From: Pomacea canaliculata
Taxonomy: Eukaryota > Mollusca > Gastropoda > Architaenioglossa > Ampullariidae
Reading direction: 5' to 3'
DNA: 64,000 bases
Assembly: GCF_003073045.1 (NCBI RefSeq)
Contig: NC_037590.1
Span: 1,054,001-1,118,000 of the forward strand
In this document: in pieces, positions 1-64,000 of the stretch
Layout: each line of letters opens with the position of its first letter
Numbering within the stretch: position 1 is the first letter of the stretch
Position numbers and translations under genes: made by a program
The notes under the pieces: model-generated
What the model was told of the DNA's origin: nothing
The model's input: only the letters and a program-made list of their open reading frames with translations
Database searches by the model: none

Positions 1-1668
1 CTCTGTAACCAGGGCGGCAGAGAAAGAATCGGTGGCCCCTTCGCCCGTCATTGTGACTACCAGCAAATGGTGGCCCGTGATATTGTCATGACGACAGAAG
101 GTTGTGATACTGGGTATAGTTTATATACAGTATATACACATATAGCTTACTTATATACACATACTTCTATACATATATTACATACACATAGCTGACTCCG
201 ACTCATCAACATTAGTCAACACAACACACCAACAACAACAAACACAATGTCTGTCGCCACATTGCTGTCACTTGTCTCCTTACTTCTCTCTCTCTCTGTT
301 TTATATTGCAAAACGTAAACAGTAAGATTTAAACTATAAACAAGTAAATGACTAAAAAAAAATATGTTAATGTACAAAGAACCAACTTGCTCATTTTGTC
401 AAAGAAATATTTATTAGGGCCGATACAGGATTTAACAGGCAGACAGCACAGACAAATAACTTGAGAATATCAAAGGCTTCTGGCGGCAGACATGATGGAG
501 CTTTGCTTTAATCTCATTTATTTCGGGAGAGAGAGAGAAGTCTGACATTTGACAGAGACCAACGTTATACAGTGTCTACCTATATCTTTGAATGATAGAC
601 TCGTGTACAGCCAGCCAGCCAGCCAGCCAGACAGTCTGACAAAGGACGTCTGCTGGATGTAACGAGAGACAAACAAGAGTGTGAAAGTGAAGGACCTTTC
701 AACTTTCACCTTCCTGTCAGTGACCTTGCCAGAAATTCTGTGACGGAGCAGTGACATCGACACGGTCGTCACGATGACGACGATGAGCACAAAGTCTGCT
801 AAACACCAGGTGGCGCTCACAGGTAACTGCACCTTGCTCAGTCTGTGGTCATTAGTAACGAGCAGGAAATTCCGACAACGCGTCTCGTCACCAATGGAGG
901 GTCAGTCATCTCCCAGGCGCATGTTTGGCAATATCGGGAAAACTGTCCTGAGAGACAGAGAGACAGAGAGACAGAGACTGAGAGCAAGTCTTGTTTGCGG
1001 CCACAAAGTCGACAAAACATCTCTGAGCGTCATCAGGGTACATGACACCCGGCTGTAAGAGGTATTCAGAGCATGACACATCCACCCTCTTGATACCCGG
1101 TGAGCTGCCGACATCCCTCCTGACACTTTTCAACGGCCGGAGTGGGAAGTGCGACAGGGACGGGGGGCGGGGAGCGGGGTACCTTTCACAAAAGTCGGTC
1201 ACTGTGCTCCATTTTTTTCATGTCGTTGTAAAACGATGATAGCTGTGGGTAGAAATGGTGACACGATGCTGGGCTGATTGTACTGGTCTTTAGTCTCTGG
1301 ACATTGTTGAGAAAACCAAAGACAGTTAATTGTCTCCGACTGTTGGCAGCCTTCAGCGCCATCTTGACGTGTGTGTCCTCTATAAGGGTACGTGCGGGTA
1401 TGTGAGAGGAAATCATCGACAGTTTCCTCTCTTCGTCGACACTCCACGTTACGCTCTGAGGTTGATGCTGGTCATCACATATATACTCCCATAATTTCTC
1501 AGGTTTGTACTTGACACCAGCAGCGCGACAAGGTGCATGAAGATGTCTCAGCCCTCAGCCTCCCACACCTGGAATATTGTGAGACCTTGTTCTCATCATC
1601 ACTTCGTCTCTACAGTAGGCGGCGATGTTGTCCACCCTCTGTGAACTGCGCTGTGCTGGGTACGGGTA

Positions 1669-1805
1669 CACAAAGACAGGGTACACGATGACAGGGTACA
1701 GATACACGATGACAGGGTACAGATACACGATGACAGGGTACAGATACACGATGACAGGGTACAGATACACGATGACAGGGTACACGATGACAGGGTACAC
1801 AAACA
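1669..1805. repeat. 21-bp minisatellite, about 5 copies
   Basis: A unit reading roughly GATACACGATGACAGGGTACA is repeated about five times; the first and last copies lack the GATACA part. The 21-bp length is a multiple of three, so both strands stay open: the plus strand reads a Tyr-Thr-Met-Thr-Gly-Tyr-Arg heptad and the minus strand a Val-Tyr-Pro-rich repeat. No flanking exon signals are seen, so the open frames are best explained by the repeat itself. Confidence 0.85.
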
Positions 1806-2589
1806 GGAACAGTGGCACAGGGTCTAACTTCAATGACGAAAAAAGTGAAAATGTTGGACGATCTTTAGGTGAACAACTTTTCACAGGTTGATTTCTGTGT
1901 CACTGGACAGACAAGCCCCACAATGTCACGTGACGCTTCGTTCATTCGGCGCTTAGTGTTTTGTCCACGGTTCTATGTTCGGGTGGACTGATTTGTACAC
2001 TGTTTACAGGAAACTCAGAGATCCCACCCGCCGTCATCATGTAATCATGTCCAGTGCCCACGTATCGTACGGCGGGTGCCAGACATTGGACACCAAGGAG
2101 GCCAGCATCACATCCAAAATATTATTCTAGTAAATAATAATGTAACAGTCACTACCCAACTTGCTGCTACAACCTCTACCCGACTTGCTATCAATTGTGT
2201 AGCGGACTTTACCCACCCCAATGTCATGGTGTGTACCCGACATGATGTGAGAAGCTTTACTCAGCTCAACACACTTGACTCCACCCTGACGACACCATCT
2301 TCACCCGAGTGTTGTTATCTCTGCCAGTCGAGGTCGTGACCCCCACGACAGCTCCAGGGACTTTCCCGCCGCCTCACCACAGGAACAGGTGCAATAAATC
2401 CACACACCCGGATGTATGGACACAGCTGTCTGTCCTCAGGGTCTTAGTAAGCTGCTGATTTATTGTCACTTTATGGCATACTGACATACTGACAGTCGGC
2501 AGGCAGGCTCACAGATGTGACACACACTCACTAGCTCATCTGATATATATATACACACTACCGTTACAGCTGTGTCACATATATACCAC

Positions 2590-2835
2590 AGTGTCATCAC
2601 AGCTGTGACATATATATATATATGACAGTATCATCACAGTGGCATTAGATAAATACATATCACAGTCCCATCACAGCTGTGATATACATATGTGTGACAG
2701 TATCATCACAGTGGCATTATACATACATACATACATGTCACAGTGTCATCACAGCTGTGATATATATATATGTGTGACAGTATCATCACAGCGGCATTAT
2801 ATATATATATGTCACAGTCCCATCACAGCTGTGTA
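2590..2835. repeat. about 76-bp minisatellite with TCACAGCTGTGA palindromes
   Basis: About three copies of a unit of roughly 76 bp run through this stretch. Each begins with the palindrome TCACAGCTGTGA (near 2596, 2671, 2749, and a partial copy near 2823). It is followed by a TA-rich run, then a segment reading GACAGTATCATCACAGTGGCATTA. The CAGCTG core is an E-box-type hexamer. No gene is recognised nearby, so any regulatory role is speculation. Confidence 0.8.
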
Positions 2836-3841
2836 GCACCGTGTTGCCATCACAGACCATTAGTTGCTGACAGCATAAAACTCAAATCACACTCCCTGTG
2901 TGTAAACGTGTGAACTGTTTACTCACGATTGTGTCACACTTCTGTGCCAGGACTTACTCTGGGTGCAGCGGAAATTCCCACACCCCTCCCTCCTCCCCTT
3001 CCAGCCCTGACCTTGTGACGTACAGCAATAAGTCTTCTTGCTATCTACCCGAGGTGGTAATGTCACCTTCCTCATACTTACCTCACAGGGGTGTGGGGCA
3101 GGTGCCAGGGGTGGCCAGGGGTGGCCAGGGTGGGTATTTGTGCCTCAGTCCCTGTGAAGGCCCTCAGTGCGCCTCCAGCCAACCACCCGCTCAGTCGACA
3201 GGCCAGGAGTTGACAGACGACCGACCAACTCACCTTCGATTGTTGAACACCCGCACACCTGGTGATCTGTGTCTCGGTCAGACATGAATAGACTGCACTT
3301 CGATTTGAATGTTGAAAGGTGATTGAGAAACTGCAAACAGTTGTTGTGTACAAAGGCAGGTGGAGGGAGAGCTGTGATCACGATCGTCAGTCCTCGTGCC
3401 CACTGTTGTCGCCGTTGTCGTGGAGGACCTTTGAGGTGGAGAGCAGGTTCTAGGATCACCTTTGTATCATGGCTGTGTCTACCTACCTGTGTCTACACCG
3501 GCGATGTTTGTATGTTGGTCATATCCAGTAGCACTGGCTGTAACTACAACAGCTCACTGTCACAAGGTACACCTGCATTTTCTTTTCACTCCTTCAGCCT
3601 GAATGTTTGACACACACACACGGCAGACAGCCTGCGATCGAGGGCTTTTCCTTTGTTACCTGAGTGCAGTGAAGTGTGTCAGGGGCTCAAGACAGCTCGT
3701 TAGGTCTGGAATCAACAAGGTGGGATAATCTGTTGATCTGTTTACATTTGTTTTTTTCTGGAGAAATGGCTGATTAGAGGTAGGTAAAGGCCGGATTGTT
3801 GCCAGGTAAGAATAGAGAACTGACAATAAGGACATGGAGGC

Positions 3842-3927
3842 AATGTCAACATTTATATGATGTCAACATTTATATGATGTCAACATTTATATGATGTCAA
3901 CATTTATATAATGTCAACATTTACATC
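3842..3927. repeat. 17-bp minisatellite, 5 copies
   Basis: ATGTCAACATTTATATG is repeated head to tail about five times with one or two substitutions in the last copies. The unit is AT-rich and not a multiple of three, so it is not coding. Confidence 0.9.
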
Positions 3928-4268
3928 ACAGCAGGTGTGCACCACCTGAAGACTACCTCTCACCTTCAGACTCTAAAGTCACATGTATTCCAACTACTTT
4001 GTCATTTATGTTCCAACTGTGTTGCAAATGTAGTACAATTGTGTTGTCACCTGTATTCTCTGTCACCTGCACACTAACTGTAACACAGACAATGTAGACT
4101 TAGTACCTGTGTGTGCAGTGTAGCTTTAGTAACAACATACTAACGGTCCGTCACTGCTCCATCGTACATCTTACACTCAACATTCGGGTGAGCACCTGTC
4201 TGCTAGTGTCTAACTCACTGATGGTAGCCGGCAAGAGTTCTGTGTGTGTTTGAGCATGTGTGCGCCTG

Positions 4269-7093
4269 TGTGTGTGTATTTTTTTTTTTTATTCGTTCAG
4301 TTTTTAGGAGGCCATCAACATCAAAAAAGACAAAACATAGTAACAATCATCCCTATACCTCATGCAATGCACATGTCATACAGGTCTTACATGTGTAATG
4401 TACATTTTCTAGATAAATGATAAACAGTATAATGACATTCAGTTCTAAGTAATTATATGTACACTGTCATGATGTCCTCATTTTCAGACATTCTGTTATA
4501 TAGAGGGCTACATTAATAGCTACTTTACCCTTAAGGTTTTTACACAAAAGGTCAACCTTAAAGGGTGAGGGGAATTTATGGTAAAAGAGTGGGATATATC
4601 TCTTACGTAGAGTTGTATATTTAGGGCATATTAACAGAAAATGGTATCGGTCTTCCACACTTTGACTATCACATTGCTTGCATTCAGGTTTGTTGCTAGT
4701 TTGGTGACGAGTATTTCCATTAAGGGGTAAACAAATTACTTCTCAACAAACACAGGACCCGTCCTATGTTCACGTCGTAAATATCTGGTCTATATATGTT
4801 GCTCTAAGTAAATCTGGCTGGTAATCGCAGTAATCGTGAAGAAGAAGAAGAAGATACTGAATCATGCCATTTTTGGAGAGAGCAATCCTTGAATCTTTCT
4901 TTTATAGTGGTGATGAATAAGGGGAGAATACCAACTGTCTGCCATTCCCACACATATCCAAAACCATAGCTACATAATAAAATTCTAAACTTGGGAGGCC
5001 CAGTTGGTTTCCTGCCTGCCTTATCTTGTAAATATAACATGTTGTAACATTGTTTTGGGTACCTGTGTTCTGGCAACCATTAATATTCTGCACCAGTATT
5101 GAATAACTCTTATATATGAATCAGACACAAGAGGAAGCCTTCACATTCACTCAAAGCTCTATCATTTTTAACATCCCTACCGTACATTTAAAATTTAATT
5201 TACAAAGTTTTATTTGAACTTTCTCTATATCATTGTATTGCTTCCAACCCCCAAATCTCAGATCCATATAAAAGGATAGGTTTTATTTTTGTGTCAAATA
5301 TTTTTAAAGATTATGTCTGTTGGAAGGCTCTTTAGTCTGAAATAACATCTTCTTGACTCCTGCAAAGGCTTTTAATGCATTTTCAGTACATTTGACCCAT
5401 TTAAGTGTAGACGTGAATGTAATCCCCAAATATTATAGCTGGGTTCTACAATAATCTTCTTTCCAGCATAGTACCATTTTTCGCAATCTTTATAAAATCC
5501 ACCATTTTAAAAACTATTACTTTTGTTTTGTCCATATTGACTGTAAGTCCCCATTTTTTACAAAATGTTTCAAGATAACATATTTTACGTTGAAGGTCAA
5601 CAGGGGAATCAGCAACAATAGCAATGTCATCAGCATACATCAAAAGGGAGATCCCAAGTGGATCTGCCAGGACATCAATACCACGTGCACCACATAATGT
5701 TAGGTCTGACCAAAGCTCAGATAGAAATATAGAAAACAGTAAAGGGCTTAGTACACATCCTTGTTTGACACCAGATAAACAATCAGTTATTTGAGATCCA
5801 ACCTTAACAGCCGCTTTCACAGTTTTATACATACTATGTAGTGTTTGAAACATTCTTCCATGGACACCCTTTTTTAGCAGGATGTATAACAGTTTTAGAT
5901 CTGTCAATACTGTCGAATGCTTTCGAAAAATCTACAAAAAGGGTGTAAAAGCGTCCACCTCGTTTTGTCAAATATTTCTGAATCAGTGACTGAAGGCAGA
6001 AAATATTATCTGTTGTACTGTAACCTTTACGAAAACCTGCTTGAGCTTCTGGGATAAGTTCATTTTCTTCACAGAATTGGGTCAGTCTTTTGTTAATAAT
6101 GCAGCTGTACAGTTTGCTAATAATATTTAAAAGTGAAATCCCTCTAAAGTTATTTACTTTACCTTTATCACCTTTCTTGTGTAAATGAAAGATTATTGCT
6201 TTGGACCAACTTTCCGGATATGTACCACTTGTGAACACTTTATTGAAGAGGGGATGTAGAAATTTTAGGAGGATGTTATCTGCAATCTTAAATAGGTCAG
6301 AAGGTAATCCGTCAGGTCCAGGTGCTTTTGCTTTTTTTTGGCAACGGATAGCTTCAAGTATTTCCGAGTGAGAAATTTCCTCTTCTATGTTTGAGTTTGC
6401 GCTAAAATGTAAACATTGCTCACAGTTCCCTTTATTATGGACATGTACTGAACTTTCAACCTGTATGTCAAAATCAGTATCACATGATGTTTGTGTTATA
6501 TTTAGGAGGTCTCTAAAGTAGTCATACCATGCCTGAGGAGCTATTTTATTGTGATCATTATATGCATTTGTTGTAAGAGCTTTCACTTTCTGCCAGAATG
6601 TTCTAGTATTGGGGTCATTACATGCAGTGTTCAGATCCCTGATTATACGCTCGTCATATTTTTCTTTTTTTGTTTTACATAGGCTTTTGAATGTTTTCTT
6701 GAGGTTTAAATATTTTTGTAGGTCTAATTGTGTATTGCTCTTCCTAAATGTTCTTAACTGCTTGCGTTTCACTTTTTTTGTACGTGCACATTCTGCATCC
6801 CACCATTGTGGTTGGGTCCGATGTTTTTGTGCAGTGTGCTTTGATTTCATGTGGGAAGCTGCTTTCTGAAGAAAATCTACAAAACAAGAGGACCCGTCTT
6901 CAACACTTTTATTTAGAGCGACTAAAAACGTTGAAAGTTCTGTCTCTGCTTTTGTTTTCAGATATTCAGTGTATTGTGCTTCATGTTGGTCTTGCCATAT
7001 ATACCTAACCTCATCTTCTAAGTGAATTGTGGTATTTATTGTATCACTACCTTGGGTATCTGAATCTTTTAGCAATGTAATGACAAAACACAA
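4269..7093 (-). mobile_element. 5'-truncated non-LTR retrotransposon (LINE) with reverse transcriptase
   Basis: Read on the minus strand, 7093-5834 encodes the N-terminal part of a reverse transcriptase: a GPDGLPSDLF block, then FRGISLLNIISKLY, then QAGFRKGYSTTDNIF, then the motif-A block FVDFSKAFDSID. The reading continues in another frame (5907-5446) with GVKQGCVLSPLLF and the catalytic YADD (near 5626-5637). Two further pieces, 5076-4804 and 4658-4467, match the C-terminal part of such elements, the second with a HFLLICPKY zinc-knuckle-like block. At least one frameshift (near 5830-5910) and degeneration after 5446 show it is inactive. No endonuclease domain remains, so the 5' end is truncated. 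The T-run at 4269-4280 is the poly(A) tail of the minus-strand element. The flanks are both GT-rich (GTGTGTGTAT on each side), consistent with insertion into a microsatellite. I cannot assign the clade. Confidence 0.9.
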
Positions 7094-7166
7094 TGTGTGT
7101 GTGTATGTGTGCACGTGTGTGTGTGTGCGTGTGCATGTGTGTGTGGTTGTGTGTGTGTGTTTCTGT
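7094..7166. repeat. GT microsatellite flanking the LINE
   Basis: An imperfect (TG)n run with interspersed A and C bases abuts the 5'-truncated end of the LINE. The other half of the same simple repeat lies at about 4243-4268, next to the element's poly(A) tail, so the element appears to have split it. Confidence 0.85.
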
Positions 7167-7359
7167 GACGTGGCAAGCGACTACAAACTATGTTTGTCAA
7201 CAAGATTTCAATTTAACGTAAGCCTGAGTGTCACACATCACCTGTCATCTGATGTAGAAGCATTCAGGTGGCATTAATTAATCCTCGTTAATGATTGGCT
7301 AATGACAGCAGAACAATCTACGTGTTTCAGGCAGTCGGTTACCAAGGAAACAAATCGCC

Positions 7360-9061
7360 ATGACGACGTCCGACTGTGACGTCACGTTTTTCCTGGCGTC
7401 AGACGGCCGCGAGTGGGGAGACTACTGTCAAAGTGTTGTGGGCAGCTTCCCGGAAATCGCCTACACCGTCCTCGAGGTCGACAAGCACGACCTAGACAAG
7501 CTGCCGGATGTGACGTCAGCGTGCAGTCGCAGTCCCGTGTGGGTGTTGCTGGCGACCTCTCAGCTCCTTCGCTGTGTGCGCGAGACTTGGTTCTCCTCGC
7601 TGCTCACCTCACCTGCGGCCGCCAGCACCGTCGTCGTGGTCACCATTGACGACGAGCGAAATGTGCGTGACGTCTTCAGCAGTCCCCACGTGACGTCACG
7701 CTGGACAGTTCTGGACTGTGGCCAGAGGGAGGACGAGCTCCGCAAGATGATGGCTGCCCTGCTCAACATCATCGAGAACAGCCAGCGGCGTCAAGGCAAA
7801 GCTGACGTGGCCCTGCAGCTGTACCCTGAGAACATTCGTGAAGTGAGACTTTTGATCTCTTGTCTCTCACTCTCTCTTTCTCTCTCTCTCTCACACACAC
7901 ACACATATACAAACACACACATAAACACACACACGCTCTTTGGTCCAAGTAGGATTGTCGGTCAGTCGCCATGTTATTAACCTCGGTATTCACGTATGAA
8001 ATTCAGCCACCCGCCACTCACGTCGTCCACTTTCATTCTTTCAGCCCGGAACAAGCATTGCCATCGTTTTCAGTCAAGAGGTCACCAGTGAGGTCAAGGT
8101 CGTCGTGGGCTCTAGTCAAGCATGTCCCGTCTCTCGCCTCAACTCGTGCGTCCTGACATTCACAGCCCCAGGTTTGTGTGTGTGTGTGAGAGAGGGGTAG
8201 GGGGAGTGACTGAATCACATCAACTGTCGTAGTAAGGATGGGGACGTCGTGTACAGGACCTGCTGACTACCACCCACAGCAGGCAAGAGTGGCGGGCCTG
8301 TCAGCTGCTGACTCTAGCCTTGTGATCCCCCCAAACCCCACCAAGGACTGGTGCCAGCCGCATCTTGTACAGGGAGCAAACTCAATGACCGCACGTCGTC
8401 ATGGCGACGACTGGTCCTACGCTGCATTATGCGGTCCTTTAGCTCCGTGAACTCAGGTTCAGCGAACCCCGCGTGCCAGGGATCGAGCCCAAAGCTCGCA
8501 TAATTAAGACTAATTGTAGAGAGCTGGCGGATCCTTGTGATTAAGGAGGATGGTCAGAGTAAGACAGCATTGGTCGTTTACGGTAGCTTCACCTTCCTCC
8601 TCCCCCCCCCCCCTACCGTGTTAATTACCATTATTAATATGATAATGACATTCCCCCCCCCATATCCCCCTCGCTATTAAAACGTGACTTTTGACATGAC
8701 AGTTATGCCCCCTGGAACGTATGACGTCAGTGTCATGGTGGGCAGCCACACCCTGCACTGCGCCCTCACCTACCTGCCTGCAGACCAACGGGCCTTCGAC
8801 AGTTGTCACTTCTTGCGTCAGTGTGTGGCCATGACTGACCCGCGACCTCTCGACCTCTTCCTGGCCCACGCCGTCAGGCTGTGTCAGCAGCAAGTCAGGG
8901 ACATCTTCCTGGCCAGACGAGGTGTGTGTGTGTGTGTGCTTCCTGTGTGTGTGCGTGTGTGTTTTATGCTTCCTGTGTGTGTGTGTGCTGTTATGCTTCC
9001 CCCTGTGTGTGTGTGTTTTCCTCTGTGTGCGGCGTGTGTGTTATGCTTCCTGTGTGTGTGT

Positions 9062-9120
<59 letters not shown>

Positions 9121-12100
9121 TGCTTCCTGTGTGTCTGTTATGCTTCCCCCTGTGTGTGTGTGTCCTCTGTGTGTGTGTGTGTGTGCGCGTGTGTGTTATG
9201 CTTCCTCTGTGTGTGTGTATGCTTCTAAGTGTGTGTGTCTGTTATGCTTCCCCCTGTGTGTGTGTGTGTGTTTCATGCTTTCACTCTGTGTGTGTGTGGG
9301 TGTGTGTTGTCTGTTATGTTTCACTCTGTGTATGCTTGCCCCTCTTCATGTCCACTCTTCTGCAGGTACCCACAATGAAGAAGTAAGTATAATGTACCCA
9401 AGATATGCAAGTTTGTGAAATTCCATTAGCTGAGTGTGTGTGTGTAAACAACAGGTGTAAACAAGTCTGCTACAACACAAGTTCGGTGTCTGCAGGTTTC
9501 TACAAGGCGCCTGGGAAACTGTTTCCAACTTCCATTCACTTTGCGGCTGCCAACGGACTGAGTGAGTTTTGCTCAGCGTTGATGAACATCACCGGAAGTC
9601 GGGAGGCGAGCAGAGAGTCAACTGTCAGCAGGACAACGCGGCCGGCCTCGCTCTTGACAACGATTTCAAGGAACTGGCGGCGACGATTAGCAAGGTAACA
9701 CCTTCCTCCTGACTGACCCCGGCTGTGGGCTTTTCAGCTCTTGTTTGTTTTTCTGAGGAGAGAAGTGGCGCATGTTCTCACCGGAAGTGGGTGTCGTTAT
9801 CTCCTGTAAGTGAGGCTACAGTAGGAGGAATACAGTTGCCACAAACAGCTTTACAAACAGACTTACTACTCACTAGACTGACTAATGGCATCCCATGATG
9901 ATGTCGTTGTTCACACGGATGTTGTGTTTGTATTTTACAGGCTGGTGAGCCAGAGGACACGGTGAACCCCGGCTACGTCTCCCTGAGTTCTCCAGTGCTG
10001 GGTAAATAAACAACAGCTTGTCTGTAGCAGCAGACACCTCGCATATGTAACATATGTAACATATATATATAACTTATATTTACTTTGAACTCTCGGTAGT
10101 CACACTATCCATTCAGTTAACGATTTATGAGAATGTCAAGGCCATTAGTGTCCTCGCTTGTACACGCGCTCACACACACACACACGCACACACATACACG
10201 CACACACACTTACACACACACGCTATCGTTCACTTGATGGAGAGGGGAGACAACCATGACAACTGTGTGTCGCTTGCAGACGACCCTCCACCTCCGCCTT
10301 GTTTACCTCGAGCAACCAAGTGGTCCGACGACCCCGCGACACTGGTGGGGGACAGTAGAGGGGTCAACTGCCGGCTCGTCCACGACATTCTTCAGGTTGG
10401 GCGTCACACACAGTCCATCACACAAACAGTTCACCTCCCGTCCATCTCACACACAGTCCATCACAAACACAGTCCACCTCCCGTCCACCTCACACACACA
10501 GTCCATCACACACACAGTCCACTCACACACACAGTCCATCACTCCACACACACACACAGTCCACACACACACACACACAGTCCACATCTCACTCACACAC
10601 ACACTGTCTCATAGTCTCACACAAGGTCCATGACTCAGTAATGTCCACCTGTAAGTCTACCCGACACACTTTACACCTCCACCTGTCCTTCTCTCTGTCT
10701 TGCCTGTCATCTCGCCTGTTGATAACTAAACAGAATAAAGACGATCGTGTCATTAGCTGACCCCAGCACGGAGATACAAAGGTGGATGACAGTAGATGAC
10801 GTAGACTGTTGTTGTGAACTTTGCAGACAGCACCGCCAGAGGTCTGCACACAAGACCGCAGTTCGGCTCGGTGCCAGACATGAGTGTCCTGCCAGCGCTG
10901 GACCCCAGATGGCGACCCCAGGGTGGCTACAGGAGCCCAGGTAATCATTCAACCATTACGAAACTCAGACGAGTGCAGTGAGGTGAAAGTGTGAAGTGAG
11001 ACATCACTGAGTCACAGGTGTGTGCTGAGATCGGTGTGAACTTTGTGATGTGTGAAAGACAGGCCTCGTATCATCGATGTATAGTCCGTGTCTGTAGCAG
11101 GTGTGATGACAGACGTGTAGTCCGTGTGTCAAGGTGTACACGTGTCTGTAGCAGGTGTGATAACAGACGTGTATAGTCCGTGTGTCAAGGTGTACACGTG
11201 TCTGTAGCAGGTGTGATGACCACGTCACCACCTGAGGTCCCCAGACAGCGGCTGTACCAGCCTAACAGACGAACTCACTCGGCACTTTCAAAGGTGAGAC
11301 AAGACTAAGATTGGAACATCATGTAGCCTGTAGCCTGTAGCCTGTAGCCTGAAGACTGTGATACACACCAGCCAAAGTAGGTGTACAGTACTCATCAGGA
11401 GACAATCGGGTACCTCTCTCCCCCACCTCTCTAGATGTATGCAAATGAGCCACCTGGCGTACGTCACCATCTGCAAGTAGCGCCCTCTGTTGAAACCTAT
11501 AACACTAAAAAAGGTTATGTTATACACATAAACACCTACAGGCACCTTGACCCCGCGAACTCTGACCAACACACATTTGGCAGTGATACGTGCTAAGTGT
11601 GATGCAGATGACTCGGGTGGGCTCTCCACCCTGTCTGTGCTGTTAGCGGCAACAGCAAACTATTTGGTCTCACATCTCCATCCCAGTGTCAGGTGAGTGA
11701 AGAACAGTTTCTACCATTTTATTTTACTCTTGACCTTTTTCAGACCAGGTCGGTAGAAGAGGACATGTACGTGAGCCCGCTGTGTGGCCCTCTCACCACC
11801 AGACGTCGCGCACCTCTCCTCAAAGGCCTCAGCCAAGACAGCGCCCAGAGTAAGGCTGCACGTCTGTCTGTCTGTCCGTCCGTCTGTCTGTCGGTCGTCT
11901 GACTTAAGTCTTGTGTCTTGTGTCCTGTAAGGAGTCCTGTGTCACTTGATTGTCAGTTAGCAGTGGAAAGTTCGCTGTCGCCACTGGCATCTATGTGCCA
12001 GCCTCGCTGTCATTGTGCAAACTGGGGTCACGTGCCCAACCACGAGGAACTTTTCGCAAGAAATTTACGATTGAACTGCTTTCATTTCTCCTTCCTGTGC

Positions 12101-13450
12101 TTGCAATCGCGAGTGGAATCCCCGCGTCATTGAAAGGACAAGCGACACCTGCATCAGCCGAGGGTCGCGAGACGGTGGGGTCAGCGCACGTGACAACAAA
12201 AGCCCAAGAACTCCACCTCAAGACCTACCACGGGTCACCGAGGTACGTGACAGTGGATTCAGCCAAGGATCGCGCGACAGTGGGGTCAGCCAAGGATCGC
12301 GTGACAGTGGGGTCAGCGCACGTGACATCGAAATCCCAGGATCGCCGCCTCAAGACCTATCCCGTGACAGTGGGGTCAGCCAAGGAGCACGTGACAACAT
12401 ATTCCTCGTTTCTAATAAAGAGAAATCACTAAAAACAGAGGTAAGCACTACCCTGAGTTTTTAATAAGCAAAAGGAAAAGTACAGACAAACAATTTCTTA
12501 TCTCAATAATATTAAGCATTGTATACCTCAAATTACGGCTGATGTTATGGTTAAAAGTGAACAACTGAAATAATGGTTTTGAAAGGCCAGAACATCAACA
12601 GTTAGCACTCAACACTTAGAAATGTTGATCTGACAACACCACCTGCTGAGCTGCTGTGAAGTTGCGGACACCCAGTGCTGACAGTCGGTGTGACACTAGC
12701 ATGCACGTGTCCCCGCTACACTGTCCATCCTACAGCTAGGCCATTACACAAAACCAAAACAAGTTTAAGAATGATCCACTTTGGTTGTAATTAAGCGACA
12801 AAACTGGTTTCAGTAGGTTCAGCTGGTTGAGCTCTTGTCTGCACATGTTGCATGTTGTTGCACAATACTTCAGACGGACATCAGCGTGCACCGTGTGCTG
12901 AGTGCTTTTAATATCAGGACAAAGTGTAATGAACAGCAGCAGTACCATCTCGGGCAGCAAACTGTAAACAACACTCACATCACAGTTTAGTCGTTCGCTC
13001 ATTGCTGTCAGATGTAACATCTAACCTGCCACAGTCTGCCTTCATTGACAATCAACAGAATATCAAGTTTGTGTGCTATTCATGTTAATGAGAAATTGCG
13101 ATGTAAATAAATAAGGGTAAACACTAAATTAATGAAGTAGAAATTAAAGATAGCAGCTTTCAAAGAATAAAAAAGGAAGTGAAAACAGTTTCTCCAAAGT
13201 TCAGTGCCTAGCTGCTACTGTCCGACACCGAGGTGAACAAATGTCCTTTAATGTTATTTCTTGCCTGCAGAATGTCATTTCCTACTTTATAATAAATTAT
13301 TCTTATGTCAGATTGGAACAACGTTTTACAAACTCTTGTGGGTTTTTTTCACAGAATCGGATGTCGTATGCCGACAAGTTCCTGCAACAAGCACCGATTC
13401 CCCCTCCCCGCCGACGCAAGAAGAAAATGGTGGAGACGACAAAACTGTGA
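7360..13450 (+). CDS. BCAP/BANK/Dof-like signalling adaptor (PIK3AP1-like)
   Basis: Exons I can support: 7360-7842, 8045-8171, 8703-8921, 9496-9694, 9941-10001, 10280-10395, 10827-10940, 11211-11293, 11744-11849, about 12114-12440 and 13355-13450. Exon 1 (161 codons) is a TIR-like domain beginning DCDVTFFLASDGREW. Exons 2-3 form the DBB (Dof/BCAP/BANK) module, with LPADQRAFDSCHFLRQC. The fourth exon resembles the ankyrin-like part (LFPTSIHFAAANGLSEF). The rest is rich in Pro and Tyr: [19 protein letters not shown], a DMYVSPL site and a final PIPPPRRRKKK. Family members link tyrosine kinases to PI3K or MAPK signalling at the membrane; I saw no YxxM motif. The 9496-9694 exon needs a two-base frame change inside an AG run near 9612-9617 to join the next exon. 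Phases between 10395 and 10827, and into the 12.1-kb exon, do not match, so a small exon may be missed or boundaries are off. An acceptor at 7329-7330 suggests a 5'UTR intron. Family call is firm; exact orthology is not. Confidence 0.75.
8922..9345. repeat. GT microsatellite/compound minisatellite in adaptor intron
   Basis: Directly after the exon ending at 8921 the intron is almost wholly (GT)n, punctuated by TATGCTTCC or TATGCTTCCCCC blocks every 20-60 bases. The purest part is about 9060-9118. Because the repeat has no stops in some frames it gives long spurious Cys-Val readings. A 17-base exon-like piece at 9366-9382 follows but does not fit the phase of the flanking exons. Confidence 0.9.
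10156..10620. repeat. CA-rich minisatellites flanking a small adaptor exon
   Basis: A (CA)n tract at about 10156-10222 precedes the exon 10280-10395. The following intron begins with a repeated ACACAGTCCAT(C)ACACA unit of variable length up to about 10620. The Thr-His-Ser readings here come from the repeat. Confidence 0.85.
11079..11223. repeat. 54-56-bp tandem repeat duplicating a splice acceptor
   Basis: The block GTCTGTAGCAGGTGTGATGAC occurs at 11090, 11144 and 11200, separated by near-identical sequence containing GTCCGTGTGTCAAGGTGTACAC. The third copy is the acceptor I use for the adaptor exon starting at 11211 (TGTAGCAG then GTGTGATG). The first two copies carry the same acceptor and the same first exon bases. 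Confidence 0.85.
12246..12395 (+). repeat. 27-bp coding repeat within adaptor exon
   Basis: A unit close to GTCAGCCAAGGATCGCGTGACAGTGGG recurs four times, some copies separated by the CGCCTCAAGACCTA block. The unit is nine codons. In the frame that joins the terminal exon it reads Ser-Gln-Gly-Ser-Arg-Asp-Ser-Gly-Val; in a second open frame it reads Ser-Ala-Lys-Asp-Arg-Val-Thr-Val-Gly. A low-complexity, Ser/Arg/Asp-rich linker is predicted. Confidence 0.75.
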
Positions 13451-13774
13451 GCTGCCCTCAGTCACCGGCCTTCTACATCTCCCTCCCCTCGCCCAGCTAC
13501 AGTGATGTCACACGAGTGACAGACTTGAACAAGACAAGAGCTGGGGACCGGTGGCATGGCGAGCCTAGACAGCACCACGTGCAGTGGGTGACCAAGTTGT
13601 ATTTCAAGTCTCCATATTGTCACAGTTTGAAGTCCGCCTTGTCATACACGCCTGGACACTGTCATATGCAATTTATTATCTCTGATGTGTTGATCCTATA
13701 CAATATGAAATACTGGTGTTACGGGCCTAAACACTCCCTGAGGTGCGTGTGGTGACTTCCAGTGCCGCCAGGTG

Positions 13775-13780
13775 AATAAA
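13775..13780 (+). terminator. candidate poly(A) signal of the adaptor gene
   Basis: AATAAA lies about 325 bases after the proposed stop codon at 13448-13450, in GGTGAATAAAGTGCAG. Confidence 0.45.
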
Positions 13781-15068
13781 GTGCAGTCAGTCTTACTGCA
13801 GTTCATGCTGTTACCTGGGGTTCCGCTGTTGGTAATCATGTGAGGCCTCTAGTCCGCCAACAACAACCAACACTTGCCAGTGTGGAGGGCCGAACTGTCT
13901 GCCTGTGGCCAGGTCATTGTGTGCAGCAGTAAGCCTGTGGTGCGTGACAACACAAACCAATTTCAGTTTAGTGCCGGCATCTGAGGGGTGGGCCGGGAGC
14001 GAGGACCTGGTGTTCCTACAACATTGCGACCTCGTATCTAATCATCGGCTACTGGCAGCCATCAGTGGTGTCGGTGTACACTACACTAGAGTACAGTCGA
14101 CACGAAAGTCGGTGACAACAGGCGGCAGACAGACGAGAATTGTGATGGTGGCTATAGTGTCCACCAGTGTCGATGATAGTTGTAGGTACGTGCACACTAA
14201 CCCTGAAAGTGTATTTGTCAACATCTCCACACTTTACTTACAGCTACAGAAGTATTAAGTGTTGCGGTGCACATAGCTTTACCTCATCACTGTGATATTT
14301 TTACGAAAGTTAATAAAGACTTGAAACTCCTTTGCGCGTTTACAAAAATTCCTTTATCTACCTCACTGCTTCCCTCTCTTCTAACTGACGACGACGTCCG
14401 TACATTTCAAACATACGAAAATTCTGCAAGATTATTTTCACTTTGCCGCAGTTTATTATTTAACATGATGTAGCGTTAGCAACCACTACTTACATAAAGC
14501 TGAGTTAAACATTTTGTACATTAGACAGCTGCTTGTGTTTTGCCTTTCTCCACAAGACCTCATACTGAGTTTGTCGGGTGCGCTAACTACTCGACTGCTT
14601 GTTGTCTACAGAACACCGCACGCGCTAAAAATTACTGGAAGGTGTTGTGGTCCTGCTAGGCTTTGCTAGGTGAGCGTCTAGTCAACGTAGCCCGTGACCT
14701 TTCGGTCGTTGGGAAGTCCGGTATCTCGGGTCCGATTTTTGTGAGGCTGTCACTTCCCCGCTGTCTTCTTTTCCCAAACCTTATACGGGGTTATGTACCC
14801 GTTCAATACCTGGATTAACACGGCTGTCCCTTGGAATAAGTATAGTGTCACATTTTTTTATAAAAAACCCACTAATAATGCTATGGTCAGCTGCTTCCGG
14901 TGTCCGACTGCCATGACAAGTGGCGTTGTTATGCGACTCATGTTGACGTATTCTCTGTGGTTAGGCCGTGAGCATCGTGGACGTTGACTAAAGCCTCGTG
15001 TCACCCCCACCCCATAGCTACGGCATCTTCCTCCCTCCCCCAACCAACAGGGCGGGGCTGTTTCTGCG
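13781..15068. other. no recognised gene between adaptor and cysteine-rich gene
   Basis: No domain or splice-supported exon is seen. An open frame at 13905-14258 (+) has no recognisable features. Confidence 0.55.
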
Positions 15069-18000
15069 TCATGTCAGGGGCTTGAGGATGGAGCGACCCT
15101 CCCTGTCCACGCACAAGGTGTTGCCATGTCCAGGTTGTACTGGCAGGTGTGGTAGCCCAGGTTGAAGTGGAAGTCACACACGTGTCCCAGCGAGCACGGG
15201 GTGGAAGTGTTGCACGGGACAAGGGGCATGCAGGTACCCTGCTCGCACGTGCCGTCGGACAGCCCAGGTGACAGTGGATCTTGGGATAGCAGATGGTGTG
15301 GTAGGCGCAGTATTCGTGCAAACAACAGCCTTGTCCGCAGTATCGATACTGAAACACGAACATAATACAAGTACAGCTCGGTAAACAACTACAGCATGGT
15401 ACAGTATGTATACCACGGTAAATAACTACAACATGGTACAGTCAGTATAACTACAGCATGGTACAGTCAGTATACCACGGTAAACAACAAATTTCTGTCA
15501 CGGACTTGCCCCTTATACAGACAATTAAGATGGATTAACAATGAATGTACATTGGTACTGCGCTTTACCACAACACTGGGGTCATGAGCTGAGTTCTAAG
15601 TCACTAACAGTCTGCCATAACAGTAGGAACACACAAGTACACAACATGACCTCTTGACCCCTACTCATGATATCTAACGAAAAGAAACTCAGATCAGGAC
15701 AGCGGTGTAGACAGCCCTCGCTGGTTAAGACGGATACACGCCAGAGATTTACAGGGGGAGATGCGTGCAACGGTAATATCCACCGTCCTCTGCAGTCTTC
15801 GCTGTCTTCACCCTCTGTCCTCGTCAAGCCGCTGCCCACTGCTTCAAAACTGTTTGGAGCATCCGCTCTCTTTTCATTAAATTCTCAAGGTGGTCGAAGT
15901 CATTTGTGATTCCGGATCGTGGGCAACGTGCTGCTAGACAGTTGCTTCCTGCAGTGTGTTTGTGTGCTGTGACATACTGGTGCTGCTGCAGTGTGTGTCT
16001 GTGACATACTGTTGCAGGATCACGTGACGTACTCTGCTGCCGGCTCTGTTCAAGTGCTGTGGCCGGTTATGTCGGCGACGTACAAAGCGCCACCTGTCAG
16101 ACCTCGTCCACCATCCGCCGGCAACGCCTCGAGCTGAAGTCTGGAGCCCGCCGCACGTGCTGTCAGCGCCACCTGCCGGCCAGCGCACCGGCCGGCCATA
16201 TTATTTCTGACGTCAAGACGTGCTGGGCCGCCACCTCGCGTGAAGTTATCGGCCTTTGATTGTTCGCACAAATCCGCTTTGCCCACTGAAGCTTCTCTCC
16301 TCGGAATCGACCCACAAGGGCTTTGGGGACAGTGAGACGTCACACGTGCAGACCGTTATGCGCGAATAACGACAGAACGTAAACAGCGAGTTTCCACAAG
16401 CTCGGTGTGCTATGTATCGTCACGTGATGTAGGCCGTACGTTCTCACAAGCTCAGTGTGCTATGTATCGTCACGTGATGTAGGCAGTACGGTCTCACAAG
16501 CTCGGTGTGCTATGTATCGTCACGTGATACTGCAGACCCTAGTGTATCACCAGCACACATGTGATACTGCAGACCCTGGCACCAAGAGGTAGGCAGTATA
16601 CAGAGAATAAAAGAGACCCCACAATAGAGCCTTGAGGCACCCTGTACTTGCAAGGAGTTGGGGGAGATGTGGAGCCCACAACTACTACAGCTAGCACTGG
16701 AACAAGTTCAAAACAATGCCAGACACACAGACACCGAAAGTAACTTAAGGATGTCATGGTCGCTTGTATCAAACGCAACTGACAGATCCGCTACTACAGT
16801 AATGAGATGTTATCCAGCACTACAGTAATGAGACTACGGTAATGAGATGTTCAGCCTACAGTAATGAGATGTTATCCAGAACTACAGTAATGAGATGAGA
16901 GTAATGAGATATTATCCACCACTACAGTAATGAGATATTATTCACCACTACAGTAATAACCTGCTATTCCTGTCGCAAGCAGAGAGTCAATCACTCACCA
17001 CTCGAGGCGACACCACTAAGGTCGACTGATTTTCGCCACAGACTCACTCAAACAGCTCGAGTGCCCGGGGAAGTGTTCCAGAAGCTGGAGCAGTACAATA
17101 GTTTCCGTTACGTTGAGCAGAAAAGTAATGGCGACAGAATGATAGTTTCGAGGTTACTGCGGTCGAGGCTGGCTTTCTTGAGGAGTCAGGCGACGACTGT
17201 ATGTTCGCACGAAGGTACAGCACTAATTGACATTCTGTAATTAGGTGTTGCTAGTGTAGAGGGGCGGTCGGTCCGGCGCTGATTGGCTAGGGTAATGTAA
17301 GGGCAGAGTTGAGACGAGGCGACAGACGGACTGGACATTGCAGCAGTCACAACTTACAACATCGTCACACACTGTAGTTGTACTGACATGAAAACTACAT
17401 CGACGTGGGTAGTGTCGTCACTGGTCAAGCGGTCAAGAACGACGGATGCGACACCTGCTGGCTGATGAGTGCGTGGGAGGAAGTTTACATTTCACCACTA
17501 TCACACTCATCACACCCCCACCCGAATGAAGTGTTTCATATGTGTGTGTATGTGTTGTTAATGACCACTTTGCATTATCGATGTTGACTGTAGCCAGCCT
17601 CCATCTTTGTCTTCTGTGGTATTGTGTGACACGTGAGACTTCAATGTGTCAGCTCCGACACTGTGGCGACAAGCTAATACCGATTAGTGCAGCTGTGGGG
17701 CGATCACACATTTACATCAGCCATTTGCAGAATACTAAGGCAACATAAAAACATAATATTTGTATTATCATGTGTGAACAGACACAAGTGCCTTCAGTAA
17801 ACGTCACGCTCGCTACTCTGGAACACCAACAGACGAGCACTGCAAGAGTCGTAAATGTCACACTGTCATGTACACTTGGAGCAGACATGGCAAGATTCGT
17901 GCTGTTTTCAAACACGCTGTGCCCATCCACTATTCTCAACAACAACAAAAGTAAAAGGAAGCTTAAAAAAAAAAAAAAAAAAAACAACCAAACGAGGACA

Positions 18001-18089
18001 CCCAGTTTTTAGTCTGATTACAAACGTACCCTCCGGCTGTTTGCGCCTCCGCTGAGAAGAGCGACGGCAGCTACCAGCTTCAGCAGCAT
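15069..18089 (-). CDS. small secreted cysteine-rich protein (candidate)
   Basis: Exon 1 (18089-18030) encodes a textbook signal peptide, MLLKLVAAVALLSGGANSRR, and ends at an AGG/GTACGT donor in phase 0. A phase-0 acceptor (GTGTTTCAG) at 15349 opens the second exon, 15348 to about 15069. That exon begins YRYCGQGCCLHEYCAYHTIC and carries some 13 cysteines in all, including EQGTCMPLVPCNTSTPC and GHVCDFHFNLGYHTC, ending near GRSILKPLT and a stop. The cysteine-rich reading moves through all three frames: two frame changes within about 280 bases, both next to G-runs. That fits consensus indels in the assembly or a recently disabled gene. The protein would be about 110 residues and extracellular. 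I do not recognise the family; the spacing recalls prokineticin- or colipase-like folds only loosely. The intron could hide another exon. Confidence 0.5.
16395..16538. repeat. 50-bp minisatellite, 2.8 copies
   Basis: CACAAGCTCGGTGTGCTATG begins units at 16395, 16445 and 16495. Each also contains ATCGTCACGTGAT (CACGTG E-box). The third copy runs into a duplicated ACTGCAGACCCT segment near 16541-16580. Confidence 0.85.
16540..16795 (-). mobile_element. LINE reverse-transcriptase fragment
   Basis: On the minus strand about 16795-16735 reads VADLSVAFDTSDHDILKLLS, the LDLSAAFDTVDH-type motif A of CR1/L2-like reverse transcriptases. About 16655-16545 reads YRVPQGSIVGSLLFSVYCLP, the motif-B block (usually GVPQGSVLGPLLF). 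The two pieces lie in different frames and neither end of the element is present. It is a decayed fragment of an element different from the one at 4.3-7.1 kb. Confidence 0.75.
16790..16955. repeat. short interspersed tandem repeat (TACAGTAATGAGAT)
   Basis: CTACAGTAATGAGATGTTATCCA and shortened versions recur about six times with period 27-36. Confidence 0.8.
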
Positions 18090-19214
18090 GGTGGGCCTAC
18101 ACCAGCCCCCGGCTCGTCTGTCAGTCATCTGTCACAGCGCCACCTGTCTGCACCAGCACCAGGGTGTAATGAAGCACTTGCACGCCGCTCGGTGTCGGAC
18201 ACTAAACTGCAATGAAGGCGTCGGCTACCACAAAAGTCGCTGCCGCAGCTGGTGTAGTTACGGCCACCTGAAATGTTACAAAAAGTGATTTTTCTGCGCA
18301 CGACTGTAATTTCTTAAGATGCGCGCCTCGATATTCGGTGGGCGCTAGCTCTGCGCGTGCGCAGCCATCAGCTTGCCAGTCCAACACGCATGCGCACTGG
18401 GGCTTGCCAAACCATCAAAGCTGACACGTGCCGCACACAGGCGCCAACGAGACGACGGGCTGGAGATTTCTGACGATGATTTGAGAAGTACGTCGATGAC
18501 TACGACGACTGCCGTCATCGTGCTAGTACCTTTCCGACAGCGGGTGGGCACCCGTGATGGTGCTGACGTCTGACAGCCTAGCCGCGCGTGCGTGCGAGGC
18601 TGAGTGGATAGGTGATGCTGAAGTTTTTTTGTTGTCCGCGAAACAAATGAAGATTATTGCAAGAGCTTCCTAGTGAGTACAGATCGATAAAGGCTGGCAG
18701 CTGTCCACTGGCTGTATCCTATGTGCTGTCACCTAACCCTGCTCTTGTCTGTCTTCCTCAGTTACTGTCATCCTTCACTTATCAATAAGTCATCACCATG
18801 CGTCCACACCGTCTGACTGCCACACGCGCACATATACATTCACTCGTGCACACACACACACACACATAAAACACATTTATACCTACATCTATTCACATTA
18901 TCTCTCACACACACACACTTCTGATTAGCAACATATTTTGTTCGGCTTTATAACCAGAAAAACTACCTGGCAGGGTGTCTGCCGCTACCAGAAATCCCAA
19001 TCAATGGCATTAACAAATTAATCAATAGTTAACGACTCGGTCAACACTATGAATCGTGCAGGAGTTGAAATGCGGCTTTGCGGACAGCCAAGCCAGAGAC
19101 CTGCAAAAAGTGAGAAAACCAGTGTGCGACATGCAGCCTCTAGGTAGGTGGCACCAGGTTAGGCAGTACTGGTTTGGGAGGGACATCGTGGCCAGGCGGG
19201 GGGTTTTACACCAA

Positions 19215-19540
19215 GTAAGCAGTCAAGGCTATACCACGACAAGACAACCAGCAACTAAGGCTATATCACAAGACAGCCAGCAACTAAAGCTATATCACGA
19301 CAATACAACCAGCAACTAAAACTATATGACGACAAGCTAGTCAGCATCTAAAACTATATCACGACAAGGAAGTCAGCAACTAAAGCTATATCACGGCAAC
19401 TAAGACTACATCACGGCAAGGTAGCTAACCCTGGAAACAGATGCCACATGAAAATAAAGAACTGCGTGCCTGAGTCGAGACTTGAACCTTGGACAGCCAA
19501 CCTTCACTGTATTGTGGACAGACGCTAACCGGTACACACT
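19215..19540 (-). mobile_element. tRNA-derived SINE with tail amplified into a minisatellite
   Basis: Read on the minus strand, 19540-19405 matches the SINE copies at 33975-34134 and 56645-56815: a tRNA-like head with a GTTCAAGTCTCGACTC-type B box, then CATGTGGCATCTGTTTCCAG, then CTTGCCGTGATGTAG. Beyond that, the tail motif corresponding to plus-strand AAAGCTATATCACGACAAG..AGCCAGCAACT repeats about six times from 19225 to 19405, at 29-33 base spacing. The other two copies have it once. Confidence 0.75.
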
Positions 19541-19552
19541 TAGGTGAGGCCA

Positions 19553-19735
19553 GGTTAGGTGGTACATGTACTATGTTAAGGTGGTACATGTACTATGGGT
19601 GGTACATGTACTATGTTAAGGTGGTACATGTACTATGTTAGGTGGTACATGTACTACATGTACATGGACATGTGTTAAGTGGTACATGTACTATGTTAAG
19701 TACACTATGTTAAGGTGGTCATGTACAGACTGTTG
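19553..19735. repeat. GGTGGTACATGTACTATGTTAA minisatellite
   Basis: Six to seven imperfect copies of about 18-24 bases, each with the palindrome GTACATGTAC. Confidence 0.85.
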
Positions 19736-20693
19736 GGTATAGAATGATAGAATCTGTTAGCCCCAAATGCACAAGACTGGGTCCTTATCCATTCCAGAAA
19801 GTACTAAGGACGGACAACTAGATGACAGAACACTGCCCAACATGCGCGTCCTGGCCGGACTCTCCAGGCCCTTACACTCCTAGGGGCGGTAGTTATGAAG
19901 CGAGAGTGTCCCAGGGCAAAGTCGGGAACTCTAGGGAAAGCGTTCATGTTTTCTTAGTTACAAGGTGATGCCCAGGCCCCCGAGCACACTACTTTCTGTT
20001 TGCTTACCCAAGGCATGTTCGTTCCCAGGGATGTTGGAGAAATTAAGGACAAGCCGTATCTCCGCAGTTATAAAAGCGGTGGTTTAGACCTCGCACACCA
20101 CTTCACTCTCTCACACACACCCAGCTGGCCAGCCACAACAGCAGGGAAGAGAGAAGGTGAGGGGACAGAGCGTCCAGTAGCGCAAGGCTGGCTGTCACCA
20201 ACACCTGGCCCCCGCCGCCTTTTTCCGGTGCCCATGGCTGCTGTCGCGTGAGCTTTATCTACCCCTCCTGTTATCTCCCGTCTCTTGAGCTATTGAGAAC
20301 TATCGATTTCAGCTTGTGGTCAGACGCCAGTCCGCTCAACTACCATCGACCAGCACAGAGGGATTATCAGCTGTAATCCCGGGGCGGCGGAGATAAGGCT
20401 CACACCCAGACGCAAGCGGCTCTCAGCCACACATTGTAGGCACACACACACCTCTGGTATGCACATACAGCATCATGCACACACACACACGTTCCTCTTT
20501 ACACTCTCTCTCTACTACAGCACCTACACTGATCTGGTCTTGTTGAAATATAAATGCCTGTACACAAGTGTTAGCAAACACACAGACACATGTTCACATA
20601 CAACACATTCTCACTTGTTTTCATCACATGTATTGCAGCACCTGAACATGGTACAGTATCACAGCCAAGTGTTTCACTAAAGACAGCAGAGCA

Positions 20694-23600
20694 TCACCCA
20701 GCCTCTCCATCGTCTCTCAGGTTATAGTTCCTCACACCAGGCCGATGGGGCGTCTTCACCTTTCTCGCTTTATTGACCACAGCTTTCACCTTGGTGCCAG
20801 AGGTGTGGTCCTTTTTGTCCATTGCCAGACGACGACCATGCACAGCAATATTACCATCCTCATCAGACAAACGGAGACTCTGCTTGTTGACGCTTGTGGT
20901 GTAACCTGAGATCAGTACAGATAAAACAAGGCATTTAATGCAATTACACCCCACGTTTATGACCAAAAAGTAACCTCTGATTTTAACTTCCACACAGTAG
21001 TTGTAGGCCTGTGGGTTTGTCTCACTTTGTCATTCATTTGCTGTTTAAATGCAATTTAAATTTTATGATAAAATTTTCATGTTTTATATAAGCGTGCATT
21101 TTATTTTAAAAGTTTTAATTTCAATGCAAAACGGATTATAAGTGAGAAACTGAAGATTTTGCATAAAGATGTGATGCTGGCTACTAAATATTCATCAGCT
21201 TCAGTAGCAACTCTTCAAACTGACACACAACAACTTACCACTTGGTTCTTGACTACGGATCAGGTCTGGACTGGCTGGACTATCCAGGAGTCGCCACACA
21301 TCCTGCAGGGATTGACCACCCACTGAAGAAATGCTGAAGTCCATACTGGCAAGCATAGATGATGTGGCAGGAACATTACCCGGTGCAGTTGTCTTCTGTT
21401 GCATGCGGCCTGAATCTAGGATGTGACGAAAAAAAAAATAATGGTAACATGGTTAAAAAATAAAAAAAAAGAAAGGCTTGTCCAGACAACTGTAGTCCAT
21501 CTACTCGTATGTGTGGGTGGGAATGTGGTCATATGAACACATATATTGTTCTTGTCATTTTTTCCTCTTTATATTTGCATTTGATTTTATTCTTCGTTTA
21601 GTACAGTTGTTTATTAGTTATAGCTCATGTTATTTGTTTGTTTTCCTGTCCCTCGTACGCCGTCCATGCTTCATTCTTGTTCTTAAGCGCTAAGAGCATA
21701 CTCCTTAGAGTGTGAGTATGAGCTTTACAAATGTTGCATTATTATTATATATAAACATATACTTATCCACAGTCTTATGGCAGGTATGCATTGAAACTTT
21801 TGTCTTCAGTGAGCACTGATCTGATGAGCTTCATTTACAAAGGTGCCATCATTACAAACTGAATGTTCCTTTGATAGCTCACACAACAGATTGTTTCACT
21901 GATACCACGGGGGTCTTTATAAAAGACTAAATGTTACAGGCAGTACATCCAACTTTGTTCTACATCTTCTTGGTGACAGCCTTTCCCACAGCTTACCACC
22001 ATCCTTGGCTTCAACCTTCTCTTTCTCAGGGATGCCATGAAGATCCTCCTCACCCTGCACTGGGGGTGCAAACCGCTGAGCATACTGCAGCTCCTGCAGA
22101 TAGCAAACACACCGTATGGTGGTAACGGCCAGATTCCATTCCTTATTTATGAGTTCTTTTCTATTCTGATGCTATTATTTTCTACATTTATTCTCCCTAT
22201 AAAATAAACTTTCTAGAAGATTAAATCCTCACGACAAAGTCAAGAAAAAAAACTCAAGAATGTGACTTGACACTGACCAGCTGCACAAGCTTACCTGTAA
22301 CTGATCCTCCTATCCAGCCCCTATCTGAACCACCTGGGAGTTTGTACTTTGTCATTACTGCTCCTCACCTGTTTAGTCAGCTGATACTGTAGATGCTCTA
22401 ACTGTGAAAGTCGACCTGTCAAAGCACTGTCTTTAGGCTCTACAGATGCAGGAAGGTGTTTTGCTCTTGCTAGTCTGTCCACCCCAACTGACATCTGCAT
22501 ACCTTCAATGTAAATAATTCTCTTGTACATACCTTCAAAATAAACAACCCACTCTTATGATACTTTCAATGTAAATAACTCTTGTACATTAAGTGCTGGA
22601 ATGATTTCACTTGTTTTGCTAGGTACTTAAAAAAGTCTTTACTAGACATACATAGCATACAGGTGTTCCCCAAAGTACAAACAGGTTACATTCCTGAGAT
22701 CGTCTTCAGATTCAAGCAAACAGGGTAAGTGATATATGGACAATACACCATCCTGTCAACAAAAATGACATTTCACAGCATCAATAAGTGGACAGGTAAT
22801 GTTTCACCTGTTTACTTGAGTTATGTAAAGATAAGAGATGTGAGATAAGATCCCTTACCTGTTTACTTCCAATCCAACCCCCTCCCAGAAGATTGGGCAA
22901 TGCATGACTTACCTGCTTGCTTGAGCTCTGCTTGGAGCCTGTTGCTGAGTTCTGTCAGCTGTTGTTTCTCTCTCACAAGCTGTGCAATGTGTTTGGCTGC
23001 CCGAACAAGTTTGCCTTTCCACTCGGATACAGAAGTACCACCTCCCACATCGCCAGGAAATGCAAAATAGTCTCCCTTTCCCTGACGAGCTATGTCAAGT
23101 TGATTTGCACGATTGCGAAGGGAGCTTAACTCTTCCTGTAATTGCTGAATCAGCAGCTCCTGTGGGACATGCACAGTTATGTCTCTTGGAAAGAGCGAAA
23201 AGCTAGCATCTGACAACAGATGCCCCACCGGGATAGATTATACAAGGTGGATACATACTGCATCAGCTTAGCTTCATAATTTAATTTTAAACGGACTGAG
23301 TCACTCATAAAGATAATTGCATTTGTTGTTGTCTGTTAAATCACATATATTTATTCACAGTATCACAACAGAGGTTATTCTAAGATCTCGAAAAATGGGA
23401 CCAGGGGCCCTCTCAATGGGGAAAAAGGGGCTCCTTCAAACGAAATGAGGAGCCCATCAAAACGAACACATTCTCACTTCTTTTATGTATACAGATTTAT
23501 TTCTGACATGCAACAAAATATATTTATAAAGAACAAAACTATTTATGGCAAGAAACTGAAGATTAATCAGATAGATATTTTTATCTGTTACAGTAAAATC

Positions 23601-26600
23601 ATCTTTCTGGCAGAGCATTCTAAATTTTCAAAGCCCTTAATCTTTGCATCTGTCTCATAAGTACCGTTAGCTAATGTTTACGCATTTTCTATCTGTCCAC
23701 CCTTGCAGAGGCTCAATCTCATTTTTTTGTTTTATCTACGCATATTTTTTTTTTTTGGTCATGAATGAAGAATAACAGAGAAGGCAGTTGCTTTTGCTTC
23801 CTTTTCAGCTTGCTTGCTTCTGATGCCCTTGAAAAAGTCAAATTACTTCTTCTAATACAGGCTTTGACAATTTACTTCCTGGTGTGAATAACACTTGGCC
23901 AGTTTGAAAACTATCCACTTATTAGCCTTGATTCTAGCCAGCAAGGGTAAGTGCCAAAAACAACTTCTGAAGTGTTGCACCACATGTGCTACAGATAGGG
24001 TATTTTTGCAGGCATGTGATTATGCTGACAAACTATGAGCCCCTCAGTGAAATTTTATCAGACCCTTGCAAAGCCACAGCCGAGAATAACCTCTGTCATA
24101 ATATTTGACACAGTACTTCATATTTTCAAAAGAAAATTCAGAATATTTCATCTTCATGCCCCACAGACCTGTGCGCCAAAGTTGATGGCAGGTCTTTTTT
24201 CTGCCAAATCTAGCTTCAACACGGAAACCTGAAGAAAAAATACATGTTGTTAATAAGCAAGGGGCCAGACTTTGGTTTCAGGTAAACTACACAAGGCATT
24301 TCTTACTCTCCCTTGGCTTCAACATATACCTCTTGACAACCCCTAAGAGGACTACTGTGACACTATCATATGGCAGGCACACACACACACACACTGTGAC
24401 CAACCATAACATAATGCTTGTACACACACACATACACACCTACTGCCACCCCTAAGAGGACCACTGTGACATCATATTACATGCACACACATATGCATAC
24501 ACGAATCAGAGACCTGGTTTCGTAGAGCTGTCAGTTCTGCATTGTTCTCCACACTGGCCTGGTGGAACATGTCAGCTTCTCGTTGTGCTTCTGTCAACTG
24601 CCCTTGTAGTTGGGAAACTTGTTGGCGTAAGGCTGCAGCTTCGGCTGCATGTCTCCTCTGCTGTGCCCCGTTCTCGTATCGTAGCTGCTCAATGGTCACT
24701 TGCAGTTCCTGAGGCTGTCAGCATCAAAAAGGAATAAGAAATTTGACCATATGTGTCAGTCTAAACAACATCTAATTCAACAGCAGTCTGTGCATTTACG
24801 TCATCTGCTGTGCAGTTTCTACTTATTCTAATTTTTAACACTATACTTTTTAAATACGTTTCCCTCACATATTGTGCCCAGGGATGAGTAGTCTAGAGCT
24901 TCCCAGTTGAAAAGTTAACCAAAGAGCCAGTGCTCAATGTAGAAGGTCAAGGATTCAAATCCAAACACATTCCACTAAACGTGAAACTATTCATAAGTAG
25001 GTTTCATTTCCTGCAAATCCCAATGGGTAAGTGATCTACAGCCCAAGCATGGCATGGGAAGACAGGTTCCCCAGGCAAATGTCCTACCCCAAGTTACTGT
25101 CTTTTAGGTAATCTTGAGAAGGATAAAGGCTAAGGAAGTAAACACCTATAGCATGTCTTGTGATACCCATTGCTGAGATACCACCACTAGAACCTGGTGC
25201 CACGCAAGTACAGCAACAACGCTATCCCATGGCTTACAGACAGTTGTTTGAAGCACTGCCCCAAAAGAAGATGCCTATGCTTCCAGATTACTGTGATTAC
25301 TAGCGGTCTTCATTGTCTCCCATCCACATTTATTTCCAGCCATGTGGTTGCATGAAATTGTAATTGAAGCTCACACAGTGTGACTGCTTGATGTATTGTT
25401 CCTTAAACATGGTAAGACTATTAGCAATTATTGTACTAGATATATTCAGGGATCATTCTGGCCCTCATCATGAAACAATGATTCTTTGTAACCACTGCAA
25501 TGATTTTCAGGGCTATTCCCTGATCCAACTGTTTTTCACAGGCAACTTATTATAAAGATTATGCTCAAAGATGTTCAGGCGAAATTTTATCTCACAGGCA
25601 TGTACCCTGCATTCACTAGGTTATTAGTTGACACTTGCGCTGATTAGCTAGGAGATTGTTGTTCCTTTTGTTATTTTGACACCTGCACATTACTGGGAAT
25701 CTAAGTTAGATCTTTGTGTTTGATCAACCAATGACAAATTTGGAAATCGCTTATAGACGTCACATCCTCTGCTCCCTATTCTTCAACAGCTACAATGGGT
25801 CACTGCGAAGAGAATAAATAATGCCATTTACAAGTGCTTGTATCACACATCAACCAACCTGTTTGGAAGTTTCCTCCAGGACTGCCTCGAGGTGCTGGAG
25901 CCTGGCCTGCTGTTTTTTCACTATCGCTGCTAATTCCACTTTCTCTCCACGCAGTACACCTTTGGACAAGCAACAAAAATCAACAAGGTACATTACCACT
26001 TCAAATAAAATGCTGGACATCAACAGAGACATCAGGATCAACTGCTGTTAACCTACAGACTTACTAGAAATTTTAAATAAAATGTTTGAAATGAGATAAC
26101 AGAGGCTTTAGAGTTTGTGTTATTTTTTCAACATTTAACATTCAGCCTTTAAGCGCATGCTGATGCATATTCATGAGGATCAAAGCTAACCCATCATGTT
26201 GTTCAGAGACAAGATGTGACTGCGAACTCCAGTGTCCTTGACCTCTGACAGAATGTGCTGGCTATCTTGTGGAGGACGAGCCACCAGATGTCCAAACTTT
26301 TCTGCCTGTGCAACTTTCTCTGCCAACTCCACATTCTGTCTCTTCAATTCCTTCAGCTCCTTTTCAAGGGACTCGGTGTGCTCTAAACACATGCAAGCAC
26401 TAATTAACTAGGAGTAACACTATGCAGTGCCTGACCTAAACATTTACGCAGAAAAATGCTATTCTCTCCTTGGATATAAACCAATACTCACTCATATATA
26501 AGCCACTACTCTGATGTAAACCAATACTCACTCTTGATATAAACCAATACTCACTCTACACTGTTTGATTTTTTTCCCTCCACGTAGAAACTGTTAGAAG

Positions 26601-29600
26601 TGTATGAATCATCCACTACATGCAGAAACCATTAGAAGTGTATAAAACATCCACTACAAGCAAATGCTAACACTATCTTTCTGCTCTTGTTGCTGCTCAA
26701 GCTGCTAACAAAGTTCTGGACGCATTCATGATTTCTCACAAAAGTAAATGGTTTCTCTCAGACAAAATGGTTGATTGCTCACCAGGACTGTGCTGAGCAC
26801 TGAGAGCCACAGAAGGAGGCATGACCTGGCCAATGGATTCCATCTGCTGTCTCATGGCTGCCAAAGCCGCTCTCAGTCCACTGTTCTGTTCACGTAGATT
26901 CTCCAGCTCTTGCTCACTGTACTTCTCACTTGAAATCTGTCACATTAAGAAAATGGACTCACAAAAAAACTCACATACTTAAGATCTAGATCAAGAGAGT
27001 GATGACCCTTTGCCTAGCTGACTAGAGGGGATTAGCTCTCCGTCGCTTTTTGTCTTCTCCTGTTAATCTGAGTTCAAGCTTTTTGTGCAATGTTGATCTG
27101 TGCATCTATAATGCAATTTCATATATTCCTCGATTACACTTTATGCCTGTGCCACTTTTCTTCTTTTTTACATCATTTTATTTCTACTACCACATCAGCG
27201 CCGTCTTGTCATGACTTACATTTTAGATCTGTGCATCAGCAGTGTCAACAAGACTGATTTTTTTTCTACAATTGCTAAAATTTCAGTCACGCAGGTCTCA
27301 TAGACTAACTGTGCATCTCTCTGAAACTAGTTTGTGACTGTTAGTACGATGCTCTAACAAGCGTTGCCATCATGAAACCTTATTTCTGTCTGCACAAGTT
27401 AAGCCACTCCACCAAAGATTGACAGTTGAGCTTCCATTAACAAAAAAAATCATACTCTCAGCTATTTTTTAAAACAGAACTTTATTGACTTAAGATTTCA
27501 TGCAATGGCCAGGCTGCAGACCGAATATGAACTGATGGTATTATTTAACCTGAGTGGCCACACTACGTGGACATGCAATAATTTTATTGTTTTTTAGATC
27601 ATCGTTCATTATTAATATGTATGTGTGTTTTTCATTTCTTATTTCCTTTCTTTATTTTTTTCGTAAAGCACTTTGAGCCTCTTGATGGTGGTGTAAAGTG
27701 CTATATAAATTAACTTTATTATTATTCTTATCTAAAGATTCATGCTTCAAACAGTAAAATTACATATAACTTGTAATTAACAGATCTTCAACTGCTAAAA
27801 ATTAAAGTTAATAGGTGAAAATGAAAAACAAAAGCGGAAGCACATTCACCCATGAACACACTGGTGTGACTTCAATATCGGATCACCATTCATACCTTAA
27901 GATTCTTGTCCAAAGGAATATCATGTTTCTTTAAAGTTGCTAAGGCATGGTCATGGTCACGAGTCACTGCACGTAATAACATGGTTGCCTGCTCAAGTTC
28001 TCTGCCCTTCTCTTTGCTGCAGCTATAGCCTAGATGTCAAACCCAATTAGCAATGTTTTCAATAAATTCCTTCTATTAACAATTTAAAAATACTCTATAC
28101 TAACATGTCTAGCGAAATTAGTTCACAGACTTATTTTCATTATCTTATTAATTACTAGAAGATGAAGTAAAGCTGAAAGTAATTTACACACTAAAACAGT
28201 ACAAAATACCAGCCAGTGAATAAATAATAAATGATTAGAGTCTGACAAAACAGGTAAACACTGATGTACACACATGAACACACATGCACTAACAAACATC
28301 CTGTCATGTACTGTATAAATACATGTCAAGTCACCTCATCTCGTGCCCAGTAAGACTGACAATGAGATCCTCAGATTTGTCATATTGTCGTCGCTCCATC
28401 TCCTCACAGCGTCGCTGCCAGTCAATGTCAAGCTGGGCCTTAGCTTGCTCCAAAGCCTTTTCCCTCTCCACTGCCTGTAACAGCTCTTTTTTGTACCTGC
28501 AAAGCCACCAGCTTTATCTGGAGAAGGGTTGGGGTGCTTCTTGTTAACAATACTTTCTTGTTACCTTCAATGCCACCATCCCATCTGCAGATAATCTACA
28601 ATGATTTAAATAACAGCTTCACGCCAAAAAACATGGAAGGTTCAAATACAAACTTGTTCAGAAAGAGGGTAACTTGCTATCCAGTTTACTGTTCCAAATG
28701 TCTTAAAACTAGTTGAAAATGAGATGTCAGCAGTCAGTGCAACATGATAGTGCTGCAAGTGTCCAGAGCCTGTTAACTATGAGACATTAGCAGTCATTGC
28801 TACCTGACATGATTCTTAAGTGTCTAGAGCTGGTTAACCATGAAATATAAACATCAGTGCTACTTATCCTCCTAAAACTCTGATGGTAACTAGAATGTTT
28901 CAAACATGGCAACATATCCTTCAATTTAAAAAAAAAGTAGGTGGGCTGTTTGATTGCTTGACTAGTTTTTGCGAGACAGCTAAGGGACCTATTTCATACA
29001 TCAAATTATGAAGTGGGTCTGTCCCTGCAATTTAAGACCATAAATGGTCTACATCTCTGGAGGACAACAAGAAAAAGGTTATTTATAAGATATTACTGCT
29101 AAGACAAGAATTTTGACTTGATTTAGACTTGCATGTGTTTTCACAATTAATGAAGTCTTCAACTTTGCCATGTCAGGATAATCTAACCTGAGAAGATCAT
29201 CTTTGCGCTGAGCAAGTTCTGAACGTAGTCGACTGATCTCCTCTTGTGCACCTTGCAATTCCACATCTCGAGTCACTGCATCTCGTGACATGTCCTTGAC
29301 GTGAGTGTCCCACCTTGTCTTTAAATCTAGTAACTCATTTTGTAACCTGTCACATAAATCTAAACCAAGTATATTCTGAGACAACATGGCACACCATCCT
29401 CTATACACACAAACATCAACATGCATTACTATAGCAGCGGATGTAATATTCTGCTAAAAGCATATCACATCAGACAAGTAGGATTTGGAACATAAGTATT
29501 CAAAGATCAAGTTTAGTTTTAAATCAGGTCTAACTGCTTGTCTGAAGGATGCTAAGTGTAAGGGTAGCATGATCATGACCTACTTGTATGACAGGATCAA

Positions 29601-32600
29601 GGATATTCAGATTTTCCCAGTACATACCAAAGACAAATTTGAACTAGTCTAATTACAGGATAAACATCAGTCAAAATTACAATCATTCCTGACAATCCAT
29701 TATGACCACTTGTAAAAGTGTCAAGGAATATGTTACAATTTTATAATTTGGGTAAAATTTGAGTTTTAACCTACATGATACTGCTTAAAAAGTTGTTTAC
29801 CAATACCAGCTCTGGCAAATAAATACCTTAATTACTTACTTTTCAATATGCATCTCATGGTCCTTCTTAAGATCATTGTTGGTCCATTGAAGCTGTCGGA
29901 TCTGGATGTTAGCGTCCTCGAGTTTGGACTGCAGTGCCTGTGTCTGTTCAATCAGGGTTTGTTCTTTTTCCTCACATGCTGACTTCAGTCGATGAACACT
30001 TGCCTCTCGCTCTCGCATGGCCTTGTCAAGCTCAGCATATCTGTTATCAATGTTCCAAGAAGTCACCGAAAGCAATTTAATGTACAATCATGCAGTTGTT
30101 ATTGAGTTCTATATTTCTTGCAGATATTTCTTTAGTGCTGTTTGTCATGTCACCCAAAGAACTGTCAGAAGTAGAGAAAGTCCATGATGTACATGCAGAC
30201 ACACAGAGAAAGCTCAGTACACTGCAGAGCGAAAGCACTTACTTCCTGTGGAAATCCTCCTGTAGCTTAGCTGTAGCTTTCTCCTGCCTCTTGAGCTGCT
30301 CCTCCAAGTCTTTGATCCTGAAAATATATCCAAATAAAAAGCATGTACACAGGAGGGTCCAGAAAACACATCAATAAGTAAACATATATTCATGAAGATC
30401 TTTTTTATATATGTAGCCATAGGTAAGCACATACACAATAATATCATATATGCAAACAAAAACAATCATTTTAGTTTCTGTTATTATTTAAAAGCTAACA
30501 AAATACACAATGAAAACATACATCGGGTCTGTGTTAAGGAATGCACAACTTTAATATAACATTAGGTTCATTAGCCTGTTTTGTCTTTTGATGAATACAA
30601 AGACATGACTAAATGGTGTTCTAACGAAATATCCTGCATATTTTATTAATTAGGATGTTTTGTGAATGCTTACTGACCTAGCGTCTTTAATGGAGTTGGT
30701 GTCAGCCAGCTGCCATTGCGTCTGCTTCAACTGTTTCTCCAAGTCACGGTGAGACTGGGAGGCTGCCTCCACCTCAGTGCTTTGTCTCTCTCGCTCCCCT
30801 CGCAGTAACTCTATCTCCTTGCCCAGTAGCTGGGCCTACAGACATCCACAGAAATGATTACAACTGTACAAGATGCATAGTAATGGTTACAACTAGGTAT
30901 GTGGACAGAGTATAATAGTTACAGCTGAACCTAAATACAGAGTAATAGTCACATAAAAAGTACAAGTGATGTGACAGCTGATAGCCACTAAAATTAGTGC
31001 ACAGATGACACAACCAATCATGTTGCTGCCTTACGGAAAACACAATGCTTTTATCATAATCTTTGCAGTTCTCTATAAGAAAAGTCTTGCAAGTGTAATT
31101 ATTTGCGGTGTTAGAGTGGAAATCCTAGTCTGAGCAAATAGACTAGAGTGCTTTATTTGGCCTGAATGCTTGACCATTACCTTGAGATCATACTCCAACA
31201 CCTTGGCGCTCATCTCATCAGTCTGAATACGAAATTCATGTTCCCTTTTCTTGAGGGCATCTTCAAACTCTGGGATCACCAAACAATCCTTTACTTAAAG
31301 GGCTGGACCAATTACTTTTATTTTTTTATTTCTATGCTATCAACTTGTACATTTCCAACACGTGGTAACAAATGGTGAGTAAAGCTTGTACACAACTGAG
31401 CATCAGACCCTGCATGCAGTTAAAGGAAACATCCTTCATCTTTACTTTAAAAAATGTCAGTTATAGAAAACATCCTTTATCTTTATTTCAAAAATACACC
31501 CAGTGTCTACTTCAATCATCAGTGTGCATGCTAATACTTGTGCTATAAATGCTACTGGTATCACAATATAGGACTCAGCACCTGATTATATGTCACATGT
31601 AACAACTAGGAATGAGGGATTTTTTGGTCATTTTGTTGAGTTTTTGTTTGGTTTTAATTTTTGTATTTTGTAACTGGTAGCAGAGGAGGTTGGACAAGCA
31701 TTAGCAGAAAAAAAAAGACAAAACTAATAACATTTTACCTGTGGTGAGCTCATGGCGTTGCCTGTCTAAGTCAGCGTCCAGGTCTGTCAACTGCCGCTGA
31801 AGCTTTCGGCGTAAGGATTCAAATTCAGCACGCTCCCGAGTGAGTTCTCCATTCTTTGTGCTAACAGTGTCACAGAGGCAGTGAATGTCAATGACAGAAG
31901 TAAAACTTACAAGATTGATCTGTAACAAAACTTTTCAGAACAAAAACTTACAGTATCCAATTATTGTGTCACATACTAAGCCAGTGTACTAGTAGTGGTC
32001 ATAGGAGAGAACTCATCAAACAATAGCCCAATAATCTGACAGCACTTCAACCCTCTATCTGTTGTCTTCTTACAACAGCATGAAGACAGAAAACAGCTAT
32101 GGTCACCAGCAACTTGGTGAAGCCCACTACACACAAACATGACACACTACATATTACACAAAACATATCCACTATACACACTACACACTATAAACCCATA
32201 TTACACACCACATACTGGCCACAGCATACTACTCATCTCATTATGGGAGGCTGTAAAAAGTATGCAAAGCAGGGATAGCGTCTTACTAGTGAGGAAATGC
32301 TGCAACAAAAAACTACAGGTGGTAAGGAGACAAACCTTTTGAATGCCTCAATTTCTGCCTGTTTTTCCCTGAGCCGCTGCTGATATGAAGCATGAAGATC
32401 ATCTCGAGCAAGCTGCTCCCTCTGCTGTGCCTTCTTCACATCATCCAGCTGGATACGCAATTCACTGATTTCTGCATTGCGTATGTTCAGCTGTGCCTTA
32501 AGATCTGCAATAATAAAAAAACAACATAATATACATTTTGTCCTCTGCTGCACATTTCTTATTGTATCACTCACAGTGTTAGAGGTAACAACATTTTTTA

Positions 32601-34298
32601 GCAGCATTTGCTCTGGGACGAGCACTTGTTTTAAGTTTTACAGTTGTTTTTTACTTTTGAGTGCGATATAGTGATTCAGAATAATTACTCTGTTTAAAAA
32701 CACTTTTGATTTGACTTTTGTTCAAAGTTTTATACTACGATGTTCCCATATTTTTTCATTCTTTTTTTTCTGCACTTTTTAATGTGCTGGTATACCTGCG
32801 AAAGCCAAGTCATATCGCTCCAACTCCTGATCACGTTCCTCCAGGAGACAGAGGTTGTATTTAAAGTCTTCCTTCAACTTGATAAACTGCTCTTGTTGCT
32901 GTTTAAGAAACCCATCCTTCTGCTTCACACTGTCCTCTAGAACCTGAAGCCTGCACAGCTCTTTAGGGATTAGGAACTTGTCTGCACGCTTTTAGCATGT
33001 TATTATTGCACATCACTAAACTCGTGGTTTGCCTCTCTGTACTGAAGTTTAATGAAGATATTGAATTAGTTGATGCAAATGATGCATAAGAATTATAACA
33101 ATAATAATGCACAGGGTCAAACTCTCTGCTCTTCACAATATCAGGCTTTGCATATGTAACACAATCAATAGGGGAATAGTATCCTCTTACCAAAACACAC
33201 ATACAGTACAGACATTTGAACCATGGATAACACAGGACTGCTGTGGGAATGGAGCTATTAGAGAAGCTATTCCTGAAATAAGAAAGTTTTTAACACACTC
33301 TTGACACATGGAAGCAGCTGAATTATTTGAAATGAAAATGCCAAGTGAGTTCCATACAGTGGGTCCAGCATAAGAGAAGGATTGCACACCAAACCTTTCA
33401 GTGCTAATTTTTGGTAGATGAAGGATAATGTACTCTGCCAATGAATGAAGTGTCTAGAATGGACAGTAAAGAGCATATCACATAAAAAGAGAAATCACAG
33501 ATGAAGATACATCACAGCTTGTAATGAACTCAAGCTTGAACTTGTAGACAGCGAAGTAAACGGAGAAAAGGTGTGATATGAGGATGCTTTCTTGACTTAA
33601 AAACAAGACATTTGTAGAGTTCTAAATTCTCTGTAGTCTGCCTTTCTTCTGGAGTAGTCAGCAAGTAAAACGGTGGTGAAATTAAGTCTAGGAAAAAACC
33701 AGCAAAACAAACCAGTGCCTTTGTTGCCTAAACATGAAGTCTTATGGCACTGACCTGAATACTGGCTACATAGACCAAATGACAAAGATATAAGTAATAT
33801 AGGATGGTACAGGGACATGTCAGATGATGGTGTAGCCCAAATTATGAGTAGATGTGAAAGGGATGCTTTGAACTTCCACCATGATTGATCAGTGAAAATA
33901 AAGAAACCTCAAGACAGGAACCTCAATGAAGAAACCTCAGCGAAAAGAAGGAGGAGGAATTGGTGTTTTATGCTGTGCCAGCAATTAAAGCTATATCACG
34001 GCAAGGCAGCCAGCCCTGCAAACAGATGCCACATGCAGACAAAGAACAGCGTGCCCGAGCTGGGAGCTGAACCCATGACTGCCAACCTTCACTGTATTGG
34101 TAAAGGTGCTAACTGTTGCACCACCAGACTGCCCTACCTCAATAAAGAAACCTCAATGCAGTCTCCAAAATATACATATATATCTGTCAGATATTGAAAT
34201 TTTACAAATGATACCGACCTCTTTTCAGCCAAGTCTTTCCATTCCTTCTCCTTTTGCTCTGCAAGATCCCTCAAGGCAATGGGATCATTAAAATCCAT
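20694..34298 (-). CDS. CCDC57: CCDC57, centrosomal coiled-coil protein, complete
   Basis: Twenty exons, all with matching phases: 34298-34219, 32950-32796, 32504-32336, 31860-31739, 31269-31181, 30835-30678, 30317-30243, 30040-29840, 29346-29188, 28496-28335, 28016-27896, 26936-26783, 26382-26191, 25959-25859, 24714-24514, 23159-22913, 22502-22369, 22093-21997, 21409-21239, 20905-20694. They sum to 3000 bases (999 aa; human about 915). Landmarks shared with vertebrate CCDC57: FKYNLCLLEERDQELERYD in exon 2, LDIDWQRRCEEMERRQ in exon 10, LVREKQQLTELSNRLQAEL in exon 16, SLQDVWRLLD in exon 19, and the C-terminus RNYNLRDDGEAG. Nearly all of it is heptad-rich coiled coil, rich in Glu, Gln, Lys and Arg. 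Human CCDC57 sits at centrosomes/centriolar satellites, binds microtubules and acts with CEP63 in centriole duplication and mitosis. The start is MDFNDPIALRDLAEQKEKEW. The exon 17 acceptor is ambiguous (22502 or 22488, both in frame). No AATAAA was found close to the stop. Confidence 0.93.
21560..21750 (+). repeat. dispersed repeat 3' end (CTAAGAGCATACTCC family)
   Basis: CGCTAAGAGCATACTCC, then GAGTGTGAGTATG, then GCTTTACAAATGTTGCATTATTATTAT, preceded by a T/C-rich tract. The same order occurs at 42390-42625 and, more decayed, at 62110-62300. The ATT-repeat tail suggests the 3' end of a LINE or SINE. It lies in the intron between CCDC57 exons 18 and 19. Confidence 0.6.
24880..25290 (+). mobile_element. 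possible tRNA-derived SINE in a CCDC57 intron
   Basis: GATGAGTAGTCTAGAGCTTCC resembles an A box, and GGTCAAGGATTCAAATCC about 50 bases on is a good B box (GGTTCRANNCC). The following roughly 330 bases have the feel of a SINE body but no second copy is seen in this window and the ends are not defined. Confidence 0.4.
27600..27726 (+). repeat. L2/V-SINE-like 3' tail in a CCDC57 intron
   Basis: GTAAAGCACTTTGAGCCTCT, then GTAAAGTGCTATATAAATTAACTTTATTATTATT, is the typical 3' end of L2-type LINEs and the SINEs that share it. The sequence 5' of it is not recognisable. Confidence 0.6.
33230..33450 (-). mobile_element. LINE 3' fragment (reverse-transcriptase C-terminal motif)
   Basis: The minus strand reads GVQSFSYAGPTVWNSLG, the conserved motif near the end of CR1/L2-like reverse transcriptases (usual form R.FS.AGP.LWNSLP), followed in another frame by VLKTFLF, which normally comes next. 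It lies in CCDC57 intron 1 and is broken. Confidence 0.6.
33975..34134 (-). mobile_element. tRNA-derived SINE, copy 2
   Basis: On the minus strand: GTCTGGTGGTGCAACAGTTA (A box), then GGTTGGCAGTCATGGGTTCA and a B-box region ending CAGCTCGGGCACGC, then CTGCATGTGGCATCTG, then GCTGCCTTGCCGTGATATAG. This is co-linear with the copy at 56645-56815. It lies in CCDC57 intron 1, in the same direction as the gene. Confidence 0.85.
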
Positions 34299-35821
34299 GG
34301 ATAGTTAAGGTTCTGAATGCTTAACCTATTTTCCATCCATATTGAGAGACTGGGTTTAAGATCAATCTGCAACCCTGTAAAAGTGGTGAAAAATATTAAT
34401 CTTTTCTTCTTCGTGACTGAAAATTGTAGTCACGATTGTCTTCCACATGAACTACTTTTAACCTGTTATAAGGCTTCGCATCACATCTCAATTAAATATT
34501 ATATGTCTTTCTTAACATTTTGAATTACTTGTCTCTTATCGTGATTTTCACTATCCACACACACTTTAATTGATAATATTGTATATGTGGTAAATAATAT
34601 ATAATGTGCACAAAATAAACAAGCACCAACCGCAATTATCCTCACTGCCACAAGACTATTAGTAGTAGGATTTGTTATTTTCACAAACATTAAAATACAA
34701 ATTGCCATGTATTTTTTCAAAAAGTGTTAAAGAAAAACAACAACAAAAGAATATTGACTTTCCAATCTTCCGTTTACCGCATACGACGACATTCCTTATG
34801 ATGACATTCTCGACAACAAAAACTATACAGGTGTCGTAATTTGCTCTAGAACAGTCAAATCTCACAGGTCCTTCTCACACCCCTTAAGAGAAAGTCATCA
34901 TAAGGAATTATCACCTGGCATTAGATATGTTGGTGCCTGTCGACGAGAAATGCAGCCCAAAAGTGATTACTGTACCTTTCCCCGTTTTCTAATTCATGTT
35001 TCGACTTGACTGTTGCAATGTTGTATCCTAATCTGTCATTAACACGGTAAAAGAGCTCAGACAAATATTCTTTGAAAGTCATAAGGTGGGATTAATTATC
35101 AACATTAGGTAAATATCCTATGAATGCTAGATCGTGCACACACTAAAATATTATTCATCTATTTTTCAATAGAGCCGCCCTTTACGACTTTCCGCAAAAT
35201 CGATTTTGAAACATCCAACGTTAATTAAATGATGGCATAGCAGAATGTTTTATTAGTTTTAGAGCGTAATACTCATAAAGTTCTGTATATTTTCTTGACA
35301 ACTATATTGCCGTAAATTCACACTATCAAGGTGTCGTCTGCTAACTTTACGTCTCCAAACGCGGAGTAAATAACATAAATATTTTCTGAAAGTCTTTAGC
35401 CAAAAGAGTTGTCAAAATTCTTGAGTCCTTAAAAACTTTTGACAATGCGATCGCTTTCTTGCGTCGTACATAAGTACATAAATAACGATAAATAAGATAA
35501 ACGTACATATTCAGTGCATACTTTTTCCCATCCCTTGTCTCATAATCATTCCTTTTATTGCCATATTTTATTATAGTTTGTTAATAAAATTTTAAGCGAA
35601 TAAGTGTATGCTAGTCGTTAGCATATTTATTAAGAGTATAGTATAATTATTTGTGAAAGCTATTGTCAAATCCAGCTGCTGCAGGCACAGAGTTAATGAT
35701 GCCTCCCTGACGGCCACAAGTGATGGCGGAAAGTTCCGGTGACATGAATCAGTAAACAGAAACCACAGCTATTGATGTTTCCAGTGTGTCTTAGTAATAT
35801 ATTTACCAGAAACCTATCATC
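34299..35821. promoter_or_regulatory. head-to-head intergenic region between CCDC57 and STUB1
   Basis: The two start codons face away from each other across about 1.5 kb. The sequence is AT-rich with no coding signal except a small upstream frame before STUB1 (35723-35755). Just before that frame, AAGTGATGGCGGAAAG resembles a YY1-type ATGGCGG element and TTCCGG an ETS site, both usual in housekeeping promoters. Transcription starts cannot be placed from sequence alone. Confidence 0.45.
35723..35755 (+). other. possible upstream ORF in STUB1 leader
   Basis: ATG GCG GAA AGT TCC GGT then GAC ATG AAT CAG TAA gives a 10-residue upstream frame with a second in-frame ATG, ending 66 bases before the STUB1 start. 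It matters only if the transcript starts upstream of it. Confidence 0.3.
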
Positions 35822-38800
35822 ATGAGCTCCGTTGACTTAAAAAATCAAGGTAATAGATTGTTTGCTGCCAGGAAATATGAAGATGCAATACAGTGCTACA
35901 CAAAAGCAATTGTAAGTGGTGTCTGTGCAGAAACAAAATATTACATGTAGTTATGACTAAATATTCATCGATACATTGATTGGGGAGAACTATAAATAAA
36001 TTCGTTTCCGTGTACTTTGGATAGAAGATAGTGATAGGCAGATAGAAAAAACGTGTAATTGCTTTTTGTTTTGTTTTTTTTCAAATGAACATCAATGATG
36101 TATTCTAGTGTAGATATCCCTGTGCTTTTTTTTTTTTAATTGTTGACGAAATTTTCCAGAAATCGAAAAAAAGCGGTCATTGAATATTCCATGCTAGCAG
36201 GTGCCTTATCTGTAAAACTGTGTGTTCGAGCTCACATGTGTGTACATGAGCACACGTTAGCAAATGCCTGCAAATATTTCAACACTATGATTAAAACATT
36301 GTTCTGCTGTTACTACTGTATTACTCGTGATTTTTTTTTAACGTTACAGCCATGAACTTACATGTTAATACATGTTTATACTATTGATACCCATGCATGA
36401 AAGGTTAATTACATACTCTAGAACAGGGATGCACAACCTACGGCCCGCGGGCCATATCCGGCCCGCGACTCGGTGCCATCCGGCCTGCGAAACTTCTGCC
36501 CACAGTGCAGGAAATTGGCATGTTAGTAATAAAAGAAGACATACAAAAAACGAAAAAAAAAAAAGGAAAGAAGTATTTATCCCCACGTAGGGGCGTCTCT
36601 CAATCTTTTTTTCGATGGACGAACATGTCGATTCAGTGCTCCGACTTGGTGTCTCTACGATGAGGCCGGAGATTCAGAAGTTGGTTTCGGGAAAACAACT
36701 TCAAATATCCCACTAATTACTACATAATTAATGGAAAGTACAACTTGTTTCTAATAAAAAATGAAGTGAAGTGGCCCGCGACACGGCTGTCTGAAATGGA
36801 TCTGGCCCGCGACACGGCTGTCCGAAATGGATATGGCCCGCAGGCCGAAAAAGGTTGGGCATCACTGCTCTAGAACATATTTTGGCTCCATGATATATAG
36901 TATTTTCCCTCCATTCAGACAAAAAACCCAGCTACTCCAACATACTACACCAATCGTGCATTATGTTACCTGAAGTTGCGTAGCTGGGAGCTTGCAGTGC
37001 AAGACTGTCATCATGCCTTGGACTTAGACAGATCCTTGGTCAAGGGTCACTTCTTCCTGGGCCAGGCAATGGTTGAGAAGGGCATGTATGATGAGGCAAT
37101 CACACATCTTATGAAAGGTCGTAAATTTTTCCCCCAGTGTCTAATGTTTGTAAAGGGCATTTTAAATTAATGTGACATGTATGCAAGAAGAAAGGAACAT
37201 TCTGACCTGTTTACAGTGATGAGAACAATACTGAATGTGTATTTGTGGACTTTCCTCCCACCACTTTTGTTTGTTCAAATCTTATTTAGCTTTTCTAATA
37301 TTAACACTATCTCAATTACTTATCATGCAAAAACTACACTTCCATAGAAATAAACATATGAGCACGTGTGAAAACTGTATCTCAGTGCATAAAATGCAGT
37401 GTAGTTCATTTTTAGATGTGTCAAAGTAGACATGACATCAGACATTTAAAGACTGCGAAGTATAAGCTGACATTAACTTTCAGTTTTGTCATGCTTTCAG
37501 CCCATGATCTTGCAAAAGAGCAAAAACTGAATTTTGGAGACGAGGTAACTGGTGCACTGCGGCTCGCTAAAAAGCGACGATGGAATATGATTGAAGAGAA
37601 GCGAATTCAACAAGAGATTGCTCTCCAATCTTACTTGAATAAACTTGTCAGTGAAGAGAGAGAGAGGTAAGGAAAGGTACAGCAGCAGTGTAGTGGGTAA
37701 TTTTCTTGATTTATTTATTTTGTAAGATATGCATGGTCCAAGAGGTAACATTTTAGTTTGTTCGGTATATGAAGGTTCTTTCTGAATCAAATTCTTCACA
37801 AAGTGGCTGTGTTGTCTCGGTCATCTGTTAAGCTTAGTTTTTCCTCTCCTTTTCTCTTTTTATTAACAAATACAAAATTAATCTTATAACTTTTTAATGG
37901 CCCCCTTTTCCCCCTGTAAAGAAAACCGTATAACATAATATAGCAGCATATTTATTTTCTTACAATATATCACAGATGTGCCTTATGCCACAAGGTGTAT
38001 CTCTGATAGATGTTATATTATCTGAATGTTATTTAAATAGTTTTTTTAATAGCATTTTCTAATAAACGGAATTTATTCGTTTGATATAAATATTTATTAT
38101 GTATACAGTCCAAACTTTGTTTAAAATATAATCTTATGTGGGCTACTAGAATGAGTTCTATGCTCCACTGGGGGTGATAAGGAATAAAAAGAAGAATAAG
38201 TTCTGAAGCCAGTTATGTGCTTAAAGGCCTAATTCCCCCCCACCCTCAACCTTTCTCCAACAAGAAGGGTTCAACACAAGGGTGAGAGGTGAGATACTTG
38301 TGGGGCCAGATGGAGGCAAATCATATCGCATGACTTCTAGAATAGCAAGTGTTGCATGTACTTCTCACCCCCTCAGCTAGCTCCAACCATTCTTTCCCAA
38401 CTAAAGTAAAAGTTCAATCTTTTTTCAGTAACAAGTTACTCAGCTGCATGCTGCAGAAAGCAGAAAATCCTTACAATTGTATAAAACATGTTGAGTTTGT
38501 TCACAAAGCTATTTTAGTATAAATGTTACAACCATCAGAAACAACAGTCTCTATGGATGTAAATTGTAGATCAGTAAATTTGTAGACTTTGTAATGGTGA
38601 AAGTTATTTTTGTAATTATATTGAGATACCTCTTTTTTTTTGTGTTTGCACTTCCAGGCAAATTGAAGCTGTGAAAAAGGGAGGTCATGACAAAGATACC
38701 ACACAGGAAACTGAGCGAATAGAATATGACCATGTAAGTTGTTTGTACCTGATTAATACTAACTTTAAATTATACCTCAGTAGCTGTTTGGCTTTGAAGT

Positions 38801-40371
38801 GTCTGCTCTTCTTTTTTTCTCTTTTGTAAATGTCAGTTCGGGGTAAGTTGTTTCTACAGTTAGTTGTAAAGGATGTTAACCTGACATTTGTTTTTCAATC
38901 ACGCACAACTGAGAACAAGTTGACAGTGTTGAATGGCAAGATATTTAGATTTTCTATTTGGACCTGATGTACCCTCATTTTGTTTTCACATTATTCAGGC
39001 GGGATGAACAGAGCTCAGTGTTACTTTTTTTTTTCTAATTTCAGGACCTGCGACTAAAAGAGATCAATGAATTATTTGCACAACTTGATGAAAGGAGGCG
39101 GGTAAGTTGGGGAGTTCATGACCCATGCTTTCCTTTAGACTGCTCATTCACATCCTATCAGTTCATTAACCTTGTTAATTTTCTTTCTCCCACAGAAACG
39201 AGAAGTGCCTGACAACCTTTGTGGGCGAATCAGTTTTGAAATCATGCGTGAACCTGTGATCACTCCAAGTGGGATTACATATGACAAAAAAGACATTATT
39301 GAGCATTTACAGGTTTGTATTATTGTGTTTGAATGACATTTAATTTACAGATTTTTGTGTTTCACGTAGTGTTTAGGATAGCATATTTTTTTAAACAATT
39401 ATGTTAGTAGTGAAGGTCTACAAATTCTATAAATAGTTGTTTGTAGTCTCAGGCAGCACTTACAGTCTAGAATTACATGTAGTTTGTAGCAGCCTCCATC
39501 TGGTGAGAATACTGTTCTATGGTTTATAAGTAATAATAACAATAACAAAGTAATAAAATAAATGAGATCAAGAAAAGGCACAGAAAGACATTCAGAAGGA
39601 GAGTGCATTCAGGTCATAAAACGGGAGGGACTTTCCAATCTGTAAAAATCTAGTTTATTTTGGGTTTTTTCCCGTTTCAGGAGAGGTAGAATTATAGTTT
39701 TGTAAATGATCCAATAGTAGACGTTTATCTCTTGAGCTATTTCACTGTTTACTGAATAATGTTGTTGCAAAACAAAATGATACAGAGAAGTCTGTGAAAA
39801 AGATCCAATTGACAAACATAGATAAGGAGTTGTGGCACAGAAGAAAGAAGCCAGGAAACAAGCTCAAGACGGACAATAACATGCAGATCCAAGTAGACAT
39901 GTATGACATAAAGACAAGAACATGTAGATCCAATCAGACATGCCTGACCTAAAGATAATTTTGTGTGGCGGCCTAACATTATCTAAACAGCTTAACTCCT
40001 TGCAGCTTACTTGTCCACATAGAGTTTAAAAAAAAATTCTGAGCAAGAAACCCTGAAGTGTAAAGAATAGCAGTAAGTTAAAAATCTCTTTCTCTGTGCA
40101 AAGAGCAAGATGAGGATGCAATCTGGAGCCATCTTTAGCATAAGTGGGGTTAATTAACAAATCAGTCGGCAGTGATCCTTGTAGCCTCTTTTAATGAGTT
40201 GTTACAACCCTTTCTGAAGCAAGGACATGACTTCCTGTTTGCCAGAGAGTTGGTCACTTTGATCCAGTGACAAGAATGGACCTAACCCAAGATCAGCTGA
40301 TACCCAACCTAGCCATGAAGGAGGTCATTGACAACTTTTTAGAGGCAAACCCTTGGGCTGAGGACTACTGA
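35822..40371 (+). CDS. STUB1: STUB1/CHIP, co-chaperone E3 ubiquitin ligase, complete
   Basis: Seven exons with matching phases: 35822-35911, 36919-37117, 37501-37666, 38658-38733, 39045-39101, 39196-39312, 40246-40371, encoding 276 aa (human CHIP 303). Exons 1-3 form the three TPR repeats (start [59 protein letters not shown]) that clamp the EEVD tails of Hsp70 and Hsp90. Lys7 corresponds to human Lys30. A helical linker follows, with [17 protein letters not shown]. Exons 6-7 are the U-box: [32 protein letters not shown] and [14 protein letters not shown]. His233 and Pro242 match human His260 and Pro269, needed for ligase activity, so the enzyme looks intact. The protein ends WAEDY, as in human (WVEDY). 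It is shorter because the acidic stretch in the human helical hairpin is missing. It tags chaperone clients for degradation in the cytosol. Confidence 0.97.
36424..36867. mobile_element. non-autonomous hAT transposon (MITE), 444 bp
   Basis: Ends are inverted: CAGGGATGCACAACCT on the left and, read inward from the right, CAGTGATGCCCAACCT. The flanks are a perfect 8-bp direct repeat CTCTAGAA (36416-36423 and 36868-36875), the hAT target-site signature. Subterminal GGCCCGCGGGCC-type blocks are typical of one hAT group. Near the right end the unit TGGCCCGCGACACGGCTGTC is duplicated at about 31-base spacing. No transposase is present. It sits in STUB1 intron 1. Confidence 0.9.
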
Positions 40372-40598
40372 TTTCAGCTTCAAGCATCAGTATTCATGAT
40401 GTCGCCTTTTCTCACTGCTGCCTTATCCCATTCCACACTGTGGTAGCTACAGAGCCTGTGGTGTGATCTCATGGTCATGGCTCATAGGTCATAGTGAAGT
40501 CTTTTTATTGTAAGATACACAGTAAGCACATTTCTTAGTATCAAAAAAGGTCTGGGTTGTTGGAACTATGTTTTCTGTGCTCAATTGTTATAGGTCAG

Positions 40599-40604
40599 AA
40601 TAAA
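40599..40604 (+). terminator. candidate poly(A) signal of STUB1
   Basis: AATAAA in CAGAATAAAGGTC, 228 bases after the stop codon, followed by a T-rich stretch. Confidence 0.55.
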
Positions 40605-42389
40605 GGTCTTTGTAAATCTTCAACCCAGTACTTTCTATTAATTGTCATGGTAGTATTATGACATGTTTGTGTGGCTAATGTGTTTAGCACGTGGACAGCA
40701 AAGGCATGCAAGCAAGACTGTGTTAGGAGTGCGTGTAGTAAGACTCAGCCAATGCCATCTTGACGTCCTATATAGTGTGGCTGTTTCATAGTCTCCTTTA
40801 TTTATTTAAATAGATTCCTTGCTTAGAACTAGCATGCAAAGCTGTGACAAGCAAATAATAAAAACATGCTTTTTCTAGTAACATGCTGTGATGATCCAAA
40901 GGAAATAGGATGTGTATATCTGCTTAAAGCATAGATGGCCTAAGACCCTGAGTTCATGTGTCCTTTGTCGAAGTGATTATAAGGATTAGCATTTACAAGA
41001 AGTGTTGACTGTGTGGATATGTGTTGTATGCCTTTGTGCATACATTTTATATTGGCATGATATGATGCATGGAAGAGACATCAGAACTAATCACTAGACT
41101 AAATCTTCTGTGTTGTTGGCCTTGAACATTCTAATAATTCTTTCTTTTCTTTCTGTTGTTGCTTTTTTATCTGTTATATTTTTAATTCTTGCAAGTTGTC
41201 ATTTATCTGTTTCCATTTAAACTAAGAGGGAATGAGGCTGGCTTATATCTTTAAATGTTTACTTAAATTGTAGAGCTAGTTGCAACTTTGTACACAATAG
41301 AAATGTGATTCATACAGAAAAAACACAAAGACAACAGATGACACCAAGTATTAAATCGTAATTCACTTTGTGTGTTGTTTGTAGTTTGGAAATTACATTC
41401 AGGTGAGTATTTTTGTATTGTCATAGAAAGTAACAGACATGATAATGCAGTAGAAGGGTGGTATTGACCATATTTTGGATAATATTTTCTGTGTGGTGTA
41501 AAATGTATTTTGACAGCAACATCTTTGTGAGACACTGTGTAGATCTAGGTGTTCCCTCAGCTGCTTTTTCTTTGTTGCACAGAAGTCCTGCAGTTTTACA
41601 AAATAATAGTTATTTGCAACTGCTTTTACACAATTTTTTTCTTCCAATATTTTCAACTTTTTTATGCAAGAGTTTTTTTAATTGAACTTGTAACAATGTG
41701 TTTTTCTCAGAGGGTTTTTCCTATTGTATACAAGTTATCTTTCAGTGGCAAGTAGTGTGCTGCTTGTTTGTAAATAATAGTATTAATACATTACATCTTT
41801 TCCAGGAGTGCCATAATATAATAAGAATTTGATAATCTTACATGAATCTGAAACCTCAATTAATGAGCAGTTTGCTGCTTTTATTACCGTGGAGAGCTTT
41901 GTCTGCAGGAGTTGGGTCTCTCAATATGGAGCTTAGTTTGTTAACACTTCTCAGTGCGGGTCGCAGGTTCAATGTTGGTCTGCAGCTCGGGATTTCTCTA
42001 CAGATATGAGATTTGTTTGCAGTAGTGAGTGAGCTTGTTTAGCTCAACATAAAATCACTGAGCGATATTTTGAGTTTGGTTCACTTACGTGCAATCACTG
42101 GGGTGCGTAAGTAGTGCCCTTGAAGATGATGATTTGGCAGCATTCTCCGAACTTCTCTTCCCCTACATTCCAGCCAGACACCTGCGCGCTTCGCCTGCTC
42201 CGTCTCCTCACTATTGCTGTCATCAGAACAACCTGCGGTCACAGGAGTTTCAGTTACTGTGCAGCAAAACAGTAGAACTCTCTCCTTCATATGTCGCCGC
42301 TACCCACCCATTGAATATTGTATAATGTCACGAAAACCAATATCATTTGACATGTTACGCTAACAGTGCAGCAGAATCCTACTTCCTTT

Positions 42390-42625
42390 TTCAACTCGCT
42401 CCCTTTTTTTCTTTGGTTGCTACTTGTCTTCCTCTGATGAATCACACTCATATCTCTTGTTACCCGATTCCTTTTTTCGTTTTCTGTTTTTTTATTAGGT
42501 CTTAGTAATTTTGTTCACCGGGTCGTCAGTTCTTCATGAGTGTCGGTGTTTTGTCCCACGCTAAGAGCACGCTCCATACGAGTGTGAGTATGCGCTGTAC
42601 AAATCACATTTTTTATTGTTATGAG
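42390..42625 (+). repeat. dispersed repeat 3' end, copy 2
   Basis: CCACGCTAAGAGCACGCTCC, then ACGAGTGTGAGTATGCGCTG, then TACAAATCACATTTTTTATTG matches the 21.7-kb copy in order and spacing, again after a pyrimidine-rich tract. Confidence 0.6.
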
Positions 42626-43979
42626 CACAACAGGACAGAGAGGCGCAGAAGGCTGGTATCGAAGAATCTGAGTATTTGGGAGACAAAGACAAAACCTTTA
42701 ATCATCGGGGGTGAACGGAAGGTTGAAGAGACTGTGCACACCTAGATCGCAGTCAGTCTGGGGCATGTGAACATTGTTTCCCTGTCATCATTTTGCTTTG
42801 AACGGAGAAGTAAAATGTTTTCGTTTTGTGCATGCTCACTTTCGTATTTGGGTGGTAGGGAGTTAGTATTTTCGTATTCAAGAGTGAATGGCAGTGGCGG
42901 GCAGAGGTGTTTGTGTACACGCTGTAGGTGTGTTTGTAACGAGTCCTACAAGGAGCCGAGTCACTTTGGTCAGATTGGTGAATGTGTGTGAAGTGAACAG
43001 CTAGAGATTGGTGTTGTCACCTTGCATCCCTCTCACGCCGTTTGTAGATGTTTTATTAATGGTTAATAAAGGTGAGGGAAGTCTGCTGTGTGGTGTCAGT
43101 GATGTTGTAACAATACTGAAAGGCACGACATTGCCTTCCTCGCCCAGGGTTTATACAGACTAACAGGGTTTTTGTGGAGAAGTCAGGAGCGTTGACAGTT
43201 TATCCATAAGGTGTGGAACAGTCATGACATTTGGGAAGGCTATCGTACTACAAATAGTTTTGTCGACTACACAGTACGGCGAGAAAATCTATCATCTAGA
43301 CAACATTGTCAACCACAAGGTGTCAATAAATAGTTCTGTAAAGAGACCCATTGAAGAACAGTCAGTAATGTCAGCGACTTGAGAGGTGCACGAGACGGAA
43401 TGTCGTATTCCATTGATTGTATTTTTCATTTATTGCGAGATGCAGGTCTGTTGACAAAAACAGAGAAGGATGCGGGTACAATGAAGTTGCATTGGACCAG
43501 GCGTTGCCATGTGTTTGTTTACACACACTTGACCTGCATCGTTCCTGGGCACGCGCAGCCTCCCTCAGAGACCTTAGCTCGCACCGTGTCCCCCTTAGAG
43601 AAGCGGCTGTGTTTGTGGGGTTGTCTGGCAACAGCTGCCGCGCATCGCTGAACACGGGTGGGCGGGCTGACCTGCACAGCACTGCAAGGTTTGACATCGA
43701 ATGATCGTCGCCCTTCGACAACAGCGCGGCACAACACACACCTTGTTTACCCTCCCGTGTTAACTACCCTACCGTGTTCTCCCTGAGTCACCACACCTAA
43801 GGTGCAGATAAACATGGTAACCGGCGCCGCATGAAAAGTGAGATTATCCCCGACAAAGTTAAAACTAGGTAGGAAGCACAACCATCTGAGCCATACCATT
43901 CAAGAGAAAAGCGAGCAAACTGGAACAAATGCAGAGATGCAGCAAATAAAACAAACTAATGCAATTCAAAATCACATCA

Positions 43980-44110
43980 ACACCACCGCGGAAGACGTGA
44001 GGCTGTTTCCTGTTTCCTCATCTACAACACCAGCTGAATTTTCTTTTACACAACTTTATTGACTTAAAAAAGGCATATGGAGGTGTGTGGCATGTGATGA
44101 GAAAATCGAC
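43980..44110 (+). mobile_element. possible LINE reverse-transcriptase scrap
   Basis: About 44048-44090 reads NFIDLKKAYGGVWHVM, close to the FIDFKKAFDRVWH motif A of LINE reverse transcriptases. Surrounding frames are closed and nothing else of an element is clear. Confidence 0.4.
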
Positions 44111-47100
44111 ATCAAGGGCTCAATCGTGCGTTCATGACGCGCTTATAGAGCTCCGCGCTTCTAACGAGATGTGGGAAACTTTCCACACACTAAGAGCAGA
44201 CCTGGGCAAGAGGCGACCCGTCCTGTCTCTGACCGGCCGCCGCCAGTATTAGATATAGCATACTATACAGTATGGGTAAAGCTGAGTTTAACTATTTTAG
44301 TCCGGCCCTAAAACCATCTCATGTTCTCATGCGCCCTTGGGAATTATTGCCACCTGCTCAAAGTGACCTCTCGTGCATCACCGTCGTTCATCTTAAAGAC
44401 AAAATGGTGTACCTCTTTCCTTCTCGTAAGTCACTTCAAACGTGTTCTCCACGAGAGGTTAAAGACCCATGGATGGTTTTGTGTCTTTGCAAGATGTCGT
44501 AGATTTGTACTGGATATAAACCTAGACTGTAAAAATTTCAGCCTCAAATACTTCAAAATTTCGCTGGCAAAGTGCCATTCTAAATTTGTGCGTAGCAGTT
44601 GTTAGTAACACTAGTAGAGCGATGTCAAGTTCCGATAATCTACTGTCCATTCTCTCTCTCTCTGATTGGTTGATCTGCGGGCAATGTGACTGTGCACAAC
44701 GTGACGAATACATGGTGGGTGAAGTACGTGATACACTACTTATCAAGCGTCGTGATCGCAGGTACGGTCGTAGTGGATTATGTTAATGCTTGGGAGGCTA
44801 AAAATTTAAGGTTAGTTTTATATCTACTGACATCTGAAAACAAACGGCAAACTGTTCAGGTGGATCTCTAACAACACAGACGTCAGGACAGTAAGGGCAA
44901 GCGGAAACACCGAAGTTTCCTTCTTGCACCTTCTTTCTTTGCCAACATTTGGGATTTGTTGAAAATATTTGGATGTGAGTTTAAGCCAAATAGACAAATT
45001 TTGCACCCATGTAACGTCTTTAGAGATGAGGTGTGACGCCTTTTCTCTCAAACACTCTAACCGCACAGCTGAAGTGCTGACAGGTTTCACTGTATCAACC
45101 CACTTACTTATTTACGGTTCCAAGATCCTGCTTTCTTGAAAATTTCATGGCCTTGATTGACTCATTAGGATTATGGATTGGTTATTATTCATTCAAGAAT
45201 TAGAAAATGTTTTGGTTTCGCCGTCAATAGTCGGAGGGCAAGTGCCTGAGATTCCATTCGAGACTTTAATGGTGTGCCTGATTTGCTCAAACTGCAGCGA
45301 GCGTGTGTTTTGACAACAGTTTCAGTATCTTGTCAACTGTGGTGAACCTGTCCACAGCAACATCCAATAGCCGTAAGGTACAGGCTTCAAATGCCGACTG
45401 GCATTTTTGAATTAGATGATACAAGCACAACTCAACAATTTAGATAAAGTGAATGGATATAATTTAAAATATAACATTCATCACAGCATGAAGCAGCAAA
45501 CACGTGAATGAAACTGGGGGTCTGGCACACGTGACAGAGAGGAGGAAGAAATAAGTAATATTGTATCTTATTTATTTTAGCCGTAAGTACTCACCTAAGG
45601 TAAGTCGACACGGAATCTTCGACCACATGCACACACACAAACGTGCCTAAACACAATACAATTAAATTAGCTGATTAGAGACGATTGGGTGTGCCTACTT
45701 GTCTATCAGCTTCTGGAGAAGGTATTGTACTGACAGAAACACACTGACACAGATACACCAACACTGACACCCACACTTGACACATCCACACAGGTCGTGC
45801 AAGACAACCTGTACTATGCCCGCGCCTGTTCCCTTGGCGGCGGTTCTGGCCAGCTCTCCGTATCAGTGGCGGTCTGTACTTACATGACCATTGAAATACA
45901 TCTGTTAGCTCATTTAGAGAAGGCTTGGTGTGCTGAGGTGTCCTAGGTTCTCATTATCAGCTACTGACTAATGCAAATTCAACACACGTACTGACACACA
46001 GATGCACACTGACACACACATGCCACTGAAAACACTAACACACACAAATAGACAACAAGACCAAAAAGTGTTCAGTCAAACTAAACATTGGTTTTTCAGT
46101 AATCAGCCCCGGACAGACTTTATTCACACAGAAGTATGGTTGTTATATTGTAACCCCTTTAAACCCCAAACTGTGTAAATATAAATATGTACAGTATATT
46201 ACGATGTTTAAGTTTCCTGTTTGTCCATTTTACCTCGCGACATTGAGAAAGTGTTCATTGTTTCTGCAAAAGCAGATGTAGCCGTATCTTTAAAACAATG
46301 AACAAACGCTGTTGGTATGTGGGGACATATAGGAACTCGATCTCGTTCAAAACATTACAGAAAGTGAGCTCTCACTCGGTCCACCTGTAGGAGCCTGTTT
46401 TCAATCTATAATATTCAATTTGGCCACTAGGCATCAGCAGTGATGGTGTTAGGTGGACAGTCTATCTATGAGACTGTGCTGACTGCTTGATGTACAATGT
46501 AGTATCTCGGACAGTTTCCTTGCTTCCGGTAAGTGAATGTCTGTCCATGCGGGACACTTTTCTTTGAACTTTGTGGGATGTAACCACATTAAAGCGAAAA
46601 ATTTGTCCTCGATGAGTCCTCACAAATTGGTGAAAAGTAACGATTTTACATCATTATGAGCTCACATTTGCATAGACATTGCCGAGTGCGCTGACTCTGA
46701 TGTGCTCAATCAAATAGAAGCATCTCCGTCTTCAATGTATTGCTTCTCACTGCATGACGAGACTGCACAGCACCACATCAATCCCCATCACAGACACAGA
46801 AAGACGGTAACCTGGTGGACATTCGGATATTCAATGTCTTCCTTGTCCTCATATAACAGAAAAGAGGTTTTCTAAGCAGTCGCGGTTTCGTCTGCTAGTG
46901 TGGAACATTTAGTCTCACAATTTATTAACTTTGCGAAGATCATCCCAGAGTTGAAGTAGGCTTTGTACAGCAGTTTTCCATCCACTCATACATGTAGTTC
47001 GCGAAGTGTTGACAGCATTCGGAAAACTGTTCGTGCAAGAACTGTCTGTGATCTGACTTTTCCGAGATATCATCACGCATATATATAGTGTGGCTGCTAA

Positions 47101-49165
47101 ACTTGCTAAATTGTTGATCAATGCATCACAGAAGCAGTCACTGAGGCTCTTCGATAACATAACGTTATTAACGTGAACGAGGTCGGCGCAAGGCTATGGT
47201 GCGCCCTAACCACCACCACCACACCACCACCCACCCGACCACCAACCACCCACCTCGCCTCCCAAAAGAGAAGCTTTTATCAACAGAATATTGGAATAAT
47301 TATACATTTAGGCTTAACTCCATTTTAATCCACACTTAACTCAAAATTTTAACAATAAACCTATGTTTACATATTACTATTTATGTCCACAGACAATAAT
47401 GCCATTCTATTCGTATACAACGATTTTTGGTGACGAATGAATATTATAACCTAGATGAATGTACATCAAGTGTAATATTCCTTCTTTCCACACAAGCTCA
47501 CCCACTCAGGTTTTTCCCTTGCCTTCCCGGCTACAGACCTCACCAAGCGTGACTGTCACGTGCTAAAGACCAGAGACAGAGCTGGCAGGGATCCGCTCCA
47601 GTCCTTTCAATCGTTCTCTTCTCTCTTCTCTCTTTCTCATTTTACTGACAACTATCAAGTGTCACCGCACCCAGGCCTTTGATGTGTTTAAGTAGGAAAC
47701 TGGTTTTTTTTTTTTGCACCTTTGTCCATCCTGCTAATCTGATCCCACCGGGTGACATATTTATTGCTATATCCTGTCCACCGAACACCTCGGCAGGTAC
47801 TTTCAATGGTTCTCTTCTCTATTACAAAAGAACCAACAAGTAAAACCGCACTGACTATATGTTTGCTGCTAAACAAATAGTACAAAAGTGGTTTTCTACA
47901 AGAGCTCATTATGAATTTACGACCAGAAGTGTCAAAAAAAGGGATGAATAAAATTAAACCTTTTTTTTTAGAGAATTTGTTCTCTGTCACATCGATTGCA
48001 CCCTGATGCAGACAAGCAACCGCAGCACCTTTCTCTGATGATATTCTGCTGTTTGGTCTAAAACTCAAGCTACAACAGCTTCTAGCATCTACAGTTCTAC
48101 ACCACCTAATGGCAGAGCCCCTTTCCAAGAGTACGTTGCACCTGACAGGTGGTCGGGCGGCAACACAAAGTCGTAAAGGTGTCAGTCCTGGTGTCCAGGT
48201 GCTGCCCACACACATTCCACTTCTGGCTCATAGTCCGGCCTGATAGAGTTTGTTGAAAACTAGAGAAGCCTGTAGTCTGTAGGTCTTAATACACATTACT
48301 CTTAATACCAACCTCAAATACTCTGTCAATAGAGCAAAACAACAAGCTATCAGTTCACATTGTATGCAAACAGACGACTCTTAGATATTAAAAAATAAAC
48401 GTTACAATTTGACAAATAAATATAATGATACTTTAATTAAACTGAAAACTATAATTAAATTGACAAATTAATAAAGAAAGTGACGACCATGAGTCACAAC
48501 AGTGATTACAAAACTACAGGTGGTCAGATCTTCTCCCCAGCAGTGTCACCGCTGTACTCAGCTCTAAGGTCAGAGGTCAGTGTTGTTGTCCCAGAACTCA
48601 TCTTCAGTGTTTCCTATGAATAGGTGTGGAACTTCTTCCGACTGAGGCTAGAAGAGAGAAGGGTGAGGCTGGCATGTGTTCCCATCCGTCCTAGGGATCC
48701 ACCCCGACCAGCCCCTTCTCCGTCCACCAACGCCCCTTCTTACTCTCCTCCCTCTACCTCCCTGGGTTAGCTGGTCATTGCAAATGCGCCCCCAGATGAT
48801 TGTGTCTGTCACAAACCTGTTGAGATGTATTTTTTAAAATGTTTTTTTTAATTAGTAAAAGTAATTGTTCGGGTGAGGTGGTAAAGACAGCTATCACTGA
48901 GGCTGTTAGTGTCAACAGTCTGAGGCGTGCCGCGCCATACGAGGATGGCCGGCCGGTCTTTGTGTTAATTAAGTTCTGTTGATAGGTTGTTTGGTGGTTA
49001 CTTTGAACAAAGGAAAGAGTGTGATAGTGTGTTGGATGTGTGTGGTTTGATTGGGGTTTTTCCTTGACGGGAGCGGGGAGAAGGGAGGAGTTTTCTTGGT
49101 GTTGTCAGTGCGTCCGGAGCGGACTGTTTTTGTTTGTAACCAGTCTTGACGGACTTGGTGTTGTT

Positions 49166-49370
49166 GTACAAATCCTGACCAGATTTGTATTGTGTGTGTA
49201 CAAGTCCTGACCAGACTTGGATTGTGTGTACAAGTCCTGACCAGACTTGGATTGTGTGTACAAGTCCTGACCAGACTTGTATTGTGTTGTACAAGTCCTG
49301 ACCAGATTTGGATTATGTGTACAAGTCCTGACCAGACTTGAATTGTGTGTACAAGTCCTGAACCGACTTG
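49166..49370. repeat. 30-bp minisatellite with inverted-repeat core
   Basis: About seven copies of GTACAAGTCCTGACCAGACT plus TGGATTGTGT. Each unit contains CAAGTC-ctgacca-GACTTG, a perfect 6-base inverted repeat with a 7-base loop. The 30-base length keeps several minus-strand frames open over 90-140 codons; these are repeat artefacts. A second, 15-base repeat (CTTGTGAGGTTTTCT) follows at about 49437-49540. Confidence 0.9.
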
Positions 49371-50495
49371 AAGTACCATACTTGTTTGTACTTTTGTGAG
49401 CATTGAACCTGTTGAGTTTTACTGTGGATTTTTTTTCTTGTGAGTTTTCTTGTGAGGTTTTCTTGTGAGGTTTTCTTGTGAGGTTTTCTTGTGGATTTAC
49501 TTTTGGATTTTCTTGTGGATTTTCTTGTGGATTTTCTTTGGGATATAACTTCAATCAAGAAGAAGTGGAAACTTTGTGTACTTTTCATGTTGATATATGG
49601 TGTATCTTAGAAGCGGAAACAGTGTGCCGTTTCAAGTGGAGACTTTGAGAGAAACTGGACGAGAGGATTGAATACTTTTGAAACTGTTGGAAGAAACGTG
49701 TGTACGAATTGTGGGGTTGGAAAATTAGGAATCGTTTTGTATTGTGTTTATTTATTTTTTTTGTTTTCTTCTTTTATTTTGATTTTTAAATTATATTATA
49801 TATTTTTTTTTAAATTTAAATTGTTGTCTGTGTTTTTATTTATTATGTTCCTCGTCTGAAAGGCGCTGTAGAGTGCACGTGACAGTGTCCCTGTAATACA
49901 CGGACTGAGACTCTAGCGTGTTTACTAGCAGAGGACTGGTGTCCTACAGATGTCCTTATACGAAAATTATATTTTTCCTAACATGATTCATCTTTTTTTA
50001 AAAACAAAATCAGTCCATTTAAGCTCCCCCTCCCTGCCTGCTCCAGGCCTCGCACGACCACCGATACTCGTTTCAGAGGAGCGCCGCCGCGTTCACATCC
50101 CGGTCAGCGCGGCTTTACTTTCCTGCCACTTGTTATCCTCCCTGCTTCAAGCTCCCATAGAGCAGTGGTGGATGTTGTTATCCTCTTTGTGTGAAGCTCT
50201 CATAATAGTGATGGCTCTTGGTATCCTCTTTGTGTCAAGCTCTCAGATAACAGTGGTGGCTGCTGGTATCATCCGTGCACCCCGCCCCCCCACACACACA
50301 CAGACACACACACGCGCGCGTGTCTTGCGCAAGCTGACGTTTGCGATCTATAGCACACGACCTTCACCTCGCCTGGCAGCCCAATGGGGTGGGTTTCCGC
50401 CCGGGTGGTAGCCAGTACATAACACCACGACGGTGTGACCCGGCAACTGTCTGCCAGGCGGCCAACGACGACCTCAGCAGCTAACATTTGTCACC

Positions 50496-53002
50496 ATGTC
50501 GGCTTTGAAGGCCCTCCTCGGCGACACGGTGCAGGGCAAACACGGGCCTGTCGACGTCCAGACGTTTGCCGAGGACGGTTACGTGGTGGGTGAGTGGCTC
50601 ATGGGGATAGTTACACTTTACAGTGTCTGCTGCTCGTGTTTTCCTGTGTTTACGTTTACATGTGTTAAATGATCATGTTACATGACATGCAAATAGTATA
50701 GTGGCATCATCTTTGGCGCTGACATGACTGTCACACAAGTCGCATCAGACAGTGACAGTGAAGATACAGGCAGGATGTAGACAAGAGATCAGAGAATCAA
50801 GTCCACACTTGCTGACTCACCTACACCCGCCATCTAAAGCAGGAAGAGTGCTGAGAGGCAAATGGTGGGTAGAGCAGACAGCGGTGAACAGTTCAGAAAG
50901 TCGACAGTTAATCCAGCAAAGTGACAGCCGGTCGACATGGCTTGGAGATCGTTAGATGATGAAGACAACAACAATGGCAAGAGAGGAAAACAGTCCACAA
51001 CAGCTGCAGACCAACTAAAAGCACACATCAACAGAAACATCAAACTGGAGGAAAAGCTAAGGGCACTACAAGAGGGAGGGGGCGGGAGAGACTAGGCAGT
51101 AAGGCCACGGGACATCGATCTGTTATATTCATACATGTTCACGTGTATTGTATGTCGATAGGTTTGTGTATGTCTACATACATCTCTTTGTCCTTATCTC
51201 TAACAGAGCCAGGGAGAGTGAGAGAAGACAAAGAACAGGAGTAGCAACATTGTTGTGACTGAATATATGTAATAGTCACATACAACAGTATAGCACATTG
51301 TTTACAGTGTAGCACATTGTTGTGACTAAATATTAGTCACATACAACAGTGTAGCACATTGTTTACAGTGTAGCACATTGTTGTGACTAAATATTACTCA
51401 CATACAACAGTGTAGCACATTTCTGTGCGCGTACTCACATACAACAGTGTAGCACATTGTTGTGACTGAATACTACTCACATACAACAGTGTAGCACATT
51501 GTTTAGTGTAGCACATTGTTGTGACGAATATTACCCACATACAACAGTGTAGCCAGACTCAGAAAGCTGCCGGCAGTAGATGATGATTCAGCAACTGTTA
51601 TCTCTGAGACTGTATGGAAGTGTGTTACAGGGTTAAGACCTCTTGCAAACACCTATCTTATTTTTTACATCTTATAATTACAGCCACCCTACAGATCACA
51701 CAGTGACTAGCCCCCTAGAGATTGGACTTACAATACCAGCGGCATACCTACCCCGACCCTCCATCCAGCACCAAACGACAAAGCCCGGTCACTAAATGCA
51801 CTAACCAGAAATGAGTCAAACGCATTCATTGAGTACAGAACTGGGGTTCACAGGAAAAAAATCAGATCGGGATCAACCAACCACCCACCCAAGGGATATA
51901 AACCCAAGGGGTATAAACTTACCCTCCCAGCTCCCTGAGGGACGGTATTTGGTGTACTCCGGGTGCGGCAAGCAGGTGTTAAACTCAGGTTTTCAGCGAG
52001 CTGAAACTTTTCGTTGAATTTAAATTTACGATGTGAAGAAAGTGCACATCACTGACCATTACAGAAAACTGTATCTAAATACATCATTGTGTGCGCTACA
52101 CCTTGTAGCAAGATGTCCGCCACTCGCAACCTCCATAACCTTGTCTGACTACGCCCACACACTACCTCCATCTCCTTTCATCCCTTCACACCCACATCAC
52201 CGATGATAACTTCATTCTACTCGTGCAGGCCTCTACTTCTCGGCCCACTGGTGTCCCCCGTGCCGCGGGTTCACACCCAAGCTGGCGGAGTGTTACAAAG
52301 CCTGTAAAGCGGCCGGAAAGAAGTTCGAGGTCGTCTTCCTCAGCTCCGACCGTGACCAGCAGAGCTTTGACGACTACTACAGCGAGATGCCCTGGCTGAC
52401 TGTGGGCTTCGGCTCAGATGTCAAGGTAAGGTGTAGTGACGTCAGGGTAAGGTGTAGTGACGTCAGGGTAAGGTGTAGTGACGTCAAGGTAAGGTGTAGT
52501 GATGTCAAGGTAAGGTGTAGTGACGTCAAGGTAAGGTGTAGTGATGTCAAGGTAAGGTATAGTGACGTCAAGGTAAGGTGTAGTGATGTCAAGGTAAGGT
52601 ATAGTGACGTCAAGGTAAGGTGTAGTGATGTCAAGGTAAGGTGTAGTGACGTCAGGGTAAGGTGTAGTGACGTTAAGGTAAGGTGTAGTGACGTCAAGGT
52701 CCGCAAGGCCACATTTATGCGACGAGTTGGACAGAGAGACTGTGTGAGGTGGACAGACTTATTATGGAATTAGTAGTCGAATGAGTGTACTTACTTCAGA
52801 CAGGGAAATCACTTACTTTTTCCCTATGCTGTTGATTTTGAAATTGTTTTTATGTTGACAGACCACTCTTGGCGAGAAATACGGTCTGCGGGGTATCCCC
52901 ACCCTGATTCTTGTTGATGGCCTCACAGGGGAGACGATCGCTTCCGACGGCCGCCAGAAGATTGATGCCGATCCTGACGGAAATAACTTCCCCTGGCGAT
53001 AA
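50496..53002 (+). CDS. tryparedoxin/nucleoredoxin-like protein, paralog A
   Basis: Three exons: 50496-50589, 52229-52425, 52862-53002 (143 aa, phases 1 and 0). The start is MSALKALLGDTVQGKHGPVD. Exon 2 begins [19 protein letters not shown], the tryparedoxin/nucleoredoxin active site with the CPPC redox pair. [20 protein letters not shown] follows, and then [13 protein letters not shown]. Exon 3 has [20 protein letters not shown], whose IPT carries the cis-proline of thioredoxin folds, and ends NNFPWR. There is no signal peptide or membrane segment, so it should be a cytosolic or nuclear disulfide oxidoreductase. Compared with nucleoredoxin it is a single domain. The exon 2 donor (AAG/GTAAGG) lies in a 13-copy, 21-base tandem array that stays open in frame, so other donors or intron retention could add 7-residue units. 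Paralog B follows 1.6 kb downstream. Confidence 0.92.
51225..51556. repeat. minisatellite in intron 1 of paralog A
   Basis: CACATACAACAGTGTAGCAC recurs five times at irregular spacing (about 55-80 bases), joined by ATTGTTTACAGTGTAGCACA and ATTGTTGTGACTAAATATTA segments. Confidence 0.85.
52420..52706 (+). repeat. 21-bp array of splice donors and CRE palindromes
   Basis: Thirteen head-to-tail copies of GTCAAGGTAAGGTGTAGTGA plus C or T, then a partial copy. The first unit spans the exon 2/intron 2 junction at 52425/52426. Every unit has GTAAGG preceded by AAG or AGG, so each could be a 5' splice site. There are no stops in the exon's frame: each unit adds Val-Lys-Val-Arg-Cys-Ser-Asp, or the Arg and Tyr variants. 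Read-through would stop only at 52771-52773. Eight junctions form the perfect CRE octamer TGACGTCA. Confidence 0.95.
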
Positions 53003-53205
53003 GACCTGCTAGTCATTGCCTAGGCGGAGAGTTAGCACTGATGTTAGAAATTAAGAAAAAGTTGTTGTTTATTGAAGTCAAATCTCTTGTCGTTAAGTAG
53101 ATCTCTTATATTCTTTAAATAGAGCGTGACGTGGTCTGTCACTCTGCAGACACCAGCGAGAATTGAACTCGTAGGTAGAGCACAGCTTTGTCAACACGTC
53201 AAAGA

Positions 53206-53211
53206 TAATAA
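53206..53211 (+). terminator. candidate poly(A) signal of paralog A
   Basis: AATAAA in GATAATAAAGACTC, about 200 bases after the stop codon. Confidence 0.5.
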
Positions 53212-54571
53212 AGACTCTTGTCACAAATACCTAGTCAGTAAACTGTACGTGTACATATAGGATTATTTATTTTGAACAATGTGTGTGTGTGTGAGAGAGA
53301 GAGAGCGAGAGCATAGGTTTTCATTTTGCTTGTGTATACATGTATTTACTGTATCATCCAGTCATCCCTTGACTGGTATAGCAGCTGACAAAAGGTTACT
53401 TAAAGATGTTACCTTCTTCAGCTGTACTCCGTTCTTATATATTTTACTTAGTGCTTTTCTCCACTCTATATATCAGTGCTGGTCTCCATTTCATAAGCTT
53501 TCTCACTGTGTCCGTCTGCCGGCAAGGTTAAGACAAGATAATACTTTATTTATCCCAGAGGGTCATGCAGATGGTTGTTGGTGCCCACCATCAGACCAAT
53601 GTCGTCTGCTAAGCGTAGGTAACGTGGGGGCCGCCCACCGATGGAAGTGTGATAGTCGTGTTTCTCGAATAATGCTGGCCAGGAAGTTGAACCGTACAAG
53701 CAATAGGAGGTTGAGTGTCTGCCCGTCTCGCCGTATCTTCTCTTTCCTAATCTTTCTCCTTCTGCCCAGTGACGCAGCACAAAATGAATTGCTTTTTTGA
53801 GATTAAACCTTTAAACAATGACGCCACTTAAAATGAAATATTCGGCACCAAAGTTTAAAATGTTGATGCTGAGACCACACCTAAGCTCATACCACGCCTA
53901 TACCAGACATCAAATTGAATTCATACGGAAACGACAGACAGTGTGACTATACAAAGAAAGCACACTTTATGTAATCGACATCATTAAGACAAATTGAAAG
54001 CAGCATTAAAAGGGAACTAATGACTGCACTTCAAACTGTCAGATAAAGATCACGATGAGCTACTGCTAGCAGATACAATTAAGCTATTTAACTAGATAAT
54101 CTCTTTAATTGCCGATTCTTAGCTACTTTTCTCAGAATCGTTATACCTCGTTTGATGGAAAAGTGCTTCCACCAGTAGCGATCTTGCACGATCAGTGGAA
54201 GGGATAAGGAAGGAAAGGGAAACAAATAAACAGCCCATGTCCTAGCCTCGTAATTTCTGCTACCCGCTCTTCTTGTTACCAATATGCCATCACACTATAA
54301 ATACGTGCTGAATAGGAAGATACTGCTACAATAAAAGCTAGAAAAAACAGTGGTGATTGTCTACACGTTCAGTTGATTACTAATTTTACGGTTCAACGCC
54401 CGAAAAACAACTCCACACGGACGGCAACGACCTTTGACCGCGACCTTCACCTTTGAGGCTGACCTTCAGGGGTGAGAACTCTGGAGGCGCACGTGACCAG
54501 CAGACTACAGACTCTGCAGACGACAGACCGCTTCCAACGATACGTCAGTCACATCCGTTCTGCTATCACAA
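53212..54571. other. intergenic between the two redox paralogs
   Basis: No gene is seen. A short GAGA/GT simple repeat lies at 53281-53310. AAGATAATACTTTATTTATCC at about 53535-53555 resembles the 3' end of a LINE or SINE, but nothing else of one is recognisable. Confidence 0.5.
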
Positions 54572-57500
54572 ATGTCTGGAATAAAGGAGATTCTTGGAGA
54601 GACGGTGCTGGGTAAGAACGGTCCAGTCGACGTGGATTCATTCGCCGAAGAGGGCTACGTGGTCGGTGAGTGCTTCAAGGGACGTCACTGCGGCGTGCTG
54701 CCAGTCTCTCTCTCTGTCTGATCTTTGTCTGACTCGGAGCGTGTGTCAACACTGTGTGTGAACGCTGTGGTGTGTGTGAAAACACTGTGTCAGTGTGTGA
54801 CCAGAAATGACAGACAGCGTGTTTTTAAATTTAGGTGTGACTGTTGAACCTCGTTTGCTCTTTTGCTGCTCTCTCTCTCCTTCCCTATGTCTCTCCCATA
54901 AGGTAGACATAAATAATAATAATGTGAACTTGAAACGTTCAGCATCACGACCAAGGTAGTCTGCGTTGACCAATAATGATAAATGAAAGATAACAGCTAG
55001 AGGTCAGTGAGGTACGTATAGACACAATGAACAACAAGATGAGGTACAAGATAACAGCCAGTGGACAGTGAGGTACAGATATAGACACACTGAACACCAT
55101 AAAGATGAGGTACAAGAGTAGACTGTACAGCAATGGATAAAGGTATGAAGGGACGTAGATATTATAAACAGTGTAAAGATAACAGCCAGTAGACAGTAAG
55201 GTACGTATAGGACACACTGAACAGTATAAAGATGAGGTACAAGAGTAGACGTACAGCAATGGATGCATGAAGGGACGTAGATATTATAAACAGTGTAAAG
55301 ATAACAGCCAGTGGACAGCGTATAGATACACTAAACAACATAAATATGAGGTACAAGAGTAGACTGTACAGCAATAGATGAAGGCATAAAGGGACGTATA
55401 CATATTATAAACAGTGTAAAGATAAGAGCCAGTAGACAGTGAGGTACGTATAGACACACTGAACAGCATAAAGATGAGGTACAAGAGTAGAATGTACAGC
55501 AATGATAAAGGTATGAAGGGATGTAGATACTATAAACAGTGTCAGATGGAGTCGTTATATGATGGTTAACATGACAGACAGTATTGCCAGGCAGTTAAGA
55601 ATAGTAATTCAGGGATAGTACTTTGAGAACAGATATGTTTTCAGCGAGTGCTTGAGTGTAGCCTTGATAAGTCGACTTTCCGTAAGTCGAAATTCTCCTT
55701 AACTCGAATTTTAAACATCAATTGGTTGGTTTCCAATTAAAGCAATACATATTCAACTTCTGTAGCTCTAATCAGCCTAGCCAAAAACTTCCACAACTCG
55801 AATAATTTTAAGCCGGTCAGCATGTTGAAACAATTTTGAAAATGCGTTGAAACACTTAAAATCGTGTACTCTTCCCCAGTCGACCCTGCTCTCCCATATT
55901 CTCCTTTCTGTATAGGAAGCATGTGTGCGACAAGCAGGGTGCCGGAGTGTCTTTAAAAGAATGATAAGAAATGTACATATGGTTAAAATTAAACATCCAT
56001 AGCGAAAAAACTTCCTTATCTCGAACCTTCCGTAACTCGATTTGTTTTGATCGGTCCTCTGAAGCTTCGACTTATAGAAGTTCGACTGTATATACGTATG
56101 TGCAAACATAATAAAATGCGTGTCATAGATCGTATATAGTCTCTTTCTCACTCTCTTGGACATAAACGTATACCTATCTACAAACAATAAAAATCCTTTT
56201 CAGCGGTTCATAGCTTATATATAGTTTCTCTCTCAAATATAGTGTGCATAAGTATTACAAACATATCTTATGCTTATCATAGTTCGTTTATAATGTCGCT
56301 CACTTACAGCTAGGTGCAAGTATGTATAAACATAACAAGAACGCGTGTCATAGCTGCTCACACACACACAGATGTACAACTGTGTATTATCATAAAAACG
56401 CGTATCTCACACACAGACACACACATGTGCAAGCATGTATAATCACACACGAGTGTGGATAATCATAATAAAAACGCATACCATAGCTGGTATGCAGTGT
56501 CTATATTCCTTGCGTTAATTTTCCTATTTATCTTCTCCACCTCGACTTCATTCTGCGCTGAACTATATCTAGCGCCTTAGTTGCCTAAGTTGTATGAAAG
56601 CTGTCACTCTCCTTTCTCTCTTCCCATGTAAATACAAATGTAATGGCGGTCCGGTGGCGCAACAATTAGCACCTGTAACCAGCACTGTGAGGGTTGGCTG
56701 TGGTGGGTTCAGGTCTCGGGCACGCTATTTTTTCTCTGCATGTTGTTGACAGGACTGGCTGCCTTGCCGTGATATAGCCTTAGCTGCCGGGTCGGCGTAA
56801 AACATCAATTGCTACCAATGCACCTCCGTAAATTGTTGCTAAGTCATTCTACAATGAATATCATGACAAGTCATCACCACGTGCTTTATTTAAAACGACA
56901 ACAGCCTGTCACACAGACTGTCAGCCACCAAAAACAATGGCTCAAGTGATTGTGTGTGTGTCGCGCGTGCGTGCTCGTGCTCTTATAAACCAGACATGGC
57001 AGTCTAAGCAGAACTAAAAGTCTATAAGATGTCAGCTGTATGCCACACCACACCCACAGCCACAAGAAAAGCTTCAATTACCACAGAGGAGGGAGTAGGT
57101 ACTCGCACACATAGACTGCAGCCCTCGTGCCTCCCTACCAGAAAGGCGGCAACGTAAATGGTTGTCACGGTAACGATAATAGACGTAATGACGTACCCTC
57201 TATACAACAGAAACTTCTCTGCTACTGTTTATTTGTTTTGTAAAGGATCCCATAAAAACCATAGCTCATTAGTTATTTGTAGATTGTGGCGAAATTCGAG
57301 AGACCCGGTCCGGGTGGGGGTGCGATGGAAGAATTGAGTTGGTGTACTTTCAGATAAGTTGACCCGGGGCCATGTGTTTCACACGCCCTAGTATAAACCT
57401 CGCCGCACGTATGAGGTTTAGCATGGATGCTGGCCAGATATGTGGTTCTTTCTGTTTACCCGGCAGTGAATTTGTCCAGAAAGAAAATGATCATCACGGA

Positions 57501-58779
57501 ATGGGTTGCATGCTCGATACGGACTGCCTGAATCAGTTTTTATCAGGGACGTTACTGGACTGTAGCAGTTGTGTTTTAATGTCAGCAGACAGCACGATTG
57601 TTTAGAAAAGCTGTGACTAGGTCTCACGGGAACTGACACTAAACTTTATTCCATAGCTGTTTGCTGTCTAAGACTTTCATTCTGTCTATCAAACTGACAC
57701 CACAAAATGGTTCAGTGACGAAGGGGAGAGAAGCTAGATTTTTGTTGTTAATCCCGTAGACAAGCTTTTATTTCTTTATATGATTTTATTCTTCCCTCTT
57801 ACGTATATTCTTGTGGCTACGTTTCTCTGTCGTCACCACCATCACATCCCAACCACACACACACTCTCTCTCTTTTGTTCTTAATGCCTGTGTTCCAGAA
57901 CTGATAAATACTGCATGTTCACGTGCAGGCCTCTACTTCTCGGCCCACTGGTGTCCCCCGTGCCGCAGTTTCACACCCAAGCTGGTGGAGTGCTACAAAG
58001 CCTGTCGAGAGGCCGGAAAGAAATTTGAGGTCGTCTTTCTCAGCCTTGACCGTGACCAGAAGAGTTTCGACGAGTACTACGGCGAGATGCCCTGGCTGAC
58101 TGTGGGCTTCGGCTCAGATGTCAAGGTAAGGTATAGTGATATCAAGATTATAGTGATGTCACTGTGAGTGAGTGATGTCTTGATAAAAGTTGATAAATAC
58201 CTCAGGTAGAGCTAACGATGACATCAGGGTGAGGTGTGGGTGAGGTCAGCTCAGTGTGGATCGACGTGTCTCTATGCTTTGTCTTCAGACTTCGTCAGCG
58301 CAGCAACGTGCAGGTAAAATGAGCTGCTGCCACCACAGACTTTTAATACTTAGTTCATTCCTTTCCTGTGTTCACTATGGAAAATACGAGATTGGATGGC
58401 TGAATGATCATGTGATCCAACATACTTCAGGCTACTGAGTTTTCTTGAAACAATTTATTTTGTTGAGTTTGTTTTAGAACGTTTTGTATTGTGTAGTCAC
58501 TAGGGTTAGTGTGGTCCTAGACGTAAAGGCAGGTAACTACATTTTCTATGATGCACATGTATTTTTTAATCTTTGCGTGCATTTTTTTTTTCCTGTCGCC
58601 AGACATCTTTGTCGCAAAAGTACTCCGTTTGTAGCATCCCGACCTTGATTCTGGTGGATGGCGCCACAGGGGAGACGATCTCCACAGACGGCCGCAACAA
58701 GGTCGCCAGTGACCCCAGCGGCAGTAACTTCCCCTGGTCAGGCATCCCCGACTCTCACTGGCGGTGCCATGTGTTGTAG
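54572..58779 (+). CDS. tryparedoxin/nucleoredoxin-like protein, paralog B
   Basis: Three exons: 54572-54665, 57929-58125, 58603-58779 (155 aa), with the same phases and the same lengths for exons 1 and 2 as paralog A. The start is [20 protein letters not shown]. Exon 2 carries [19 protein letters not shown] with the CPPC pair and ends [13 protein letters not shown]. Exon 3 has [20 protein letters not shown], with the cis-Pro retained and an extra Cys just before the IPT, where paralog A has Arg-Gly. Where paralog A stops after FPWR, this one continues with [13 protein letters not shown]. The predicted role is a single-domain cytosolic thiol-disulfide oxidoreductase. Its donor AAG/GTAAGG is present once, with only a degenerate second unit after it. 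Intron 1 (3.3 kb) holds a minisatellite, a pogo-like MITE and a SINE. Confidence 0.92.
54985..55545. repeat. about 122-bp minisatellite in intron 1 of paralog B
   Basis: About 4.7 copies of a unit containing ATAACAGCCAGTGGACAGTG, then AGGTACGTATAGACACACTG, then AAGATGAGGTACAAGAGTAG, then GAAGGGACGTAGATATTATA. Unit starts near 54991, 55053 (a short first copy), 55180, 55303 and 55424. Confidence 0.85.
55661..56088. mobile_element. pogo/Tigger-like DNA transposon MITE
   Basis: The right end read inward is CAGTCGAACTTCTATAAGTCG, flanked by TA. The left end is CCTTGATAAGTCGACTTTCC with its outer bases decayed. Both ends have the repeated AACTCGA/AAGTCGA motifs seen in pogo/Tigger terminal repeats (TTAACTCGAATTTTAA on the left, TATCTCGAACCTTCCGTAAC on the right). 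No transposase is recognisable. Confidence 0.6.
56645..56815 (+). mobile_element. tRNA-derived SINE, copy 1 (best preserved)
   Basis: A box in GGTGGCGCAACAATTAGCAC; B box in GGGTTCAGGTCTCGGGCACG. The body follows with CTCTGCATGTTGTTGACAGG, GCTGCCTTGCCGTGATATAG and GTCGGCGTAAAACATCAATT. Two further copies in this window (33975-34134 and 19215-19540, both minus) define the family. Confidence 0.85.
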
Positions 58780-59131
58780 GACAGCTTTGCCAAGTTACGG
58801 GGTTTGTTTCAGTAAAATTCACAAGTTTGCACTCAAGCGGAGGGGCTGCAGCAGAGTGAGGTCAACATTGCACTGACTGTTGGCGTTTTAAACTTCTTGG
58901 TCACCATGGCCAGTCCCCACATGTTCTTGCCTCACTCAGATAAAAGTAAAGACAATTTTTCACTGTTGAGTGTACCTTTTATTGTTTCTATGATTACTTT
59001 CCTATATTTTCAACTCTGAGAGTTTGAGTCTATCTCTGCGGTGCTGGTAAGAAGATTATCGAGAGAATTTATGTTACATACTATTTTACAAGGAGTGTAA
59101 CGACACCAAACTTGTATGTACAGATCATGCT

Positions 59132-59137
59132 AATAAA
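59132..59137 (+). terminator. candidate poly(A) signal of paralog B
   Basis: AATAAA in GCTAATAAAACCC, about 350 bases after the stop codon. Confidence 0.45.
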
Positions 59138-61649
59138 ACCCATAAATGTTTCAAGTTAAGCTTCTGGTATTCTGTGTCAGGAATAGATCATTTTAGTATT
59201 TGTCAGGGATTTTTTAAATGTCAGCTTCTCAATGTTATTGCAGCAGTATTATTGCCTTCTTTCCTCGGGCGTCTGACATTTCTGTGTCATGAATAATATT
59301 TTATAATACTAGTAGTGCGAATGTTCAGAAATATTCATGCAACAACAGGGGTAGTCAAAGTTTTCGTTTTGAGGGACGGTAAAATACCAAACACCCAAGT
59401 CAGGTGACTACACAACAAACCTAGTGATAACGGAATGGACAACAACTGAGTACACAATAGCTTTCACTTACAGAATATATTGTGTACAGTGAATCTGTTT
59501 GAAATCCCTCACAATAAAACTTTTAAACCAACCTTTCCTTTGATTGCATCCGCCACCGATGCTCTCTAACGACTACATCAGATATGTCAGCCTGTTATTT
59601 GTGATCTTTGTACCTTATTTGTGTTAGAATGTTACAGACTGCCGACTTCTAACTCTGTTGTACTTGATAAATTAAATTTACAATAAACTAACCTAGACTG
59701 AGTGAAAACAAATGAAAACAAGTGCATTTCACCTTTTGGCAGACTGTCCAGTCCTAAGACGTCCGCGGGCTGTACATTGCCCTCCCGTGCTCTAAATATG
59801 AAATGTGCTCAGTTACTTTATATATCTCTAAAGTTCTAGTTACAGGGAAAAAGTATGAGCGAGTGACACAATCAAGAAAAACAAAAACAAGAAAAAGCAA
59901 TCTTGCATCTAGAGTTCTAGACCATTCATATGCACACCTCACACAATTGACAATTCATCTGTGACTAGCTGGGCTGCAGATGGCACGAACGATTTCAGTT
60001 GTCTATTGCTTCTACATGCAGGCATAGCATAACGTTTACCTGAGCTTAATAACATGAATTCTCCCGTTGGTACATGTTCAGGTATTGACTATTGACAAAA
60101 TGCGGGAAGCTTTCCTATTTGATCACAAAAAGAAGCTAAATCCCTCTGCTCGATACCAATTATCTTAGAACAGATATAGACCACTCTGTGAACAAGTCTA
60201 TTCTTCTTCATGACAGTGCATATTATGTATTGAATGTATGTGTAAAAAAATGATTAAAAGTTTTATTTGTAATAAACAAATAAATGGTTGTTATGGTAAC
60301 CCAAACTAACTGGCGTGTCCACCAAGATTTGAAGAACGTACGACCTTACTAAAGCTATTTATTTCATGGAAGCATCGGAACTTCGGGTATGACCCAACAT
60401 TCAAACGAAGATGTTATTATGGGGACGCCAGAACATTGTCTTTGGCAGTGGTCGCTTGATGTTCAGATCTGAGGTCAAAGGTAGTGAATCTGTTGATGAT
60501 AGCAATGTAACAAGAACAAGGAATGACTCCTACAGGCGGGAGGCCATAAGAGCGGTCAACAGAACACCTTGTGTCGGGCAGGGCAGGTGTTAGGTTGAAC
60601 CCCACACTCTCCTTCTGCTGCCCTCAGCACCCCCTTACTGCTTGTGAACAGGAGTTCTCCAGCAACAGCGTCAAGTGGGCCTCGAACAAAGGACCTTCAA
60701 TCTTACAGTTTTGACGAAAAGCTAGCTTTATCAGTCTGACGAAATGCTATAAGCTCTTGATTTCTAAACACAACACTACTAATACCCGAACACTACGACA
60801 CCCTGATCCGACCACAGGGTAGACCTGTGAATAATCGTCTTCAGGGATGTGAAGGGTGATAACAGTTGGAGGTGCTGCGGTCGGTGTCTGGTGCCAGACC
60901 ACAGACGTGAAATGTTTCTTGTCTCTGTGCAAAACTTAGTCAGGTGTCGTCTGCTACGTCTGTGAGTCCATGAGAGAATGGCTGTCGATGCCAGCAAGTT
61001 TCAGTTGTCGTGACCTTGTCTGAGATTTATGTTTCGCAAGATGATCGTGAGCATCGAAAGTTTTTCTTTCCATCGGAGATTATTTATCAATCACAAAGAG
61101 GAAAAAACGTAGAATTATGACATGTACGAATTCAATTATCAGGATCTACGTCAGTCGCCTCCTCACCCCTTTCCTCCCCTCCCCTATATCCCCATCCCAC
61201 CACAGTGACAAATCTTAAGTGGAAGCACTTTTTTCTCTCAAACGCAACAAAAGTAGCTATATATTCATTGCAATGTCTGTGGCAACTGTTAGCAGTTTTC
61301 TTATTTGGTGGTCCATTCGGGGAGTGGGGAGTAGATGTTAGTCCATTGGGAAGAGGTGGTGGAAAACACGGCAGACTCTGGGTGTTTCAATGTTTGTCCA
61401 GCTGGGGTGAAGAGAGGTCAGCAGCTCCTTGAGTAGTCGGTAGTAATAGCCAGAAGGCGGTGGTGTAGTGGACTGTGGGCTCAGCACGACTGAACTCGGT
61501 GCAGCCAATAGTTACTGCGTTATACAGTTGGGGAGAAAGTTATTGTAAACAAGGGTAGGGAGCACTGTATCACACGGCGAACATGGTGCGGACCAAGCAT
61601 AGGCCTGCAGGGTACCCTGTAGCCCTTGACCCGGATCTGCAGTTGAAGT

Positions 61650-61875
61650 CATGCGCGTGCGTGTGTTTGTGTGCGTGCGAGCGTTAGTGTGCGTGCGTGT
61701 GTTTGTGTGCGTGCGTGTGTTTGTGTGCGTGCGTGTGTTTGTGTGCGTGCGTGCGTTAGTGTGCGTGCGTGCGTTAGTGTGCGTGCGTGTGTTTGTGTGC
61801 GAGCGTGTGTTTGTGTGCGTGCGTGCGTTAGTGTGCGTGCGTGTGTTTGTGTGCGTGCGTGTGTTTGAGTGCGCG
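61650..61875. repeat. GTGCGTGCGTGT(G)TTT minisatellite
   Basis: Units of about 18-20 bases alternate GTGTGTTTGTGTGCGTGC with GTGCGTTAGTGTGCGTGC. Open frames on both strands across it are artefacts of the repeat. Confidence 0.9.
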
Positions 61876-62524
61876 CGCTGAATATCAAGTTTCCTTTGTC
61901 CAACATTCACCTACACGTGCAGTGGATCTGGGATGGCGATGCAGTAGATGGTTGCTTGACCTAAAAGTACCAACAAGACTCAAGATTAACTCAGCCCTGA
62001 CACTCGGACGAAATGTCGCTAAGGCTTATCAGCAACTGAGTCCTTGTATTTGGACACGTGGTCTAAATATAACATTTGGCCACATCAAGACCTCCTCATA
62101 AATAATGTGCTCTATCTATGACACTCTCCTTCCTTACTGTTTGCTTCCCTGCTTCCTCTTTGTGTCTTCTATGTTTGTCTTTAACTACTTATTTGTCTGC
62201 ACACCACTGTCTCCCTCCGCCCTCTGTATGCTGTCTCAAGCTGAGAGCATGCTCCCTAGTGAGCCAGACTATGATACTTAAATCACACAATTATTGTTAA
62301 CACTGCAAATAATGTTGTCATGTCCATATGAAGTGAGCTTCAGCTGTTTACTGTGTTGTGTTGTATCAGGACACAAGGAGAGACTGAGAAGTAAACTGTT
62401 GACTTTGCCCACAGTTGTCTGCACGCACAAGAGTTGCCCCCAGTGCGTAGTAGCCTGGGTTCCCACCTCGCCATATCTGACCCGCTTTTTTGTCTGCGGC
62501 CACATGCTGTGTGGCTGGTTGCAG

Positions 62525-62768
62525 TCGCTCAGCCTGCCAGCCCGAGGGAGAAGACAGACGCCACATCTACAGCGATGACACCGTCTGCAGCAGTTGCTTC
62601 CCTTGTGAGACAGACATGCGCCGTGCGGGGGCTTGACTACGGCTGCTGCACGTTGCTGCACGGCACACGGGACACGCAGCGCGCAGCGGATGGGCGGTGG
62701 AAGGAGCATGGCTGCCAGATTGACACTAGACGTGGGGCGAGTGCTGGGCAAGGCTGCAAGCCGCTGTG
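62525..62768 (+). CDS. possible cysteine-rich (TNFR-like?) exon
   Basis: Between an acceptor-like GGTTGCAG and a strong donor GTAAGT, one frame reads RSACQPEGEDRRHIYSDD and then TVCSSCFPCETDM before a stop. Another frame reads CCTLLHGTRDTQ and runs on to the donor. The cysteine spacing and the TVC..C..C and HGTRDTQ pieces recall TNF-receptor repeats, but the two halves lie in different frames and no neighbouring exon is found. It could be chance in GC-rich sequence. Confidence 0.25.
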
Positions 62769-64000
62769 GTAAGTGCAAGTGGCATGTAGCTTGTACACTG
62801 CTGGTGTTTACCGCCCGCCGAGCGTCGCTGTGTACGTTGTGTTTACGTTGCTGTAGCTGTGCGTCGGTGGTGTGGTGGTGGTGGTAGTGGTGGTGGTGCG
62901 GCTGGCACCCTCACCTGCACCAGTCGACAACGAGAACTCTTCTGGCCTGCACGGTGTCAATCGAAAGGCTCTGAAGGGAGCCAACATTCCGTTGGCGACT
63001 CGTTCATTTGTCCTTTCGGACGACGCATGCACCACTTGCTGAAATGTTAGGCACGCAAGTGTTCACACTATGAGATGCACACTGTGTGTGTGTTCCTCCC
63101 GCTGAGCTCCAGCCAGTTAAAACTACAGCGCTCACTCACTGGTTTTCATAGGAATCAGTTTTAAAGGTTGTTCTGCCGAAATGTCATGCTAATCGTGGCT
63201 GTGCTACTCGAGATACCGTAGCAGACACGCCATGACCACTGAGCACGATCACAGTGACAACATTAGCACCGTGACCACTGAGCACGAGCCCCGTGACGTG
63301 ACCACTGAGCACCGTGACCACGACGTTGACCCCGCGGCGACCCTGGCACATCCCTGATAGCTCAGTGGGAAAGATGCCGCTGCTGCAGCCCATGGCAGCA
63401 CCCGTGACACAGACTCGACTGTTTACCAAATGCCACAGCTCAGCGTGTTGACTATCAGATGACTAACGATAGATGCTCAGTCTGTTTATGTCCCGCTTAA
63501 TCCGTTTTGAGGTCGTTGCATACGTCACGGTGTTGGGGAGGTATAAGGTCACTGGCCACGTGTATTCTAGACATCTACATTTATTACTTTCTTGTAAAGT
63601 ATGCGGAGCATAAAATAGTGCATTTTCAAGCGGGTATTTATAGCAAGGGTGCCCGGGTGTTTTGTTACAACTCTTTCAGCTGTGGTTGTATTGTCAACTT
63701 TCGTCATTATAGTTTATTTATTAGTGCAGTCAGTGTAGCGAAACAGTGAAACACAGAGACTATTTAAGTCCCTTCTCTAGCTTGACACGTTGACAGAGCA
63801 TGCTGGGCAATAGGGGCACGACGTTTTGGATGAAGACCATAGCCAGCCACCCAACCACTCTCTCGCTCTCTTATAGCACTCTGCCGTGCTCCCCATGTGT
63901 TGTGGGTCAGGAACTGGCTGACGGCTTCTTGTACTTCGGTATTTTCTTCTCAGCAGTTACTTCGTGTGGTGGCAACCCACAATCCCGGAAGGTATTATTG

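Follow-up and report, generated by a model that had tools for sequence, protein, structure and literature searches.

A 21-bp minisatellite begins at a splice donor of a tryparedoxin-like gene in the snail Pomacea canaliculata

A minisatellite of 13 complete 21-bp units, arranged head to tail at positions 52426-52698 of the forward strand, begins exactly at the splice donor of exon 2 of a thioredoxin-fold gene (here gene A) of the golden apple snail, Pomacea canaliculata. Positions are those of the window, i.e. the whole stretch of 64,000 nucleotides that was analysed (NC_037590.1, positions 1,054,001 to 1,118,000). We favour, with a probability of about three in four, an origin of the minisatellite by growth from the exon/intron junction, with the first donor carrying out most of the splicing and nearby distal donors being used in frame on occasion. 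In support of this reading we count the intron site that gene A shares with its tandem paralogue gene B, the U1 pairing of donor 1, the decay of the units in gene B, the frames of similar arrays elsewhere in the genome and the precedents of human ABCA7 and IFI6. Most likely, the array was tolerated because it starts at the donor and is a by-product of tandem-repeat growth; it is probably mostly neutral.

The array and the gene that carries it

All three exons of gene A lie on the + strand. Exon 1 (50496..50589) starts at an ATG, continues as an open frame homologous to exon 1 of gene B and is followed at 50590 by the donor GTGAGT. Exon 2 (52229..52425) supplies the half of the thioredoxin fold with the WCPPC motif and closes after ...VGFGSDVK in phase 0, while exon 3 (52862..53002) encodes the IPT half and ends with ...NNFPWR and a stop codon. 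Intron 2 measures 436 nt; its remainder downstream of the array (52699..52861) contains a stop codon for read-through, TAG at 52771-52773, and closes with the acceptor AG at 52860-52861. Joined, the exons yield an intact reading frame for a protein of 143 residues with the WCPPC motif. The initial annotation had proposed a redox gene whose exons encode two halves of a thioredoxin fold, and database searches agree: the protein matches the Pfam family Thioredoxin_8 (PF13905) with an E-value of 1.4e-26 (93 bits, cut-off 27), and the closest solved structures are tryparedoxins, the best being 1o73 (E 1.7e-33). Judged by its sequence, gene A is thus tryparedoxin/nucleoredoxin-like.

Phase, homology and the paralogue identify 52426 as the authentic donor of exon 2. 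The site of intron 2 is common to genes A and B. Two exons on contig C4 also border on the equivalent position, both in that phase: the nucleoredoxin-like L007, which carries one additional residue ahead of it, stops there, and L011 starts there. Since gene B has the intron at this site and the two C4 exons border on its equivalent, a gain of this intron through tandem duplication of an AGGT segment was rejected. We also rejected the idea of a pseudogene, because the reading frames of genes A and B are open over their full length and each of the three exons has a dN lower than its dS.

Tandem Repeats Finder (TRF) reports the array at 52420-52700 with a period of 21, 13.4 copies, 93% matches, 0% indels and a score of 492, which is far above chance expectation. 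This bears out the earlier description of a 21-base unit present 13 times and straddling the junction of exon 2 and intron 2. The unit has the consensus GTAAGGTGTAGTGACGTCAAG, and unit 1 supplies the canonical donor of intron 2. Four of the 21 columns vary (8, 15, 18 and 20, with 2, 4, 1 and 3 minority cells, respectively), and all changes are transitions. Across units 4-10 the variant states alternate, as two-unit exchanges would give, and this suggests multi-unit exchange. Another large tandem array, with an 18-bp unit, 12.4 copies and a score of 362, is located at 61655-61877 of the window.

In the preferred reading, the array would have been seeded at the junction of exon 2 and intron 2 and would have grown in whole 21-bp steps, by slippage or unequal exchange. 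A short direct repeat, GAYGTCAAGGT, occurs at both the exon end and the array end and could have primed this process. Each copy comprises 9 bases resembling the exon end and 12 bases of the intron start, and consequently a full donor. The exon-adjacent donor at 52426 would take most of the splicing, so that the rest of the array leaves with the intron. Because the unit length of 21 is divisible by 3 and no unit has an in-frame stop, splicing that occasionally shifts to the next donors would leave the frame intact and add heptads of the sequence V-R-C-S-D-V-K. We infer that such minor isoforms occur and that the copy number is polymorphic.

Gene B consists of exon 1 (54572..54665, homologous to exon 1 of gene A), exon 2 (57929..58125) and exon 3 (58603..58779), all on the + strand. 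Its donor context at exon 2, GTCAAG before and GTAAGG after the junction, equals that of gene A. One complete 21-bp unit, differing from the gene A consensus at three positions, follows directly and is succeeded by decayed remnants (58126..58190, + strand). These remnants are decayed relatives of the unit, above chance: their alignment score of 16 was equalled in 1 of 2000 intron shuffles and in none of 2114 60-mers of the window. Donor 1 is kept, and the second unit has no donor. The third remnant retains a donor-like GTGAG, whose survival counts against the preferred reading. In the frame of gene B a stop occurs 39 nt into intron 2. Estimates of dS between the paralogues, based on few sites each, are 2.33 for exon 1, 0.23 for exon 2 and 1.17 for exon 3. 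The low value of exon 2 relative to its neighbours points to gene conversion; probably, the exchange took in exon 2 plus the start of intron 2, with the tract ending inside the repeat.

Donors, frame and their conservation among the copies

GTAAGG opens all 13 units, as had been stated initially, and in the frame of exon 2 each unit is open and reads V-R-(C/Y)-S-D-V-(K/R). Each of the remaining two forward frames meets a stop in every unit. Upon read-through of the whole array, translation would end at the TAG at 52771, 24 residues beyond unit 13; the 26-residue tail predicted earlier for intron retention is corrected accordingly. Calculated pairing with U1 amounts to -9.4 kcal/mol for donors 2, 3 and 12 and to -10.0 kcal/mol for the other ten, so that donor 1 is among the best of the 13. 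Stronger pairing is calculated for the exon 1 donor of gene A (-11.5 kcal/mol) and for the consensus donor (-14.0 kcal/mol). The claim that any of 13 near-equal donors would lengthen the protein by heptads without shifting the frame therefore holds at the level of sequence.

These features invite the reading that the array works as a splice-length ladder, in which several of the 13 donors are substantially used and cysteine-bearing heptads are placed between the halves of the fold, possibly in numbers that vary with the copy number. All 12 distal donors are in frame and ahead of the stop, U1 pairing is nearly equal over the donors, and the alignment of gene A with tryparedoxin 1o73 has a one-residue gap at a distance of three residues from the intron 2 junction, so a change in length looks tolerable at this place. 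However, the conservation of frame and donors lacks significance (see below), and the donor is gone from the second unit of gene B. We consider substantial use of several donors unlikely. A ladder with minor use of the near donors is plausible by analogy with IFI6 and ABCA7. At the other extreme, the array might form a copy-number-tunable dial of protein length, with many donors used, 0 to 12 cysteine-bearing heptads inserted at one loop and a range that differs between snails; this we hold to be more doubtful still. A further point, against the preferred reading, concerns the position of the dominant donor. When donors are duplicated in vitro, the one nearest to the acceptor is often favoured, and here this would be the donor of unit 13 rather than that of unit 1. 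Our search of the open-licence literature for competition between duplicated donors found no paper.

Are the constant donor and frame evidence of function? If four variable columns are drawn at random from 21, all of them miss the GTAAGG hexamer with p=0.23. Of the 63 possible single changes to the unit, only 2 introduce a stop codon, and together with a period that is a multiple of three this makes openness nearly automatic; such a period is itself a one-in-three event. In addition, the 9-nt donor does vary: three of the 13 units have G for A at its position -2, which is column 20 of the unit. Selection on the donors was therefore set aside as unproven. Retention of GTAAGG and of the frame in all copies is weak evidence of function and not by itself proof, the conservation being no greater than homogenised tandem copies give.

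Comparison with further arrays of the genome points the same way, with the caveat that both groups were found via the word AGGTAAG and are thus biased towards intact donors. GTAAG mismatches numbered 0/65 (gene A), 2/50, 12/130, 4/30 and 0/20 in five exon-anchored arrays and 0/70, 3/155, 0/30, 13/165 and 0/20 in five arrays taken as lacking exon support, although one of the latter, L076, has a short upstream open frame; L074, L079 and L090 were omitted. GTAAG is hence also kept in arrays without exon support, which argues against a working ladder. What stood of the initial interpretation is the position at the junction, the repeated donors and the in-frame heptads; conservation as a sign of function is weakened by the hexamer probability, the rarity of stop-creating changes and these mismatch counts.

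The unit contains the motif TGACGTCA, which is palindromic, so that its copies pair mutually. Accordingly, the array RNA is predicted to fold into TGACGTCA stems arranged like the rungs of a ladder, many donors being placed in internal loops, with an energy of -69.6 kcal/mol, compared with -40.2 kcal/mol for dinucleotide shuffles that do not preserve the repeat (z -8.24). When the wider pre-mRNA is folded, donor 1 and donors 5-13 are predicted to be largely unpaired (means of 0.62-0.84), but for donors 2, 3 and 4 pairing prevails (0.25, 0.30 and 0.44 unpaired). If this fold is real, it would work against the very donors with which a short ladder would begin.

With 13 donor-like sites in 273 nt, 10 of them more than half unpaired in the predicted fold between the paired palindromes, the array could alternatively attract U1: extra donors that are not cut would raise U1 occupancy and aid recognition of exon 2 or restrain premature cleavage. 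A 436-nt intron offers little to protect, however, and the fold follows largely from the amplified palindrome, while the control shuffles break up the repeat. The analysis lends no specific support to the U1-recruiting decoy suggested initially, and this reading appears very improbable to us.

The motif itself suggests an intronic transcription enhancer, as we take TGACGTCA to be a perfect match to the cAMP response element. The 8-mer is intact in 8 of 13 units. Yet it is lost in the other five, in four of them by C-to-T changes at CpG, as in neutral decay; it is absent from the remnants in gene B and occurs at five further places in the window. We rate an enhancer as the least probable of the readings considered. 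Another array rich in TGACGTCA, L003, is present on contig C1 near 35.79 Mb; it was the third match of a query with exon 2 and the array, and was discarded as a different array that shares TGACGTCA.

Donor-anchored arrays elsewhere in the genome

To find sister arrays, three AGGTAAG words at spacings of 5-35 bases were searched in 24 contigs (440,159,624 bases). The matches listed fall into at least 48 distinct places by hand count, of which 23 were read (the gene A array, 16 others and 6 more). For ten places, picked by eye, the upstream translations were searched against Pfam: two exceeded the curated cut-off (L078, Ras/Roc; L083, PK_Tyr_Ser-Thr), two remained below it (L075, cadherin, E 1e-5; L090, CH, E 3.2e-4), one gave a weak match (L079, fn3, E 0.094) and five, including L085, gave none. 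In a tally of the 23 places, with classes assigned by hand, five have Pfam support (the gene A array, L078, L083, L075 and L090), one has weak support, four have an open frame only and 11 have none; L077 is unclassed, and one start was not covered. At L077, three donor words follow an open frame that looks Ig-like by eye, and TRF found no tandem array containing these three words.

Five sister arrays lie at exon ends whose Pfam support varies in strength. On contig C2, a 34-bp array of at least 10 copies sits at the donor of a Ras-like GTPase exon (L078, near 26.45 Mb); each unit repeats 29 bases like the exon end, and the distal donors are out of frame or beyond a stop. The same contig has an array of about 26 units of 23 bp, with intermixed GTAAG and GTGAG donors, that sets in at the donor of a kinase-homology exon (L083, near 45.15 Mb). 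A donor-anchored 41-bp array follows a CH-domain exon on contig C6 (L090, near 0.29 Mb), the exon presumably resembling spectrin/plakin actin-binding domains, and a donor-anchored 42-bp array follows a cadherin-like exon on contig C1 (L075, near 45.36 Mb). The six arrays with any Pfam support have unit lengths of 21, 42, 34, 16, 23 and 41 bp, and two of six being multiples of three matches chance.

To check frames, we located [AG]GT[AG]AG sites in the 280 nt (genes A and B) or 700 nt (all others) that follow the exon, ranges that take in a few sites outside the arrays. L090 was left out; of the arrays included, L085 has no and L079 weak domain support. The share of distal donor-like sites that keep the frame and precede any stop was 12/12 in gene A, 0/3 in gene B, 0/11 in L078, 0/24 in L083, 0/4 in L085, 3/4 in L075 and 0/5 in L079. 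In four of the five sister arrays checked, every distal donor is thus out of frame or lies beyond a stop, which speaks against a working ladder. As their unit lengths mostly break the frame, such arrays seem to persist without use of their distal donors. For out-of-frame arrays in seemingly conserved genes we infer that the exon-adjacent donor does nearly all the work; alternatively, the genes tolerate the loss. Judging from its sequence, L075 alone of the five sister arrays checked is a candidate for a length ladder, and the in-frame trick may have been repeated in this cadherin-like gene. Against the preferred reading, gene A with 12/12 surpasses every sister array. This could be a hint of selection, on small numbers.

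The abundance of tandem donor words may also count against the preferred reading. AGGTAAG gave 534 tandem matches compared with 42 for the reversed word, in counts that overlap, stem in many cases from a few long arrays and are uncorrected for word frequencies. Four other control words gave 315, 1092, 200 and 233, so that AGGTAAG lies above four of five controls and below one. By the fourth fixed letter, AGGTAAG and the reversed word compare as 312 vs 9 (T), 76 vs 18 (A) and 20 vs 2 (C). There may be some attraction or retention of arrays at donors genome-wide, a point on which the preferred reading does not depend.

Comparison with known donor minisatellites

By its anatomy, known here from sequence alone, the gene A array is a splice-donor minisatellite of the ABCA7/IFI6 kind: its start coincides with the genuine donor of a coding exon, and every unit carries a donor-like sequence. 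It would carry a curiosity known from two human genes into a mollusc. Among the open-licence titles listed, none points to a donor array in a mollusc or other invertebrate, and searches of that literature for minisatellites at exon/intron boundaries and for Pomacea minisatellites together with splicing found no papers. The recurrence in one genome of donor-anchored minisatellites, mostly out of frame, is suggested by our survey. As in-frame and out-of-frame arrays coexist, the snail is a natural test bed for the choice among near-identical tandem donors. RNA and copy-number checks should be aided by resequenced snails, 173 of which have reportedly been studied (PMC11417965), and by the published assembly. 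The latter is at chromosome level (PMC6129957).

Four known systems resemble the array to different degrees. In human paralogues from segmental duplications, tandem repeats have remodelled exons and introns (PMC2812944). The likeness lies in minisatellite growth that alters gene structure in one of several paralogues, and the difference in that the survey covers human paralogues and does not appear to be donor-specific. Introns can arise when AGGT segments are duplicated in tandem; 24-bp arrays in fission yeast are among the examples (PMC4974935). Tandem units with AG and GT meeting at splice junctions are common to both cases, whereas the intron of gene A is shared with its paralogue and the donor side alone is amplified.

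Closer in anatomy is human IFI6 (6-16), which differs in being an unrelated, interferon-induced gene with another copy number and a unit of 12 bp. Its minisatellite reportedly, to go by the title of Turri et al. 1995, provides multiple splice donor sites. Two downstream minisatellite units are used as donors, resulting in three mRNAs (PMC4526556). Donor usage was shown experimentally in IFI6.

The nearest match is the VNTR in intron 18 of human ABCA7, which is composed of 25-bp units and whose first GT is the donor of exon 18; its alleles range from about 12 to about 427 units, retention of one unit amounts to 2 +/- 1%, and VNTR length goes along with skipping of a downstream exon and lower expression (PMC5954066). 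As in gene A, the array opens with the GT that serves the upstream exon as canonical donor; one-unit retention via an array donor occurs in ABCA7. In contrast to the 21-bp unit of gene A, the 25-bp unit of ABCA7 shifts the frame and hence provides no in-frame ladder.
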